A stretch of DNA of 64,000 nucleotides from Pseudomonas sp. Os17 (GTDB lineage Bacteria > Pseudomonadota > Gammaproteobacteria > Pseudomonadales > Pseudomonadaceae): the NCBI RefSeq assembly GCF_001547895.1, contig NZ_AP014627.1, positions 4,839,501 to 4,903,500 of the forward strand, in the 5' to 3' direction. How positions within the stretch are numbered: the stretch's first letter is position 1; every line of letters starts with the position of its first letter. The position numbers were made by a program, and so were the translations under genes. Positions 1-64,000 of this stretch are shown here, in pieces. The notes beneath the pieces are model-generated. The model searched no databases. It was not told the origin of the DNA and saw only the letters and a program-made list of their open reading frames with translations.

Positions 1-459
1 CGCGGGGTCCAGGGTGTCGACGCAGAGCAGTTGCGGCGCCCCGGCGGCCTGCAGTTCGTCCATCTGCAACAGTGAGTCGCGCAGCCCGGCGCTGGTCAGC
101 AGCAACCGTGGCTCGGCGTCGGCCAGGATCGAGAGCAGCCGCTCCTGGTGATGGTGCCGGGTCGACTCCGGCGGGTAGGCCGGCACCGCGATCACCCCGG
201 CGTACAGGCAACCGAAGAACGCTGCGACGTAGTCCGGGCCACTGGGGAACAGCAGCACCGCGCGGTCGCCGAATTCAGCGTTGGCTTGCAGGGCCGCGGC
301 AATGGTCCGCGCGCGAAGATCCAGGTCCCGGTAGCTGAGCACCACGCTCTGCTCCTGCTCTTGGGCGAGGAACCGCAACGCCACTTGATCAGGGGCCAGG
401 ACCGCCCGGCGTTGAAGGGCTTGGGCCAGGGTGCTGGGGAGTTCGAACGCGTCCGTCAT
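1..459 (-). CDS. pvdL: Pyoverdine chromophore NRPS PvdL, N-terminal part (truncated by window edge)
   Basis: Only the first 153 codons are in the window; the gene runs off the left edge. The reading begins MTDAFELPSTLAQALQRRA and continues as an acyl-CoA ligase (AMP-binding) domain, with a stretch around residues 70-100 containing AVLLFPSGPDYVAAFFGC and VPAYPPE, typical of the fatty-acyl-AMP ligase module that opens PvdL. In the family this module loads a fatty acid onto the first carrier domain of the cytoplasmic peptide synthetase that builds the pyoverdine chromophore precursor. It is divergent from pvdS, the sigma factor that drives pyoverdine genes, and a PvdS-type promoter lies upstream. 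The identification rests on the N-terminus plus the pvdS neighbour; the downstream modules cannot be seen. Confidence 0.85.
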   Translation of the reverse strand, partial: MTDAFELPSTLAQALQRRAVLAPDQVALRFLAQEQEQSVVLSYRDLDLRARTIAAALQANAEFGDRAVLLFPSGPDYVAAFFGCLYAGVIAVPAYPPESTRHHHQERLLSILADAEPRLLLTSAGLRDSLLQMDELQAAGAPQLLCVDTLDPA

Positions 460-615
460 GGGGTTTCCTGCCAGGAGTGTGCTTGCGATGGAGAGCGGCC
501 CCTGCCCTGCCATGCCCCTGGCAAACCACCGAAAATCAACGGCTTGGCAACAGGTCACAGGCATCCGCGAGGCGCCGCGCCCGGGCTTGCTGCCCGGAAT
601 CTTTCTCCCATGGGA

Positions 616-639
616 ACGGATGGCCTCGGCAAATAATTA
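616..639 (-). promoter_or_regulatory. PvdS-dependent promoter (iron-starvation box) of pvdL
   Basis: Read on the minus strand the site is TAATT, 16 nt, CGT. The known PvdS recognition pattern is TAAAT-N16/17-CGT, so one base differs. It lies about 155 nt upstream of the pvdL start and points towards it. The gene order supports the assignment, but a single degenerate match of this length could occur by chance. Confidence 0.55.
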
Positions 640-733
640 GTCCCCACGGGCCCTGGCAGGACCCGCTCCGCCCCCTGAATGAGCCGCTGTTCTCAATCTG
701 CACCGCTAGAGAGCATTAGTTCTTTTTCTCAAT

Positions 734-748
734 TGACAATCATTATCA
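734..748 (+). promoter_or_regulatory. Fur box upstream of pvdS
   Basis: The sequence TGACAATCATTATCA matches the 7-1-7 Fur core TGATAATnATTATCA at 13 of the 14 specified bases. It is 85 nt upstream of the pvdS start. Fur repression of pvdS under iron-replete conditions is established in Pseudomonas, so site and context agree. Confidence 0.85.
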
Positions 749-832
749 TTCAGCCTAATTTGTCGCTCGATGTGTAGGACGGGTCAGACTTTTCTGACGT
801 CCCACTAACTTCTTTGCAACAAGGTGATTTCC

Positions 833-1381
833 ATGACGGAACAAGTATCCACAAGCAGGTGCGATTCACCGTTACTCCAGGCTTTTGTCGACAACCGTCT
901 GATTCTGGTCAAGATCGCAGCGCGGATTACCGGCTGCCGGTCCCGGGCTGAGGACGTGGTCCAGGACGCCTTTTTCCGCCTGCAGTCGGCCCCGCAAATC
1001 ACCTCCTCGTTCAAGGCCCAGCTCAGCTACCTGTTCCAGATCGTGCGCAATCTGGCCATCGACCATTACCGCAAGCAGGCGCTGGAGCAGAAGTATTCGG
1101 GCACCGAAGAGGAAGGCTTGAATGTGGTGATTCATGGCGCTTCGCCCGAAACCTCGCACATGAACTTTTCCACCCTGGAACACATTGCCGATGCCCTGAC
1201 CGAGCTGCCCAGCCGCACCCGCTATGCCTTCGAGATGTATCGCCTGCACGGCGTGCCGCAAAAGGACATCGCCAAGGAGCTGGGCGTCTCGCCGACCCTG
1301 GTCAATTTCATGATTCGCGATGCCCTGGTGCATTGCCGCAAAGTCTCGGGCAATCGCCCCGATACCTTCGCCCGGCGCTGA
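833..1381 (+). CDS. pvdS: ECF sigma factor PvdS (iron starvation)
   Basis: This 182-residue extracytoplasmic-function sigma factor has region 2 at about residues 15-80 (ILVKIAARITGC, AEDVVQDAFFRLQ) and region 4 at about 120-170 (LPSRTRYAFEMYRLHG, then QKDIAKELGVSPTLVNFMI as the helix-turn-helix). PvdS directs RNA polymerase to pyoverdine and other iron-starvation promoters and is held by the anti-sigma factor FpvR. I chose ATG 833 because AAGGTGA sits just upstream; a GTG at 824 would overlap that ribosome-binding site. A Fur box precedes the gene and the divergent neighbour is its main target, pvdL. The call is very secure. Confidence 0.95.
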   Translation: MTEQVSTSRCDSPLLQAFVDNRLILVKIAARITGCRSRAEDVVQDAFFRLQSAPQITSSFKAQLSYLFQIVRNLAIDHYRKQALEQKYSGTEEEGLNVVIHGASPETSHMNFSTLEHIADALTELPSRTRYAFEMYRLHGVPQKDIAKELGVSPTLVNFMIRDALVHCRKVSGNRPDTFARR

Positions 1382-1395
1382 GCGCCGAACGCCGC

Positions 1396-1737
1396 TTATC
1401 CCTCCAGCAGGCCACTGCGCCCCAGCACCAGCAACGCGGCACGTTTGTGCAAGAGATCGAAGTCCTGCCGGCAGTACCGACAACGGTTTTGCCCGGCACA
1501 GGCATCGGCGTGGGCGGGTGGCGGCGTGCCCGGCGGGTCCAGGTACAGCGCATGCACCTGGGCCGACAGCCAGAACGCCAACTGCTCCTGCCGCTCGGCC
1601 CGGGCATCCGGCGCTGCGGACTCCTGGCCCTGGCTGCGCCATGCCGGGAACAACCGATGCCGGGCGCCGACCTCATCGATGCCCGATAGCACAGCCGCCG
1701 ACAGGGTCTCGACACTCAGCGGACTTACAAGGGACAT
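1396..1737 (-). CDS. Uncharacterised protein with C-x6-C-x2-C motif
   Basis: This is a 113-residue protein that I do not recognise. It starts MSLVSPLSVETLSAAVLSG at an ATG preceded by GGTGAGG; an earlier in-frame ATG lacks a good ribosome-binding site. A helix-rich N-terminal half is followed by a Pro-rich linker and a Cys cluster (CAGQNRCRYCRQDF, about residues 80-93) that could hold a metal ion. It converges on pvdS with only 14 nt between the stop codons. Nothing in the sequence ties it to iron uptake apart from location. No catalytic motif is visible. Confidence 0.6.
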   Translation of the reverse strand: MSLVSPLSVETLSAAVLSGIDEVGARHRLFPAWRSQGQESAAPDARAERQEQLAFWLSAQVHALYLDPPGTPPPAHADACAGQNRCRYCRQDFDLLHKRAALLVLGRSGLLEG

Positions 1738-1831
1738 GGCAGGCCTCACCGTCAAAGGGCATTCAAGCAAGTGACGTGGACCGGCGGGAGAAATTTAGGT
1801 GCCCCTCGGGGAGCCGGGCGGCTCCCTGGGC

Positions 1832-2626
1832 TCAGGCGTGGGGCACGGGCATCACGACGATGCGGTAGGGATCGAAGATTTTGCGCATCTGGCCGTTGTC
1901 CCGCAGTTTTTGCAGCAGCCCGGCAAAGTCCTCGGCGCTGATCGGTGCTTGAGGGCGGATCAGGCTGTAGTGGTGGTAGACCTGGTCGATGCGCTGGGAC
2001 ACCAGAAACTGGACGTTGTCCTCGGCATTGCGGGCCAGGAAATCGCTGAGGTAGGAGCGGGTCACCAGGGCAATGTCCGCCCTGCCCCGCAGGACCATCA
2101 GCAGGTTGCTGTCGTGGGAATAGGTGAGCGTGGCGTTGAAGGTGTCGGCCAGGTACTTGGGGTCGGCGTTGAACTGGGCAAAGGCGTAGTGATAGCCGCT
2201 GAACAGCGCCAGGCGCTTGCCCTTGAGGTCGGCGAAATATTCCTGGCCGCGATTGGGCTGGCGCTGGGCGACGAAGATCTCCGCATCCTCAAGGCCCATG
2301 TCGACACTGGTGTGGTCAATGTCCTTCCAGCCCCAGGCCGGGTTCTCGAAGATCGCCAGGTCGACCCGGCCTTGTTCGAAATCGCGGAAACGCCGGGGAA
2401 TCGAGGTCGGCACCAGGACGAACTGGTACTTGCTCTGGGACTGGTTCAGGGCCTCCACCAGTTGCGGCAGCAAGCCGGTGTCGGCGCCGGTTTCGGGACG
2501 GACGGTATAGGGCGGAAAATGCGCCGCCGCGACCCGCACCAGTTGCGCCGAGGAGACCGGGCAGACCCAAAGGGTTGCCAGTGCCAGCAGGAGCATTCGC
2601 AAGGCTGATCGCAGCGGCAAGGACAT
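1832..2626 (-). CDS. Periplasmic solute-binding protein, family 3 type
   Basis: This 264-residue exported protein has a signal peptide at residues 1-27 (basic start, hydrophobic core LLLALATLWV, cleavage near VSSAQ) and a mature part resembling bacterial solute-binding family 3, seen in VAAAHFPPYTVRPETGADTG and the later GRADIALVTRSYL. Such proteins deliver amino acids or similar solutes to ABC transporters, or act as stand-alone periplasmic sensors. No permease or ATPase gene lies beside it, so its transporter is unknown. The start at 2626 is supported by GAGGTGGG upstream; a longer reading to 2695 would put 23 residues before the signal peptide. Confidence 0.8.
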   Translation of the reverse strand: MSLPLRSALRMLLLALATLWVCPVSSAQLVRVAAAHFPPYTVRPETGADTGLLPQLVEALNQSQSKYQFVLVPTSIPRRFRDFEQGRVDLAIFENPAWGWKDIDHTSVDMGLEDAEIFVAQRQPNRGQEYFADLKGKRLALFSGYHYAFAQFNADPKYLADTFNATLTYSHDSNLLMVLRGRADIALVTRSYLSDFLARNAEDNVQFLVSQRIDQVYHHYSLIRPQAPISAEDFAGLLQKLRDNGQMRKIFDPYRIVVMPVPHA

Positions 2627-2710
2627 CAAGGCAACCCACCTCGGACAAAAGAAAAATGATGCTCTAAAGCTAGGCGCTTTAAGGCTCTTCGACAATGTTG
2701 CACTGCTGAA

Positions 2711-3346
2711 TCAGTCGGCGTCCGAATGATCCTTGAGCACCAGCAGCAGGGCCTCCTCGGCCAACTGCTCCAGGGTCATGCTGCCCTGGGCACGAAACCA
2801 GGTGGTGGTCCAGGACAAGGCGCCCGTGAGAAAGCGCCGGGTGATGAACACGTCGCCCTTGATAAACCCGGCGGCCTTGGCCTCACCCAGCACCTGGAGC
2901 CAGATCTGTTCATAGATGTCGCGCAGGGCCAGCACCTCGGCCTGACCTTGTGCGGACAGCGAACGCCATTCGTACACCAGCACCGCCATGGCTTCGCCGC
3001 TGCCGCCCATGATCGATTGCAGTTCGCAGCGGATCAGCGCCAGCACCCGCTCACGCACGCTGCCGGCCTCGGCCAGCTCGGCGCGCATCAGGGCGGTGTT
3101 GTAGTGGATGGTTTCCTGCATCACCGCCCGCAGGATGTCGTCCTTGCTCTTGAAGTGGTGAAAGATGCTGCCGGACTGGATGCCCACCGCGCTGGCCAGG
3201 TCGCGCACCGTGGTGCGTTCGTAGCCCTTGTTGCGAAACAGATGGGCGGCGGTCTGCAACAGTTTGCCCCGGGCACTGTCGGGATCGGTCACTTGCCCGC
3301 TGGCAATCAGCTCGCGTACCACCTGCAAGGCTTTTTGCTCGTCCAC
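2711..3346 (-). CDS. atuR: TetR-family repressor of the terpene cluster (AtuR-like)
   Basis: This 211-residue regulator has a TetR helix-turn-helix at about residues 25-75 (LLQTAAHLFRNKGYERTTVRDLA and SGSIFHHFKSKDDILRAV) and an all-helical ligand-binding part behind it. It starts with GTG preceded by AGGAGA. In P. aeruginosa and P. citronellolis AtuR represses the atu genes and binds inverted repeats between atuR and atuA. The gene here is divergent from atuA and two near-identical inverted repeats lie between them, so the assignment follows from family, position and operators. The inducing ligand, probably a terpenoid acyl-CoA or acid, is inferred. Confidence 0.85.
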   Translation of the reverse strand: MDEQKALQVVRELIASGQVTDPDSARGKLLQTAAHLFRNKGYERTTVRDLASAVGIQSGSIFHHFKSKDDILRAVMQETIHYNTALMRAELAEAGSVRERVLALIRCELQSIMGGSGEAMAVLVYEWRSLSAQGQAEVLALRDIYEQIWLQVLGEAKAAGFIKGDVFITRRFLTGALSWTTTWFRAQGSMTLEQLAEEALLLVLKDHSDAD

Positions 3347-3426
3347 CGGTGTTCTCCTAGCGTCACTTCATCAAGAGCCCAGCCTGAAACCGGCTGTAGC
3401 GCGCGCAATTTAAGCCCCCCGGGATC

Positions 3427-3444
3427 ACCAAGCAAGCGCTTGGG
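3427..3444. promoter_or_regulatory. AtuR operator, site 1
   Basis: The sequence ACCAAGCAAGCGCTTGGG has arms ACCAAGC and GCTTGGG around a 4-nt spacer, with 6 of 7 positions paired. It matches the reverse complement of site 2 at 17 of 18 bases. It lies about 80 nt upstream of the atuR GTG, placed to repress atuR itself. Confidence 0.75.
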
Positions 3445-3471
3445 CAGAAGAATCCATCGGCCCATTTACAA

Positions 3472-3489
3472 ACCAAGCGCTTGCTTGGT
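3472..3489. promoter_or_regulatory. AtuR operator, site 2
   Basis: The sequence ACCAAGCGCTTGCTTGGT is a perfect 7-bp inverted repeat with a 4-nt spacer, ending 35 nt before the atuA ATG. The centres of the two sites are 45 bp apart. AtuR of P. aeruginosa is known to use two inverted repeats in the atuR-atuA gap, which fits this arrangement. Confidence 0.8.
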
Positions 3490-3524
3490 AGCCTCCTCGC
3501 AGTTCTTTTTCCGAGAGCCCTGCC

Positions 3525-5315
3525 ATGACCAAGACTGTACGAATCGGCTGCGCCAGCGCCTTCTGGGGCGACACCAGCAGTGCCGCCGCGCAACTGGTGC
3601 AAGGCGCACGCCTGGACTACCTGGTGTTCGACTACCTGGCCGAGGTCACGCTGTCGATCATGGCCGGGGCACGCATGAAGGACCCGAACGCCGGTTACGC
3701 CACGGACTTCGTCGAGGTGCTCACGCCCTTGCTGGGCTCGATCCATGCACAGAAGATCCGCGTCATCAGCAATGCCGGCGGGGTCAATCCCCACGCCTGC
3801 GCCCAGGCCTTGCGCGCCGCCTGCGAGCAGGCCGGGGTGCCGCTGAAGATCGCCGTGCTGCTGGGCGACGACCTGCAGCCACAGTTCAAGCAACTGGCCG
3901 GCGCCGGGATCAAGGAGATGTTCAGCGGCGCGCCCCTGCCGCCGATGTGTGTCTCCATCAATGCCTACCTTGGCGCCCCGGGCATCGTCGAGGCCCTGGG
4001 CCTGGGGGCGGATATCGTGATCACCGGGCGCGGCGTCGACAGCGCGGTGGTCAGTGCGGCCCTGGTCCACGAATTCAACTGGTCGTGGCAGGACTACGAC
4101 CGCCTGGCCCAGGCCGCCCTGGCCGGGCACATCATCGAATGCGGCGCCCAATGCACCGGCGGCAACTTCACCGATTGGCGCGACGTGCCGGACTACGAGC
4201 ACATCGGCTTTCCCATCGTGGAAGTCGGCGCCGACGGCCGGTTCGTGGTCAGCAAGGCGCCGGGCAGCGGCGGACTGATCAGCCCGCTGACGGTTGGCGA
4301 ACAACTGCTGTACGAAATCGGCAATCCACAGGCTTACCTGCTTCCGGATGTGGTGTGCGATTTCTCCGAGGTGCAACTGCATCAGCAAGCGCCGAATGCC
4401 GTGGCGGTGCAGGGAGCCAAGGGCCTGCCCCCCAGCCATCAGTACAAGGTCAGCGCCACCTACCCGGACGGCTTCCGCTGCACCGCCAGTTGCCTGATGG
4501 CCGGGATCGACGCGGTGGCCAAGGCGCGCCGGGTTAGCCAGGCGATCATCGACAAGACCCGCGAGATGTTTGCCCAGCGCGGCTGGCCGGACTACAGCGA
4601 AGTCAATATCGAGCTGCTGGGCAGCGAAGCCACCTACGGTCCCCACGGCCGCCGCCAGGACAGCCGCGAAGTGGTGATCAAGCTGGCGGTGCGTCACCCG
4701 CACAAGGCGGCGCTGGTGCTGTTCTCCCGGGAAATCGCCCAGGCCGCCACCGGCATGGCCCCGGGCCTGACCGGAATTGTCGGCGGCCGGCCCACGGTCT
4801 ATCCGGTCATCCGACTGTTCTCGTTCCTGCTGAACAAGGACGCCTGCCAGCTGCACATCGACTTTGCCGGCCAGCAGTCTCCCTGTGCCCTGCCCCGCAC
4901 CGAGCCTCTGGACCCCGGCGCCCTGCCCGTCGCCCATGCCCTGCCCGTGCCCCGGGGACGGGCCGATGCCAGCGTGCCCCTGGTCAAGCTGGCGGTGGCG
5001 CGCTCCGGCGACAAGGGCAATCACAGCAACATCGGGGTCATGGCGCGCGATCCCGACTACCTGCCGTGGATCGCCGAAGCCCTGAGCCCGCAAGTGCTGG
5101 CGGACTGGATGGGGCACGTGCTGGACCCGGTCCACGGCCGCGTGCAGCGCTGGTACCTGCCGGGCACGCACAGCCTCAACTTCCTGCTGGAAAACGCCCT
5201 GGGCGGCGGCGGTGTCGCCAGCCTGCGCATCGACCCGCAAGGCAAGGCCTTCGCCCAGCAGTTGCTGGAGATCCAGATCCCGGTGCCGCGGCGCATCGCC
5301 GACGCCGTCAATTAA
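3525..5315 (+). CDS. atuA: Acyclic terpene utilisation protein AtuA
   Basis: This 596-residue protein has the AtuA N-terminal domain (DUF1446) at about residues 1-450, beginning VRIGCASAFWGDTS with the conserved NAGGVNP near residue 88, followed by an AtuA-like C-terminal domain from about residue 484 (LAVARSGDKGNHSNIGVMA). AtuA is required for growth on citronellol and geraniol, but its reaction is not settled. It is the first gene of a tightly spaced operon atuABCDEF and lies downstream of the AtuR operators. The stop codon overlaps the ribosome-binding site of atuB. Length and both domains are intact. Confidence 0.93.
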   Translation: MTKTVRIGCASAFWGDTSSAAAQLVQGARLDYLVFDYLAEVTLSIMAGARMKDPNAGYATDFVEVLTPLLGSIHAQKIRVISNAGGVNPHACAQALRAACEQAGVPLKIAVLLGDDLQPQFKQLAGAGIKEMFSGAPLPPMCVSINAYLGAPGIVEALGLGADIVITGRGVDSAVVSAALVHEFNWSWQDYDRLAQAALAGHIIECGAQCTGGNFTDWRDVPDYEHIGFPIVEVGADGRFVVSKAPGSGGLISPLTVGEQLLYEIGNPQAYLLPDVVCDFSEVQLHQQAPNAVAVQGAKGLPPSHQYKVSATYPDGFRCTASCLMAGIDAVAKARRVSQAIIDKTREMFAQRGWPDYSEVNIELLGSEATYGPHGRRQDSREVVIKLAVRHPHKAALVLFSREIAQAATGMAPGLTGIVGGRPTVYPVIRLFSFLLNKDACQLHIDFAGQQSPCALPRTEPLDPGALPVAHALPVPRGRADASVPLVKLAVARSGDKGNHSNIGVMARDPDYLPWIAEALSPQVLADWMGHVLDPVHGRVQRWYLPGTHSLNFLLENALGGGGVASLRIDPQGKAFAQQLLEIQIPVPRRIADAVN

Positions 5316-5325
5316 AGGAGTGGCC

Positions 5326-6195
5326 GTGGTGTACGACTCGATTTTCAAAGACCGATTGTTTGCCGGCCAGACCGTCATCGTCACCGGCGGCGGCAGCGGT
5401 ATCGGCCGCTGCACCGCCCATGAACTGGCGGCCCTCGGCGCCCGGGTGCTGCTGGTGGGACGCAAGACGGAGAAACTGCAGCAGGTTGCCGGGGAGATTG
5501 CCGAGGACGGCGGCCTGGCCCAGTGGCAGGCCTGCGACATTCGCGACGAGGACGCGGTCAAGGCCCTGGTAGGGCAGTGGGTCGAGCGCTTTGGTCCGAT
5601 CCATGGCCTGGTGAACAATGCCGGCGGCCAATACCCGGCGCCGCTGGCGTCGATCAATCAGAAGGGCTTCGAGACCGTGCTGCGCACCAATCTGGTGGGC
5701 GGTTTCCTCATGGCCCGGGAAGTGTTCAACCAGTCCATGAGCCGCCACGGCGGGAGCATCGTCAACATGCTCGCCGACATGTGGGGCGGCATGCCGGGCA
5801 TGGGCCACTCCGGCGCGGCGCGCTCGGGGATGGACAACTTCACCAAGACCGCAGCCTATGAATGGGGCCATGCCGGGGTTCGGGTCAACGCGGTGGCCCC
5901 GGGCTGGATCGCCTCCAGCGGCATGGACACTTACGAAGGCGCGTTCAAGGCGGTGATTCCGACCCTGCGCGAGCACGTGCCGCTCAAGCGCATTGGCACG
6001 GAGTCGGAAGTCAGCGCCGCCATTGTCTTTCTGCTCAGCCCCGGCGCGGCCTTTATCAGCGGCAGCACCCTGCGCATCGACGGTGCCGCCAGCCTCGGCA
6101 GCCGTGCCTGGCCGTTGAGCAAGGCGCGCAACAGTGAGTCGTACAACGGTTTTCACCGGGCCTACCTGCCCGATGTGCTCAAGGGCGAGGAATAA
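5326..6195 (+). CDS. atuB: Short-chain dehydrogenase AtuB
   Basis: This SDR oxidoreductase of about 289 residues has the Rossmann motif TGGGSGIG near residue 20, NNAGG near residue 95 and a C-terminal proline-rich stretch typical of 2,4-dienoyl-CoA-reductase-like SDRs. The usual catalytic YxxxK is not obvious: where YxASK is expected the sequence reads SGAARSGMDNFTK, so Tyr appears to be absent. AAAGGAG at 5314-5320 supports a GTG start at 5326 or 5329; I chose 5326. Position 2 of the atu operon. In the published cluster AtuB is a putative alcohol or acyl dehydrogenase; its substrate is not established. Confidence 0.85.
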   Translation: MVYDSIFKDRLFAGQTVIVTGGGSGIGRCTAHELAALGARVLLVGRKTEKLQQVAGEIAEDGGLAQWQACDIRDEDAVKALVGQWVERFGPIHGLVNNAGGQYPAPLASINQKGFETVLRTNLVGGFLMAREVFNQSMSRHGGSIVNMLADMWGGMPGMGHSGAARSGMDNFTKTAAYEWGHAGVRVNAVAPGWIASSGMDTYEGAFKAVIPTLREHVPLKRIGTESEVSAAIVFLLSPGAAFISGSTLRIDGAASLGSRAWPLSKARNSESYNGFHRAYLPDVLKGEE

Positions 6196-6198
6196 CTC

Positions 6199-7815
6199 AT
6201 GCCGGTGATCCAGTCCCAGCTCGATCCCCACAGCCCGTCGTTCGCCGAGAACCGCGAAGCGATGCTGACGGGCCTGCAACAGGTGCAGCAGTTGCAGCAG
6301 GACCTGCTGAACAAGGCGGCCGAGGCCAAGGCCAGGTTCGACCAGCGCGGCCAGTTGCTGCCCCGCGAGCGCCTCAACCTGCTGCTGGACCCGGGGGCGC
6401 CCTTTCTCGAACTGGCCAGCCTGGCCGGTTACAAGCTGCACGATGACAAGGACGGCAGCCAGGCCGGCGGCGGGCTGATCGCCGGTATCGGCTATGTGTG
6501 CGGGGTGCGCATGCTGGTGGTGGCCAACAACAGTGCGATCAAGGGCGGGACCATTTCCCCCAGTGGCCTGAAGAAGTCCCTGCGCCTGCAACAGATCGCC
6601 ATGGAGAACAAGCTGCCGGTGGTGACCCTGGCGGAAAGCGGGGGCGCCAACCTCAACTACGCCGCGGAAATCTTCGTCGAAGGCGCGCGCAGTTTCGCCA
6701 ATCAGGCACGGATGTCGGCCATGGGCCTGCCGCAGATCACCGTGGTCCACGGCTCGGCCACCGCCGGCGGCGCCTATCAGCCCGGGCTCTCGGATTACGT
6801 GGTGGTGGTGCGCGGCAAGGCCAAGCTGTTTCTCGCCGGGCCGCCGCTGCTCAAGGCCGCCACCGGTGAAGTGGCCACCGATGAAGAACTGGGGGGCGCC
6901 GAGATGCACGCCCAGGTCGCCGGCACCGCCGAGTACCTGGCGCAGAACGATGCCGATGGCATCCGCATCGTCCGCGAGATCGTCAGCCTGCTGCCGTGGA
7001 ATGCCCAATTGCCGGTGCAGCCGGCGCGGACCTGGAGCGAGCCGCTGTACCCCATCGACGAATTGCTGGGGCTGATTCCCTCTGACCCGAAAAAGCCCTA
7101 CGACGCCCGGGAAATCGTCGCCCGCCTGGCGGACGGCTCGCAGTTCCTGGAGTTCAAGGGCGAGTTCGATGCGCAGACCCTGTGCGGCCATTTGCAGATC
7201 CAGGGCCGGGCCTGCGGCTTTATCGGCAACAACGGCCCGATCACGCCCCAGGGCGCGAGCAAGGCCGCGCAGTTCATCCAGCTGTGCGACCAGAGCCGCA
7301 CGCCGCTGCTGTTCTTCCACAACACCACCGGGTTCATGGTGGGCACCGAATCCGAACAGCAAGGGGTGATCAAGCACGGGGCGAAGATGATCCAGGCGGT
7401 GGCCAATGCCCGGGTGCCAAAACTGACCATCGTCGTCGGCGGCTCTTACGGCGCCGGCAACTACGCCATGTGCGGCCGCGGCCTGGACCCGCGCTTCATC
7501 TTCGCCTGGCCCAACAGCCGCACGGCGGTGATGGGCGGCGCCCAGGCCGGCAAGGTGTTGCGCATCGTCACCGAGGCCAAGCAGGCGAAGAACGGCCAGG
7601 AAGCCGACCCGAAGATGCTCGACATGCTGGAGCAGGTCACCGCGCAGAAGCTCGACAGCCAGTCCACCGCCTTGTATGGCAGCGCCAACCTGTGGGACGA
7701 CGGGCTGATCGACCCGCGGGCTACCCGCACCCTGCTGGGCTACCTGCTGGATATCTGCCATGAGGCGGACGCCCGCCCCTTGCAGCCCAACAGTTTCGGC
7801 GTGGCACGGTTTTGA
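6199..7815 (+). CDS. atuC: Geranyl-CoA carboxylase, carboxyltransferase (beta) subunit
   Basis: This 538-residue carboxyltransferase matches the beta subunits of methylcrotonyl-CoA and geranyl-CoA carboxylase. Typical stretches are ESGGANLNY (about residue 148), GSATAGGAYQPGLSDY, and in the second half GNNGPI and the VGGSYGAGNYAMCGRG motif near residue 415. With the biotin-bearing AtuF it carboxylates cis-geranyl-CoA, the step that commits branched terpenoid acyl-CoAs to degradation. It starts 3 nt after atuB. Assignment to geranyl-CoA rather than methylcrotonyl-CoA carboxylase is by context: AtuA, AtuB and AtuR flank it and no liu genes are present. Confidence 0.92.
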   Translation: MPVIQSQLDPHSPSFAENREAMLTGLQQVQQLQQDLLNKAAEAKARFDQRGQLLPRERLNLLLDPGAPFLELASLAGYKLHDDKDGSQAGGGLIAGIGYVCGVRMLVVANNSAIKGGTISPSGLKKSLRLQQIAMENKLPVVTLAESGGANLNYAAEIFVEGARSFANQARMSAMGLPQITVVHGSATAGGAYQPGLSDYVVVVRGKAKLFLAGPPLLKAATGEVATDEELGGAEMHAQVAGTAEYLAQNDADGIRIVREIVSLLPWNAQLPVQPARTWSEPLYPIDELLGLIPSDPKKPYDAREIVARLADGSQFLEFKGEFDAQTLCGHLQIQGRACGFIGNNGPITPQGASKAAQFIQLCDQSRTPLLFFHNTTGFMVGTESEQQGVIKHGAKMIQAVANARVPKLTIVVGGSYGAGNYAMCGRGLDPRFIFAWPNSRTAVMGGAQAGKVLRIVTEAKQAKNGQEADPKMLDMLEQVTAQKLDSQSTALYGSANLWDDGLIDPRATRTLLGYLLDICHEADARPLQPNSFGVARF

Positions 7816-7856
7816 TAGGGCATTTCGCGGTCTGACCCCACTTGAGGAGAACAACA

Positions 7857-9014
7857 ATGATCTTCACCCAGGAACACGAAGAGCTGCGGCGCACGGTGCG
7901 CCATTTTGTCGACCGCGAGATCAATCCCCATGTCGAGGAATGGGAGAAGGCCGGGCGCTTTCCCATCCACGAAATTTTCCGCAAGGCCGGCGAGCTGGGG
8001 CTGCTGGGCATCTCCAAGCCGGAAAAATTCGGCGGCATGGGCCTGGACTACAGCTACTCCATCGTCGCCGCCGAGGAGTTCGGCACCATCCATTGCGGCG
8101 GCATTCCCATGTCCATTGGCGTGCAGACCGACATGTGCACCCCGGCCCTGGCGCGCTTCGGCTCCGATGAGCTGCGCGACGAATTCCTGCGCCCGGCCAT
8201 CAGCGGCGAGCAGGTGGGTTGCATCGGCGTCTCCGAAGTCGGCGCCGGCTCCGATGTCGCCGGGCTCAAGACCCATGCGCGCAAGGACGGTGACGACTAC
8301 GTGATCAACGGCAGCAAGATGTGGATCACCAACTCCCCCAGCGCCGATTTCATCTGTCTGCTGGCCAACACCTCGGACGACAAGCCCCACGTCAACAAGT
8401 CGCTGATCATGGTGCCGATGAACACCCCGGGCATCAGCCTCAGTTCGCACCTGGACAAGCTCGGCATGCGCAGCTCGGAAACCGCCCAGGTGTTCTTCGA
8501 CAATGTGCGGGTGCCCCAGCGCAACCGCATCGGCCACGAAGGCGCGGGTTTCATGATGCAGATGCTGCAGTTCCAGGAGGAGCGGCTGTTCGGCGCGGCG
8601 AACATGATCAAGGGCCTGGAATACTGCGTCGACAGCACCATCGAATACTGCAGGGAGCGCCGCACCTTCGGCAGCCCGCTGATCGACAACCAGGTGATCC
8701 ACTTCCGCCTGGCCGAACTGTCCACCGAGATCGAGTGCCTGCGGGCCCTGGTCTACCAGGCCACCGAGCAGTATGTGCGCGGCCAGGACGTGACCCGCCT
8801 GGCGTCCATGGCCAAGCTCAAGGCCGGGCGCCTGGGCCGCGAGGTCAGCGACAGCTGCCTGCAGTACTGGGGCGGCATGGGCTTCATGTGGGACAACCCG
8901 GTGGCCCGGGCCTATCGCGACGTGCGCCTGGTGTCGATCGGCGGTGGTGCCGACGAGATCATGCTGGGGATCATCTGCAAACTCATGGGCATCCTGCCGG
9001 GGAAAAAGAAATGA
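7857..9014 (+). CDS. atuD: Citronellyl-CoA dehydrogenase AtuD
   Basis: This 385-residue acyl-CoA dehydrogenase shows the N-terminal helical domain, the middle beta domain motif GCIGVSEVGAGSDVAGLKT with INGSKMWITNS, and the C-terminal domain ending QYWGGMGF, then GGGADEIMLG, which carries the position of the catalytic glutamate. Family members oxidise citronellyl-CoA to geranyl-CoA with FAD. GAGGAGA precedes the ATG at 7857. The final ATGA overlaps the start of atuE by four bases, which indicates translational coupling. Confidence 0.92.
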   Translation: MIFTQEHEELRRTVRHFVDREINPHVEEWEKAGRFPIHEIFRKAGELGLLGISKPEKFGGMGLDYSYSIVAAEEFGTIHCGGIPMSIGVQTDMCTPALARFGSDELRDEFLRPAISGEQVGCIGVSEVGAGSDVAGLKTHARKDGDDYVINGSKMWITNSPSADFICLLANTSDDKPHVNKSLIMVPMNTPGISLSSHLDKLGMRSSETAQVFFDNVRVPQRNRIGHEGAGFMMQMLQFQEERLFGAANMIKGLEYCVDSTIEYCRERRTFGSPLIDNQVIHFRLAELSTEIECLRALVYQATEQYVRGQDVTRLASMAKLKAGRLGREVSDSCLQYWGGMGFMWDNPVARAYRDVRLVSIGGGADEIMLGIICKLMGILPGKKK

Positions 9015-9808
9015 GCCCGCTTCCTGCCTGCCAGACGCTGTTGCTGGAGTCGCGCAACGGCGTGCTGTTCATCCGCCTCAACCGCCCGGAAAGCCGCAAC
9101 GCCATGAGCCTGCAGATGGTCGCCGAACTGCGCACGGTGATGGCCGCGGTCCGTGATCGGCGCAGCGTCCGCGCCCTGGTCCTGCGTGGCGCTGGCGAGC
9201 ACTTCTGCGCCGGCGGCGACCTCAAGGACATGGCCGGCGCCCGAGCCCACGGCAGCAGCGCCTACCGGGACTTGAACCGGGCCTTCGGCGCCCTGCTGGA
9301 AGAGGCGCAACAGCTGCCCCAGGTACTGGTTTGCGTGCTGCAAGGCGCGGTGCTGGGAGGCGGCTTCGGCCTGGCCTGTGTCAGCGACATCGCCATCACC
9401 GAGCAATCGGCGCAGTTCGGCATGCCGGAAACCAGCCTGGGCCTGCTGCCGGCCCAGATTGCCCCGTTCGTGGTGCAGCGCATCGGCCTGACCCAGGCCC
9501 GGCGCCTGACCCTGACCGCCGCCCGCTTCGACGGTGCCGAGGCCCAGCGCCTGGGGCTGGTGCACTTTGTCGAGCCCGATGCCCAGGCCCTGCAGGCACG
9601 CCTTGAGCAGCAACTGGCCCAGGTGCTGCGCTGCGCTCCCGGGGCCAATGCGGCGACCAAGGCCCTGCTGCTGGCCAGTGTCGAGCAGCCCCGGGGCCCG
9701 TTGCTGGACCAGGCCGCCAGCGACTTCGCCAACGCAGTCATGGGCGAAGAAGGCGTCGAGGGCACCCTGGCCTTCGTGCAGAAACGCCAACCGGCCTGGG
9801 CCGGTTGA
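9011..9808 (+). CDS. atuE: Isohexenylglutaconyl-CoA hydratase AtuE
   Basis: This 265-residue crotonase-fold protein has FCAGGDLKDM (about residues 68-77), which supplies one half of the oxyanion hole, and GAVLGGGFGLACVSDIAI with the second half, followed by PETSLGLLPAQIAPFV. AtuE hydrates isohexenylglutaconyl-CoA, the product of geranyl-CoA carboxylase. The general fold alone would fit many enoyl-CoA hydratases; the specific name comes from its place between atuD and atuF. Its start overlaps the atuD stop by four bases. Confidence 0.9.
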   Translation: MSPLPACQTLLLESRNGVLFIRLNRPESRNAMSLQMVAELRTVMAAVRDRRSVRALVLRGAGEHFCAGGDLKDMAGARAHGSSAYRDLNRAFGALLEEAQQLPQVLVCVLQGAVLGGGFGLACVSDIAITEQSAQFGMPETSLGLLPAQIAPFVVQRIGLTQARRLTLTAARFDGAEAQRLGLVHFVEPDAQALQARLEQQLAQVLRCAPGANAATKALLLASVEQPRGPLLDQAASDFANAVMGEEGVEGTLAFVQKRQPAWAG

Positions 9809-9868
9809 GCGCCTGGTAGACGCCGGTTCGCCGGCGAATGCCCCACCCACCGATTCCCGGGAGCCTGT

Positions 9869-11854
9869 ATGCCCCTCTTCAACAAGATCCTGATCGCCAA
9901 TCGCGGCGAAATCGCCTGCCGCATCCAGCGCACCGCCCAGGCCCTGGGCTATCGCACCGTGGCCGTGTACAGCGACGCCGATGCCGAGGCCCTGCACGTG
10001 CACATGGCCGACGAAGCCCTGCACATCGGCCCGTCCCCGGTGCAGCAGTCCTACCTCAACAGCGAGGCGATCCTCGACGCTGCCCGTCGCAGCGGCGCCG
10101 ACGCCATCCACCCGGGCTATGGCTTCCTCTCGGAAAACCACGAATTCGCCGCCGCCTGCGCCGCCGCCGGCATCACCTTCATCGGCCCCAGTGCTGCCGC
10201 CATTGAGTTGATGGGCAGCAAGCGCCGCTCGAAAATCGCCATGCTCGAAGCCGGTGTGCCCTGTATCCAGGGCTATCAGGGCGAGGACCAGGCTGACGCG
10301 ACCCTGCAGCGCGAGGCCCAGCGCATCGGTTACCCGCTGATGATCAAGGCCAGCGCTGGCGGTGGCGGGCGCGGCATGCGCCTGGTGCAGCGGCACGAGG
10401 ATCTGCTGGAACAGATCCGCACTGCGCGCTCGGAAGCCCTGCACGCCTTCGGCAGCGACGAGCTGATTCTGGAACAGGCGCTGATCGAGCCCCGGCACGT
10501 GGAAATGCAAGTGTTCGGCGATCACCACGGTCATCTGATCTACCTGGGAGAGCGGGATTGCTCGATCCAGCGCCGCCATCAGAAAGTCATCGAGGAAGCC
10601 CCTTGCCCGGTGATGACCGAGGAACTGCGGCGGGCCATGGGCGAGGCGGCGCTCAAGGCCGGGCGCGCGGTGAACTATGTGGGGGCCGGCACCGTGGAGT
10701 TCCTGCTGGACGCAGGCGGCCGGTTCTATTTCCTGGAAATGAACACCCGCTTGCAGGTCGAGCATCCGGTGACCGAACTGGTGACCGGCCTGGATCTGGT
10801 GGCCCTGCAACTGCAAGTGGCCGCCGGCGAGCCGCTGCCCCTGAGCCAGGAGCAGGTGCAGCTCAAGGGGCACGCCATCGAAGTACGGCTGTACGCCGAG
10901 GACCCGGCGCAGAACTTCCTGCCGCAGACCGGCCAGATCCTGCGCTGGGAGCCGGCGCCGGGGCTGCGCACCGACCATGGTTTGCAGGAAGGCCAGTGGA
11001 TCAGCCCGTTCTACGACCCGATGCTGGGCAAGCTGATCGCCCACGGCGCCACCCGCGAGGAAGCCCGGCGCAAGCTCTTGCGCGGAGTCGAAGACTGCGT
11101 GCTGCTGGGACTTGAGAGCAATCGCCGGCTGCTCGCCGGTCTGCTCCGGCATCCGCTGTTCGCCAGCGGCCGGTTCAGCACCGCCTTCATCGCCGAACAC
11201 TTCGCGCAGGACCCGAGCCTGCAACCCCAGGTGCCCGGCAACGAGGAGCTGGCGATTGCCGCGGCACTGTTCTATCAGCACAGCGCCAGCCACCACGGCG
11301 CGGCCCTTCGCGCCTGGCGCAATCAGGCCGGTGTGCCGCTGCTCTATCGCCTGGGCCTGGGTGAGCAGCAGTGGTCGCTGCAACTGAGCGCCTCGGCAAC
11401 CGGTCGGTTGCAGGTGCGGCAGGCGCAGGTGCTGCACGAGGTGAGAATCTGCACCGCCGATGGCCGCCGGGCCAGCCTGGAGGTCAATGGCATCCGGCGC
11501 CACTACGCCTACCGTCTGCAGGACGGCGAGCTGTGGCTGGGCAGCGCCAGCGCCAGCCTGCGCCTGCAGGACCTGAGCCATGCGCCGGTGCAGGGCCAGT
11601 CGGACGCCCACGGCGGCACCGTCAAGGCCCCCATGGACGGGGCCATCGTCGATGTGCAGGTCACCGAGGGCATGCGCGTCAGCAAGGGCCAACTGCTGCT
11701 GGTGCTGGAGGCGATGAAGATGGAACACCCGCTCAAGGCCGGAATCGATGGGGTGATCACCCGGCTTCAGGTCAACCTTGGGGATCAGGTGAAGAACCGG
11801 CAAATCCTTCTGGAGGTGCAAGCGCTCGGCAGCGCCCCGGAAATGGAGCACTAG
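9869..11854 (+). CDS. atuF: Geranyl-CoA carboxylase, biotin-carrying (alpha) subunit
   Basis: This 661-residue protein has a biotin carboxylase part (residues about 1-450: KILIANRGEIACRI, HPGYGFLSEN, the Gly-rich ATP loop KASAGGGGRGMRL, EMNTRLQVEHPVTE), a linker domain, and a C-terminal biotinyl domain with EAMKMEHP in which Lys617 is the biotin attachment site. It carboxylates its own biotin and passes CO2 to AtuC. It is the last gene of the visible operon. The usual companions atuG and atuH do not follow; an unrelated exonuclease gene comes next. Confidence 0.93.
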   Translation: MPLFNKILIANRGEIACRIQRTAQALGYRTVAVYSDADAEALHVHMADEALHIGPSPVQQSYLNSEAILDAARRSGADAIHPGYGFLSENHEFAAACAAAGITFIGPSAAAIELMGSKRRSKIAMLEAGVPCIQGYQGEDQADATLQREAQRIGYPLMIKASAGGGGRGMRLVQRHEDLLEQIRTARSEALHAFGSDELILEQALIEPRHVEMQVFGDHHGHLIYLGERDCSIQRRHQKVIEEAPCPVMTEELRRAMGEAALKAGRAVNYVGAGTVEFLLDAGGRFYFLEMNTRLQVEHPVTELVTGLDLVALQLQVAAGEPLPLSQEQVQLKGHAIEVRLYAEDPAQNFLPQTGQILRWEPAPGLRTDHGLQEGQWISPFYDPMLGKLIAHGATREEARRKLLRGVEDCVLLGLESNRRLLAGLLRHPLFASGRFSTAFIAEHFAQDPSLQPQVPGNEELAIAAALFYQHSASHHGAALRAWRNQAGVPLLYRLGLGEQQWSLQLSASATGRLQVRQAQVLHEVRICTADGRRASLEVNGIRRHYAYRLQDGELWLGSASASLRLQDLSHAPVQGQSDAHGGTVKAPMDGAIVDVQVTEGMRVSKGQLLLVLEAMKMEHPLKAGIDGVITRLQVNLGDQVKNRQILLEVQALGSAPEMEH

Positions 11855-11916
11855 GCGGATGCCGCAGCTTTGGCTACGCTCAAGCCTCATCAGGATGTTG
11901 AAGGCTGGAATTTGCG

Positions 11917-12456
11917 ATGCCCCACTGGCTGGTAATAGATCTGGAAGCCACGACGGATGAAGGGGGCTGGCCGGTGAGCGAGATGGAAATCATCGAAATC
12001 GGCGCCACCCTGGTCAACCGCCAAGGCCGGGAACAAGACCACTTCCAGCGTTTCGTCCGCCCCTTGCGACGCCCTCGGCTGACGCCGTTCTGTCGCGAAC
12101 TGACCCATATCACCCAGGCCAACATCGACAGCGCCGCGCCGCTGAGCGAGGTCTGGAACCTGTTCGAGCGCTGGCTGGGCCAGCATCGGCCGCGCCTGGA
12201 GGGCTGGGCCAGCTGGGGCGACTACGACCGCAAGCAGTTGCAGCTGGAATGGCACAACCAGCAGTTGCACAGCCTGTTGAATGAAGTGCCGCATATGAAC
12301 CTCAAGCAGCGCTTCGCCAAGGCCCGGCGCCTGGAGCGCCCTCTGGGCCTGAATGCGGCCCTGCAACTGGCCGGCATGCAGTTCAACGGCCAACAGCATC
12401 GGGCCCTGGAAGATGCGCGCAATACCGCGCGCCTGTTGCCCCTGATTCTTCCTTGA
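11917..12456 (+). CDS. DEDDh-type 3'-5' exonuclease
   Basis: This 179-residue exonuclease of the DnaQ/ERI-1-like group has the acidic motif DLEAT at residues 8-12 (first Asp and Glu), GWASWGDYDRKQL in the middle supplying another Asp, and HRALEDARNTARL at the C-terminal end supplying the His and last Asp. ERI-1-like enzymes act on RNA 3' ends or structured RNA and DNA in eukaryotes; bacterial members are little characterised, so the substrate is unknown. It follows atuF by 62 nt and may be read from its own promoter, since nothing links it to terpene catabolism. Confidence 0.82.
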   Translation: MPHWLVIDLEATTDEGGWPVSEMEIIEIGATLVNRQGREQDHFQRFVRPLRRPRLTPFCRELTHITQANIDSAAPLSEVWNLFERWLGQHRPRLEGWASWGDYDRKQLQLEWHNQQLHSLLNEVPHMNLKQRFAKARRLERPLGLNAALQLAGMQFNGQQHRALEDARNTARLLPLILP

Positions 12457-12530
12457 TGGCGGCAGGTGACGGCCCTTGAGGCCTTGTGCATACTGGCCAG
12501 CCTTTTTGACCCTTTCTTGAGGAATCGCCC

Positions 12531-12815
12531 ATGTTTAAAGTCAACGAGTACTTCGACGGCACCGTCAAGTCGATTGCCTTCGGCACGGCCGAAGGCCCAG
12601 CCACCATTGGCGTCATGGCCCCGGGCGAATACGAGTTCGGTACGGCACAACGGGAAATCATGCACGTGGTGTCCGGCGCGCTGACCGTGCGCCTGCCCGA
12701 TAGTGCCGATTGGGAAACCTTCCCTGCCGGCAGCCAGTTCAACGTACCGGCCAACAGCAAGTTCCAGCTGAAAGTCGCGGTGGACACCGCTTATCTGTGC
12801 GAGTACCGCGGCTGA
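12531..12815 (+). CDS. ppnP: Pyrimidine/purine nucleoside phosphorylase PpnP
   Basis: This 94-residue single-domain cupin matches PpnP (formerly YaiE/DUF1255) along its whole length: [27 protein letters not shown], then [12 protein letters not shown]. PpnP splits many nucleosides with phosphate to give ribose-1-phosphate and the free base. The gene stands alone and ends just before a strong bidirectional terminator. Confidence 0.92.
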
Positions 12816-12843
12816 TCGAGCCGCTGCGGCTTTATCACCGATA

Positions 12844-12878
12844 AAAAATGCCCGTCTGCGCAACAGACGGGCATTTTT
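12844..12878. terminator. Bidirectional intrinsic terminator, ppnP / MOSC gene
   Basis: A perfect 15-bp stem, AAAAATGCCCGTCTG with its complement, encloses a 5-nt loop; A and T runs at both sides let it stop transcription from ppnP and from the convergent MOSC gene. Confidence 0.92.
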
Positions 12879-12896
12879 CTTGGGGCCGGCGAAAGG

Positions 12897-13700
12897 TTAT
12901 TCCAACACCGTGACCGGCATCCCCACCTGCAGACGACCCGGGCCGTCGTTGACCAGGTTCTGCCCGAACATCGCCCCGTCGGCCTGGGCCCGGTACTTCT
13001 GCAAGGTCGCCAGGGGTTCGCGGTCGGCGCTGCGCTCGCCGGTCTGGGGGTCGATGGTGGTCAGGATGCAGCGCGAGCACGGCTTGACCACGCGAAACTC
13101 GAGGTCGCCAATCCGTATGCGCCGCCACTGGTCCTCGGCAAAGGCCTGGCTGCCCTCGATCACCAGATTGGGACGAAAACGCAGCATCTCCAGAGGCCGC
13201 CCGACCCGGCTGGACAGATCGTCAAGGGACGCCTGGCCAATCAGCAACAGCGGAAAGCCGTCGGCAAACGCCACTTGATCATCGTCCCTGCCGTAGCCGG
13301 CGGCGGTGCTCCGCGCCCGTTCCAGCGGCACCTGCACCAGGCGGGTAGGCTTGCCGACGAACTCACTGACCCAGGCAGCCGCCTCATCCCCGGCATCGGG
13401 CACCCGCAGGCTGTCCTGCCAGATGGTCACCCCACGCAAGGCCGCCGCGGCATCGGGCAGGGGTACTTCAAGGCTGGCAAACCCGGTAGCACTGAGGGTC
13501 AGGCCGCCTTGGTCGTTGTACAAGGCCGAGAGTTGACTCATGCGCGCCACCGCACGCTGGGTGAGAAAACGCCCGCTGGCTTCATCCACCAGCATCCAGC
13601 GGCGATCCCCTTGCAGCCCGAGCTTGTCCAGGCCGATCTGTTGCAGGGTTTCGCCCCGGGCGGATTTCAACGGGTATCGATAAAGCGCGCTAAGACGCAT
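12897..13700 (-). CDS. MOSC-domain protein, YcbX/mARC type
   Basis: This 267-residue protein has the MOSC N-terminal beta-barrel domain (MRLSALYRYPLKSARGE) and a MOSC domain with KPCSRCILTTIDPQTGE at about residues 203-219, where the first Cys is the expected molybdenum ligand. The relative YcbX reduces N-hydroxylated compounds with a molybdenum cofactor. E. coli YcbX also carries a C-terminal 2Fe-2S ferredoxin domain; this protein is too short for one, so it would need a separate electron donor. It is convergent with ppnP. Cofactor genes moaB and moeA are 7 kb away. Confidence 0.87.
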   Translation of the reverse strand: MRLSALYRYPLKSARGETLQQIGLDKLGLQGDRRWMLVDEASGRFLTQRAVARMSQLSALYNDQGGLTLSATGFASLEVPLPDAAAALRGVTIWQDSLRVPDAGDEAAAWVSEFVGKPTRLVQVPLERARSTAAGYGRDDDQVAFADGFPLLLIGQASLDDLSSRVGRPLEMLRFRPNLVIEGSQAFAEDQWRRIRIGDLEFRVVKPCSRCILTTIDPQTGERSADREPLATLQKYRAQADGAMFGQNLVNDGPGRLQVGMPVTVLE

Positions 13701-13795
13701 GTCCAGCTCCCTGTGTGAGCAAAAAAGCTCACCCTATACCAGCGCTCGGAGCAAACAAAGGTACAGGGAGAGCGGCTGTCGACACCGGCCCGGGT

Positions 13796-14731
13796 TCAGG
13801 CGCTGACTTCGTCCAGCATCAGGCGCTGACGGACCACGTCCACCAGCTTGTCCGGCTGGAACTTGGAGAGGAAGTTGTCGCAACCGACCTTCTTGACCAT
13901 CGATTCGTTGAAACTGCCGGACAAGGAGGTGTGCAGCACCACATACAGCCCACGCAGACGAGGGTCGTTGCGAATTTCGGTGGTCAGGCGGTAGCCGTCC
14001 ATTTCCGGCATTTCCGCATCGGTGAACACCATCAGCAGTTTGTCGGTCATCTCGACCCCGGTATCGGCCCAGGCCTTGAGCATGTTCAGGGCCTTGAGGC
14101 CGTCACTGGCGATATGCATCTTCACCCCGAGCTGGCCGAGGGTATCGCGCAGCTGGGAGAGGGCCACATTGGAGTCGTCCACCAGCAGCACTTCACGACC
14201 GCGCGCGCGCTCCAGCACCGGATCTTCGAGTTTGTCCCGGGAAACCTTGGCATTGTAGGGGACGATTTCGGCCAGGACCTTTTCGACGTCGATGATCTCC
14301 ACCAGTTGCTCGTCGACCTTGCTGATGGCCGTCAGATAGTGCTGGCGCCCGGCACTGGTAGGCGGCGGCATGATGGCTTCCCAGTTCATGTTGACGATGC
14401 GGTCCACCCCACCCACCAGGAACGCCTGCACCGAGCGGTTGTACTCGGTGACGATGATGGTGCTGTTGGGCCCCGGAACCAGCGGGCGCATGCCGATGGC
14501 CTGAGACAGGTCGATCACCGGCAGGGTCTGGCCGCGCAGGTTGACCACACCGCAGACAAACGGGTGACGCTGGGGCATCAGGGTCAGCTTGGGCAGTTGC
14601 AGGACTTCCTGAACCTTGAAGACGTTGATGGCGAACAACTGCCGACCGGCCAGGCGGAACATGAGGATTTCCAGGCGATTCTCACCCACCAGCTGTGTGC
14701 GTTGATCTACCGTGTCGAGAATGCCGGCCAT
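13796..14731 (-). CDS. cheV: Chemotaxis coupling protein CheV
   Basis: This 311-residue protein has a CheW-like domain (residues about 15-165, with NLRGQTLPVIDLSQ) and a receiver domain (about 178-305, with LLVDDSNVA and phospho-acceptor Asp238 in FTDAEMPEMDG, and a Lys in FLSKF). CheV couples chemoreceptors to CheA and tunes adaptation through its phosphorylation. I chose the ATG at 14731 because AGGAG lies seven bases before it; further upstream readings have poor codon use. No other che genes are adjacent, as is common for cheV in Pseudomonas. Confidence 0.93.
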   Translation of the reverse strand: MAGILDTVDQRTQLVGENRLEILMFRLAGRQLFAINVFKVQEVLQLPKLTLMPQRHPFVCGVVNLRGQTLPVIDLSQAIGMRPLVPGPNSTIIVTEYNRSVQAFLVGGVDRIVNMNWEAIMPPPTSAGRQHYLTAISKVDEQLVEIIDVEKVLAEIVPYNAKVSRDKLEDPVLERARGREVLLVDDSNVALSQLRDTLGQLGVKMHIASDGLKALNMLKAWADTGVEMTDKLLMVFTDAEMPEMDGYRLTTEIRNDPRLRGLYVVLHTSLSGSFNESMVKKVGCDNFLSKFQPDKLVDVVRQRLMLDEVSA

Positions 14732-15294
14732 TAATGACTCCTGGGCTTGTTCTGATGAATTCACTAAAGACAGATATCGGCGGGCTGCGCCGTATCTTGA
14801 CCCACATGCAAATTGCCATATGAAAGCCATTGATGTCACATTAACATCATGCTTTACTGAGGCCGTCAATTCAGCAACACCAGTCTGCGACGACGCGACC
14901 TTAATCACGGCGTGAAGTTCCTGCGCCTAAGGGTTTCCCCTAGCAACAATCAGGACCATCCTGATATTCGCGATATCCAATAGCCATTAATGTGACGCCA
15001 TTCTCATTGCATGAACGGAGTCAGGCTTTTGTTTGTGACCGCAGAAAGGTGGCCCAGCACCCTTTCAAGCCTAAACCCCCTCGCCCATCACGCCCCAGCG
15101 CCCATGCGCCGCATGGCTGTGGCCGGTATTTGGGCAGCGTTCGGAAACGATGAAAATCGCCTCTCGCAGGCGGCTGCAACCCCGGAAATAAAATCAGAAT
15201 TATCCTATATACAATTTGAAAAAGCGCACCATACCTTAACCCCCTTCAGCCAGAGCCCTATCCCCTCATCGGACACGAAGTCATGGAGATAAGC
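14732..15294. other. Intergenic region between cheV and the Hpt-like gene
   Basis: These 563 bases serve as divergent 5' regions. They hold the motif at 14926-14943 and, right after it, the perfect inverted repeat ATCAGGA-CCA-TCCTGAT at 14949-14965. No convincing gene: the possible reading at 15011-15292 has no ribosome-binding site and un-Pseudomonas-like codons. Confidence 0.6.
14926..14943. promoter_or_regulatory. RcsB/BvgA-like box, copy A
   Basis: The sequence CCTAAGGGTTTCCCCTAG is partly palindromic (CTAAGGG opposite CCCCTAG) and resembles RcsB-type boxes (TAAG...TTCCTA). Two relatives lie upstream of the two-partner secretion genes at 33273 and 33387. A LuxR-type response regulator is the natural candidate to bind it, but which one is inference. 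Confidence 0.4.
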
Positions 15295-15732
15295 ATGCTA
15301 AAGGACAGCCACGAATGCGCCCCACCCCTGCCTGAGTTCCTGCTCGAAGCCCAGGCCCTGCTGGCCAAATCGGAAGATTGCCTGAGTCATCTGCACCTGA
15401 TCAGAAACGACGAAGAGGCCATCAACTGCCTGCTCGCCAGCCTGCAGTCCCTGGCCCAGATCGCAGCGCGCCACGCCATCAGCCCGTTGGCCGAGTTCGC
15501 GCTGCATATCCATGGCGTGCTCAAACGCACCGTGCACCCGGTGGACCTCAACGACCCGATCCTCGATGCCTTGAGGAGCTGCCTGACCCTGATGGCCTGG
15601 CAATTGGAACTGGTCGACCCGCACAATGGCCAACTCAATCTGGACGACAGCGAACAGCTCATGCTGATCGGCGAACTGACCCAACAAGTGACACAGAACT
15701 GCACCTGCGCCTCCCCGTCCTGCAGCCATTGA
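15295..15732 (+). CDS. Hpt/CheA-P1-like helical protein without phospho-histidine
   Basis: This 145-residue protein has a pattern resembling an Hpt or CheA P1 four-helix bundle: FLLEAQALLAKSEDCLSHL as helix A, then INCLLASLQSLAQIAARH where the family has HxxKG. Here the His position is Gln51 and the Lys-Gly pair is Ala54-Gln55, so it could not accept phosphate in the usual way. The C-terminus ends in CTCASPSC, a possible metal site or disulphide pair. ATG 15295 follows GGAGAT. It lies between cheV and a NarX/NarL-like pair. The Hpt likeness is my reading of the helix pattern, not a database result; it may be an unrelated helical bundle. Confidence 0.6.
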   Translation: MLKDSHECAPPLPEFLLEAQALLAKSEDCLSHLHLIRNDEEAINCLLASLQSLAQIAARHAISPLAEFALHIHGVLKRTVHPVDLNDPILDALRSCLTLMAWQLELVDPHNGQLNLDDSEQLMLIGELTQQVTQNCTCASPSCSH

Positions 15733-16268
15733 AATTGCACTTGCGCCAAGCGATGGCCGATAAAGCCGCTATCTACGATCGCTAACACAGAACATCGATA
15801 GAACCCTGGGGCCCAAGGACAACTAATAGGTCGTTATTGAATATTTCATACTCAAGAACGACAGCATCGTTGCAAAAAAACCAACTAATGCCGGGCCCGG
15901 ACTTACTGTTCCAATCCATATTTTCCCGCGCAAATTCAACGACAGTTCCTATTGGCGATTGGCTCTCCAAGGCCCGCAGACTAACTGGCACAAGCGTGCC
16001 TGAGCCCGATATTCCTGACTTTGAAGACATATATACCTGCGTGTATAAACGCGACCAACGGTATGTTCGGTGGTATTATGCGGCGCATAAACGGACCCAG
16101 ATAATGGCACTTTGATTCCAATGTCGACAGTCACTACGCGGCTTCTGCAAAACCCACACACTGCATTGATCGAAGCCGGCAATTCAAATAACACTGTTTC
16201 TCAAACAAGCCTCGTCATCCATACCTGACCGGGCACTTCGCAGCGAACATTCATTGGCTCCATCCGCT
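15733..16268. other. AT-richer intergenic region with palindromes
   Basis: These 536 bases upstream of the two-component pair are AT-richer than the flanking genes. Two palindromic elements stand out: TATATAC-CTGC-GTGTATA at 16029-16046 (one mismatch) and TTATGC-GGC-GCATAA at 16076-16090 (perfect). They may be operators for the downstream regulator. Short readings on both strands lack ribosome-binding sites and Pseudomonas codon bias, so I call no gene. Confidence 0.5.
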
Positions 16269-17162
16269 ATGTACGCCAGCCTCAAGTCATTCTTCTCTTG
16301 GCCTCCTTCCCGTGATCATCTGCGCTGGTTCAGCCTGTTGCTGTGCTCCTGCTCAAGCCTGGGCAATGTGCTGATCTACAGCCTGGGCCGGCCCGTGCCC
16401 ATGAGCCTGCTGGCAGTCAATATCGCGGCGCTGGCCTGCATCTGGATGCAATACGGCTATTCGCGAAAGTCCATCCGGTTCCAGCCTCAGGAACTGGCCG
16501 AGCGCCTGCTCAAGGTCAAGGAGAATGAACGCCACCGCCTGAGCCGGGAACTGCACGACGACATTGGCCAACTGCTGACCGCGGCCAAGTTGCAGACCGA
16601 CTGGCTAAAGCGCCGTCTGCCGGACGACTTGCAGCAACCCTGCGCCGTGCTCGCCACCACCCTGGAAGAGACCCTGGCCAAGGTCCGCGACGTGTCCGCC
16701 ATTCTCAACCCCCGGCAACTGACCAGCCTGGGCCTGGAAGCCAGCCTGCGCGCCCACCTGCTCAAGACCCTGGAAAACACCTCGGTGCACTGGAGCCTTG
16801 AATGCCACCAGCGCCTGACGGGAATTCCCGAGGAGATGGCGGTGGCGGCGTTTCGCATCACTCAGGAAGCCGTGACCAACATGCTGCGTCATGCCCGGGC
16901 CAAGAATCTGCTGGTGCGCGTACAGCGCTTGCCCGAAGGCCTCTCGCTGTTCATCAGCGACGACGGCCAGGGGTTCGCCCCGGCCAGCGATCCGGGCGCC
17001 CAGGGTCAGCGCGGCATGGCCGGGATGCAGGAACGAATCAGCCAGCTGGGCGGCCTGCTGAAAGTCACCAGCGAAGCCGACCAAGGCACCCAGATCGAAG
17101 CACTCTTTCCCTGGGCCCCCCGCACTCTGGAACGGGCCAGCACGAATAAGGTTTCCCATTGA
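16269..17162 (+). CDS. NarX-type sensor histidine kinase with two membrane helices
   Basis: This 297-residue kinase has two predicted transmembrane helices close together (WFSLLLCSCSSLGNVLIYSLG and MSLLAVNIAALACIWMQYG, about residues 18-65) with almost no periplasmic loop, a HisKA_3 dimerisation helix with the phospho-acceptor His in RLSRELHDDIGQLL (about residue 96), and an ATPase domain with EAVTNMLRHARA, DDGQGF and GQRGMAGM. It would act on the response regulator encoded next, which it overlaps by four bases. With so small an external part it probably senses within the membrane or through a partner. I chose ATG 16269; a TTG at 16254 is possible. Confidence 0.88.
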   Translation: MYASLKSFFSWPPSRDHLRWFSLLLCSCSSLGNVLIYSLGRPVPMSLLAVNIAALACIWMQYGYSRKSIRFQPQELAERLLKVKENERHRLSRELHDDIGQLLTAAKLQTDWLKRRLPDDLQQPCAVLATTLEETLAKVRDVSAILNPRQLTSLGLEASLRAHLLKTLENTSVHWSLECHQRLTGIPEEMAVAAFRITQEAVTNMLRHARAKNLLVRVQRLPEGLSLFISDDGQGFAPASDPGAQGQRGMAGMQERISQLGGLLKVTSEADQGTQIEALFPWAPRTLERASTNKVSH

Positions 17163-17818
17163 CCTGTAATTTACTCTTGGTGGATGACCACTCGCTCATC
17201 AGGGCTGGCGTGCGTGCCCTGGTCATGGACATTCCCGGATACGCGGTGATCGGCGAGGCCGACGACGGCGCGCACCTGCTGGAACTGGTCGAGCAACTGC
17301 GCCCGGACATCATCCTGCTGGACCTGTCGATGAAGCGCATCGGCGGCCTCGACGCCTTGCGCCGGCTCAAGGCGCTGCACCCGCAAAGCAAGGTCCTGAT
17401 CCTGTCGATGCACACCGATCCGGCCTTGATCATGCAGGCCCTGGAGTCCGGCGCCCACGGCTACCTGCTCAAGGACACCACCGCCACCGAGCTGGAACAT
17501 GCCCTGGAAGCCCTGCGCAACAACGAACGCTACCTGAGCCCGGCCATCGCTCACACAGTGATCACCCAGGCCCTGACCCGGGCCCAGAAACACACGCCGC
17601 AGCCGGTGGACAATCACAACCTGACCGCTCGCCAACTGGAAATCCTGCGGCTGATCGTGCGCGGCAAATCCACCCGGGAGATCGCCCTGGGCCTGGGGCT
17701 GAGCATCAAGACCGTGGAAACCCACCGTTCGCAGATCATGAAACGCCTGCAAATCTTCGATGTCGCCGGCCTGGTGCTGTTCGCCGTGCGCGAACACATC
17801 ATCAGCCTCGACGACTGA
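17159..17818 (+). CDS. NarL/FixJ-type response regulator
   Basis: This 219-residue regulator has a receiver domain (LLVDDHSLIRAG, phospho-acceptor Asp55 in IILLDLSMKR, Lys in YLLKDT) and a LuxR-type helix-turn-helix at about residues 155-210 (NLTARQLEILRLIVRGKSTREIA, KTVETHRSQIMKRL). It starts with TTG, overlapping the kinase stop by four bases, with AAGG upstream, so the pair is translationally coupled. Target genes are unknown; the palindromes upstream of the kinase gene could be autoregulatory sites. Confidence 0.9.
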   Translation: MTCNLLLVDDHSLIRAGVRALVMDIPGYAVIGEADDGAHLLELVEQLRPDIILLDLSMKRIGGLDALRRLKALHPQSKVLILSMHTDPALIMQALESGAHGYLLKDTTATELEHALEALRNNERYLSPAIAHTVITQALTRAQKHTPQPVDNHNLTARQLEILRLIVRGKSTREIALGLGLSIKTVETHRSQIMKRLQIFDVAGLVLFAVREHIISLDD

Positions 17819-17819
17819 C

Positions 17820-18719
17820 CTAAGGCGTACCGCCGAGCAACGGCGAGTCCACCGGCAAATGCACCTGCAAGGCCGCCGGACGCGCGCTGAAGCGCAAGGT
17901 GTCGCCCTGCAGCGGCTCGCCATCGAGGTTGATGTCCAGCCCCCGTGAAGCCTTGATCTCGACCCAGGGCAGCCGCGCACGGACAAACATGTTGTCGATC
18001 CCCAGGCCGCCGGCCAGCAGGTTCTTCAACGTGCCCACCAGTTCCTGCGGGGCCGGCAAGATGCTGATATCCAGCAAACCGTCATCAGCCAGGGCACCCG
18101 GACACAGTTCATGCCCGCCCCCCGCCTGACGGCCATTGCCAATGCCCAGGGCCAGGAGTTCGCCGCGCCAGTGGAAATCCGGCCCCTGCAACTCGCCATA
18201 GGCCGCGCTCAGCTCGGCAAAGCGCGACAGCCCGGTAAATAGATAAGCCGCGCCGCCAAGGACTTTCTTCAGGTCTTCCGAGGTGTTGGCGGTCACCTGA
18301 CTGCCGAAGCCGCCGGTGGCCATGTTGAGGAATATCTGCCCGCCCACCTCCCCCAGATCCACCGCCCGGGGGGCAACCTCCAGCAACTCCAGGGCGGCAG
18401 CCGGCTCCAGTGGCACCCCGGCGGCCCGGGCAAAGTCATTGGCCGTGCCCAGAGGCAACAGCACCAGGCTGGCCGGATTCGGCGCATTGGCCAGGGCCTC
18501 GGCGATGTCACGCAAAGTGCCATCACCGCCCCCGGCAATCAGCCGCGTGTGGCCGGCGGCCAGCCCTTCATGCACCAGGCGCCGGGCATCCCCCGCCTCC
18601 CAGGTCAGCCGCACCGACAACGCCCAGCCCTGGGCCCGCTTGGCCTCGACCGCCGCGCGGACCTCATCGTTGAGGGCCTGTTTGCCGTGCAGTATCAGCA
18701 GTGCCTTGCGCTCACTCAT
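17820..18719 (-). CDS. yegS: YegS-type lipid kinase
   Basis: This 299-residue protein of the diacylglycerol-kinase catalytic family carries the nucleotide-binding GGGDGTLRDIAEAL near residue 83, the LPLGTANDFAR motif near residue 111, and the YegS-like GALADDGLLDISILP in the C-terminal half. YegS phosphorylates phosphatidylglycerol in vitro; the cellular role is unclear. It is convergent with the NarL-like regulator, with stop codons one base apart. Confidence 0.9.
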   Translation of the reverse strand: MSERKALLILHGKQALNDEVRAAVEAKRAQGWALSVRLTWEAGDARRLVHEGLAAGHTRLIAGGGDGTLRDIAEALANAPNPASLVLLPLGTANDFARAAGVPLEPAAALELLEVAPRAVDLGEVGGQIFLNMATGGFGSQVTANTSEDLKKVLGGAAYLFTGLSRFAELSAAYGELQGPDFHWRGELLALGIGNGRQAGGGHELCPGALADDGLLDISILPAPQELVGTLKNLLAGGLGIDNMFVRARLPWVEIKASRGLDINLDGEPLQGDTLRFSARPAALQVHLPVDSPLLGGTP

Positions 18720-19055
18720 CAGCCATGACTCCGATTATTGAATCCTTGAAGGATGTTGACCCCGGGCCATGCGAAAAAAGTCTGTCCCGTCGATTAATTT
18801 TTACCTGCCGCGGATCTGTCCGGGCGGCCCGCCCCGGATCAGGCTGAGTCAGCTGTCGCCCCTTCAGCACCTGCAGCCGCTTCCCCCTGGCCGGGCGCAA
18901 ACCAATGGCCGAGCGACCTCAAGCGACCGCCTGGAACAATCGCCCAACCTCTGGAATTCGCTGCGCGCCACAGCGAAAACCGATCAATCCGCTTTGATCT
19001 GCGCATCCGCTGGCGCACCATGGCGCCCATCATCATGTTCCGCGAGACCCACTGA
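18720..19055. other. Intergenic, divergent promoters
   Basis: These 336 bases lie between the divergent yegS and mannose-1-phosphate guanylyltransferase genes. I see no RNA gene, repeat or reading with a ribosome-binding site; promoters for both neighbours are expected here but no clear hexamers stand out. Confidence 0.4.
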
Positions 19056-20513
19056 GTGAGCACTCTCATTCCCTGCATCATTGCTGGCGGCGCCGGCGCC
19101 CGCCTGTGGCCGGTATCCCGCGAGGCCACGCCCAAACCCTTCATGCGCCTGCCCGACGGCGACAGCCTGCTGCAGAAGACCTTCGCCCGCGCTGCCGCCC
19201 TCAAGGGCGTCGAACGGCTGCTGACGATGACCAACCGCGAGGTGTTCTTCCGCACCCTGGACGACTATCGCCCGCTGAACCAGGCGCGGATCGAGCTGGA
19301 CTTCATCCTCGAACCCTTTGGTCGCAACACCGCGCCGGCCATCGCCGCCGCGGCGCTGCACGTCAGCCAGCGCTACGGCGCTGATGCACAACTGCTGGTA
19401 CTGCCCGCCGACCACCTGATCAAGGATGTCGCGGCATTCGCCGCTGCGGTGGACAGCGCCCGGCCACTGGCCGAACAAGGCTGGCTGGTGACCTTTGGCC
19501 TGGTGCCCACCCATGGGGAAACCGGCTTCGGCTATATCGAGAAAGGTCAGGCTCTGGACGACCACAGCTTCCAGGTCAGGCGCTTTGTCGAGAAACCCGA
19601 TGCCGCCACCGCCCAGCGCTACGTCGAGGGCGGCCAGCACCTGTGGAACGGCGGCATGTTCTGCATGCGCGCCGACGCGATTCTTCAGGAGCTGCGGGAG
19701 TTCGTGCCGCAGGTGCTCAGCGCCGTCGAGCACTGCCTGGAGCGGAGCTACCGCAAGGAAGGCCCCCACGAATTGCAAGTGGAGCTGGAGAGCGACAGCT
19801 TCGCCCAGGCGCCGGACATCTCCATCGACTACGCGGTGATGGAACGCTCGGAGAAAGTCGCCGTGGTGCCCTGCCAGCTCGGCTGGAGCGATATCGGCTC
19901 CTGGCAGGCGGTGCGCGAGCTGATCCCGGCGGACGAACAGGGCAACCAGTGCACCGGTGACACCGTGCTGCACGAAGTCAGCAATTGCTACATCGATTCG
20001 CGCCAGCGCCTGGTGGGCGCAGTCGGCCTGGACAACCTGATCATCGTCGACACCCCGGACGCGCTGCTGATCGCCGATGGCAAGCGCAGCCAGGACGTCA
20101 AACTGATCGCCCAGGAGCTCAAGCGCCTGGGCCACGATGCCTACCGGCTGCACCGCACCGTGAACCGCCCCTGGGGCGCCTACACCGTGCTCGAGGAAGG
20201 GCCGCGCTTCAAGATCAAGCGCATCGAGGTCAAGCCCGGTGCCTCACTGTCCCTGCAGATGCATCACCACCGCAGCGAGCACTGGATCGTGGTCAGCGGC
20301 ATGGCCCGGGTGACCAACGGAGAAGACGAACTCCTGCTCGACACCAATGAATCGACCTTTATCAAACCCGGGCGCCCCCACAGGTTGAGCAATCCCGGGG
20401 TCATCGACCTGGTCATGATTGAAGTGCAGAGCGGCGAATACCTGGGCGAAGACGACATCGTGCGCTTCAACGACCTGTATGGCCGGGCCCCGATCGCCCC
20501 CGGCACTCGCTGA
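19056..20513 (+). CDS. Mannose-1-phosphate guanylyltransferase / mannose-6-phosphate isomerase
   Basis: This 485-residue bifunctional type II enzyme has a nucleotidyltransferase domain with the signature IIAGGAGARLWPVSRE at residues 8-23 and FVEKPD near residue 179, followed by a cupin-type isomerase domain with NRPWGAYTVLEEG and the metal-site motif QMHHHRSEHWIVVSG near residue 410. It makes GDP-mannose for polysaccharides. Paralogues include AlgA, PslB and WbpW; this copy stands alone, so I give no symbol. It starts with GTG, and the ribosome-binding site is weak. Confidence 0.92.
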   Translation: MSTLIPCIIAGGAGARLWPVSREATPKPFMRLPDGDSLLQKTFARAAALKGVERLLTMTNREVFFRTLDDYRPLNQARIELDFILEPFGRNTAPAIAAAALHVSQRYGADAQLLVLPADHLIKDVAAFAAAVDSARPLAEQGWLVTFGLVPTHGETGFGYIEKGQALDDHSFQVRRFVEKPDAATAQRYVEGGQHLWNGGMFCMRADAILQELREFVPQVLSAVEHCLERSYRKEGPHELQVELESDSFAQAPDISIDYAVMERSEKVAVVPCQLGWSDIGSWQAVRELIPADEQGNQCTGDTVLHEVSNCYIDSRQRLVGAVGLDNLIIVDTPDALLIADGKRSQDVKLIAQELKRLGHDAYRLHRTVNRPWGAYTVLEEGPRFKIKRIEVKPGASLSLQMHHHRSEHWIVVSGMARVTNGEDELLLDTNESTFIKPGRPHRLSNPGVIDLVMIEVQSGEYLGEDDIVRFNDLYGRAPIAPGTR

Positions 20514-20687
20514 AACCGCGTCGAGCCCATGAGTCTGGCGCAACAGCCCCGAGGACCTGAAAAAAGGTGCAGGACTTAAAGTAAATTTTCTGACTGCAGA
20601 ATGAGAATTGCCTGAATTGACCCTGTCGGGCCAATCAGTGACTGTGCATGCCAGGCGCTGACGCCTCATACAGGGAAGTGAATCGTC

Positions 20688-20942
20688 ATGAACGACAAGG
20701 GGTTTTATCCACGGGGGCATTCACCCCTGACCCGCATCAAGGACAGCTCCTGGCTGACGGGGCACCCGTCACCGGAGTTCGATCTGCCGCTCTCCTGCGA
20801 GGCGCAAGCGCCTCATTCCAAGCTGCTGTCGATACTCAAGCGCGTGGGCTGGCTGACGCTGGTGGCCTCGATAATGGCGGGGCTGGTGGCCTGGGGGTTC
20901 CACAGCCGCTTCGGCCTGCTGCTGTTGCTCCTGCTGCGCTGA
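20688..20942 (+). CDS. Small single-pass membrane protein, unknown
   Basis: This 84-residue protein has a hydrophilic N-terminus and a single transmembrane helix near residues 53-70 (VGWLTLVASIMAGLVAWGF), ending in a run of leucines (LLLLLLLR). It is preceded by GGGAAGTG. I do not recognise it. It follows the GDP-mannose gene by 174 bases and converges on moeA. Codon use and the clear membrane helix support a real gene; function is unknown. Confidence 0.55.
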   Translation: MNDKGFYPRGHSPLTRIKDSSWLTGHPSPEFDLPLSCEAQAPHSKLLSILKRVGWLTLVASIMAGLVAWGFHSRFGLLLLLLLR

Positions 20943-20952
20943 ACCGCGAGGC

Positions 20953-20979
20953 GCGGGCCCGACACCAAACCGGGCCCGC
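20953..20979. terminator. GC-rich hairpin between convergent genes
   Basis: GCGGGCCCG pairs perfectly with CGGGCCCGC across a 9-nt loop, in the 43-base gap between the small membrane protein gene and moeA. There is no T run, so it may be a weak or factor-assisted terminator. Confidence 0.45.
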
Positions 20980-20985
20980 CCTCGA

Positions 20986-22212
20986 TCAATCCAGCACCTC
21001 GCTCAACGGAATGAAGCTGACCCAATCGCCCTCTTCCAGGGTCCGGCCTTCCTGCACTTCCACCAGACCTTCCGCCCAGGCCGCGCTGCGCAACACCCCC
21101 GAGCTCTGGTTGCGATAGATGATCGCTCGCCCGTTCTCCAGGCGCCCGCGCAGGTACTCGCGACGATTGCCCGGTTGGGGCCAGACAAAACCGGCAGGCA
21201 CCTGGAAGCGCAATGGCTGCACCTGCTGCACACCCTGGCGCCGCAGCAGGTAAGGCCGCGCCAGCAGGGCAAAGGTCACCAGGGTGGAAGCCGGGTTGCC
21301 CGGCAGACCGATCACCGGCACACCGCGAAAATGGCCGACGGTCAGGGGCTTGCCGGGTTTGATCGCCAGCTTCCACAGCGTCAGTTCGCCGGCTTCGCGC
21401 AGGGCCATACCGAGAAAGTCCGCCTCCCCCACCGACACCCCGCCGGTGGAGAGGATCAGATCGACCTCGCCCAACTCCGCCAGGCGCTGGCGGGTCGCGG
21501 GCAGGTCATCGGGCAGGATGCCCGCGTCCAGCACTTCGCAGCCCAGGCGCTGCAACCAGCTGCACAGCAGTACCCGGTTGCTGTTGTAGATCTGCCCGGG
21601 GCCCAGGGCCTGGCCCGGCTCCACCAACTCGTCACCGGTGGACAGCACCGCCACCCGGACCCGCCGCACCACGAACAGTTCGGCACATCCCAGGGAAGCC
21701 GCCAGCCCCTGCTCGATCGGCCCCAAGCGTGTGCCGGCTGCGAGCACCTGCTCGCCCACCGTGGTTTCCTGCCCCTGGGGACGGATGTTCTGGCCGATCT
21801 TCAAGGCTTGGTTGAACAGCACCCGCTGATCGTCCTGAACCTGGACATTTTCCTGCATCTCAACGCAATCCGCCCCGGCCGGCACTGGCGCGCCGGTAAA
21901 AATCCGCGCGCAGGTTCCCGGTTGCAACGGCTCGGGGGACTGTCCGGCGAAGATCCGCTGGCTGACCGGCAAGGGCTCGCCCTTCCAGTCCTCCAGGCGC
22001 AAGGCGTAGCCGTCCATGGCGCTGTTGGGCCAGGGCGGCAGGTCCAGGCTGGAGATCAGCGCCTCGGCCAGCACCCGGCCCTGAGTGGCCGCCAGGGGCA
22101 ATGGTTCGCGCTCGACAATCGGCGCCGCCGCGGCCATGGCCAGCAAACGCTCCAGCGCCTGCTCAACCGGCATCAAGGCGCCGAGCTTGCCCGGCTTACC
22201 CACGGGATTCAC
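20986..22212 (-). CDS. moeA: Molybdopterin molybdenumtransferase MoeA
   Basis: This 408-residue protein shows the MoeA signature: PPWPNSAMDGYAL near residue 60, RIFTGAPVPAGADCV near residue 103, and the MoCF domain STGDELVEPG, STGGVSVGEADF and GLPGNPAST in the second half. It inserts molybdate into adenylylated molybdopterin. Its start lies inside the end of moaB (17-nt overlap), so the two genes form an operon read on the minus strand. Confidence 0.95.
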   Translation of the reverse strand: MNPVGKPGKLGALMPVEQALERLLAMAAAAPIVEREPLPLAATQGRVLAEALISSLDLPPWPNSAMDGYALRLEDWKGEPLPVSQRIFAGQSPEPLQPGTCARIFTGAPVPAGADCVEMQENVQVQDDQRVLFNQALKIGQNIRPQGQETTVGEQVLAAGTRLGPIEQGLAASLGCAELFVVRRVRVAVLSTGDELVEPGQALGPGQIYNSNRVLLCSWLQRLGCEVLDAGILPDDLPATRQRLAELGEVDLILSTGGVSVGEADFLGMALREAGELTLWKLAIKPGKPLTVGHFRGVPVIGLPGNPASTLVTFALLARPYLLRRQGVQQVQPLRFQVPAGFVWPQPGNRREYLRGRLENGRAIIYRNQSSGVLRSAAWAEGLVEVQEGRTLEEGDWVSFIPLSEVLD

Positions 22213-22735
22213 AAGCCGCCGCCTGTTTCAGATGGGGCACGAAATTGCACGGCCGGTGGCGCGCATCCAGTTGCTCGGCGAGGATGCCATCCCAGCCGGT
22301 GCGCACCGCATTGGTGGAGCCCGGCAGGCAGCACACCAGGGTACCGTTGGCCAGCCCGGCCAACGCGCGGGACTGCACGGTGGAGGTGCCGATATCGGCC
22401 ACCGAAATCTGCCGGAACAGCTCACCGAAACCGTCGACCTGCTTGTCCAGCAGGCAGGCCACCGCTTCCGGGGTACTGTCGCGACCGGTAAAGCCGGTAC
22501 CGCCGGTGATCAGCACCACCTGCACCTGTTCGTCGGCGATCCAGGTGGCGACCTGGGCGCGGATCTTGTACAGATCGTCCTTGAGCAACACCCGTGCGGC
22601 CAGACGATGACCCGCGGCGCCCAGACGCTCGACGAAGACCTGTCCGGAAGTGTCGGTTTCCAGGGTGCGGGTATCACTGACGGTCAACACCGCAATGTTC
22701 AGGGGAACAAAAGGTACATCAGCCTTGGCTTTCAT
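22196..22735 (-). CDS. moaB: Molybdenum cofactor biosynthesis protein MoaB
   Basis: This 179-residue MoaB/Mog-type adenylyltransferase has NIAVLTVSDTRTLETDTSG near the start and the nucleotide/molybdopterin motif ITGGTGFTGRDSTPEA near residue 90, ending with PGSTNAVRTGWDGILAEQLD. It prepares molybdopterin for metal insertion by MoeA, encoded just downstream. I chose the ATG at 22735; longer readings have poor codon use. Together with moeA it supplies molybdoenzymes, possibly including the MOSC protein at 12.9-13.7 kb. Confidence 0.93.
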   Translation of the reverse strand: MKAKADVPFVPLNIAVLTVSDTRTLETDTSGQVFVERLGAAGHRLAARVLLKDDLYKIRAQVATWIADEQVQVVLITGGTGFTGRDSTPEAVACLLDKQVDGFGELFRQISVADIGTSTVQSRALAGLANGTLVCCLPGSTNAVRTGWDGILAEQLDARHRPCNFVPHLKQAAACESRG

Positions 22736-23012
22736 AGGCTCGATCCTGAGGTAAGAGAAACAGCCCGGTGTTATATCACAGCGCTCCGATCCGCCGCCCC
22801 TGGTGGCCGGCAATCCCCTGGGACGGTCCTGCGCAGGCCGCCAGGAGCAGGCATCCGCCTGCGCAGCCAGGCACGCGACACTAGTCAAGATAACTCGCTG
22901 AACGCCTACGATCTGTCTGACAACGTGGCAGAATGCACCTGGCCAAGGAACTTGCAGACGCACCATACGTCTGAAGACCAGCACTCAAAAGTACTCATTT
23001 CGGAGACACACA

Positions 23013-23234
23013 ATGACTCATCGGACCCTCGCCACTTTCATGCTCGCACTGGGCCTGGCCACGCTCGCCGGTTGCGCTTCGCCATCAGTGATCACCTTGA
23101 ATGACGGTCGCGAAATCCAGGCCGTCGACACCCCCCAATACGACAAGGACTCGGGTTTCTACGAGTTCGAACAGCTGGACGGCAAGCGCACCCGCATCAA
23201 CAAGGATCAGGTCCGCACCGTCAAGGAGCTGTAA
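23013..23234 (+). CDS. YgdI/YgdR-type small lipoprotein
   Basis: This 73-residue lipoprotein has a signal peptide and the lipobox LAGC, so the mature protein starts at Cys22, followed by an SH3-like domain (VITLNDGREIQAVDTPQY, RINKDQVRTVKEL), the pattern of the YgdI/YgdR (DUF903) family. Ser rather than Asp near the acylated Cys suggests outer-membrane anchoring. The ribosome-binding site is CGGAGAC. Function is unknown. Confidence 0.88.
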   Translation: MTHRTLATFMLALGLATLAGCASPSVITLNDGREIQAVDTPQYDKDSGFYEFEQLDGKRTRINKDQVRTVKEL

Positions 23235-23263
23235 GTCCGACGGCTAGCGATCTGCATGCAATG

Positions 23264-23285
23264 AAACCCGCCTGGTGCGGGTTTT
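23264..23285 (+). terminator. Intrinsic terminator after the YgdI/R lipoprotein gene
   Basis: Stem AAACCCGC with GCGGGTTT, loop CTGGT, followed by TATTGTTT on the plus strand. It lies 30 bases after the stop codon and also faces the convergent pseudouridine synthase gene. Confidence 0.85.
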
Positions 23286-23306
23286 ATTGTTTCTGCGAAA
23301 GGGTTT

Positions 23307-24197
23307 TCACCACTGCAGGCGGATGCGGCTCTCGAACTCGCGTTCCTGTCCAGTCAGCGGATCGATGAAACGCAGCCCCTGGGCCAGCAGCTTCAGCGGC
23401 CTGGCATGATCGTCCTCGGCATCCTTGAGCACCTCGGGGTAGAACGGGTCGTTGCAAATCGCCGCCCCCAGCGCGCTCATGTGCACGCGCAACTGGTGCT
23501 TCTTGCCGGTCACCGGGTACAGCGCGTAACGCCACAGGTCGCCGTGCTTTTCCCTGACCTCAATGGCGGTTTCGGTGTTGCTTGCGCCCGCGCCTTCCTG
23601 CATGCGGAAAAAGGGCTCGCCGTCCACCAGGCGGCTCTTGTGCACCAGGGGAAAGCTCAGGTGCGGCAAGGCGCCGGCAATGGCCTCGTAGCGTTTCTCG
23701 ATCCGCCGGGTGGGGAACAGCGCCTGATAGGCCGAACGACTGCCCGGATCGGCGGAAAACAGCACCAGCCCGGCGGTGTGCCGGTCGATGCGGTGCAAGG
23801 GCACCAGGTGCGGGTTGTCCAGGCGCCGGATCAGACGGCGCAGCAAGGTTTGCTCGACATACTCGCCCGCCGGGGTGACCGGGAGGAAATGCGGTTTGTC
23901 CGCCACTACCAGATGCTCGTCGGCGTAGAGGATGGTCTCCTGCACCGGGATCACCTTCTCGTCCGGCACCTCGCGGAAATAATGAATCCGCAGGCCTTCG
24001 CGATAGGCCAGGTCCAGACTGATGGGCTGGCCCTGCCCGTCCAGCACCCGACCACGGGCGATGCGATCCAGCCATTGCTCGCGGCTGATGGCCTTGAAGT
24101 GATCGCACAGGCAGTCCAGCACCGTCGGCCAGGAGCCGGGGGGCAGGTACAAGGTGCTGGCTTGATGCTGTGCAGCAGAAAAACTCGCGGAGGACAT
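23307..24197 (-). CDS. RluA-family RNA pseudouridine synthase
   Basis: This 296-residue pseudouridine synthase has an S4-like N-terminal part (EQWLDRIARGRVLDGQG) and the catalytic domain with PLHRIDRHTAGLVLFS near residue 140, whose Asp is the catalytic residue, followed by RYEAIA and TGKKHQLRVHMSALG. The family modifies uridines in rRNA or tRNA; this member's exact target cannot be told from the sequence. I chose ATG 24197 since upstream sequence reads as non-coding. Confidence 0.9.
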   Translation of the reverse strand: MSSASFSAAQHQASTLYLPPGSWPTVLDCLCDHFKAISREQWLDRIARGRVLDGQGQPISLDLAYREGLRIHYFREVPDEKVIPVQETILYADEHLVVADKPHFLPVTPAGEYVEQTLLRRLIRRLDNPHLVPLHRIDRHTAGLVLFSADPGSRSAYQALFPTRRIEKRYEAIAGALPHLSFPLVHKSRLVDGEPFFRMQEGAGASNTETAIEVREKHGDLWRYALYPVTGKKHQLRVHMSALGAAICNDPFYPEVLKDAEDDHARPLKLLAQGLRFIDPLTGQEREFESRIRLQW

Positions 24198-24276
24198 GAC
24201 AAAGCTCGAGGGTTCAATGCGAGGCGGCATTATCCAACAGCAGCCCCCGGGAAACCTAGGATCAGTTTGCCCGACC

Positions 24277-24597
24277 TCAAGCGCACGAATGCCGGGCCTG
24301 CGCGGCAGCCTCGGTGAACTCCTTGAGCCAGCGCAATACATCCACCGCCTCCCAGCGGCCTGGATCATAGAGGGCGTACAGCAGCCCCTGGTAACCCACC
24401 ACATCCAGTTGCCGATGGTAACCGGCACGCTGGAACAGGGCCTCGATCTCGGCAAAGCAGGTATTGAAATGCAACTTGTTGAAGGGCGTCTTGCCTTCAG
24501 TGACCAGTCCGTCCAGGCGCAGCTCCAGCACCGCCTCCCGAACCACATCGGCAGACATGCCGTTCACGCTGTTTTTCAGTTGTTCGACATTGACCAT
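24277..24597 (-). CDS. Unknown protein downstream of the SOS box
   Basis: This 106-residue protein is not recognised. It begins MVNVEQLKNSVNGMSADVVREAV, has a helix-turn-helix-like first third, a Phe/Tyr-rich centre (NKLHFNTCFAEIEALFQ) and ends with an Ala-rich helix. AAAGGAATAC precedes two adjacent ATGs (24600 and 24597). It starts 41 nt after the UmuD-like gene on the same strand, so it is probably cotranscribed from the LexA-controlled promoter and part of the DNA-damage response. Codon use is normal for the genome. Confidence 0.7.
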   Translation of the reverse strand: MVNVEQLKNSVNGMSADVVREAVLELRLDGLVTEGKTPFNKLHFNTCFAEIEALFQRAGYHRQLDVVGYQGLLYALYDPGRWEAVDVLRWLKEFTEAAAQARHSCA

Positions 24598-24637
24598 CAT
24601 GTATTCCTTTAACGATTCGAAGCGTGCGCCACATCCA

Positions 24638-25084
24638 TCAGGGCTGCTTGCGCCCCACATAACTGACCACCCACAGCACCACGCCCCAGATCTCGATCGA
24701 GTCCGGGTCATCCAGCGCCATGGAGGGAATTGAAGGCCGCGCCGCCTTGAGCAACAGACCGCCCCGAGGATCGGGCGCCAGCAGGCGCAGGGAGTATTCA
24801 GCCGCGCCCCGGGGCCTTACCACCAGGTACTGATCCACCACCGGAGTGGCCGAGCGATCGACGATCAACCGGTCTCCGGGGTAGATGCCGAACCCCAGCA
24901 GGTTGTCGTCATCCACCAGCAGGCCGTGGATCTGCGGAGCCCCAAGCCCCAGGGTCCGGTCAAGGGAAAAACCGTTGCCGATGGGCTCACTGGCCAGGGA
25001 GGCACAGTCACCGTCACCCTGCTCCAGGAAACGGGCTGGCAACGGCTGTGAGCGTTCGGAACCGGTCAGGAAAGTGAGAGACAT
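24638..25084 (-). CDS. UmuD/LexA-fold protein lacking the Ser-Lys dyad
   Basis: This 148-residue protein has the S24/UmuD C-terminal fold: GIYPGDRLIVD aligns with the UmuD and LexA segment after the catalytic serine, and the EIWGVVLWVV ending is typical. Where UmuD has Ser60 this protein has Asn61 (DDDNLLGFG), and where UmuD has Lys97 it has Arg100 (EYSLRLL). No Ala-Gly or Cys-Gly cleavage pair is visible in the N-terminal arm. It therefore cannot self-cleave by the known mechanism and has no DNA-binding domain. ATG 25084 follows GAGGAGT. A LexA box sits just upstream. It may imitate UmuD in holding a partner; that role is inference. Confidence 0.82.
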   Translation of the reverse strand: MSLTFLTGSERSQPLPARFLEQGDGDCASLASEPIGNGFSLDRTLGLGAPQIHGLLVDDDNLLGFGIYPGDRLIVDRSATPVVDQYLVVRPRGAAEYSLRLLAPDPRGGLLLKAARPSIPSMALDDPDSIEIWGVVLWVVSYVGRKQP

Positions 25085-25102
25085 GGCGAGACTCCTCGAT
25101 AG

Positions 25103-25118
25103 CTGTATATGCATACAG
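25103..25118 (-). promoter_or_regulatory. LexA (SOS) box
   Basis: CTGTATATGCATACAG fits the CTGT-N8-ACAG consensus exactly, with a largely alternating AT core close to the ideal CTGTATATATATACAG. It lies 19 bases upstream of the start of the UmuD-like gene, overlapping the expected promoter. Confidence 0.93.
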
Positions 25119-25195
25119 TAACCGAATCGACGGATCTCGCCAATGAATTCCGGGGACGGGCGACAGGCGGAAGTCGCGCCCCGGCTACCCGGGGG

Positions 25196-25432
25196 TCAGC
25201 GCAGGAACGCCACCACCTGTTCGGCATCGAAGGGCCAGCCCAGCTCGCCGCCATTGTCCACGCGGCGCAACACCGGAATGCGCAGGCCATAGGTTTCGAA
25301 CAGCTCCTGACTCTCGGCGATATCCACCAGCTCGACCATCAGGCCGTGCTCCACCAGCGGCATCAACTCGGCCTCGGCCAGTTCGCACAAATGGCAACCA
25401 AGGGTGCCGAACAATTGGCATTCAGGGGGCAT
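25196..25432 (-). CDS. Glutaredoxin-like thioredoxin-fold protein
   Basis: This 78-residue protein of the glutaredoxin-like (DUF836) group has the redox motif GCHLCELAE at about residues 12-20 and the cis-proline segment GLRIPVLRRV. It resembles small thiol-disulphide proteins of unknown partner found across gamma-proteobacteria. The start at 25432 has only a weak ribosome-binding site. It ends 78 bases before the SOS box and is probably transcribed separately from the UmuD-like operon. Confidence 0.82.
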   Translation of the reverse strand: MPPECQLFGTLGCHLCELAEAELMPLVEHGLMVELVDIAESQELFETYGLRIPVLRRVDNGGELGWPFDAEQVVAFLR

Positions 25433-25723
25433 GACAGGGCAACCGTGTGAAGAACAGGTGCCTATTTTAGGCGCGAGCAGGCAAGCCGTCGACCCGCTCC
25501 TGGTCCTGGCTGACCCGGGATCCGTGCCCCTGCGTGGCTCTGCTCCGAGAATGCTGCGGCAGGCGGACAGCCCCCGGACAGGCAGATTCTGAGGCTCATG
25601 AATATGAAGCATTCTCGACAAAGAATGACGTGAGTCAGGGTGTTTTTTTGCCGTCCGGGCGATCCTCGCCGCTTTTTTGCCTCTAGGCTTTGCCCTGCCC
25701 GCCCCCTTGTCCGGAGATGCCCG

Positions 25724-27679
25724 TTGTTTGCCAATCTGCTAATCATTCTCGCCTCGTCACTGGTGGTCATCGCGCTGTTCCGGCGCCTGAGCCTGCCGCC
25801 GGTTCTGGGCTACCTGTCCGTCGGCCTGATGGTCGGGCCAACCGCCCTGGACTGGGTCAACGACAGTGAAGAGTTGCCGGACCTGGCCGAACTGGGCGTG
25901 GTGTTCCTGCTGTTCTCCCTGGGCCTGGAATTCTCCCTGTCGAAGATGCTCGCCCTGCGCCATGTGGTGTTTGGCCTGGGCAGCCTGCAAGTGCTGTGCA
26001 CCGGGCTGATCCTGGGGGGAGTGCTGGCCTTGTTCGGCATGCCCCTGAGCGCGGCGCTGATGCTCGGCACCGGGCTGGCCCTGTCCTCCACCGCGATTGT
26101 CAGCAAGGAGCTGACCAGCCTCGGCGAGATCTTCAGCAGCCACGGGCAGAACGCCATCGGCGTGCTGCTGTTCCAGGACGTGGTGGCGGTGCTGTTGCTG
26201 ACCCTGGTGCCGGTCTTCGCCGGCAACAGCGAGCACGCCTGGTACTGGGCCCTGCCGGCGACGCTGGGCAAGACCCTGGTGCTGTTCTTCGGCCTGCTGC
26301 TGGCCAGCCGCTGGCTGCTGCCGCGCTTGTTCCATGAAGTCGCCGCCTCCCACTCCGCCGAGCTCTTCGTGCTACTGGCCCTGGTGATCGTGCTGCTGAC
26401 CGCCTGGCTCACCCACCTGCTCGGCCTGTCGCCGGCCCTGGGCGCCTTCCTCGCCGGCATGCTCCTGGGAGAAAGCCATTACCGGCACCAGATCGAAGCC
26501 GATATCCGCCCGTTCCGCGACATTCTGCTCGGACTGTTCTTCGTCAGCATCGGCATGCTCATCGACCTGCAACTGTTCATCGATCACAGCCTGCTGATCC
26601 TCGGCCTGACCCTGGCCCTGCTGCTGATCAAGGGCAGCGTGGTGGCGATCCTGCTCAAGCTGCGCGGCAGCGACGGCGAGACGGCCTGGCGCAGCGGCCT
26701 GGCCCTGGCCCAGGGCGGCGAATTCTGCTTCGCCCTGATGGCGCAGATGCAACTGACCCAGATGATCCCGTCCCACTTGAGCAGCCTGCTGCTGGCCGCC
26801 ACCTTCAGCTCCATGCTGCTGACCCCACTGTTGCTGCGGGCCGCGCCGGTGATCACCGCGCGCCTGCACCGCAAGCCCAACCAGGCCGCCCAGCTGGAGG
26901 AGATCAGCGCGCAGAACGCCGAGCTGCAGGGCCATGTCGTGATCTGCGGCTATGGCCGGGTCGGCCAGTCCATCGGGCGTTTCCTGCGGCACGAGCACCT
27001 GCGTTTCATTGCCCTGGACGATGATCCGGTGCGGGTCCAGGAAGCCTCGGCGGCGGAGAGCTGCGTGCACTACGGCGATTGCCGCCGTGGCGACCTGCTG
27101 GCCGCGGTGGGCCTGGAGCGGGCCCGCCTGCTGGTGATTGCCGTGGACAAGACCGACATCGCCCTGGCGGTACTCAAGGCCGCGCGGCGCCTGGACCGCA
27201 ACGTGCCGATCCTGGTGCGGACCCGGGACGACAGCCAGTTGGCCGAACTCAAGGCCGCCGGTGCCAACGAAGTGGTGCCCGAATTGCTGGAGTCGAGCCT
27301 GATGCTGGCCTCCCACGCACTGATCATGCTTGGCCTGCCGGAGCAGCGGGTGCAACGCAGCGTGGACGAAGTGCGCCACAGCCGCTATCGCCTGCTGCAC
27401 GGTTTCTACCACGGCGCGCAAAGCACGACCCAGGACAATCACGAACCGCCGGCGGTGCAGATGCACGCGGTGAACCTGGACGCCGACGCCCACGCCTGCA
27501 ACCGGCTGCTGCAAGAGCTCGGCCTGGAGGCCCTGGGGGTGGATGTGCAAGGCGTGCAACGCAACGGCAACGACCTGCCGCTGAACCCGGCACCGCGCCT
27601 GCAGGCCGGCGACCGGGTGCTGGTGTCCGGCTCCCAGGCCGCGATCGAGGCCTGCGAAGCCCGCCTGCAGGGCGGTTGA
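25724..27679 (+). CDS. Kef-type monovalent cation:proton antiporter (CPA2)
   Basis: This 651-residue inner-membrane protein has about 12 transmembrane helices (residues 1-385) of the Na+/H+ exchanger fold, with PPVLGYLSVGLMVGP and GLSPALGAFLAGMLLGES typical of KefB/KefC, then a TrkA-N domain (HVVICGYGRVGQSIGRFL, a Rossmann NAD(P)-binding motif) and a TrkA-C domain at the C-terminus. These systems export K+ or exchange cations for protons, often under electrophile or pH stress. No KefG or KefF partner gene is adjacent. It starts with TTG after GGAGAT. Confidence 0.92.
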   Translation: MFANLLIILASSLVVIALFRRLSLPPVLGYLSVGLMVGPTALDWVNDSEELPDLAELGVVFLLFSLGLEFSLSKMLALRHVVFGLGSLQVLCTGLILGGVLALFGMPLSAALMLGTGLALSSTAIVSKELTSLGEIFSSHGQNAIGVLLFQDVVAVLLLTLVPVFAGNSEHAWYWALPATLGKTLVLFFGLLLASRWLLPRLFHEVAASHSAELFVLLALVIVLLTAWLTHLLGLSPALGAFLAGMLLGESHYRHQIEADIRPFRDILLGLFFVSIGMLIDLQLFIDHSLLILGLTLALLLIKGSVVAILLKLRGSDGETAWRSGLALAQGGEFCFALMAQMQLTQMIPSHLSSLLLAATFSSMLLTPLLLRAAPVITARLHRKPNQAAQLEEISAQNAELQGHVVICGYGRVGQSIGRFLRHEHLRFIALDDDPVRVQEASAAESCVHYGDCRRGDLLAAVGLERARLLVIAVDKTDIALAVLKAARRLDRNVPILVRTRDDSQLAELKAAGANEVVPELLESSLMLASHALIMLGLPEQRVQRSVDEVRHSRYRLLHGFYHGAQSTTQDNHEPPAVQMHAVNLDADAHACNRLLQELGLEALGVDVQGVQRNGNDLPLNPAPRLQAGDRVLVSGSQAAIEACEARLQGG

Positions 27680-27693
27680 GGCCGCCCTGCAAT

Positions 27694-27720
27694 GGCCCTG
27701 GGCGTGACGCCGCCAGGGCC
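27694..27720. terminator. GC-rich hairpin between convergent genes
   Basis: GGCCCTGG pairs with CCAGGGCC in the 50-base gap between the Kef-type gene and the ammonium transporter gene. No T run follows; a weak terminator is likely. Confidence 0.4.
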
Positions 27721-27729
27721 GCGAGTGCC

Positions 27730-28965
27730 TCAGTCCTGACTCACCGCACCGATCTTGTGCAGCGACAGGTCGGCGCCGTAGTACTCCTGCTCCTGGGTCA
27801 GGCGCAGCCCGCAGGCGGCCTTGATCAGGCCATACACGGCAAAGCCGCCCAGCAGCGCCACCAGCACCCCGAGGGCGGTGCCGAACACCTGACTGGCCAG
27901 GCTGACCCCGCCCAAGCCGCCCAACGCGCTCTGGCCGAAGATCCCGCAGGCAATCCCGCCCCACGCGCCACACAGGCCATGCAACGGCCAGACTCCGAGC
28001 ACGTCGTCGATCTTCCAGCGGCTCTGGGCGGCGATGAAGCACCAGACGAACAAGGCCCCGGCAATCGCCCCGGTCACCAGGGCTCCTACCGGGTGCATCA
28101 GGTCAGAACCGGCGCAGATCGCCACCAGCCCGGCCAGTGGCCCGTTGTGCAGGAAGCCCGGGTCATTGCGCCCGACGATCAATGCCGCCACGGTGCCGCC
28201 GACCATGGCCATCAGCGAGTTCACCGCCACCAGGCCGCTGACCCCTTGCAAGGTCTGGGCGCTCATCACGTTGAAGCCGAACCAGCCGACAATCAGGATC
28301 CACGACCCCAGGGCCAGGAACGGAATGCTCGACGGCGCGAACGCCACCAGCTTGCCGTCGCGATAGCGTCCGTTGCGCGGCCCCAGCAACAGCACCGCCG
28401 CCAGCGCCAGCCAACCACCCATGGCGTGCACCACCACCGACCCGGCGAAATCATGGAACCCGGCGCCAAAGCGCTGTTGCAACCAGGCTTGCACGCCAAA
28501 ATTGCCGTTCCACACCAGGCCCTCGAAAAACGGGTAGACGAAGGCCACGATCAGCACCGTGGCGCACAATTGCGGCACAAAACGCGCGCGCTCGGCGATG
28601 CCGCCGGAGATAATCGCCGGGATCGCCGCGGCGAAGGTCAGCAGAAAGAAGAACTTCACCAGGCCATAGCCGTGATCGGCGCTGATGACCGCGGCCGGTT
28701 GCAGGAAGCTCACGCCGTAGGAGATCCAATAGCCTATAAAGAAATAGGCCAGGGTCGAGACGGCGAAGTCACTGAGGATCTTCGACAGCGCATTGACCTG
28801 ATTTTTCAGGCGCACGGTGCCCACCTCAAGGAAGGCAAAACCGGCGTGCATGGCCAGGACCATGACCGCCCCGATCAGGATGAACAGGGTGTTGGAACCG
28901 TGGACCAGGGTGTCCACAGCGCTTTGCAGATTTTCCATGGAGTAGGCAGATCCGAAATCGGCCAT
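27730..28965 (-). CDS. amt: Ammonium transporter Amt
   Basis: This 411-residue integral membrane protein of the Amt/Mep/Rh family has about 11 transmembrane helices with the hallmark FLEVGTVRLKN near the start, DFAGSVVVHAMGG in the centre (carrying one of the twin pore histidines) and HPVGALVTGAIAGAL later. There is no glnK gene next to it. Paired ATGs at 28968 and 28965 follow GGGAG. A separate leader region of about 300 bases lies upstream. Confidence 0.93.
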   Translation of the reverse strand: MADFGSAYSMENLQSAVDTLVHGSNTLFILIGAVMVLAMHAGFAFLEVGTVRLKNQVNALSKILSDFAVSTLAYFFIGYWISYGVSFLQPAAVISADHGYGLVKFFFLLTFAAAIPAIISGGIAERARFVPQLCATVLIVAFVYPFFEGLVWNGNFGVQAWLQQRFGAGFHDFAGSVVVHAMGGWLALAAVLLLGPRNGRYRDGKLVAFAPSSIPFLALGSWILIVGWFGFNVMSAQTLQGVSGLVAVNSLMAMVGGTVAALIVGRNDPGFLHNGPLAGLVAICAGSDLMHPVGALVTGAIAGALFVWCFIAAQSRWKIDDVLGVWPLHGLCGAWGGIACGIFGQSALGGLGGVSLASQVFGTALGVLVALLGGFAVYGLIKAACGLRLTQEQEYYGADLSLHKIGAVSQD

Positions 28966-29271
28966 CATCTCCCGCCCCCTGCAGCCGACCTTGCACCAAG
29001 TTGGCTCCCCGGGTGCGCGATCCGCGCTGTCGGTGAACCGTTTTGGCGCGCCAGGCAGCGGACGCAAGACCACGGAAAGCAGATTGACCTTGAGGTTGTG
29101 ATTTTTCGGCCAGGGTTTACGCGGGCTAGCGCGCCACCCTCGCTCGTTTTCGGCGCAAGCCCGACGTCTTGCGCACCAGGACAAAGCAAAAGCTGTACCA
29201 GGCAATTACAGTGAACCTTCACTCAGGGCTCACACTCATAGCTCACACACGCAATCAACGGAGAAACAACC
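28966..29271. other. Intergenic between amt and the DUF883 gene
   Basis: These 306 bases form a divergent promoter region. An inverted repeat GCGCAAG-N8-CTTGCGC lies at 29153-29174. I found no convincing sigma-54 or NtrC site for amt, and no gene. Confidence 0.4.
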
Positions 29272-29586
29272 ATGGCCAGCAAAACGGCGAAGACGGCTCA
29301 AGAAGTACTGATGGCGGATTTTCAGGCACTGGTCAGTGACACGGAGCGTCTGCTGGAACACACCGCGACCCTGGCGGGCGACCAGGCTGACGAACTGCGC
29401 GAACAGATCCACGAAAGCCTGCTCAAGGCCCGGGAAACCCTGCAACTGACCGAGGAATCCCTGCGCCAGCGCGGCCAGGCCGCCGTCACCGCCGCCGAGG
29501 ACTACGTGCAGAGCAACCCTTGGCAGTCGGTCGGGATCGCCGCCGGCGTGGGCTTTCTGATCGGCCTGCTGGCGACGCGGCGCTGA
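29272..29586 (+). CDS. DUF883 (ElaB/YqjD) family membrane protein
   Basis: This 104-residue protein has a long amphipathic helix (residues 8-75, rich in Glu, Gln, Leu) and a C-terminal membrane helix (WQSVGIAAGVGFLIGLLATRR). ElaB/YqjD proteins are tail-anchored inner-membrane proteins that associate with ribosomes and stress responses in E. coli. It is first of three genes with overlapping or near-overlapping ends, matching the yqjD-yqjE-yqjK order. Confidence 0.9.
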   Translation: MASKTAKTAQEVLMADFQALVSDTERLLEHTATLAGDQADELREQIHESLLKARETLQLTEESLRQRGQAAVTAAEDYVQSNPWQSVGIAAGVGFLIGLLATRR

Positions 29587-29587
29587 T

Positions 29588-29977
29588 ATGGCTATCGGCG
29601 AATCCACTTCGTCCGGCAGCGGTCCAAGCGCGTCCTCACGGCGTCTGGGAGCCGCGGTTCTGGGCCTGCTGCACAGCCACGTAGAACTGTTCGGCATCGA
29701 GTTGCAGGAGCAGAAGGCCCGCACCGTCAGCCTGCTGCTGTTCGCCGGGCTGGCCCTGGTGTTCGCCCTGCTGTTGCTGGTGGGGCTGTCGGCGCTGGTG
29801 CTGATCCTGTTGTGGGACAGCTATCGCCTGGCCGGCATCATCGGACTGTGCGTGTTCTATGCCCTGGCGGCGCTGTTCTGCGGCCTGCGCCTGAAAGCGG
29901 CGATCTTCGATGAATCCTCGCCCTTCCACGCCACGCTCGAAGAGCTGGCCAACGATCGGGAGCACCTGCTGCCATGA
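29588..29977 (+). CDS. YqjE-like (phage holin superfamily III) membrane protein
   Basis: This 129-residue protein has two transmembrane helices (LLLFAGLALVFALLLLVGLSAL and LAGIIGLCVFYALAALFCGL) and cytoplasmic ends, the pattern of YqjE. The holin name describes the fold and does not imply phage origin. It starts one base after the DUF883 stop and its last four bases overlap the next gene, so the trio is one operon. Confidence 0.87.
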   Translation: MAIGESTSSGSGPSASSRRLGAAVLGLLHSHVELFGIELQEQKARTVSLLLFAGLALVFALLLLVGLSALVLILLWDSYRLAGIIGLCVFYALAALFCGLRLKAAIFDESSPFHATLEELANDREHLLP

Positions 29978-30315
29978 ACTTGCCCGACATTCCGCAGAAC
30001 ACCTCACGCCGGGAGATGCGCAAGGTACTGATTCGCCTGCGCATGGAAATGCATCGCCAGGAAATCCGCCACGAGTCCCAGCAACTGCTGCAACCCCTGC
30101 AACGGGTGCGTGGCCTGGGACAAAGCTGGCAGGAAGGCTTTGGCATCAAGCACGCACCACTCTGGGGCGTGGCGGTGGTGACCCTGCTGGGGTTCCTCAC
30201 CGGCAAGGGCGCCAAAAGCGGCGGCACCGGCGGCCTCACGCGCCTGGTTCGTCTGGGCACCAGCCTGCTGCCGCTGATCCGGCTGGCGCTGCAAGGCACC
30301 TCGCGCAAGCCCTGA
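29974..30315 (+). CDS. YqjK-like small protein
   Basis: This 113-residue basic protein has an Arg-rich helix near the start (REMRKVLIRLRMEMHRQEIRH) and a short hydrophobic segment near residues 65-78 (LWGVAVVTLLGFLTG). Position after DUF883 and YqjE genes suggests a YqjK counterpart; similarity is mostly in composition, so the name is tentative. Its start overlaps yqjE by four bases. Confidence 0.75.
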   Translation: MNLPDIPQNTSRREMRKVLIRLRMEMHRQEIRHESQQLLQPLQRVRGLGQSWQEGFGIKHAPLWGVAVVTLLGFLTGKGAKSGGTGGLTRLVRLGTSLLPLIRLALQGTSRKP

Positions 30316-30385
30316 TCGCCCCTGCGCAACCGACCTGTCACTGGCGGTTCCACATCTGGCTGCATTCTTGCTATGCAACCCCGAT

Positions 30386-30407
30386 CGGCCCCTTAACCAA
30401 GGGGCCG
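30386..30407 (+). terminator. Hairpin after the yqj-like operon
   Basis: CGGCCCCTT pairs perfectly with AAGGGGCCG across the loop AACC, 71 bases after the YqjK-like stop. No T run follows, so termination may be partial. Confidence 0.45.
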
Positions 30408-30470
30408 ACTCCTGCCTGTGCACCCGGCAGCCAAGACTTCCTAACCACAAGAATCTTATAAGGAGGCTCT

Positions 30471-31634
30471 GTGATCGACGGGCAACCGCTCGCCTGCTTC
30501 CAGCCGTTCATCGATACCGCCACCGGGCGGATCGCCGGGGTCGAGGCCCTGGGCCGCCTGCGCCAGAGCAATGGCCAGCTGACGTCGGTGGGACCGCTGT
30601 TCGCCGATCCGCGTACCCCTTCCAGCGCTTTGCGGCGCCTTGACCGCCAGGTCCGCGACGACGCCCTGCGGCGCCTGCACGAAGCCCCGGCGGACTGGTT
30701 CCTGAGCCTGAACATCTCCCCGCGCTGGATCAGCCGGCTCAGGCCCGGGCAAGCCCTGCCGAGCCTCAGGCAGATCCAGCACAACGCCGTCGACCCACGG
30801 CGCATCGTCTTCGAAATCACCGAGCTGGGGGGCAACAGCCAGCGTCTGAGCGAAGTGGTGGCGCGCTACCGCCAGGCCGGGGCGCGAATCGCCATCGACG
30901 ACTTCGGCGCCGGCTACTCGCAACTGGACCGGGTGCTGGCCCTGCAACCGGACATCCTCAAGCTCGACATGCGCCTGTTCCAGGCCGCCGCCCGCGGCGG
31001 CCCCAGCAGCGACGTGGTCAAGGCCCTGGCCCTGATGGCGGAAAAGACCGGCTGCTGGATCATCGCCGAAGGGGTGGAAACCGAGGCCGAGCTGGATTTC
31101 GCCCTGGAGTGTGGCTCGCGCTATGTCCAGGGTTTTCTGTTTGCCCGGGCCCAGGAACAGCTGTTCGCCAGTGATGCCTTCGTCCAGCCCTTCGCCCGCC
31201 TGCGCGAGCGCTACGTGCGGCACAAGCTGGCCGAACGCAATCGCCTGATGCATATGCGCCTGCAACTGGCGGAACTGATGCACCTGCTGCAGGCCTGGGC
31301 CCAGGCCCAGGCACCCATCAGCCAGTTGCCCGAGGTCACGGCCTTTCCCTGGCTGCTGCGCTTCTACCAGTGCGATCGCCACGGCACCCAACTGACCCCG
31401 AACCTGGAATGGCGCCACAACCATTGGCAGGCCGACAGCAGCTACGTCGGCCACAACTGGTCCTGGCGCCCGTACTTCTATCACCTGCTGGCCGAAGGCT
31501 GGGAGGAACGGCGCCTGACCCTGTCCAGCACCTATCGCGACGCCACCAGCAACCAGTACTGCCTGACCGCCGGCCAGTTCTTCGACAACGGCCAGCGCCT
31601 GCTGCTGATCGACATCGACGCCGCCGGCTTGTAG
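30471..31634 (+). CDS. EAL-domain c-di-GMP phosphodiesterase
   Basis: This 387-residue protein has an EAL domain (residues about 5-245) and a C-terminal domain of about 110 residues. All catalytic landmarks are present: the signature as EAL (GVEALGRLR), Asn in LSLNISP, Glu in FEITE, the metal pair in IAIDDFGAG, Lys in ILKLDM, Glu in AEGVETEAEL and Gln in YVQGFLFA. The C-terminal part (QCDRHGTQLTPNLEW, then SSTYRDATSNQYCLT) resembles the PAS/Cache-like tail of YkuI-type proteins and may bind a ligand. No membrane helix, so a cytoplasmic enzyme that lowers c-di-GMP. GTG start after AAGGAGG. Confidence 0.9.
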   Translation: MIDGQPLACFQPFIDTATGRIAGVEALGRLRQSNGQLTSVGPLFADPRTPSSALRRLDRQVRDDALRRLHEAPADWFLSLNISPRWISRLRPGQALPSLRQIQHNAVDPRRIVFEITELGGNSQRLSEVVARYRQAGARIAIDDFGAGYSQLDRVLALQPDILKLDMRLFQAAARGGPSSDVVKALALMAEKTGCWIIAEGVETEAELDFALECGSRYVQGFLFARAQEQLFASDAFVQPFARLRERYVRHKLAERNRLMHMRLQLAELMHLLQAWAQAQAPISQLPEVTAFPWLLRFYQCDRHGTQLTPNLEWRHNHWQADSSYVGHNWSWRPYFYHLLAEGWEERRLTLSSTYRDATSNQYCLTAGQFFDNGQRLLLIDIDAAGL

Positions 31635-31691
31635 CCCCGCCCCGTTTGCCGACGAAGGCGTTCGCCAGACGGGTGCACGACTAGCAGGCCC

Positions 31692-31770
31692 TTTCGCCGG
31701 CAAGCCGGCTCCTACAGCTGGGGGCGCAGGCCACGCCATTTCCGCGTAGGAGCTGGCTTGCCAGCGAAGG
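31692..31770. repeat. Inverted pair of REP elements (REPIN)
   Basis: TTTCGCCGGCAAGCCGGCTC and, in opposite orientation, GTAGGAGCTGGCTTGCCAGC are the typical Pseudomonas REP palindromes, separated by about 30 bases. They fill most of the gap between the EAL gene and dgt. Such pairs are mobilised by RAYT transposases; none is in the window. Confidence 0.88.
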
Positions 31771-31873
31771 CGTCGGCCCTATAGATGCACCAGCGCAGGC
31801 CATGCGCCTCTTGCGGCCACGCCCGGGAACCCGGAAGCTCTGCCCTTCAGTTTTTTTTCGGAGAGACCCCGCC

Positions 31874-33205
31874 TTGGATTGGCAGACCCTGCTCAACCGC
31901 GAACGCCTCGGAAAGCCAGTGCACAGCCCGGAAGAACTCGGCCGTAGCCCTTTCCATAAAGACCATGACCGCATCATCTTCTCCGGCGCATTCCGCCGCC
32001 TGGGACGCAAGACCCAGGTGCACCCGGTGTCCAGCAACGACCATATCCACACCCGCCTGACCCACTCCCTGGAAGTCAGCTGCGTCGGTCGCTCCCTGGG
32101 CATGCGCGTCGGCGAGACGCTGCGCGACGCCCTGCCCGACTGGTGCGAACCCAGCGACCTGGGGATGATCGTGCAGTCGGCCTGCCTGGCCCATGACATC
32201 GGCAACCCGCCCTTCGGCCATTCCGGCGAAGACGCCATCCGCCACTGGTTCCAGCAGGCCGCCGGGCGTGGCTGGCTGGACGCGATGAGCGAGGCCGAAC
32301 GCCAGGACTTCCTCAATTTCGAAGGCAATGCCCAGGGTTTCCGGGTCCTCACCCAGCTCGAATATCACCAGTTCGACGGCGGCACCCGGCTCACCTACGC
32401 CACCCTCGGCACCTACCTCAAGTACCCCTGGACCGCGCGCCACGCCGACTCCCTGGGCTACAAGAAGCACAAGTTCGGCTGCTACCAGAGCGAATTGCCG
32501 CTGCTGGAGCAGATCGCCCACAAGCTCGGCCTGCCACAACTGGAAGACCAGCGCTGGGCCCGGCATCCGCTGGTGTACCTGATGGAAGCCGCGGACGACA
32601 TCTGCTACGCCCTGATCGACCTGGAAGACGGGCTGGAGATGGACCTCTTGGAGTACGCCGAAGTCGAGTCCCTGCTGCTGGGGCTGGTGGGCGACGACCT
32701 GCCGGAAACCTATCGCCAGCTGGGCCCGGGGGATTCGCGCCGGCGGCGCCTGGCGATCCTGCGGGGCAAGGCCATCGAGCACCTGACCAACGCTGCCGCC
32801 CGAGCCTTTGTCGAACAGCAGGACGCCCTGCTGGCCGGCACCCTGCACGGCGATCTGGTGGAGCACATGCATGGCCCGGCCAAGCGTTGCGTGCTCAATG
32901 CCAAGGACGTGGCACGGCGCAAGATCTTCCAGGACAAGCGCAAGACCCTGCACGAGATCGGCGCCTACACCACCCTGGAAATCCTGCTGAACTCGTTCTG
33001 CGGCGCGGCACTGGAGCAGCACGGCGGCAAGACGCCGTCGTTCAAGAACCGGCGGATCCTCGATCTGCTGGGCAACAACGCGCCGGATCCGAACTGGCCG
33101 CTGCACACCTCGTTCCTGCGCATGATCGATTTCATCGCCGGCATGACCGACAGCTACGCCAGTGAAATGGCCCGGGAAATGACCGGACGCTCAAGTCCGC
33201 AATGA
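31874..33205 (+). CDS. dgt: Deoxyguanosine triphosphate triphosphohydrolase
   Basis: This 443-residue HD-domain dNTPase has [24 protein letters not shown] in pieces near residues 45-70 (first metal His), [16 protein letters not shown] near residue 108 (HD pair) and [19 protein letters not shown] near residue 235 (last metal Asp). It cleaves dGTP to deoxyguanosine and triphosphate. The start is a TTG at 31874 preceded by CGGAGAGA; the family starts at this DWQTLL region. It ends before a large hairpin. Confidence 0.92.
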
Positions 33206-33214
33206 CCCTCGCAC

Positions 33215-33248
33215 ATCAAGTGCCTGGCGGCCGCGCCAGGCACTTGAT
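33215..33248 (+). terminator. Long hairpin after dgt
   Basis: A perfect 15-bp stem (ATCAAGTGCCTGGCG and its complement) with loop GCCG begins 9 bases after the dgt stop. It has no T run, so it could stabilise the mRNA 3' end or act as a factor-assisted terminator. Confidence 0.55.
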
Positions 33249-33272
33249 ATGACCGGCAACATCCAATCGACA

Positions 33273-33290
33273 ACTAAGGGATTCCCCTAG
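33273..33290. promoter_or_regulatory. RcsB/BvgA-like box, copy B
   Basis: ACTAAGGGATTCCCCTAG matches copy A (14926-14943) at 16 of 18 bases. It lies about 680 bases upstream of the TPS operon, after the dgt hairpin. Confidence 0.4.
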
Positions 33291-33386
33291 CCCGGCCGGC
33301 GCAACAGCGGCCGACAAACTCCGGATATGCGCCAGTACAGGGGGAAAAACACTCGGCATTACGGGCATGTCATTCAAGAGTCCGAC

Positions 33387-33404
33387 TCTAAGGCATTCCC
33401 CGAG
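33387..33404. promoter_or_regulatory. RcsB/BvgA-like box, copy C
   Basis: TCTAAGGCATTCCCCGAG matches copy B at 15 of 18 bases. It is offset from copy B by 114 bp, close to 11 helical turns, in the leader of the TPS operon. Confidence 0.35.
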
Positions 33405-33971
33405 CAACATGACTTCAATTAACGAACAACAAGACTAGAGCAACTACTCAGGTAGAAAGAGCAACTAGCCGTAAACACTCGGTGTGCGGCGCGCAGATAT
33501 TGCGCTGCTTTCACACATTCCAACACCTGTTCTTGATTCAACCAAACATCCTACCTTTGCAGATTCTCAGCAATTGCCTGAACCCCTTGCCAATCAAGGC
33601 CGCCAGGATTTTTTTGTTAGCCTTCTATGCATTTACAATTTACGTACAAATCGAGTTTTTAGTTTCGGATAGTCTCGATTTCAACAAGATATTTCCCCGC
33701 TGACCGCCCCCGGAAAAATTAGTTTCACACCACGCTGTAACGTTTGCACTGCAACTCACTCAACCCTTTTGTCATACCTGATTTTAGATTGAAGCACCCG
33801 GCTCTCACTCAGGAATTGTCACTCGCGAGCACTTGAAGATAGGTCGTCGATATAGCGATCGACGGTACCTCATATTCACCGTGCAGAACTTAAAGCGACG
33901 TCACTAGTTGAGCCTCAACGATCGGCTTTTCTGTTGTTCGTCACTTGGTCTTTTTACAGTAAGGATGCCAA

Positions 33972-35699
33972 GTGCCCTATTCATCACGCACTGACCGCTC
34001 CCTTTTCGCCCCTATGGGCAACGGCTGCCTGGGATTGTTGCTGGGCCTGATCTGCCTGACCCCGGCCCTGGCCCTGGCCGACGTGCAACCGGGCCAGGAA
34101 GCCCTGCGCCTGCAGCAGCAACAGCAACGCGACCTGCAACAACTGCAATTGGAACAGCGCCAGCGGCAGATGCAGCGCGGCAGCTTCAGCAGCACCCCGG
34201 CCAACCCCGACCTGCCCCGGCAGCCCGCCAGCGACGAGCGCTGCTGGCCCCTGAGCGGCACCCGCATCGGCGGTGTCAGCCTGTTCGGCAAAACCCGGCT
34301 CAACGACGCCATCAAGCCGTATGTCGCGCCGTGCATGGGGGTCAATCAGATCAACCAGTTACTGGCGGCCATCACTCGCCTCTATGTCGAGGCCGGCTAC
34401 ATTGCCAGCCGCCCGTACCTGGCCAGCACCCCGGCCGCCGGGCACAGCCTGGATATCCTGGTGGAGGAAGGCTACGTCGAAGCCATCGAACTGGCCGACC
34501 AGAGCCTGCCGGTGTCCCTGGGCGGGGCCTTCCCCGGCATGCTCGGCAAGCCGCTGAACCTGCGGGACCTGGAACAGGGCCTGGACCAGTTGAACCGCCT
34601 GCGCTCCCTGGACCTGACCGCCGACATCGCTCCCGGCAGCCAGCCCGGCGCCTCGCGGATCATCCTGCGTTCACGCAGCAGCGCCGCGCGCTGGGGGCTC
34701 GGCCTGGGTGTGGATAACCTCGGCAGCGCCGGCACCGGGCGTGACCGCCAGTCGATCAACCTCAACCTCGACAGCCCGTTGCAGATCAACGACGCGCTGA
34801 ACCTGAACTACAGCGACACCCTCAACCACGGCCCGCGCTACAGCCGCAGCAGCAGCCTGTTCTACTCGGTGCCCTACGGCTACTGGACCTACAGCCTGTT
34901 CGCCAGCCACGCCGAATACCGCGCGCCGCTGAAGCTGGCCCGCACCACCCTGTACAACAGCGGCCGCACCGACATGGTCAGCGGCCGCGCCGACCGGGTG
35001 CTGTGGCGCGACCAGAGCCACCAGCTCAGCGCCAACCTGCAACTGGCCTACAAGGATGTGGACAGCTACCTGCAAAAGGCCCACCTGCAGATCCAGAGTC
35101 CGACCCTGACCGTGGCCGAGGCCGGGCTCAACCTGTTCTGGCTCGACAGCGCGGTGTGGAACCTGGATGTCAATTACGCCCAGGGCCTGACCTGGTTCGG
35201 CGCCGACCGCGACTCGCAACAGGTGCAGCGCAACCTGCCCCAGGCACAGTTTCGCAAGTACCGCGCCGGCCTCAGCCAGTGGCGCAACGGCCAGCTGGGC
35301 GAGCAGCGCTGGCAGTGGCAGAGCCAGCTCTCGGCGCAGTACAGCCCGGACCCGCTGCCGGCCATCGAACAACTGCTGGGCACCGACGATTCGGCGGTGC
35401 GCGGCTACCGCCTCAACAGTGCCTCCGGCGCCATCGGCGCGGTGTGGCGCAACACCCTGCGCCTGCCGCTCAACAGCGACCTGCCGCTCAAGATCACCCC
35501 ACGCCTGGGCCTGGACAACGGTTGGATCAAGGCCGAACACGGTGCCCAGAGTCGGCACCTGAGCGCGGCCAGCCTGGGCCTCAACCTGGCCTGGAAAAAC
35601 CTTCAGGTCGACCTGGATTACCAGCACAGCCTCAACACCCCACAAGGTTTCCGAACGGAACCGGAAGTCTGGCTGGCCAGGTTCAGCCTGCAGATTTGA
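33972..35699 (+). CDS. Two-partner secretion transporter TpsB (FhaC/ShlB family)
   Basis: This 575-residue outer-membrane protein has a signal peptide (to about residue 36, ALALA-D), a Gln-rich coiled segment (about 44-72), POTRA domains (about 85-235; CWPLSGTRIGGVSLFG, then ITRLYVEAGYIASRPYL) and a C-terminal 16-strand barrel ending ARFSLQI, which finishes like typical barrel proteins. It would export the TpsA protein encoded next. GTG start after AAGGAT. No acyltransferase or activation gene is nearby. The pair is separated by 102 bases and forms an operon. Confidence 0.92.
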   Translation: MPYSSRTDRSLFAPMGNGCLGLLLGLICLTPALALADVQPGQEALRLQQQQQRDLQQLQLEQRQRQMQRGSFSSTPANPDLPRQPASDERCWPLSGTRIGGVSLFGKTRLNDAIKPYVAPCMGVNQINQLLAAITRLYVEAGYIASRPYLASTPAAGHSLDILVEEGYVEAIELADQSLPVSLGGAFPGMLGKPLNLRDLEQGLDQLNRLRSLDLTADIAPGSQPGASRIILRSRSSAARWGLGLGVDNLGSAGTGRDRQSINLNLDSPLQINDALNLNYSDTLNHGPRYSRSSSLFYSVPYGYWTYSLFASHAEYRAPLKLARTTLYNSGRTDMVSGRADRVLWRDQSHQLSANLQLAYKDVDSYLQKAHLQIQSPTLTVAEAGLNLFWLDSAVWNLDVNYAQGLTWFGADRDSQQVQRNLPQAQFRKYRAGLSQWRNGQLGEQRWQWQSQLSAQYSPDPLPAIEQLLGTDDSAVRGYRLNSASGAIGAVWRNTLRLPLNSDLPLKITPRLGLDNGWIKAEHGAQSRHLSAASLGLNLAWKNLQVDLDYQHSLNTPQGFRTEPEVWLARFSLQI

Positions 35700-35801
35700 T
35701 CAACCGCCGATTAGCCTGAAATACCCGACGAACCTGAGCACAACGCGCCGTCGCCCCTCTAGAAGGCAACGCCCGGCTCACTTACTCAGAACGAGGTTCT
35801 C

Positions 35802-38800
35802 ATGCCTGACAACACTCACCGCTTCAACCTTTCGCCCCAGGGCAGATTGCGCTGGACCATCGCCGGCCTGCTGCTGGTATCCCATCTGCCCCTGGCCCTG
35901 GCCGGCGGGATCACCGTGGTCGAGGGCCCTGGCGGCACCCCGCAACTGCAGAACCAGGGCGGCGTGCCCATCGTCAACATCGTCGCGCCCAACGCCGGCG
36001 GCCTGTCCCACAACCAGTTCCTGGACTACAACGTCGGGCAACAGGGGGTGGTGCTGAACAACGCCCTGCAAGCCGGGCAGTCGCAACTGGCCGGGCAACT
36101 GGCGGCCAACCAGCAACTCCACGGCCAGGCGGCCAGCGTGATCCTCAACGAGGTGATCAGCCGCAACGCCTCGCAACTCAATGGCGCCCAGGAAATCTTC
36201 GGCCGCGCCGCCGACTTCGTGCTGGCCAACCCCAACGGCATCTCGGTCAATGGCGGCAGCTTCATCAACACCCCCAACGCCAACCTGGTGGTGGGTCGCC
36301 CGGAACTCCAGGACGGCAAGCTGCAGGGGCTCAACACCCAGGACGCCCGGGGCCAGCTGGATATCCACGGCGGCGGCCTGCGCAACGCCGAGGGCTCGAT
36401 CAACCTGATCGCCCCACGCATCGACAGCAAAGGCAGCCTCGCCGCCCGGGACCAGTTGAACGTGACCGTGGGCCGCAATCAGCTCGACTACCCCAGCGGC
36501 AAGGTGCTGAAGGTCGACCCGACCAGCCACACCCAGGACCAGCGCATCGATGCCAGCCTGTTCGGCGCCATGCAGGCCGGGCGGATCAATATCGTCAGCA
36601 CCGCTGAAGGTGCCGGGGTGCGCGTCGGCGCCGTCCAGGTGGACGGCCGCGACGGGGTCAAACTGACTTCCGCCGGTGACCTGGACATCCGCGGCCAGGC
36701 CGTGGACAACAGCCTCGACGCGGTTCGCGCCGGGGTGCGCAGCCAGGGCGATATCGAACTGCACGGCGCCAAGGACCTGACCCTGGCCGCCACCGACGTC
36801 AGCGGCCGCAACGTCAAGCTCGATGCCGGGCGCAACCTGACCCTGAGCAGCATCGAAAGCCGCAAGCTCCAGGAAAAACGCCAACAGTGGGACAAGAGCA
36901 CCATCGGCATCACCTGGGAGACCTACGACGCTACCCAGACCGATAGCGAAACACGCCAGCACGGTAACAAGGTGCTGGCCCAGCATGACGCGGAGCTGAA
37001 ATCCGGCGCCAATACCCGGATCCAGGGCAGCAGCGTCGAGGCTGGCCACAACCTCAACGCCCAGAGTGGCGGCGACCTGCAACTGACCGCCGCCACCGAA
37101 ACCCACACCCAGCGCGACCAGGGCCAGCACCGCAAGCACCTGTGGAAGGAAAACTGGGACAACGCCAGCAGCCAGCAGCGCAGCGTCACCAGCCAGCTCA
37201 AGAGCGGCCAGCAACTGCAACTCGACAGCCGGCAGAAGCTGCGCCTTGAAGGCGCCGAGCTGCACAGCAAGGGCGACATCCAGCTGGCCGCCAAGGACGT
37301 CGACATCACCAGCGCCAGCCGCCAGCAGAGCCAGAGCAACCAGCATTACTCCGGCGACCTGGTGGGCGGTGGTTTCTTCGGCAAGAACGCCGACGGCGAC
37401 CAGGGCAAGACCGAGAACCAGGGCAGCAAGGTCAACGCCGACGGCAAGCTGATCGTGCGTGCCGACAGCGTACGCATCAGCGGCAGCCAGGCCCGGGGCG
37501 CCACCCAGGCCAGCGTCATCAGTAACAAAGGCTCGCTGACCATCGACGGCGTGCAGGACACCTCCCATCGCAACAGCCACAGCAAGGACAGCAAGTTCTT
37601 CGGCATCACCAAGGACGAGAGCCGTCAGCAGAGCAAAGGCAGCACCACCGTCGGCAGCCAGGTGCGCTCGGACAGCAACCTGAAGTTGCAAAGTGCCGAG
37701 GACCTGACCATCAGCGGCTCCCAGGTCGCCGCTGCGGGAGCCCTGGACGCCAGCGCCAAGGGCACGGTCAAGGTCGTCGCAGCCGAAGACACCCGGCACG
37801 ACAGCAGCAGCACCCAGAAGCGCGGCTTCGACGCCTACGCCAAGGAAAACGCCCCGGGCACCGGCCAGTACCGGGCCGGGGTGCGCTACCAGGATGAGCA
37901 GCGCAACGACAGCAGCGACAGCACCCGGCAACAGGCCTCCAGCCTCACTGGCGGCACCCTGGCGGTCACTGTCGGCGAGGACCTCAAGGTACAAGGCAGC
38001 GACCTTGCGGCCACGGCCGGCGATGCCAGCCTGAGCGGCAAGAATGTGCAGTTGCTGGCCGCGGACAACACCACCGCCAAGCACAGCGACAGCACCACCA
38101 CCGGTGGCGGCTTCTACTACACCGGCGGCCTGGACCGCGCCGGCAATGGCCTGGAAGTGGCCCACACCAGCAGCCAGGACAGCAGCAGCAAGAGCACTGC
38201 CCAGACCAGCAACATCGCTGCCAGCGGCAACCTGACCATCAATGCCGGCAACCGCCTCACCACCGAAGGCGCCCAGGTCAAGGCTGGCGGTGCATTGCAG
38301 GTCAATGCAGCCGAAATCGACAACCAGGCCGCGCACAACCGCGAAAGCAGCAGCCACAAGGAGAACAACTGGGCGGTGGATGTCGGCGCCAACGTCGAAT
38401 ACAAGGGCGTCACCCGCCCCATCGAAAAAGCCATCCAGGGCGTGGCCCAGCGCAAGTTCCATCAGCCTGGGGTACTCGATGCCCTGGAACAGCCCAATGT
38501 CGGGCTCGATGTGGATGTCAGCCACCAAAACCGCCAGCGCAATGAAAGCGCCAGCACCGCCGTGGTCAGCCAGTTGAGCGGCGGCCAGGTCACGGTCAAG
38601 GCCGACGGCCAACTCAAGGACCAGGGCACCCAGTACCGCGCCACCGACGGCGCGCTGAAGATCGACGCCGGCAGCCTACTGGCCAGTGCCGCCAGCGATA
38701 CCCAAAGCAGCAGCGAACAGGCCGTGGACGCCAAGGTTGGCGTGCGGGTCTACACCAACACCGGTGAAGACCTGAACATCCGTGGCAGCGGTGCCGGTGG

Positions 38801-40760
38801 CAGCAGCAACGTCACCAGCAGCTCCGAGAAGGCCCAGGTCGGCAGCTACGCAGGCAGCCAGGGCGTGGACATCAAGGTCGGTGGCGATGCCCGCTTCGAA
38901 GGCAGCCAGTTCAATGGTGGCCAGGGCGGCGTCGACCTCAAGAGCGGTGGCCAGTTGGCGCTGAATCAGGCCAACGACCGCCAGAGCAACAGCAACTCCA
39001 GCCTGCGTGGCGATGCCTCCCTGACCCTGGGCACCACTCCAGGTAGCAGCGGCACCAACCTCAATGTCGGTGCAGGCTTGCAACTGGATCACAAGGGCCT
39101 CGAACAGCAGGACAGCCAGGCGCGGGTCGCCAGCATCCAGGGCCAGGGACCGGTCAACCTCAAGAGTGCAAGCGACCTGACGCTGCAAGGCACGCAGATC
39201 GGCAACGCCGCGCGGCCGGCCGGCGATATCACCCTGGACGCCGGCGGCAAGCTCGACCTGCAAGCCGCGGTGGACACCCACCACAGCCAGGGCAGCAACC
39301 TCGGTGGCGGCCTCACGGCCGGTGGCAGCAAGACCAGCAGCGAGCAAAGCAGCGGCAAGAGCGTCAACCTCAGTGCCAACTTCAACATCGGCCGGGTCAA
39401 TGAAAACGATCAGAGCCAGCGCGGCGCCCAGCTCTACAGCCAGGGCCAGGTACGCCTGGCCAGCGCCGCCGAGGGCGACAGCGCCATTCACCTGCAGGGC
39501 ACGCGCATCGACGCCGCCAAGGTGGTGCTGGATGCGGCCCAGGGCGGCATCTATCAGGAGTCGGCGCAGTCCACCCAGGTCCACAACAACTGGGGCCTGA
39601 CCCTGGGCGCCGGTGGCAGCATGGGCAAGACCACCCTGGCCGATGCCGGTGAGCACGACTCGCCGAAAGTCGATCGCGGGATCAATGCCCGGGCCAAGAT
39701 CGACGTCGATCAGCGCCAGAACACGACTCAGCACAACAGCCTGATCAAGGCCGATCAGGTGACCCTCAACAGTGCCGGCAACGTGCATCTGGCCGGCGCC
39801 AACATCGACGCGCAACGCCTCGACGGTGCCATCGGTGGCAACCTCGACATCGAAAGCCGCCAGGACCGGCTGCGCAGCACCCAGGTCAATATCGACGCCA
39901 AGCTGGAAGTGGCGAAGAACCAGCCGGGGCTGGTGGACAAGCTGGCCAAGCCGGCCGGTCCGCTCAAGGACGACCTGAAGGCCAAGGCCGAAAAAGGCTT
40001 CGACCAGCACCGGGAAAAGCTGGAAAACGCCGTCGACAAGAGCGTCGACAAACTCGGCTCGGCGAAGGACAACCTGGTCGCCAAGGCCAGCGACGCCAAG
40101 GAGCGCCTGGGAGAAAAACTCAGCCGCAGCGGCAGCTACGACGTCAACCCCGAGCCACGCGGCGCCTTTGGCAACGGCGTGGACAAGGCCAAGAACTACC
40201 TGGCCGACAAGGCCGACGCCGTGGGCAATCGCTTTTCCAGCCTGAAGGAACGCTTCTGGCCGAAAACCAGCGACAGCTACTCGGTCAGCGAGAAGAACAC
40301 CACCGGCAGCAAAGTTTCCAATACCGCTGAAGGCGTGCTGTTTGGCGACAAGAGCGGTCAGACCTCCTATACCCCGACCTTGAACCTGAACGTCAGCCAC
40401 GAGAGCAAGAACCGCGTGGAACAGGCCTCGGGGATCAGTACCCAGCAGGGCGTCAACCTGAAGGTCAGCGGCGAAACCCAGCTCACCGGTGCGCGCATCG
40501 GGGCCAGCGAGGGTCGCGTCGAACTGGGGGGGTCCAAAGTCAGCAAAACCGACCTGGCCGGCTCGGAACTGCGCGTGGACGTCGGCGCCAACCTGTCCAA
40601 GTCACCGGTCAACATTGCCACCGGCAGCGTGGCCGAATTGACCCGCAAACAGGATGACGCCACCCGCCAGGACCAGGCGTTCAACCTCGGTCCGCTGCGG
40701 ATCGGCGGCCATACCGACAGCCAGCTGCTGCAAGCCGGCATCGATCAGAAAACCCCATGA
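35802..40760 (+). CDS. Filamentous haemagglutinin-type exoprotein TpsA
   Basis: This 1652-residue protein has an N-terminal signal peptide (to about residue 35, LALAGG), a TPS secretion domain (about 36-280) with NPNG at residues 143-146, and a long stack of haemagglutinin-type beta-helix repeats such as GANTRIQGSSVEAGHNLNA. Residues about 1365-1490 break the pattern with a Lys/Asp/Ala-rich helical segment, after which beta repeats resume to the end (IDQKTP). There is no VENN motif, no distinct C-terminal toxin and no immunity gene behind it, so it is more likely an adhesin or biofilm protein than a contact-dependent inhibition toxin. ATG follows GAACGAGG. Confidence 0.9.
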   Translation: MPDNTHRFNLSPQGRLRWTIAGLLLVSHLPLALAGGITVVEGPGGTPQLQNQGGVPIVNIVAPNAGGLSHNQFLDYNVGQQGVVLNNALQAGQSQLAGQLAANQQLHGQAASVILNEVISRNASQLNGAQEIFGRAADFVLANPNGISVNGGSFINTPNANLVVGRPELQDGKLQGLNTQDARGQLDIHGGGLRNAEGSINLIAPRIDSKGSLAARDQLNVTVGRNQLDYPSGKVLKVDPTSHTQDQRIDASLFGAMQAGRINIVSTAEGAGVRVGAVQVDGRDGVKLTSAGDLDIRGQAVDNSLDAVRAGVRSQGDIELHGAKDLTLAATDVSGRNVKLDAGRNLTLSSIESRKLQEKRQQWDKSTIGITWETYDATQTDSETRQHGNKVLAQHDAELKSGANTRIQGSSVEAGHNLNAQSGGDLQLTAATETHTQRDQGQHRKHLWKENWDNASSQQRSVTSQLKSGQQLQLDSRQKLRLEGAELHSKGDIQLAAKDVDITSASRQQSQSNQHYSGDLVGGGFFGKNADGDQGKTENQGSKVNADGKLIVRADSVRISGSQARGATQASVISNKGSLTIDGVQDTSHRNSHSKDSKFFGITKDESRQQSKGSTTVGSQVRSDSNLKLQSAEDLTISGSQVAAAGALDASAKGTVKVVAAEDTRHDSSSTQKRGFDAYAKENAPGTGQYRAGVRYQDEQRNDSSDSTRQQASSLTGGTLAVTVGEDLKVQGSDLAATAGDASLSGKNVQLLAADNTTAKHSDSTTTGGGFYYTGGLDRAGNGLEVAHTSSQDSSSKSTAQTSNIAASGNLTINAGNRLTTEGAQVKAGGALQVNAAEIDNQAAHNRESSSHKENNWAVDVGANVEYKGVTRPIEKAIQGVAQRKFHQPGVLDALEQPNVGLDVDVSHQNRQRNESASTAVVSQLSGGQVTVKADGQLKDQGTQYRATDGALKIDAGSLLASAASDTQSSSEQAVDAKVGVRVYTNTGEDLNIRGSGAGGSSNVTSSSEKAQVGSYAGSQGVDIKVGGDARFEGSQFNGGQGGVDLKSGGQLALNQANDRQSNSNSSLRGDASLTLGTTPGSSGTNLNVGAGLQLDHKGLEQQDSQARVASIQGQGPVNLKSASDLTLQGTQIGNAARPAGDITLDAGGKLDLQAAVDTHHSQGSNLGGGLTAGGSKTSSEQSSGKSVNLSANFNIGRVNENDQSQRGAQLYSQGQVRLASAAEGDSAIHLQGTRIDAAKVVLDAAQGGIYQESAQSTQVHNNWGLTLGAGGSMGKTTLADAGEHDSPKVDRGINARAKIDVDQRQNTTQHNSLIKADQVTLNSAGNVHLAGANIDAQRLDGAIGGNLDIESRQDRLRSTQVNIDAKLEVAKNQPGLVDKLAKPAGPLKDDLKAKAEKGFDQHREKLENAVDKSVDKLGSAKDNLVAKASDAKERLGEKLSRSGSYDVNPEPRGAFGNGVDKAKNYLADKADAVGNRFSSLKERFWPKTSDSYSVSEKNTTGSKVSNTAEGVLFGDKSGQTSYTPTLNLNVSHESKNRVEQASGISTQQGVNLKVSGETQLTGARIGASEGRVELGGSKVSKTDLAGSELRVDVGANLSKSPVNIATGSVAELTRKQDDATRQDQAFNLGPLRIGGHTDSQLLQAGIDQKTP

Positions 40761-40766
40761 GGCCCG

Positions 40767-40792
40767 GGCCGCCCTCCTCGCGGGGGGCGGCC
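40767..40792 (+). terminator. GC-rich hairpin after tpsA
   Basis: GGCCGCCC pairs with GGGCGGCC across a 10-nt loop, 7 bases after the tpsA stop. There is no T run, so a weak or leaky terminator; the regulator gene downstream may be partly cotranscribed. Confidence 0.4.
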
Positions 40793-40895
40793 TGCACGGA
40801 CTCGCGCCGGGGCCTTTATCCCGGGTTCAGGGGCGCTGCGCTCCGCCTTAACTTCACGTGACAGCCAACCGGCTGTAATACCTCCCCTTATTCGT

Positions 40896-40913
40896 TGTAA
40901 GACCTGTCTTAGA
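40896..40913 (+). promoter_or_regulatory. GacA-like upstream activating sequence
   Basis: TGTAAG-N6-CTTAGA matches the GacA upstream element TGTAAG-N6-CTTACA at 11 of 12 bases. It is centred about 95 bases before the response regulator start, where an activator could work. TAAGAC-CT-GTCTTA inside it is a perfect palindrome. GacA or the regulator itself may bind; this is inference. Confidence 0.45.
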
Positions 40914-40998
40914 TTGGTTTTTTCAACACTTTCGCAACTATTTCCGCTCCCGCGGCTGGGCTACTGTTCGGACTTTCCTTTATCGGCAGGAGGCCAAC

Positions 40999-41625
40999 AT
41001 GGGCTCAGTACTTATCATTGACGATCATCCCGTGATACGCATGGCGGTGCGTATTCTGCTGGAGCACGAGGGGTATCAGATCATTGGTGAAACCGATAAT
41101 GGCGTGGATGCCCTGCAGATGGTCCGCGAATGCGAACCCAGCCTGGTCATCCTCGATATCTGCATCCCGAAGCTCGATGGCCTGGAGCTGCTGGAGCGCT
41201 TGAGCAACATGCACCCATCCATGCGCATCCTGGTGCTTACGGCCCAGTCCGCGGCCCTGTTTGCCAGTCGCTGCATGCGCGCCGGGGCCAGTGGCTATGT
41301 GTGCAAGTGCGAAGACCTGAGCGAACTGCTCAGTGCCGTCAAGGCCATTTGCAACGGCTACAACTACTTTCCCAGCCAGGCCCTGCACCTTGACCGGGCC
41401 GCCCTGGGAGCAACTTTGGAGTTGGCCCAATTCAACTCCTTGAGTGATCGGGAGTTGATGGTTCTGCAACTTTTCGCCATGGGCCAGACCAATAAGGAAA
41501 TTGCCACGGGCATGTTTCTCAGCCACAAGACCGTCAGCACTTACAAGAAACGCATCATGCAGAAACTGGCTACCACCTCGATGAATGAACTGGTGGACAT
41601 GGCCAAGCGCAATGAACTGATATGA
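40999..41625 (+). CDS. BvgA/RcsB-type response regulator (RocA1-like)
   Basis: This 208-residue regulator has a receiver domain (VLIIDDHPVIRMAVRILLE, phospho-acceptor Asp53 in VILDICIPKLDG) and a LuxR-type helix-turn-helix (LSDRELMVLQLFAMGQTNKEIA, SHKTVSTYKKRIMQKL). It resembles the Pseudomonas RocA1/BvgA group that controls fimbriae and adhesins. ATG follows CAGGAGG. It lies just behind the tpsBA operon and 43 bases ahead of a BvgS-like hybrid kinase, which makes the adhesin operon a likely target; the link is inferred. Confidence 0.9.
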   Translation: MGSVLIIDDHPVIRMAVRILLEHEGYQIIGETDNGVDALQMVRECEPSLVILDICIPKLDGLELLERLSNMHPSMRILVLTAQSAALFASRCMRAGASGYVCKCEDLSELLSAVKAICNGYNYFPSQALHLDRAALGATLELAQFNSLSDRELMVLQLFAMGQTNKEIATGMFLSHKTVSTYKKRIMQKLATTSMNELVDMAKRNELI

Positions 41626-41668
41626 GACGCCAGTTGCCGGTACCACCGTCGCGGCGAGCGGCCGAGCG

Positions 41669-43384
41669 ATGATCGACACCCTGCTCCAGCCCGTTGGCAT
41701 CATCAGCCTGATACTGCTGGCTTCATGGCTGAACCAGGTCCGGCTCTATCGGCAACTGCGCCGGCAGCGCCGGCACTTGCAGGCGCTGGCCCGCTCGGCG
41801 ACGGCCCTGGAGGCCGACAAGCAGCGCGCCGAAGCGGCCGATCGCAACAAGAGCCGCTTCCTCGGGCACCTTGGCCACGAACTCCGTACCCCGTTGAATG
41901 CCTTGATCGGCTTGCTGGAGCTGGTGCTGCGCCGCACCGGCGACAGTTCGCCAACCCACGCGCCGCTGGAGCTGGCGCTGGGCGCGGCCGGCGACCTCAA
42001 GGAACTGCTGGATGACCTGCTGGACATCAGCCGGATCGAGTCCGGCCACCTGCGCCTGAACCCGACCTGGGTCGACCTGCGCGATTGCATCGAGGGGCAG
42101 ATCGGGGTGTTCCACGCCCAGGCCCGACAAAAGCACCTGGCGCTGGAGCTGGAATTCAACGCCCCCAGCCCCGTTCCCCAGGTGCTGATCGATGTTCTGC
42201 GCTTCAAGCAAGTGCTGGGCAACCTGTTGAGCAACGCCATCAAGTTCACCCAGCAGGGCGCGATCCAGGTCAGGGCGACTTTGCAGCCCGCCGCAAGCCA
42301 GGATCGGTACGAGTTGCTGTTGCAAGTGCAAGACAGCGGTATCGGCATTCCCGAGCAGGAACGCCAGGGGCTGTTGCTGCCCTTCGCCCAGCTTGACCCC
42401 GACAGCCAGTCGCCGCGAAACAGCGCCGGGCTTGGCCTGCCCATCAGCCACCAGTTGTGCCGGCAGATGGGCGGCAGCCTGAGCCTGCACGGGCGCAGCG
42501 GCCCCGGCTGCGAGGCGCGGGTCAGGCTCCCCCTGAGCGGCCGCACCGCCCAAGCCGCCGCGGGTGCCACAGAGCCGCTGCCCGCCACGGCGGTGCCGCT
42601 GGATGTGCTGCTGGCAGACGACCACCGCGCCAGCCTGACCCTGCTGCAGGGCCAGCTGGAGTACCTCGGACACCGGGTCACCTGCGCCAGCGACGGACGC
42701 CAGGCCTTTGAGTTGTGGCGCCAAGGCGACTTCGACCTGCTGATCCTCGACTGCAACATGCCATCGATGGACGGCTACCAGCTGGCTGAGGCCATACGCC
42801 AGCACGAAACACGGGAGCAGCGGCCGGCGACCACCCTGATCGGCTGCAGCGCCGACACCGACCCGCCAGCACTCCAGCGCGGCCTCGACGCCGGCATGCA
42901 CGACTGCCTGGCCAAGCCCCTGGGCCTGGAGCACTTGAGCCGCAGGCTGGCGAGCCTCAAGCCCCGGCCTCGGCCCGACAGCTTCAGCATCCGCGCCTTG
43001 CGGACCCTGACCCGTGGCAAGCCGCTGTTCGCCCGGCGCATGCTCAACGAGTTGCTGCGCTGCTGCCAGGAAGACCGGCGCCAGCTGGAGCAGATCCCGA
43101 CCAGTGATCCCCGGGCGCTGGTGGCCCTGGCCCACAAGATCAAGGGCTCGGCGCTGATGGTCGGGGCCGGGGCATTGCAAGCCGGGTGCGAGGCTCTGGA
43201 ACAGGCTTGCCTGCAACCGGCTGCACAGCAGGCGATAAGCGCTGCGGTCCGCCGCCTGGACCGGGACCTGGTGCACTTCGCCCAGTCCTTGCATCGCCAC
43301 CTTGATCACCCGCCACCCGAGCCCTCCAAGACGCAAGCCACAGGGCAGAAAAGCATCGCCCCGCAGCTGACGAATCCGCCATGA
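41669..43384 (+). CDS. BvgS-like hybrid histidine kinase lacking sensor domains
   Basis: This 571-residue kinase has one N-terminal membrane helix (about residues 8-22), a short coiled linker, HisKA with His70 (HLGHELRTPLN), an ATPase domain (LLSNAIKFT, DSGIGIP, GLGLPISHQL), a receiver with Asp361 (LILDCNMPSMDG) and an Hpt with His489 (AHKIKGSA). Four-step relays of the BvgS/EvgS/RocS type normally carry large periplasmic Venus-flytrap domains; here only 40 residues precede the dimerisation helix. It would phosphorylate the adjacent regulator. The start and neighbour spacing leave no room for missing domains, so the loss is real, not an annotation error. Confidence 0.88.
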   Translation: MIDTLLQPVGIISLILLASWLNQVRLYRQLRRQRRHLQALARSATALEADKQRAEAADRNKSRFLGHLGHELRTPLNALIGLLELVLRRTGDSSPTHAPLELALGAAGDLKELLDDLLDISRIESGHLRLNPTWVDLRDCIEGQIGVFHAQARQKHLALELEFNAPSPVPQVLIDVLRFKQVLGNLLSNAIKFTQQGAIQVRATLQPAASQDRYELLLQVQDSGIGIPEQERQGLLLPFAQLDPDSQSPRNSAGLGLPISHQLCRQMGGSLSLHGRSGPGCEARVRLPLSGRTAQAAAGATEPLPATAVPLDVLLADDHRASLTLLQGQLEYLGHRVTCASDGRQAFELWRQGDFDLLILDCNMPSMDGYQLAEAIRQHETREQRPATTLIGCSADTDPPALQRGLDAGMHDCLAKPLGLEHLSRRLASLKPRPRPDSFSIRALRTLTRGKPLFARRMLNELLRCCQEDRRQLEQIPTSDPRALVALAHKIKGSALMVGAGALQAGCEALEQACLQPAAQQAISAAVRRLDRDLVHFAQSLHRHLDHPPPEPSKTQATGQKSIAPQLTNPP

Positions 43385-43550
43385 AGCCTGCGCTTGCCAG
43401 ATAAATATCAAAGGGCCAGTATTGCCTCGCCACCCGTCCCTGCAGGCCAGCCCCGTCAACCCGCAGCCGACGGGGCCAAGGCAGGAAGAGCCGGCCTTAA
43501 CTATGCTTGGGCCTAGAACCCAGCCTCATGCGCCTCCGGAGAGAATTGCA

Positions 43551-46499
43551 ATGCCGAGCACGCCAACGCCTGCCCTCCGTCGCTTTCCTCTTCATATCCA
43601 CATCAGCGTGATGTTCACCCTGCTGATGCTGCTCACCGGGGTCATCCTGGGGATCTACAACTACCGGCAGACCACCCGCATCATCCTGCAAAGCAGCGAA
43701 AAGCTCTTCCAGCGCATCGAACAGGATGTGCGCGGCGACCTGAAGTCCACTTACGAACCCATCCGCCATCTGCTGCGCCTGCTGGCCGGGGACCCGGCGA
43801 CCCAGAGCGGCAACCTGGAGCAACGCCTGGCACTGCTCAGGCCGTTCAGCCAGTCGCTGCAGGACAACCCGAACCTGGCCTCGTTGTACCTGGGGTATGC
43901 CAATGGCGATTTCTTCATGGTGCGGCCCCTGCGCGACGCGGCTATCCGCAATCAGCGCCAGGCGCCGCCCAACAGTGCCTACGAAGTCTGGAGCATCGAG
44001 CGCGACGCCAACGCCGGACAGATGCACTCACAATCACTGTTCTTCGATTCGCAGCTCTCGATGATCGGCCGCCAGGAGCACCCGCAGGAGGGCTACGACC
44101 CTCGCAACCGCGATTGGTTTTCCAACGCCCGCAACGAAACCGAGCAGATCACCACCGAGCCCTATGTCTTCTATTCCACCAACAACGTCGGCACCACCCT
44201 GGCCCTGAGCAGCGGCAACCTGGCAGTGATGGGCGCCGACCTGACGCTGGAACAACTGTCCTCGACCCTGGCCAAGCACCGGGTCACCCCCGGCACCGAG
44301 ATTGCCCTGCTCGACGACCGGGGCAACGTCGTGGCCTATCCCGACAGCGACAAGCTGGTCCTGGAAAAGCACAGCGCACGCCTGATCAAGGCCAATGCCC
44401 TGAATCCGGTGTTCGGCGCGCTGCTGCGAGAGCAGGCGGAAAACGGCCACTTGCAGTCCGAGGGGCGCAGCTGGATCGCCGCCAGCAACCGGATCGCCGA
44501 GGGCGGGCCGGGCGGCCTGCAACTGGCCTTGCTGGTGCCCGAGGATGAGCTGCTGGCCGATGCCTATCGCTTGCGCTGGCAAGGCGCGCTGATCACCCTG
44601 ACCATCCTGCTGCTGTGCCTGCCCTTGGGCTGGCTGATCTCGCGGGTGCTGGTGCGACCGCTGCGCGCCCTGGTGCAAGAGGCCGACGCCATCCGCAGTT
44701 TCGACTTCAAGGTGCCGATGTCACGCCGCTCGCCGGTGCTGGAAGTGGATCAACTGAGCCTGTCCATGGCCCGGATGAAAGACACCCTGGCGAGCTTTTT
44801 CGAGATCAATGCCAGCCTGTCGGCGGAAACCCGCTTCGACCCGCTGCTGCAACGAGTGCTGTCGGAAACCGTCAAGCTGGCCCAGGCCAAGGCCGGCCTG
44901 ATCTACCTCTCTGAAAGCAAGGGCGCGCGCCTGGAACCCTATGGCCTGATCATCGACGGCGAGCATCAGGATCTACCGCGCTTCAATATCGCCACCAAGG
45001 ACCTGACCGACCACCGGCTGCCGGACTGGCTGCGCCAACTCACCGACAGCGACACCGTGGTCACCACCCTGGGCTTCGAACAGGCCGGTAGCCTGCAAAG
45101 CGTGCTGCTGGCCCTGGACAGTCCCAGCGCCCACTTGCTGGGCCTGCGCTTGCGCAACCGCCATCACGAAATGGTGGGCATGCTCCTGCTGTTTCTGGAG
45201 GACAGCGGCACCGAGGCGGACCTGGACAAACTCAGCCCGGATCGGATCGCCTTTATCCAGGCGGTGTCCGCCACCGCCGCGCTGTGCATCGAAAGCCAGC
45301 GCCTGCAGAACAAGCAGAAGCAACTGCTGGACGCCTTCATCCAGCTACTGGCCGGCGCCATCGACGCCAAGAGCCCGTACACCGGCGGCCACTGCCAGCG
45401 GGTGCCGGCCCTGACCCTGATGCTGGCCGAGGCCGCGGCCGCCAGCCACGACCCGCGATTCGCCGCCTACCAGCCTACCGACGACGAATGGGAAGCCCTG
45501 CATATCGCAGCCTGGCTGCACGATTGCGGCAAGGTCACGACCCCGGAATACGTGGTGGACAAGGCCACCAAGCTGGAAACCCTGAACGATCGGATCCATG
45601 AAATCCGTACCCGCTTCGAAGTGCTCAAGCGCGATGCCTGGATCGACTACTGGCGGGCCGTGGCCGAAGGGGCGGAAGTCACTGCCCAGGCCGCCAGCCG
45701 CGACGAGCGCCTGCGTGCCCTGGACGACGACTTCGCCTTTGTCGCGCGCTGCAACCTGGGGGCCGAGTTCATGGCCGAGGCCGACCAGCAGCGCCTGCAG
45801 AATATCGCCCAGCGCACCTGGAGCCGGACCCTGGATGATCGCCTGGGGGTGTCCTGGGAAGAGCTGCGGCGCCAGGAACGCACGCCGGCGCCCAGCCTGC
45901 CGGTGCAGGAGCGGCTGCTGGCGGACAAGCCGGAACACCTGTTCGAGCGCAGCGCGGTGGAGATCATGACCGCGGACAATCCCTGGGGCTTCAAGCTCCA
46001 GGTGCCGGCCCACAAGTACAACCGCGGCGAGCTGTACAACCTGAGCGTGCCCCGGGGCACGCTGACCGCCGAGGAGCGCTATGTGATCAATCACCACATC
46101 GTGCAGACCATCATCATGCTCAACCACCTGCCCTTCCCCAGCCACCTGCAGAACGTGGCGGAGATCGCCGGCGGCCATCACGAGAAGATGGACGGCAGCG
46201 GCTACCCCAAGCAGCTCAGGCGCGAACAGATGAGCCTGCCGGCGCGGATGATGGCCATCGCCGATATCTTCGAGGCCCTGACCGCCGCGGACCGCCCCTA
46301 CAAGAAGGGCAAGACCCTCAGCGAAGCGCTGAACATCATGGCCATGATGTGCCGCGACGCCCACATCGATCCCGAGCTGTTCGAGCTGTTTCTCCAGGAG
46401 CAGATCTATCAGCGCTACGCCGAGCGCTTCCTGGTGCCGGAGCAGATCGATGCCGTGGATCGGGACGCGCTGTTGAAAAAGGCAGGGTTGACCGCCTGA
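43551..46499 (+). CDS. HD-GYP phosphodiesterase with dCache sensor and large insertion
   Basis: This 982-residue inner-membrane protein has a first transmembrane helix (about residues 15-36), a periplasmic dCache domain (about 40-345, with YDPRNRDWFSNA), a second helix (about 345-365), HAMP (RVLVRPLRALVQEADAIRSF), a GAF-like domain and an HD-GYP domain with HDCGK at 657-661 and HHEKMDGSGYP from 876. In canonical HD-GYP domains these motifs are about 55-60 residues apart; here they are 219 apart, so about 160 residues are inserted. Metal residues look intact. It probably degrades c-di-GMP in response to a periplasmic ligand. ATG follows GGAGAG. Confidence 0.88.
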   Translation: MPSTPTPALRRFPLHIHISVMFTLLMLLTGVILGIYNYRQTTRIILQSSEKLFQRIEQDVRGDLKSTYEPIRHLLRLLAGDPATQSGNLEQRLALLRPFSQSLQDNPNLASLYLGYANGDFFMVRPLRDAAIRNQRQAPPNSAYEVWSIERDANAGQMHSQSLFFDSQLSMIGRQEHPQEGYDPRNRDWFSNARNETEQITTEPYVFYSTNNVGTTLALSSGNLAVMGADLTLEQLSSTLAKHRVTPGTEIALLDDRGNVVAYPDSDKLVLEKHSARLIKANALNPVFGALLREQAENGHLQSEGRSWIAASNRIAEGGPGGLQLALLVPEDELLADAYRLRWQGALITLTILLLCLPLGWLISRVLVRPLRALVQEADAIRSFDFKVPMSRRSPVLEVDQLSLSMARMKDTLASFFEINASLSAETRFDPLLQRVLSETVKLAQAKAGLIYLSESKGARLEPYGLIIDGEHQDLPRFNIATKDLTDHRLPDWLRQLTDSDTVVTTLGFEQAGSLQSVLLALDSPSAHLLGLRLRNRHHEMVGMLLLFLEDSGTEADLDKLSPDRIAFIQAVSATAALCIESQRLQNKQKQLLDAFIQLLAGAIDAKSPYTGGHCQRVPALTLMLAEAAAASHDPRFAAYQPTDDEWEALHIAAWLHDCGKVTTPEYVVDKATKLETLNDRIHEIRTRFEVLKRDAWIDYWRAVAEGAEVTAQAASRDERLRALDDDFAFVARCNLGAEFMAEADQQRLQNIAQRTWSRTLDDRLGVSWEELRRQERTPAPSLPVQERLLADKPEHLFERSAVEIMTADNPWGFKLQVPAHKYNRGELYNLSVPRGTLTAEERYVINHHIVQTIIMLNHLPFPSHLQNVAEIAGGHHEKMDGSGYPKQLRREQMSLPARMMAIADIFEALTAADRPYKKGKTLSEALNIMAMMCRDAHIDPELFELFLQEQIYQRYAERFLVPEQIDAVDRDALLKKAGLTA

Positions 46500-46505
46500 T
46501 GGCGG

Positions 46506-46988
46506 TCAGCAGTCACTCAGGCGCAGGAAGATCGCCGCCAGTTGCTCGATCCCGGCCTGGTCCGCCGGACTGAAGCGGGCCAGCTTCGGGCTGTCCAGGT
46601 CGAGCACGCCGATCAACCGGCCGTCCTTGACCAGGGGCACCACCAGCTCGCTGTTGGACGCGCTGTCACAGGCGATGTGTCCGGCAAAGGCATGCACATC
46701 CTCTACCCGCTGAGTCTGCAGGGTGGCCGCGGCAGTGCCGCAGACGCCACGGCCGAAGGGAATCCGCACGCAGGCGATCTGGCCCTGGAACGGACCCAGC
46801 ACCAGTTCCTGGTTGCGGTTGAGGTAGAAGCCGGCCCAGTTCAGGTCGTCGAGCTGGCTGAACAGGAACGCCGAGAACTGCGCGGCATTGGCGATGAAGT
46901 CACGCTCATCGGCCAACAGCGACTCCAGTTGGGCACACAACAGCCCGTAGCCATCCAGACCTTGGCCGGCACTTTGCAAATCGATCAT
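46506..46988 (-). CDS. msrC: GAF-type free methionine-(R)-sulfoxide reductase
   Basis: This 160-residue GAF-domain protein carries the three cysteines of the fRMsr family (CVRIPFGRGVCGTAAA and HIACDSASNSELV) and the family stretch LNWAGFYLNRNQELVLGPFQG. The enzyme reduces free methionine-R-sulfoxide. The ATG at 46988 overlaps the stop of the DUF815 gene by four bases (ATGA), so the two are coupled. It complements MsrB, encoded 4.4 kb away, which acts on protein-bound residues. Confidence 0.88.
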   Translation of the reverse strand: MIDLQSAGQGLDGYGLLCAQLESLLADERDFIANAAQFSAFLFSQLDDLNWAGFYLNRNQELVLGPFQGQIACVRIPFGRGVCGTAAATLQTQRVEDVHAFAGHIACDSASNSELVVPLVKDGRLIGVLDLDSPKLARFSPADQAGIEQLAAIFLRLSDC

Positions 46989-47875
46989 GCTTTTTGCTCC
47001 AACAACTGCAAGCCCACCCAATAGCGGGCAAATTGATAGGCACACCGGCCGTTGCGGTTACCCCGGCCCGTGGCCCAGCGTACCGCCAGAATGTCCAGCT
47101 CCTCCGTGCGCTGCCAGCTCAAGCCGGCCTTGCGCGCCAGCTCGCCGATCCAGTGTTCCACCACATTGAGAAAGTGTTCCTGAGTGAAGGGATAGAACGA
47201 CAGCCACAGGCCGAAGCGGTCCGACAGGGCGATCTTGTCCTCCACCGCTTCGCTGGGGTGCAGCTCGCCGTCGACGCGCTTCCAGTTCTCGTTGTCGCTT
47301 TCCTTTTCCGGCACCAAGTGCCGGCGGTTCGACGTGGCGTACAGCAATACGTTTTCCGGGGCCTGTTCCAGGGACCCGTCGAGCACGCTCTTGAGCACCC
47401 GGTAATCGCCCTCGCCGGCCTCGAACGACAGGTCATCGCAGAACAGCACGAAACGCTGGGGCAGCTTGACCAGTTGCTCCACCACCCGCGGCAGGTCCGC
47501 CAGATGATCACGCTCGATCTCGATCAGCCGCAGGCCGCCCTTGGCATGTTCGGCCAGCAAGGCGCGCACCAGGGAGGATTTGCCCGTGCCACGCGAACCC
47601 CAGAGCAGGGCATGGTTGGCCGGCAGGCCATCGAGGAATTGCCGGGTGTTGCGCGCCAGTTGCTCGCGCTGCTTGTCGACCCCGATCAGATCGCTCAGGC
47701 GCATGTCCAGGCTGACCTCCAGGGGCAGCAGGAAGCCGCTGCGGCCCTCGCGCTGCCAGCGCGCGGCCAGGCACTGGTTCCAGTCGATGTTCTGGCGCAG
47801 GGTCGGCAACAGCGGTTCGATCCGGGCCAGCACGGCGTCGGCACGTTCAAGAAATGCATTCAATCGGGCATCCAC
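46985..47875 (-). CDS. DUF815 AAA-type ATPase
   Basis: This 296-residue P-loop protein has Walker A GSRGTGKSS at about residues 92-100, Walker B-like RFVLFCDDLSF near residue 141, and the sensor region LLYATSNRRHLVPE near residue 178. This matches the DUF815 family; members are widespread and uncharacterised, possibly resembling AAA+ remodelling factors. It lies upstream of msrC on the same strand and diverges from sagS. The function is unknown. Confidence 0.87.
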   Translation of the reverse strand: MDARLNAFLERADAVLARIEPLLPTLRQNIDWNQCLAARWQREGRSGFLLPLEVSLDMRLSDLIGVDKQREQLARNTRQFLDGLPANHALLWGSRGTGKSSLVRALLAEHAKGGLRLIEIERDHLADLPRVVEQLVKLPQRFVLFCDDLSFEAGEGDYRVLKSVLDGSLEQAPENVLLYATSNRRHLVPEKESDNENWKRVDGELHPSEAVEDKIALSDRFGLWLSFYPFTQEHFLNVVEHWIGELARKAGLSWQRTEELDILAVRWATGRGNRNGRCAYQFARYWVGLQLLEQKA

Positions 47876-47997
47876 GGCTTTTCCTCAGGCACGTTCAAGG
47901 TAATGATGCGGCACACAGACCAAACGCCGTCCTGATCAAAGGGTCTATCGCCTTGTCAGCTGCTGCCGACCCGACCGGCAACCAAAGATGATCAGCT

Positions 47998-50344
<2,347 letters not shown>

Positions 50345-50361
<17 letters not shown>

Positions 50362-50809
50362 TCTGCTGCAGCAGGTGATCGAGGCCGTCGCGCAAGGGAT
50401 CAAGGTTGTCGAGATCGACGCCGCTGTCGCACAACAGCGCCGCCTTGAGCGGCGGCACCTGATCCCGCAGAGCCAGTCCGGCTTCGCTCAGGCTCAGGTG
50501 CACTTCCCGTTCATCGCGCCCGGAACGTTGGCGCTGCACCAACTGCAGTTGCTGCAAACGCTTGAGCAGCGGGGTCAGGGTTCCGGAGTCGAGCAACAGA
50601 CGCTCCCCCAGGGCTTTGACGGTCGGCTGCGGCACAGGCGTCGCCTGCCACTCCCACAGCACCAGCATCACCAGGTACTGCGGGTAGGTCAGGCCGAGGC
50701 GGTCGAGCATCGGCTTGTAACCACGCACCACCGCCCGCGAGGCGGCGTACAGCTTGAAGCACAGCTGGCGGTCGAGCTGGAGGGAGGCATCCACGGGCAG
50801 GTCGTTCAT
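50345..50809 (-). CDS. ospR: MarR-family peroxide sensor OspR
   Basis: This 154-residue OhrR-type regulator has a winged helix ([15 protein letters not shown], then [24 protein letters not shown]) and cysteines at positions 17 ([13 protein letters not shown]) and 127 ([10 protein letters not shown]), like the redox-sensing pair of OspR. Oxidation of such cysteines lifts repression of antioxidant genes. Its ATG overlaps the gpx stop by four bases, so gpx and ospR form an operon. A perfect inverted repeat upstream of gpx is the likely binding site. Confidence 0.92.
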
Positions 50810-51291
50810 TTGAGCAGGGCTTCGATCTCGCGGGTCAGGTCCTGGGGCTTGGTCGCCGGAGCGAAGCGCTTGACCAGCTTGCCGTCCCGACCGATCAGGA
50901 ACTTGGTGAAGTTCCACTTGATGCCCTGGGAACCGAGGACACCGGGCGCGCGCTTCTTCAACTGGACGAACAGCGGGTGGGCCGCGGCGCCATTGACGTC
51001 GATCTTCTTGAACAGCGGGAAGCTGACGCCATAGTTCAGCTCGCAGAACTCGGAAATCGCCCCTTCGTCACCCGGCTCCTGCTTGCCGAACTGGTTGCAG
51101 GGAAAACCCAGCACCACCAGGCCCTGGTCCTTGTAGGTCTGCCACAGCTGCTCAAGCCCCTTGTACTGAGGGGTGAAGCCACATTTGCTGGCGGTGTTGA
51201 CCACCAGCACGGCCTTGCCGGCGAAGTCCGCCAGGGTCTTGTGTTCGCCCTTGATGGTGGTGCAGGGAATAGTCAGCAGCGAGTCGGTCAT
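50806..51291 (-). CDS. gpx: Glutathione peroxidase-type thiol peroxidase
   Basis: This 161-residue peroxidase has the signature [14 protein letters not shown] with peroxidatic Cys37, [14 protein letters not shown] with Gln67 and the downstream [12 protein letters not shown]. Single-subunit bacterial members with Cys often use thioredoxin instead of glutathione. It is controlled by OspR through the inverted repeat 44 bases upstream and is translationally coupled to ospR. Confidence 0.93.
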
Positions 51292-51334
51292 GGCAGCAAT
51301 TCCACTCAGGATAAGAGTCGGTAAAAATAGCGCC

Positions 51335-51360
51335 CAATTAAATTGTGTGCAATTTAATTG
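51335..51360 (-). promoter_or_regulatory. OspR operator of the gpx-ospR operon
   Basis: Two perfect 11-bp arms, CAATTAAATTG and CAATTTAATTG, flank the spacer TGTG. OhrR/OspR-type regulators bind AT-rich repeats of the CAATT/AATTG kind. The site ends 44 bases before the gpx ATG. It would give autoregulation of ospR with gpx. Confidence 0.85.
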
Positions 51361-51362
51361 AT

Positions 51363-51387
51363 AAAAAGGCGACCCAAGAGTCGCCTT
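51363..51387 (-). terminator. Intrinsic terminator after msrB
   Basis: On the minus strand GGCGAC and GTCGCC form the stem with an additional AA/TT at the base, followed by TTTTTAT. It lies 6 bases past the msrB stop and directly before the gpx operator, so msrB and gpx-ospR are separate transcripts. Confidence 0.85.
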
Positions 51388-51392
51388 GTGCC

Positions 51393-51785
51393 CTAGCGCG
51401 GCGAGAGATCCAGACACACCGAGTTGATGCAGTAACGCAGGCCGGTGGGTGGCGGACCGTCCGGAAAGACGTGGCCCAGGTGGGCATCGCACTTGGCACA
51501 GACCACTTCGGTGCGGATCATGCCGTGGCTCATGTCCCGGATCTCGACCATGGCGCTGTCGGCGATCGGCTCGTAGAAACTGGGCCAGCCGCAGCCGGAG
51601 TCGAATTTGGCCCGGGAGTCGAACAGCGGCTCGTTGCAGCAGATGCAGTGATAGACGCCATCGGTCTTGGTGGCGTTGTACTTGCCCGAGAACGGGCGTT
51701 CGGTGCCTTTGAGCCGGCAGACGTTGTACTGCTCCGGATCGAGCATCGCCCGCCACTCTTCCAGGGTTTTTTCCAGCTTTTCCAT
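51393..51785 (-). CDS. msrB: Peptide methionine-(R)-sulfoxide reductase MsrB
   Basis: This 130-residue enzyme has the zinc-binding pairs CICC (about residues 47-50) and CAKC (about 96-99), [10 protein letters not shown], and the catalytic cysteine in RYCINSVCL near the C-terminus. It repairs methionine-R-sulfoxide in proteins, fitting the gpx-ospR context. The ATG at 51785 follows GAGGAAGG. A hairpin with T run sits immediately upstream in the leader. Confidence 0.94.
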
Positions 51786-51804
51786 GGTCCTTCCTCTGCA
51801 ACGG

Positions 51805-51840
51805 AAAAAGCCCGATCTGTGTCTTTTCCACGGATCGGGC
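51805..51840 (-). terminator. Terminator-like hairpin in the msrB leader
   Basis: On the minus strand GCCCGATC...GATCGGGC (12-bp stem with one G-U pair, 7-nt loop) is followed by TTTTT, and the msrB ribosome-binding site begins about ten bases later. It has the form of an intrinsic terminator placed ahead of the gene. It could attenuate msrB or end a short RNA. Confidence 0.7.
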
Positions 51841-52009
51841 GGCACGTATGATTGCGCCTCGTCAGACGCCAGTCTGGCAGCCGCGTTACACCCATTCAAA
51901 CGGATTTTGCCGCAGCCGGTGCGGGCTACAGGCCGGTGTGACACGGCAGGATTCCCAGTACGGTAGTTCATCCTCCGCCTGGATCGTTCATTTTCGGGAA
52001 CACATCGCC

Positions 52010-53221
52010 ATGCAGGTCAGCAAATCGAACAAGCTCGCCAACGTCTGTTATGACATTCGCGGCCCAGTGCTCAAGCACGCCAAGCGTCTGGAAGAGGAAG
52101 GCCATCGCATCCTCAAGCTGAACATCGGCAACCCGGCGCCCTTTGGTTTCGAAGCGCCGGACGAGATTCTCCAGGACGTGATCCGCAACCTGCCCACCGC
52201 CCAGGGCTACAGCGATTCCAAGGGCCTGTTCAGTGCGCGCAAGGCGGTGATGCAGTACTACCAGCAAAAGCAGGTGGAAGGCATCGGCATTGAAGACATC
52301 TACCTGGGCAACGGTGTTTCCGAGCTGATCGTGATGGCCATGCAGGCCCTGCTCAACAACGGCGACGAAGTGCTGGTGCCAGCCCCGGACTATCCGCTGT
52401 GGACCGCCGCGGTGAGCCTCGCCGGCGGCAACCCGGTGCACTACCTGTGCGACGAGCAGGCCAACTGGTGGCCGGACCTGGCCGACATCAAGGCCAAGAT
52501 CACCCCGAACACCAAGGCCCTGGTGATCATCAACCCGAACAACCCCACCGGCGCCGTGTACCCCAAGGAAGTGCTGCTGGGCATGCTGGAACTGGCCCGC
52601 CAGCACAACCTGGTGGTGTTCTCGGACGAGATCTACGACAAGATCCTCTACGACGACGCCGTGCACATCTGCACCGCCTCCCTGGCACCGGACTTGCTGT
52701 GCCTGACCTTCAACGGCCTGTCCAAGTCCTACCGCGTAGCCGGTTTCCGTTCCGGCTGGGTGGCGATTTCCGGTCCCAAGCAACATGCCCTGAGCTATAT
52801 CGAAGGCATCGACATGCTGGCCAACATGCGCCTGTGCGCCAACGTGCCCAGCCAGCACGCGATCCAGACCGCCCTGGGCGGCTACCAGAGCATCAACGAC
52901 CTGGTGCTGCCGCCGGGCCGCCTGCTGGAACAGCGCAACCGCACCTGGGAGCTGCTCAACGACATTCCCGGGGTCAGCTGCGTGAAACCCATGGGCGCGC
53001 TGTATGCCTTTCCCCGGATCGACCCGAAAGTCTGCCCGATCCATAACGACGAGAAGTTCGTTCTCGACCTGCTGCTTTCGGAAAAACTCCTGGTGGTCCA
53101 GGGCACCGCCTTCAACTGGCCTTGGCCGGATCACTTCCGCGTGGTCACCCTGCCGCGGGTGGATGACCTGGAACAGGCCATTGGTCGGATCGGAAGTTTC
53201 CTCAAGTCCTACCGTCAGTAA
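52010..53221 (+). CDS. alaA: Alanine aminotransferase AlaA-type
   Basis: This 403-residue fold-type I PLP enzyme aligns throughout with E. coli Ala[50 protein letters not shown], then [17 protein letters not shown], whose Lys holds PLP. It makes alanine from pyruvate and glutamate. The start at 52010 agrees with the E. coli family start. It diverges from msrB. Confidence 0.92.
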
Positions 53222-53525
53222 TCCGAATCACGCAGTGCGATCCTTACCCGGTCGCACTGCGATTAATTCAGCAACACATCTTCACTGCCCTGCACCACGC
53301 CCCTTCTATAAGCTTGCACTTTCCGCCCGGCCCATGGTCACAAACCCTGCACCGCAGCCGGTTGATTGCCCCTTCCGACAATCGCTCGCGCCGCGTCAAT
53401 GCAAGCGCCTAACACTGGGGCTAGACGACACAGTTTGAAATAGAAGCCGTATTGAATAGGCCGTTGCCGCACCTTATATACCCCGCAGTACGCTACATCT
53501 TTAGCTTGAGGAGATTTCTACAACC
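53222..53525. other. Intergenic between alaA and htpX
   Basis: These 304 bases hold a hairpin just after alaA (53231-53261) and the htpX promoter region. CTTGAGGAGATTTC just before the htpX ATG contains its ribosome-binding site. I see no gene. Confidence 0.45.
53231..53261 (+). terminator. Hairpin after alaA
   Basis: CGCAGTGCGA pairs perfectly with TCGCACTGCG over an 11-nt loop, 9 bases past the stop codon. Only ATTAATT follows, so it is a weak terminator candidate. Confidence 0.5.
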
Positions 53526-54413
53526 ATGATGCGAATCCTGCTGTTTTTGGCCACTAACCTTGCGGTCGTGCTGATTGCCAGCATCACCCTGAGCCTTTTC
53601 GGCTTCAACGGGTTCATGGCGGCCAATGGGGTTGATCTCAACCTCAATCAGCTGCTGATTTTCTGTGCCGTCTTTGGTTTTGCCGGTTCGCTGTTCTCGC
53701 TGTTCATCTCCAAGTGGATGGCGAAGATGAGCACCAGCACGCAGATCATCACTCAACCGCGCACCCGCCATGAGCAATGGTTGTTGCAAACCGTTGAGCA
53801 ACTGTCCCGCGAAGCCGGGATCAAGATGCCCGAAGTGGGTATTTTCCCGGCCTACGAGGCCAACGCCTTCGCTACCGGCTGGAACAAGAACGACGCCCTG
53901 GTAGCGGTCAGCCAGGGCCTGCTGGAGCGTTTCTCGCCCGATGAAGTGAAAGCCGTGCTGGCCCACGAGATCGGTCACGTTGCCAACGGCGACATGGTGA
54001 CCCTGGCGCTGATCCAGGGCGTGGTGAACACCTTCGTGATGTTCTTCGCGCGGATCATCGGCAACTTCGTCGACAAGGTGATCTTCAAGAACGAAGAAGG
54101 CCAGGGCATTGCCTACTACGTGGCGACCATCTTCGCCGAGCTGGTCCTGGGCTTCCTGGCCAGCGCCATCGTCATGTGGTTCTCGCGCAAGCGTGAATAC
54201 CGTGCCGACGAAGCCGGTGCCCGCCTTGCCGGCACCAACGCCATGATCGGCGCCCTGCAGCGCCTGCGTTCGGAACAGGGCCTGCCGGTGCATATGCCCG
54301 ACACCCTGAACGCCTTCGGCATCAATGGCGGCATCAAACAGGGCCTGGCTCGCATGTTCATGAGCCACCCGCCGCTGGAAGAGCGTATCGACGCCCTGCG
54401 TCGTCGCGGCTGA
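53526..54413 (+). CDS. htpX: Membrane protease HtpX
   Basis: This 295-residue zinc protease has an N-terminal membrane pair ([20 protein letters not shown] and [19 protein letters not shown]), the zinc motif HEIGH near residue 142, two further hydrophobic helices and the third ligand region [10 protein letters not shown]. It degrades damaged inner-membrane proteins. It is near identical in pattern to P. aeruginosa HtpX. ATG 53526 and 53529 are both possible; GAGGAGA precedes them. Confidence 0.95.
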
Positions 54414-54433
54414 TCCGCTGCAAGGCCATACCC

Positions 54434-54459
54434 AAAAGGGCGACGCGAGTCGCCCTTTT
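54434..54459. terminator. Bidirectional terminator, htpX / tpm
   Basis: AAAAGGGCGAC and GTCGCCCTTTT form an 11-bp stem with loop GCGA, with A and T runs at each side; it serves both convergent genes. Confidence 0.92.
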
Positions 54460-54478
54460 GCATGGCCGCCAATAAAGC

Positions 54479-55147
54479 CTATTCACGGACACCTTGCTTG
54501 TTCAGGCGATAGACCCGCTCCACCAGCCGGGTCACGCCACCCTGGAGAAACTTCCAGCTCTCTCCCAGAATGTCGCGCTCCGTTTCGACCTGCAGCTGCC
54601 AGACATCCCCCAGGCGCTGTCGAACCTCATCGTCGAGCACCGCGAATGGCGGCCCGTCCAGTTGCTCCTGGGCGTAGTCCATGGTTATCAGCAGCCCCTG
54701 GCTGCCCTCCGGCAACAGGCCATTGAGGTGGGCGGTGTAGCGCTGCCGCATCGGCGGGGGCAAGGCAATCATGGCCGCACGGTCGTACAGGGCTGTGCAA
54801 CCAGCCGTGTCCTCGGCAGTCAGGGCAAAGAAATCGCCGCACCAGAGCTGGATCGGACCCTGGGCATAGACCTTGAACTCCCCGTGCTGACTGATCTGAG
54901 GCTGCAACTGATGCTCACGGAAGAAATCCTCCACCGCCTTTTCCGCCAGCTCGATGCCCAGCACCTCGAAGCCCTGGTCGGCCAGCCAGATCAGGTCCAG
55001 GCTCTTGCCGCACAACGGCACCAGCACACGGGTTTGTGCTGCCAGCCCCAGAGCCGGCCAGTACTGCTGCAGGTAGGGGTTGACCTCTGCCAGGTGAAAG
55101 CCGATCTGATCCCGCTCCCAACGCTTGTGCCAAAAGTCCGCTTGCAT
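54479..55147 (-). CDS. tpm: Thiopurine S-methyltransferase
   Basis: This 222-residue SAM-dependent methyltransferase begins [18 protein letters not shown] and contains [19 protein letters not shown], typical of the TPMT family. In Pseudomonas Tpm methylates thiopurines, selenite and tellurite, giving volatile products. Zinc or metalloid toxicity may be its real context. It is convergent with htpX and follows a strong terminator. Confidence 0.93.
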
Positions 55148-55249
55148 GAGAAGTCCTTAAAATTCGATCAAAAAGCGCTAAAACTTATATTAGATTTAGA
55201 TCAATGATCTGATTGAAGATGGCGCATCTTAACCTTCAGGACCTTCCTC

Positions 55250-56017
55250 ATGCTCCCCAGCCTGTTTATCTCCCATGGTTCTCCCATGCTGGCCCTGGAA
55301 CCCGGTGCCAGTGGTCCCGCCCTGGCCAACCTGGCGGCACAGCTGCCACGCCCCAAGGCGATCCTGGTGGTTTCAGCCCATTGGGAAAGCCAGGATCTGC
55401 GGGTCAGCGCCCACCCTCATCCGGAAACCTGGCATGACTTCGGCGGCTTCCCCGCCGCCTTGTTTGCCGTGCAATACCCGGCTCCCGGCGATCCTGAACT
55501 GGCGGCACAAGTGGTGGAGCTGCTCAAGGCCGACGGCCTGCCGGCGCAGCTGGACAACCAGCGCCCCTTCGACCACGGCGCCTGGGTGCCGCTGTCGCTG
55601 ATGTACCCGCAAGCGGACATCCCGGTGATCCAGCTATCGCTGCCCAGTCGCCTGGGCCCGGCCCTGCAGACCCGCGTCGGCCACGCCCTGGCAGGCCTGC
55701 GGCAACAGGGCGTGTTGCTGATCGGCTCCGGCAGCATCACCCACAACCTGCGGGAACTGGACTGGCACGCCGGCCCGGAAAGTGTCGAACCCTGGGCCAA
55801 GGCCTTTCGTGACTGGATGATCGAAAAACTGGCGGCCAATGATGAAGCGGCCCTGCATGATTACCGGCAGCAGGCACCGCATGCCGTGCGCAGCCATCCC
55901 AGCGATGAACACCTGCTGCCGCTGTACTTCGCCCGAGGTGCCGGTGGCGAATTCAGCGTGGCCCACCAGGGCTTCACCCTGGGCGCGCTGGGCATGGACA
56001 TCTACCGCTTTGGCTGA
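55250..56017 (+). CDS. DODA-type extradiol dioxygenase (YgiD-like)
   Basis: This 255-residue class III extradiol ring-cleavage enzyme has SLFISHGSPMLAL (metal-ligand His9), SAHWESQDLRV with a second His, FDHGAWVPLSLMYP and GSGSITHNLREL. YgiD of E. coli cleaves DOPA, but the native substrate is unclear. It starts about 100 bases after the divergent tpm. Confidence 0.88.
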   Translation: MLPSLFISHGSPMLALEPGASGPALANLAAQLPRPKAILVVSAHWESQDLRVSAHPHPETWHDFGGFPAALFAVQYPAPGDPELAAQVVELLKADGLPAQLDNQRPFDHGAWVPLSLMYPQADIPVIQLSLPSRLGPALQTRVGHALAGLRQQGVLLIGSGSITHNLRELDWHAGPESVEPWAKAFRDWMIEKLAANDEAALHDYRQQAPHAVRSHPSDEHLLPLYFARGAGGEFSVAHQGFTLGALGMDIYRFG

Positions 56018-56053
56018 GGCCTCAGCGCCAAGGCTGCTACACCGCCGCGCAGC

Positions 56054-56072
56054 AGCCGGCTTGCCGGCGAAC
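56054..56072. repeat. Single REP-like element
   Basis: CAGCCGGCTTGCCGGCGAAC has the core of the Pseudomonas REP palindromes seen at 31.7 and 61.4 kb. Only one copy is present, in the gap after the dioxygenase gene. Confidence 0.6.
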
Positions 56073-56096
56073 AGTCCCGGCCCGAACTCCAGGCAA

Positions 56097-56127
56097 AAAA
56101 AATCCCCGAACCAGTCGGGGATTTTTT
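56097..56127. terminator. Bidirectional terminator, dioxygenase / deaD
   Basis: AAAAAATCCCCGA and TCGGGGATTTTTT form a 13-bp stem with loop ACCAG, working for both convergent genes. Confidence 0.92.
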
Positions 56128-56155
56128 ATGCCTGATCAATCAGCCCGGGGGCGGA

Positions 56156-57829
56156 TCAATCTTCGCGGTAGCGACGCAGTTTCAGCTGCTTGCCAGCCAC
56201 GCGAGTGTCCTTGAGCTTGGTCAGCAGACGGTCAAGACCGTCTTCCGGCAGCTCGACCAGACTGAAGCTGTCACGCACCTGGATGCGACCGATGGCTTCA
56301 CGGGCCAGGCCACCTTCGTTGAGGATCGCGCCCAAGAGGTTCTTGGCAGCGATACCGTCACGGGCACCCAGCGCGGTACGGCAGCGAGCACGGCCTTCGC
56401 CCAGAGGCATTGGCGCGCGACGCTCACGATCACCACGATCAGGACGATCGCCGGAACGCTCAGGACGATCACCACGTGGCGCGCTGTTGGGCACCAGTGG
56501 ACGCTCTTTCTCGATGGCTGCCAGGTTCAGCGCCTGACCGTTGGTGGCCTTGCGCAGCAGGGCCGCGGCCAGAGCACGCGGGCTGCAACCGATGTCGGCG
56601 GTCAGACGATCCAGCAGCTCGCCGTGGGTCGCTTCGGCATCGGCCACCAGTGGCGACAGGCTGTTGGTCAGCTTCTTGATGCGGGCATCAAGAACGGCCT
56701 GGGCGTCCGGCAGGCGAACTTCGGCAACCTTCTGACCGGTCACACGCTCGATCACTTGCAGCATGCGGCGCTCACGCGGAGTCACCAGCAGCAGCGCACG
56801 ACCTTCGCGACCGGCACGGCCGGTACGGCCGATACGGTGCACGTAGGATTCCGGGTCGTACGGCATGTCCACGTTGAATACGTGGGTGATGCGCGGTACG
56901 TCCAGACCACGAGCGGCGACGTCGGTGGCCACAACGATGTCCAGACGACCATCCTTGAGGGAGTCGATCACGCGCTCACGCTGGTTCTGGGCAATGTCAC
57001 CGTTCAGCGCAGCGGCCTTGTAGCCTTTGGCTTCCAGGGCACTGGCCAGGTCCAGGGTCGCTTGCTTGGTGCGCACGAACATGATCAGGGCGTCGAAGTC
57101 TTCAACTTCCAGCAGGCTCAGAACAGCAGAGGTCTTCTGGTCAGCGTGAACCAGCAGGTGAGCCTGCTCGATCGCGGTGACGGTCTGGGTCTTGCTCTGG
57201 ATCTTGACGTGTTTCGGGTCTTTCAGGTGACGCTCGGCAATGGCCCGGATCGACTGCGGCAGGGTGGCCGAAAACAGTACGGTCTGGCGGGACTCAGGCA
57301 TGGCCTTGAAGATGACTTCCAGGTCATCCATGAAGCCCAGCTTGAGCATTTCGTCGGCTTCGTCGAGAACCAGGTGGTTCACGGTGGCCAACACTTTTTC
57401 GTCGCGACGCAGGTGGTCGCACAGACGGCCCGGTGTGGCGACAACGATCTGTGCGCCATTCCGGATTGCTTTCAATTGTGGGCCCATCGGCGCACCGCCG
57501 TAGACGGCCACAACAGTCACGCCCGGCATCTGCTTGGCGTAGGTTTCGAAAGCGGTTGCAACTTGCAGCGCCAACTCACGGGTTGGGGCCAGGATCAGAG
57601 CTTGCGGCTCGCGCTTGGACGGATCAATGCGGTGCAGGATAGGCAGGGCAAAGGCAGCGGTTTTACCGGTACCGGTTTGCGCCTGGCCAATCATATCGTG
57701 CCCGGCAAGGATGATCGGGATCGACTGCTGCTGAATAGCCGAAGGCTCTTCATAGCCGGTAGCGACTACTGCAGCAACAATATTGGGATGAAGTTCAAGA
57801 GCGGCGAAGCCGCCGATTTCCTGGGTCAT
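56156..57829 (-). CDS. deaD: DEAD-box RNA helicase DeaD/CsdA
   Basis: This 557-residue helicase has the full set of DEAD motifs: GQAQTGTGKT (I), PTRELALQ (Ia), TPGRL (Ib), DEAD (II, in VLDEADEMLKLGFMDD), SAT (III), then VATDVAARGLDVPRI and HRIGRTGRAGREG (V, VI). After about residue 445 follow an Arg/Asp-rich RGDRPERSGDRPDRGDRERR linker and a DbpA/CsdA-type RNA-binding domain. The protein helps ribosome assembly and RNA unwinding in the cold. ATG follows AGAGGCAG. A long leader lies upstream. Confidence 0.93.
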   Translation of the reverse strand: MTQEIGGFAALELHPNIVAAVVATGYEEPSAIQQQSIPIILAGHDMIGQAQTGTGKTAAFALPILHRIDPSKREPQALILAPTRELALQVATAFETYAKQMPGVTVVAVYGGAPMGPQLKAIRNGAQIVVATPGRLCDHLRRDEKVLATVNHLVLDEADEMLKLGFMDDLEVIFKAMPESRQTVLFSATLPQSIRAIAERHLKDPKHVKIQSKTQTVTAIEQAHLLVHADQKTSAVLSLLEVEDFDALIMFVRTKQATLDLASALEAKGYKAAALNGDIAQNQRERVIDSLKDGRLDIVVATDVAARGLDVPRITHVFNVDMPYDPESYVHRIGRTGRAGREGRALLLVTPRERRMLQVIERVTGQKVAEVRLPDAQAVLDARIKKLTNSLSPLVADAEATHGELLDRLTADIGCSPRALAAALLRKATNGQALNLAAIEKERPLVPNSAPRGDRPERSGDRPDRGDRERRAPMPLGEGRARCRTALGARDGIAAKNLLGAILNEGGLAREAIGRIQVRDSFSLVELPEDGLDRLLTKLKDTRVAGKQLKLRRYRED

Positions 57830-58249
57830 GGGTCTGCCTCTAAGTGCATCCGCAAAGACCCATGCTCCAAAGCTGCGCATGCCGTGTAAGACTCAAGAGT
57901 CACCCTGGCAGCTTTGTCGGCGGGGATTTGCGAAAACGATTGGATGAATGGATCGTCAAGGATAGTCCGCGCAGCGGACAAGCAGCCGAAGCTGACTTCG
58001 GGGAATTGCATTACCTAAACGTGGCCCGGCTAAAGGCCGGCGCGCACTATACCGGAATTACTCAAAAAAGGGAGTTTTTTTTATCGGAAAAGTCCGCTCA
58101 ACGCCCGATGGTCACGGGCTTTGCGCAGACTCGAAGGGCGCGCTATTTTGCTTGGGCCCGCCGCTGTTGGTCGTCACCGCTAAAACGATTCACCCTGGTG
58201 CTTGAAAGCCGTCTCGCCCATTCCCTCTAACCCCTTGAGGATCGCGTCC
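57830..58249. other. deaD leader and divergent promoter region
   Basis: These 420 bases hold the probable deaD leader on the minus strand (about 210 bases) and the promoter of the divergent crotonase gene. Short readings here lack ribosome-binding sites. A-rich and T-rich runs at about 58064-58082 stand out. Confidence 0.5.
58046..58051 (-). promoter_or_regulatory. Candidate -10 element of deaD
   Basis: On the minus strand CCGGTATAGT gives a good -10 hexamer TATAGT. Transcription would start near 58039, leaving a leader of about 210 bases, close to the 226 bases of E. coli csdA. No good -35 hexamer is visible, which lowers the confidence. Confidence 0.35.
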
Positions 58250-59041
58250 ATGAATCAGCCCAGTGCCAGCCGTGTCAGCCGCGAACTGCGCGGTCACCTA
58301 TTCCTGATCGGCCTGGACCGGGTCGCCAAGCGCAATGCCTTCGACCTGGAGCTGCTCAACCAGCTGAGCCTGGCCTACGGCGAGTTCGAAGCCAGCAGCC
58401 AGGCGCGGATCGCCGTGGTGTTCGGCCACGGCGAGCACTTCACCGCGGGATTGGACCTGGCCAATGTCGGTGCTGCCCTGGCCCAGGGCTGGCAGGCACC
58501 ACCCGGCGGCTGCGACCCTTGGGGCGTGTTCGCCGGACCGCGGGTGAGCAAGCCGGTGATCGTCGCCGTGCAGGGCTACTGCCTGACCATCGGTATCGAG
58601 CTGATGCTGGCGGCGGACATCAATCTGTGTGCCAGCAATACGCGCTTTGCCCAGATGGAGGTGCAACGCGGAATATTTCCCTTCGGCGGCGCGACCCTGC
58701 GCCTGCACCAACTGGCCGGCTGGGGCAATGCCATGCGCTGGTTGCTCACCGGCGATGAGTTCGACGCCCATGAAGCGCTGCGCCTGGGACTGGTGCAGGA
58801 GGTGATGGCCAGTGAGGACCTGCTGCCCCGGGCCGTGGAACTGGCCGAACGCATCGCCCGGCAAGCACCGCTGGGCGTGCAGGCGACGCTGATGTCGGCG
58901 CGTCAGGCCCGGCTTGAGGGCGAAACACTGGCCGCTCAGGGCCTGCCGCCGCTGGTGCACAAGCTGATGAACAGCGAGGACGCCAAGGAAGGGGTGCGAG
59001 CGATGATCGAGAAACGCCCCGGGGTGTTCAAGGGCTGTTGA
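58250..59041 (+). CDS. Enoyl-CoA hydratase/isomerase (crotonase) family protein
   Basis: This 263-residue crotonase has HFTAGLDLANVG (oxyanion-hole region, about residues 63-74) and GYCLTIGIELMLAADINLC in place of the usual GAxxGGG, followed by MEVQRGIFPFGGATLRL. It lacks the common glutamate pair of hydratases at a glance, so it may be an isomerase or thioesterase-like member. No other acyl-CoA genes are adjacent. The start at 58250 follows TTGAGG. Confidence 0.85.
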   Translation: MNQPSASRVSRELRGHLFLIGLDRVAKRNAFDLELLNQLSLAYGEFEASSQARIAVVFGHGEHFTAGLDLANVGAALAQGWQAPPGGCDPWGVFAGPRVSKPVIVAVQGYCLTIGIELMLAADINLCASNTRFAQMEVQRGIFPFGGATLRLHQLAGWGNAMRWLLTGDEFDAHEALRLGLVQEVMASEDLLPRAVELAERIARQAPLGVQATLMSARQARLEGETLAAQGLPPLVHKLMNSEDAKEGVRAMIEKRPGVFKGC

Positions 59042-59043
59042 AC

Positions 59044-59078
59044 CGGCTGGCCGGCGGATCGTCTTCGCCGGCCAGCCG
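59044..59078. terminator. Hairpin between convergent genes
   Basis: CGGCTGGCCGGCG pairs perfectly with its complement over a 9-nt loop between the crotonase and spermidine-synthase-like genes. It lacks a T run. Confidence 0.5.
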
Positions 59079-59093
59079 TGGCCTGACAGGGGT

Positions 59094-59849
59094 TTAAGTG
59101 GCGGGGCGAATGGCCTTGATCAGCGGCTGCAGGGAGTAACCCAGGCGCGGGGCCAGGGCTTCGGCCCGGGCATTCAGAGCTGGCAGATCGAGCGTCTGAT
59201 CAAGATCGGAGGGCACGATCAAAATCACGTTGCCTTCCTTCACCGGCAGCTCCCAGTAATGCCGGTGATAGAGCCCGCGCAACAGCGCGGCGCCCAAGGG
59301 CTTGCCATCATCGGTGGCCCATTGGTTGATCACCAGCCAGCCCCCGGGATTGAGGCGCTTCTGGCAGTTTTCCAGAAACCCCCAGGCCAGATGGCCAACG
59401 CCGGGGCCGACATCGGTGTACAGGTCGACGAAGATCAGGTCGGCGGATTCGGCGCTGTCCAACAGCTCCAGGGCATCGCCGATTCTTATATATAGACGCG
59501 GATCGTCGTCCAGCCCCAGGTACTCGATGGCCAGGCGCGGCACATCCGGACGCAGTTCGATGGCCTCGACGTCTTCCAGGGGCAGGAACTTCAGGCAGGC
59601 CTGGGTCAGGGTCCCGGCGCCCAGGCCGAGAAACAGTGCGCTCTCCGGCGCCTCATGACACAGGGCACCGATCAGCATGGCCCGGGTGTAGTCGTACTCC
59701 AGCCAACTGGGGTCGGCGGTGAACACGCAGCTTTGCTCGATGGCGTCGCCAAATTCGAGGAAGCGGTAGTCCGCCACTTCCAATACCCGAATCATGCCGA
59801 ACTCGTCATGAACCTCGGCGAGCACACGCTCGACGCGCTCCTCAGTCAT
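59094..59849 (-). CDS. Spermidine synthase-like methyltransferase-fold protein
   Basis: This 251-residue Rossmann-fold protein has [20 protein letters not shown] near residue 83 (SAM-type nucleotide loop), [14 protein letters not shown] and the acidic [14 protein letters not shown] near residue 147, similar to SpeE-like proteins. The region that binds putrescine in true SpeE is not evident, so polyamine synthesis is unproven. ATG follows TAGGAGATGAA. It diverges from the DAHP synthase gene. Confidence 0.8.
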
Positions 59850-60009
59850 TTCATCTCCTAGTCGCGGGGCCCGCAATCGGGCCGGCGCGAGAAACCAACC
59901 GCTCGGCAGCGAGCGGGAAAGGCGCGATTGTCGGCCAAGCGAGAGGAGCAGGTCACGCACTAATTTGCTGCTAACATGCCCCTCCCACCGTAAAACACTC
60001 GAGTCCGCG

Positions 60010-61356
60010 ATGAGCCAACCCTGGAGCCCCGACAGCTGGCGCGCCCTGCCGATCCAGCAACAACCCCAGTACCCCGACGCCGCACATCTGCTGCAGGTCG
60101 AGCAGACCCTGGCCAGTTATCCACCGCTGGTGTTTGCCGGTGAGGCCCGGGAGTTGCGCCGCCAGTTCGCCGAAGTCACCCAGGGTCGCGCCTTCCTGCT
60201 GCAGGGCGGCGACTGCGCCGAAAGCTTTGCCGAATTCTCCGCGGCGAAAATCCGCGACACCTTCAAGGTGCTGCTGCAGATGGCGATTGTCATGACCTTT
60301 GCCGCCGGCTGCCCGGTGGTCAAGGTCGGACGCATGGCCGGGCAATTCGCCAAACCGCGCTCGGCCAACGACGAAACCATCAATGGCGTGACCTTGCCGG
60401 CCTATCGTGGCGACATCGTCAACGGCATCGGTTTCGATGAGAAAAGCCGGGTACCGGACCCGGACCGCCTGCTGCAGTCCTATCACCAGGCCACCGCCAC
60501 CCTGAACCTGCTGCGGGCCTTTGCCCAGGGCGGGTTTGCCGACCTGCATCAGGTGCACAAGTGGAACCTGGACTTCATCGCCAACTCGGCCCTGGCCGCG
60601 AAGTACAGCCAGCTGGCGGATCGCATCGATGAAACCCTGGCCTTCATGCGCGCCTGCGGCATGGACAGCTCGCCGCAACTGCGCGAAACCAGCTTCTTCA
60701 CCGCCCACGAAGCGCTGCTGCTCAATTACGAGGAAGCCTTCGTCCGTCGCGACAGCCTGACCAACGACTACTACGACTGCTCGGCCCACATGCTGTGGAT
60801 CGGCGACCGCACCCGCCAGCTCGACGGTGCCCACGTCGAGTTCCTGCGCGGGGTGAACAACCCGATCGGGGTCAAGGTCGGCCCGAGCATGAACACCGAG
60901 GAACTGATCCGCCTGATCGATATCCTCAACCCGAGCAACGATCCAGGCCGGCTCAACCTGATCGTGCGCATGGGTGCCCACAAGGTCGGCGACCACCTGC
61001 CACAGCTGATCCGCGCGGTCGAGCGCGAAGGCAAGCAAGTGCTCTGGAGCTCGGACCCGATGCACGGCAACACCATCAAGGCCAGCAGCGGCTACAAGAC
61101 CCGGGATTTCGCGCAGATCCTGAGCGAGGTCAAAGAGTTCTTCCAGGTGCATCAGGCCGAAGGCAGCTATGCCGGCGGCATCCATATCGAGATGACCGGA
61201 CAGAACGTCACCGAGTGCATCGGCGGCGCCCGCCCGATCACCGAAGACGGCCTGTCGGACCGCTATCACACCCATTGCGACCCGCGGATGAACGCCGACC
61301 AGTCCCTGGAACTGGCCTTCCTGATCGCCGAGACGCTCAAACAGGTCAAGCGTTGA
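60010..61356 (+). CDS. Class II 3-deoxy-7-phosphoheptulonate synthase
   Basis: This 448-residue class II DAHP synthase begins [19 protein letters not shown] and contains [15 protein letters not shown] near residue 74, [14 protein letters not shown] near residue 105, [19 protein letters not shown] and SSDPMHGNT in the C-terminal half; Cys80, His and Glu metal ligands are all in place. It joins phosphoenolpyruvate and erythrose-4-phosphate in the first step of the shikimate pathway. Some class II paralogues supply phenazines; this one stands alone. Length is normal. Confidence 0.93.
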
Positions 61357-61360
61357 GAAG

Positions 61361-61422
61361 CGCTTTCGCGGGCAAGCCCGCTCCTACAAGGGCAGCGTAG
61401 GAGCGGGCTTGCCCGCGAAGCT
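61361..61422. repeat. Inverted pair of REP elements (REPIN)
   Basis: CTTTCGCGGGCAAGCCCGC and, inverted, GTAGGAGCGGGCTTGCCCGC, separated by nine bases, form a large palindrome between the convergent DAHP synthase and ycaQ genes. It probably also terminates both transcripts. The REP core matches that at 31.7 kb. Confidence 0.92.
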
Positions 61423-61424
61423 CT

Positions 61425-62639
61425 TCACGCCATGACCTCACGCAGACGGCGTGCGCCGTCACGTCGGCAATTGAGCTGAATCTGCTCCAGCCCCAGCCAA
61501 GTGGCCATCTGCCGTAGCTGCCCGGCCAACGCCACCACCCCCTCCTCGTCCAGGCCTGGCTCCTCCTCATGCACCGCATGCACCGCCAGGCAGCCTTGGG
61601 CTCGCTCCGCCCGCAGCTCGATGCGGGCGACAATCCGCTCGTTGTGCAGGAACGGCAGCACGTAATAGCCATAGACCCGCTTATGCCTTGGCGTGTAGAT
61701 CTCCAGCCGATAGCGGAAGTCGAACAGCCGCTCGGTGCGACTGCGCTCCCAGATCAGCGAATCGAACGGTGAGAGCAACGCACTGGCGTCGACCTGGCGC
61801 GGCACCCTGACCTGCGGCAGACAGTAGGCCGGATGGCGCCAGCCCTGCACTTCGCAGCTCAACAACTCGCCGGACTCCAGCAACTCCGCCAGCCGCGCAC
61901 GGCTGTCGCCGGGATCCAGGCGAAAGTAGTCTCGCAGGTCCTTCTCCGTGGCCACGCCCAGGGCCCTGGCCGCGTGCACCAGCAAGCCGCGCTGGGCCTG
62001 GGCTTCGTCCAGCGGCGACTGCTGGAGAATGGCCGCCGGCAGCACCCGCTCCGGCAAATCGTAGAGGCGCTCGAAGCCACGACGCCCGGCCACCGTCACT
62101 TCACCGGCGGCGAACAACCATTCCAGGGCGTGCTTTTCATCGCTCCAATCCCACCAGGGCCCGGCGCGCTCCTCGCGGGTGGAAAGGCTGCCGGCACCCA
62201 GCGCGCCCTGCTCTTGGACCGCCGCCAGAACCCGACGGACCGTGACCAGGCGCTCCTGGCCAAAACGCGCCAGCTGCGAATAGATGCCCTGCCCTTGCCG
62301 CGCCCGCTGCATCCGCCAGCGCAGCAACGGGTACATGGACATGGGCAGCAACGACGCCTCATGCCCCCAGTATTCGAACAAGGTGCGTTGCCGGCCCTGA
62401 CTCCAGGCGGCCTGGTCGAGCAAGGCCTGTGGATAACTGCCCAGGCGGGAGAACAGAGGCAGGTAATGCGCCCGCACCAGGGCATTGACCGAATCGATCT
62501 GCAGCAGGCCCAGGCGCTCGATCTGTCGATTGAGCCCCGCGGCCTTGATCGTTGCCGGCGGCCGACGCCCGCCGAAACCCTGGGCGGCCAGGGCCAATCG
62601 GCGAGCTTGCTTGAGTGAGAAAGAACATTCTGCGGGCAT
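61425..62639 (-). CDS. ycaQ: YcaQ/AlkX-family DNA glycosylase
   Basis: This 404-residue protein with winged-helix repeats matches the HTH_42 (DUF1006) family: LGLLQIDSVNALVRAHYLPLFSRLG, carrying the QxD active-site motif near residues 47-49, then WDWSDEKHALEWLFAAGEV and FDSLIWERSRTERLFDF. YcaQ removes interstrand crosslinks and N7-alkylated bases. It is convergent with the DAHP synthase gene across a REPIN. Confidence 0.92.
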   Translation of the reverse strand: MPAECSFSLKQARRLALAAQGFGGRRPPATIKAAGLNRQIERLGLLQIDSVNALVRAHYLPLFSRLGSYPQALLDQAAWSQGRQRTLFEYWGHEASLLPMSMYPLLRWRMQRARQGQGIYSQLARFGQERLVTVRRVLAAVQEQGALGAGSLSTREERAGPWWDWSDEKHALEWLFAAGEVTVAGRRGFERLYDLPERVLPAAILQQSPLDEAQAQRGLLVHAARALGVATEKDLRDYFRLDPGDSRARLAELLESGELLSCEVQGWRHPAYCLPQVRVPRQVDASALLSPFDSLIWERSRTERLFDFRYRLEIYTPRHKRVYGYYVLPFLHNERIVARIELRAERAQGCLAVHAVHEEEPGLDEEGVVALAGQLRQMATWLGLEQIQLNCRRDGARRLREVMA

Positions 62640-62705
62640 GGGGGAGTCTCCTTGTCTGCCCGCACGCTAGCGCACCGGGAACCGGCTTGTGTAGCACCCT
62701 TGCCG

Positions 62706-62930
62706 CTATTTATGCATTGGGTCGTCCCAGAACGGGCGGACCCGCTCATGCTCGACATCGACCCGCGTGAGCCCCAGGTCCTTCAACGCCTCATCGCTCA
62801 GCCCGGCCAGCATCCGGCGCTCGCGCCCAAGCTCATACCAGCGCATGACCCGACGCCACAGGCCGCTGAAGGCCAGCGCCTGAAATGACAGCTTGTGGAC
62901 CAGCACATAACCCTTTTGACCTTTCATCAT
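62706..62930 (-). CDS. DUF1127 small protein
   Basis: This 74-residue Arg-rich protein ends with the DUF1127 pattern RRMLAGLSDEALKDLGLTRVDVEHE, preceded by FSGLWRRVMRWYELGRE. Small DUF1127 proteins occur widely in Pseudomonas and alpha-proteobacteria, and some affect RNA or phosphate metabolism. Two adjacent ATGs follow GGAGG, and I chose the first. It is divergent from the LysR gene, with a 94-base shared promoter region, so it is a candidate target of that regulator. Confidence 0.85.
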   Translation of the reverse strand: MMKGQKGYVLVHKLSFQALAFSGLWRRVMRWYELGRERRMLAGLSDEALKDLGLTRVDVEHERVRPFWDDPMHK

Positions 62931-63024
62931 CTTGCCCTCCAGTGGGGATGACGACAGTGTCTGCCGGGGCTTAAGATCAATCCAACGAATGTTTCTTATG
63001 CCATACATCTCAGGATTTGATGCA

Positions 63025-63879
63025 ATGTCCCAGTTCCCCAGCATCGATACCGAAGTTCTGCGCACCTTCGTCGCCATCGCCGATGAAGGCGGTTTTACCC
63101 GGGCCGGCGAGCGGGTCAATCGCACTCAATCCGCGGTGAGCATGCAGATGAAGCGCCTGGAGGAAGACGTACTGCAGCGCCAGCTGTTCCAGCGCGACGG
63201 GCGCCAGGTCAAGCTCACCGCCGAGGGCCAGGTGCTGCTGGGCTACGCCCGACGCATCCTGAAACTGCATAGCGAGGTGTTCAATACCCTGCGCGAGCCG
63301 CACATGGTGGGCCTGGTACGCATCGGCACCCCGGATGACTATGTGATGCGCTTTCTGCCGGGGATTCTGTCGCGCTTTGCCCAAAGCTATCCGCTGATCC
63401 AGATCGAGGTGCATTGCGAGTCAAGCAAACAGCTGTTGCAACGCCAGGACCTGGACCTGTCCATCGTCACCCGCGAGCCGGGCAGCGAGATCGGCCAACT
63501 GCTGCGCAAGGAGCGCTTCGTCTGGGCCGTGGCCCAGTGCTTCAATCCCCACGAGCAAACACCTCTGCCCCTGGCAATGTTCAACAGCGACTGCTTCTGC
63601 CGGCTCTGGGCCTGCAACGCTCTGGACGCTGCGGGCCTGGACTACCGCATTGCCTACAACAGTTCCAGCCTGTCGGCGATCATGGCGGTGGTCAGCGCCG
63701 GGCTGGCGGTCACCGCCCAATTGGAAAGCCTGATCACCCCGGACATGCGCATCCTCGGCGAGGCACAGGGGCTGCCGCAATTGCCGGAAGCCAGCATCAT
63801 GCTGGTGCGCAACCTCAACAATCCCTCCCCGATCACCGAATGCCTGGCAGAGCACATCGTCGAAGGCTTCAAACTTTGA
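63025..63879 (+). CDS. LysR-family transcriptional regulator
   Basis: This 284-residue regulator has the LysR helix-turn-helix (FVAIADEGGFTRAGERVNRTQSAVSMQMKRLEEDV, in residues 14-50) and a C-terminal ligand-binding domain ending VEGFKL. ATG 63025 follows CAGGAT; earlier in-frame ATGs would overlap the promoter region shared with the DUF1127 gene. LysR regulators commonly control a divergent neighbour, here the DUF1127 gene. Ligand unknown. Confidence 0.9.
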   Translation: MSQFPSIDTEVLRTFVAIADEGGFTRAGERVNRTQSAVSMQMKRLEEDVLQRQLFQRDGRQVKLTAEGQVLLGYARRILKLHSEVFNTLREPHMVGLVRIGTPDDYVMRFLPGILSRFAQSYPLIQIEVHCESSKQLLQRQDLDLSIVTREPGSEIGQLLRKERFVWAVAQCFNPHEQTPLPLAMFNSDCFCRLWACNALDAAGLDYRIAYNSSSLSAIMAVVSAGLAVTAQLESLITPDMRILGEAQGLPQLPEASIMLVRNLNNPSPITECLAEHIVEGFKL

Positions 63880-64000
63880 AGGCCAGCATCACGGCACACA
63901 CCACCAGGAAACCGCAGAACAACCCACGCAACAGGCGCTCGGGCAAGGCATGAGCCACCTTCACCCCCCAACTGATGCTCAACAGACCGCCGGCCGCCAA
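63869..64000 (-). CDS. TauE/SafE (TSUP) family permease, C-terminal end (truncated)
   Basis: Only the last 43 codons are in the window. They read LAAGGLLSISWGVKVAHALP, then ERLLRGLFCGFLVVCAVMLA, a final membrane helix and an ending typical of TauE/SafE permeases. The family exports sulphite, sulphonates or other organic acids. The stop codon overlaps the end of the convergent LysR gene by 11 bases. The rest of the gene is outside the window. Confidence 0.7.
   Translation of the reverse strand: MAAGGLLSISWGVKVAHALPERLLRGLFCGFLVVCAVMLAFKV

Follow-up and report, generated by a model that had tools for sequence, protein, structure and literature searches.

Cleavage of UmuD is the textbook switch from an accurate to a mutagenic SOS response, and phage P1 encodes HumD, a UmuD′ homologue that lacks the cleavable arm and is made without a umuC of its own. 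According to excerpts of PMC3901139, full-length UmuD2 keeps UmuC or DinB from causing mutagenesis, UmuD together with RecA reduces the −1 frameshifts of DinB, the S60A substitution in UmuD largely lowers UV mutagenesis, and UmuD acts with UmuC in a checkpoint. The same excerpts describe UmuDAb as a repressor and state that umuD of A. baylyi is extended at its 5′ end; UmuDAb of Acinetobacter, with DdrR, is a UmuD relative in a new SOS role (excerpts of PMC11332147 and PMC7273328). In CI of phage 186, SIRE stands where LexA has TVKR (excerpt of PMC12984324). Titles and abstract openings in the open literature, with subscription papers outside the search, yielded no description of a UmuD in which arginine replaces the catalytic lysine (Arg-type) or of one that lacks the Ser-Lys dyad.

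The window analysed here is a 64-kb stretch of the Pseudomonas sp. Os17 genome (6.89 Mb, single contig); the names and loci of its homologues put it close to P. protegens. Its minus strand carries a UmuD-like gene (P0001; 24638..25084; 148 aa plus stop) that is an orphan, i.e., without umuC. The ORF listed for this gene begins at 25114, within the LexA box; the start at 25084 is preferred, since it matches the MSLT start of the homologues and has GAGGAG ahead of it (25092..25097, minus strand), a likely ribosome-binding site inferred from the sequence read directly. The LexA (SOS) box CTGTATATGCATACAG (25103..25118) is located 18 nt upstream of this start. On the other side, and on the same strand, follows a gene called here P106 (24277..24600), which starts at 24597 (106 aa) or 24600 (107 aa), i.e., at a distance of 40 or 37 nt, respectively, from the stop codon of the UmuD-like gene. 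A glutaredoxin-like gene (PF05768; 25196..25432, minus strand) lies upstream as a conserved neighbour outside the SOS unit. A promoter and terminator scan gave no match.

The box is the only CTGT-N8-ACAG site in the window, where 0.85 would be expected by chance, and the genome has 41 such sites vs. 25 for the reversed control, so this loose form is weak evidence in the window and modest evidence in the genome. The weight lies on the full form CTGTAT-N4-ATACAG, which occurs four times in the 6.9-Mb genome and not once in the reversed control, on the position and on conservation: a strict box lies no more than 130 nt from the first gene in all 80 related loci, which are the best-scoring of 363 relatives and hence over-represent close kin. 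Another of the four full-form boxes precedes an ORF that we take to be YebG-like, and yebG is a classic SOS gene. A full-form box is also seen at G000:C1:56479 of the Os17 genome, ahead of a radical-SAM-like ORF, presumably of the PA0069 family. The first-pass annotation of this DNA had proposed a perfect LexA box at the promoter and a second gene 3′ on the same strand, and both are borne out. Judging by the box, the UmuD-like gene is probably induced by DNA damage.

The protein has the UmuD′ fold, as the same annotation had suggested. It matches E. coli UmuD′ (1umu/1ay9) as well as UmuD and LexA solved on RecA filaments (8gmt, 8gms, 8s7g). The Ser-Lys catalytic dyad is absent, again in agreement with the earlier reading: alignment to 1umu/1ay9 places Asn61 (codon 24902..24904, minus strand) at the position of Ser60, as the family alignments also do, and Arg100 (codon 24785..24787, minus strand) at that of Lys97, where arginine occupies 16 of 16 rows of the family alignment. 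The N-terminal arm (residues 1–37; 24974..25084, minus strand) corresponds to the cleavage-site region of UmuD. It has lost the C/A-G-F-P-S-P type of cleavage site, evolves fast and has no confident structure (pLDDT below 50 for residues 12–39). The identity to E. coli UmuD is about 21%, and the scores fall below the cut-offs of the UmuD model NF007621 (34.2 vs. 110 bits), of Peptidase S24 PF00717 (22.1 bits vs. a gathering score of 23.3 bits) and of the HumD model NF051876 (16.1 bits, E 0.0081, vs. 120 bits). With both catalytic residues and the cleavage site lost, the protein is very probably not self-cleavable, as had been proposed, and it is best filed as a UmuD-derived pseudoprotease rather than as UmuD proper.

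The family was surveyed in 131 rows, fragments and near-duplicates included, which came from two homologue searches (23 matches; the best 120 of 136) and ten locus sequences. The Lys97 position holds Arg in 100 rows, Lys in 20, and a gap or another residue in 11; the intact Ser-Lys pair is present in 19 rows, i.e., in all but one of the Lys rows. Among the 100 Arg rows, the Ser60 position is S in 73, T in 16, N in six, G in two, D in two and a gap in one. The tree, computed from 121 rows, divides with support of 100/99 into a Lys-type side, with Lys in each of its 17 rows, and a side of 104 rows that has 101 Arg (14 of them read by motif), no Lys, and three other residues, Leu in P0208, Cys in P0228 and Ala in P0229. 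The loss of the lysine thus falls at the base of the 104-row side or close to it. P0228 and P0229 form its first fork as drawn, in a tree that has few columns and 31 open forks and in which these two rows and the Lys side may attract each other via long branches. Both dyad residues are absent from P0228 and P0229 (Ala/Cys and Asp/Ala), which keep an ITGFQSPADD motif. The orphans make up one clade (100/96) with L098/P0021 as its sister (99/86); the DNA itself showed the orphan status in the 11 UmuD-bearing loci among the best 80 and in L092–L097, whereas for rows P0008–P0020 it was taken from the tree. Intact dyads in relatives, considered as a candidate observation against the proposal, are ruled out for this branch, with Lys in none of the 104 tree rows. 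To the question of whether the Ser/Lys loss is conserved, the tree gives a split answer that implies more than one event: the loss of Lys marks the whole branch, whereas the change of Ser to Asn is confined to a protegens-type subclade.

The cleavage motif has a different distribution. Its canonical form is present in 17 of the 20 Lys-type rows, and TG(F/L)xSPA is kept in 70 of the 73 non-orphan Arg rows of at least 135 aa and in none of the 19 orphan rows, so the motif is lost in the orphans, as the first reading of the window protein had it. Retention of the motif without the lysine in the non-orphan Arg-type rows is the oddest fact of the survey. The UmuD-like gene is patchy (7 of 298 Pseudomonas genomes at E ≤ 5e-49) and occurs in some plant- and soil-associated Pseudomonas. 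Plasmid matches to P0001 amount to 257 records, all below 60% identity; among the 20 listed, most are named umuD. One row, P0025 (196 aa, on a 1298-nt contig), is LexA-like with Ser and Lys and has a C-terminal tail almost the same as in the window protein; it is perhaps a chimeric assembly.

No umuC was detected in the host genome, where PF00817 finds only two genes, DinB-like and ImuB-like, or in any of the best 80 of the 363 related loci, so its reported absence from the vicinity extends to the whole genome. Of these loci, 69 read box-P106 and 11 read box-UmuD-P106. The sister sequence of the orphans, L098 in genome G125, does have an adjacent umuC: the order there is glutaredoxin, box, a Gly/Arg UmuD, a 421-aa UmuC, P106 and RluA. 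Of 13 loci with Arg-type UmuD (L098–L109 and L115), 11 have UmuC directly after it, the gene being truncated in L103 and the sequence stopping at the contig edge in L106. The DCNxFYxSCE and YS(I/V)DE motifs are kept in all 11 UmuC frames. Most simply, the orphan would derive from a umuDC operon by loss of umuC. Insertion of umuC into G125, instead of its loss elsewhere, is possible but less simple, since umuC is present in 11 of these 13 Arg-type loci, which lie outside the orphan clade. For the UmuD-free loci, tblastn (E ≤ 1) on the glutaredoxin-P106 gaps gave chance-level matches in five loci, so gene loss is indistinguishable there from a gene never gained.

Several further details of these loci were noted. 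In L099, L101, L107, L108 and L109, the Arg-type umuDC adjoins a divergently oriented ORF whose product begins with MCGG and looks to us like an SRAP/YedK protein, and what we take to be a CsrA-like ORF is also present in L101, L108 and L109. The glutaredoxin-P106 gap is 501–524 nt in L070, L072, L073, L080 and L081; in L070, L072 and L080 it apparently encodes a small protein other than UmuD, about 65 aa long and with a hydrophobic segment. At L103:1842-3214 (genome G063), the umuC after the Arg-type UmuD is cut at about 36 codons and followed by an ORF that is recombinase-like by eye; this break fits rulB as a known insertion hotspot (excerpt of PMC4542609).

Selection was estimated as Nei-Gojobori dN/dS for 12 orphan genes in subclades of six, four and two; the ratios are rough, since some dS values exceed 1. 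For the globular part of the UmuD-like protein they are 0.069, 0.098 and 0.113, respectively (0.149 pooled), and for its N-terminal arm 0.449, 0.301 and 0.318 (0.525 pooled). The corresponding values are 0.041, 0.037 and 0.062 (0.048 pooled) for P106, and 0.086, 0.060 and 0.074 (0.057 pooled) for the glutaredoxin. All 12 orphan frames are open over 142–148 codons. The orphan core is clearly under purifying selection, and it is less constrained than P106 and, in the pooled set, than the glutaredoxin. Since selection preserves the core despite the loss of the active site, the cutting site and the partner polymerase, the protein probably has a different job during DNA damage.

As to what that job is, we lean, tentatively, towards a UmuD that is never cleaved and has been retained as an SOS-induced protein that manages DinB and/or RecA. 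An ancestral LexA-controlled umuDC, its UmuD already bearing Arg for the catalytic Lys, would have sat between the LexA box and P106. In one lineage umuC would have been lost and the cleavage motif would have decayed; in the protegens-type subclade the catalytic Ser became Asn. The globular fold stayed under purifying selection behind the box. DNA damage would induce a protein that is unable to cleave itself and remains in a long form like that of UmuD, the form that restrains mutagenesis in E. coli. With no UmuC to serve, it would most likely bind DinB and/or the RecA filament, and thereby lower error-prone synthesis or slow replication during SOS, with P106 as a separate SOS gene on the same promoter. 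The fold, the residues, the locus, the absence of UmuC from the host, the order of the tree and the selection are computed; the partner is suggested by what excerpts of PMC3901139 state on full-length UmuD, RecA and DinB.

The inventory of the host bears on the choice of partner. A P0001 search of the genome gave no further match at E ≤ 0.001. Six PF00717 matches lie above the cut-off, by eye two LexA and four HTH repressors, in a search that does not detect the window protein and could thus miss a very divergent UmuD. The earlier suggestion that the protein competes with UmuD finds no counterpart in this inventory, which also has no UmuC. The two PF00817 genes are DinB-like and ImuB-like by eye and by their neighbours, and DinB is the only Y-family gene with typical motifs, again by eye. 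A CTG-N10-CAG site, CTGGTGCTATATACAG (L181:1396, G000:C1 ~1418623), is followed after 65 nt by the first ATG of dinB; as an imperfect LexA box it may place dinB under weak SOS control. The ORF divergent from dinB in this genome is presumably MprF-like. Six other orphan genomes were checked. G271, G292 and G070 have two PF00817 genes, and G072, G250 and G296 carry further UmuC-type genes or pieces, so the absence of UmuC does not explain orphan retention everywhere. Against a manager of DinB or RecA stand the low identity and the diverged arm, given which the behaviour of E. coli UmuD may not carry over, the core evolving faster than its neighbours when pooled, and the patchiness of the gene.

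Close behind this reading, if in itself rather unlikely, comes a RecA-filament decoy. The protein would dock in the groove where LexA and UmuD bind and, being uncleavable, dampen or time the SOS response, with slower cleavage of LexA or prophage repressors as the effect. The match to structures solved on RecA filaments and the loss of both catalytic residues together with the cleavage motif agree with this; the low-confidence, fast-evolving N-terminal arm does not.

The first-pass annotation had offered the 106-aa protein as a partner, and the two could form a complex in which the UmuD-like protein is a lineage-specific accessory of P106. The order is the same in all 11 UmuD-bearing loci of the best 80 and in L092–L097, the LexA box is shared, and P106 is under very strong selection. 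However, P106 turned out to occur without the UmuD-like gene, behind its own box, in 69 of the 80 loci, so the partnership is not obligate, and insertion or loss at one locus would explain the pairing; we consider such a pair improbable. Conservation across Pseudomonas thus applies to P106 (259 of 298 genomes) and not to the pairing (11 of 80 loci). A second sample has P106 in 62 of 71 genomes of the genus, by the sample's own classification, and in none of 44 from other genera. A strict box was present in 105 of the 109 P106 loci inspected, in 11 of which it precedes the UmuD gene. Among these, the 29 more distant loci, from genomes picked to span weaker matches, have 25 strict boxes, and the other four have GTGT for CTGT at the corresponding place. 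P106 had been called uncharacterised, and no family was found for the window protein in Pfam, NCBIfam or PHROG at E ≤ 1. For 19 members, the best Pfam E of 0.018 (Csm6_6H, five members) and the best solved-structure E of 0.54 were taken as chance; the predicted structure (pLDDT 56.4) is too low in confidence to use, and a phage collection held no copies. Among the best 120 of 425 copies, many carry the label transcriptional regulator or hypothetical, for which no basis was found. PA0922 of P. aeruginosa belongs to the LexA regulon and is divergent from dinB (excerpt of PMC8944484); no dinB was recognised by eye in five distant P106 loci examined for an identity with it. P106 appears to be a separate genus-wide SOS gene that shares its promoter with the UmuD-like gene, and its coming to light is a result in itself.

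It is very unlikely that the gene is a decaying, functionless umuDC remnant transcribed only through its place before P106: the loss of umuC and of the dyad, the degenerate arm, the absence from most species and the pooled core rate above those of P106 and the glutaredoxin would fit, but a globular dN/dS that stays far below 1 (0.07–0.11 in the subclades, 0.15 in the pooled set), together with 12 open frames, disfavours it. Equally remote is a surviving peptidase, with Arg as a weak general base beside Ser or Thr or with cleavage in trans; Ser and the motif do persist in most Arg-type rows, but in the window protein Asn takes the place of Ser and the motif is missing, and five of the six Arg-type umuDC genomes checked (G125, G165, G146, G028 and G137) each contain one P0001 match at E ≤ 0.001 and three PF00817 genes, DinB-like, ImuB-like and the UmuC beside that UmuD, so that cleavage in trans by another UmuD looks unavailable there, the sixth, G001, having a second UmuD-UmuC pair.

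In general, these data are compatible with a broader scenario, which we put forward provisionally. A UmuD branch of Pseudomonas and Stutzerimonas would have dropped Lys-based self-cleavage and kept a motif-intact UmuC, an uncleaved or very slowly cleaved UmuD running polymerase V; from it would have come a UmuC-free pseudoprotease acting as a stand-alone SOS regulator of DinB/RecA beside the genus-wide SOS effector P106. If this is true, the Arg-for-Lys branch would show polymerase V run without the cleavage switch, and the orphan offshoot would be a natural test of an uncleaved UmuD acting alone.

Among the known systems, UmuD/RulA, the S24-type accessory subunit of polymerase V, resembles the window protein in fold, LexA box, ancestry and the umuDC place in the sister sequence, whereas the window protein has no Ser-Lys dyad, no cleavage motif and no genomic UmuC, and scores below the Pfam and NCBIfam cut-offs. 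HumD is likewise a UmuD-type protein without its own umuC, and its NCBIfam model gives a weak match, but the window protein keeps a divergent N-terminal arm. CI of phage 186 belongs to the same superfamily and is described as having no canonical active site (excerpt of PMC12984324); it is a precedent for a dyad-less member, though as a phage repressor without a link to a polymerase. A repressor of the UmuDAb type would have an N-terminal DNA-binding extension; residues 1–39 of the window protein form a short segment, mostly without confident structure. As far as the excerpts describe UmuDAb/DdrR, the likeness is that a relative of UmuD has taken on a new part in the SOS response alongside a genus-specific SOS gene.
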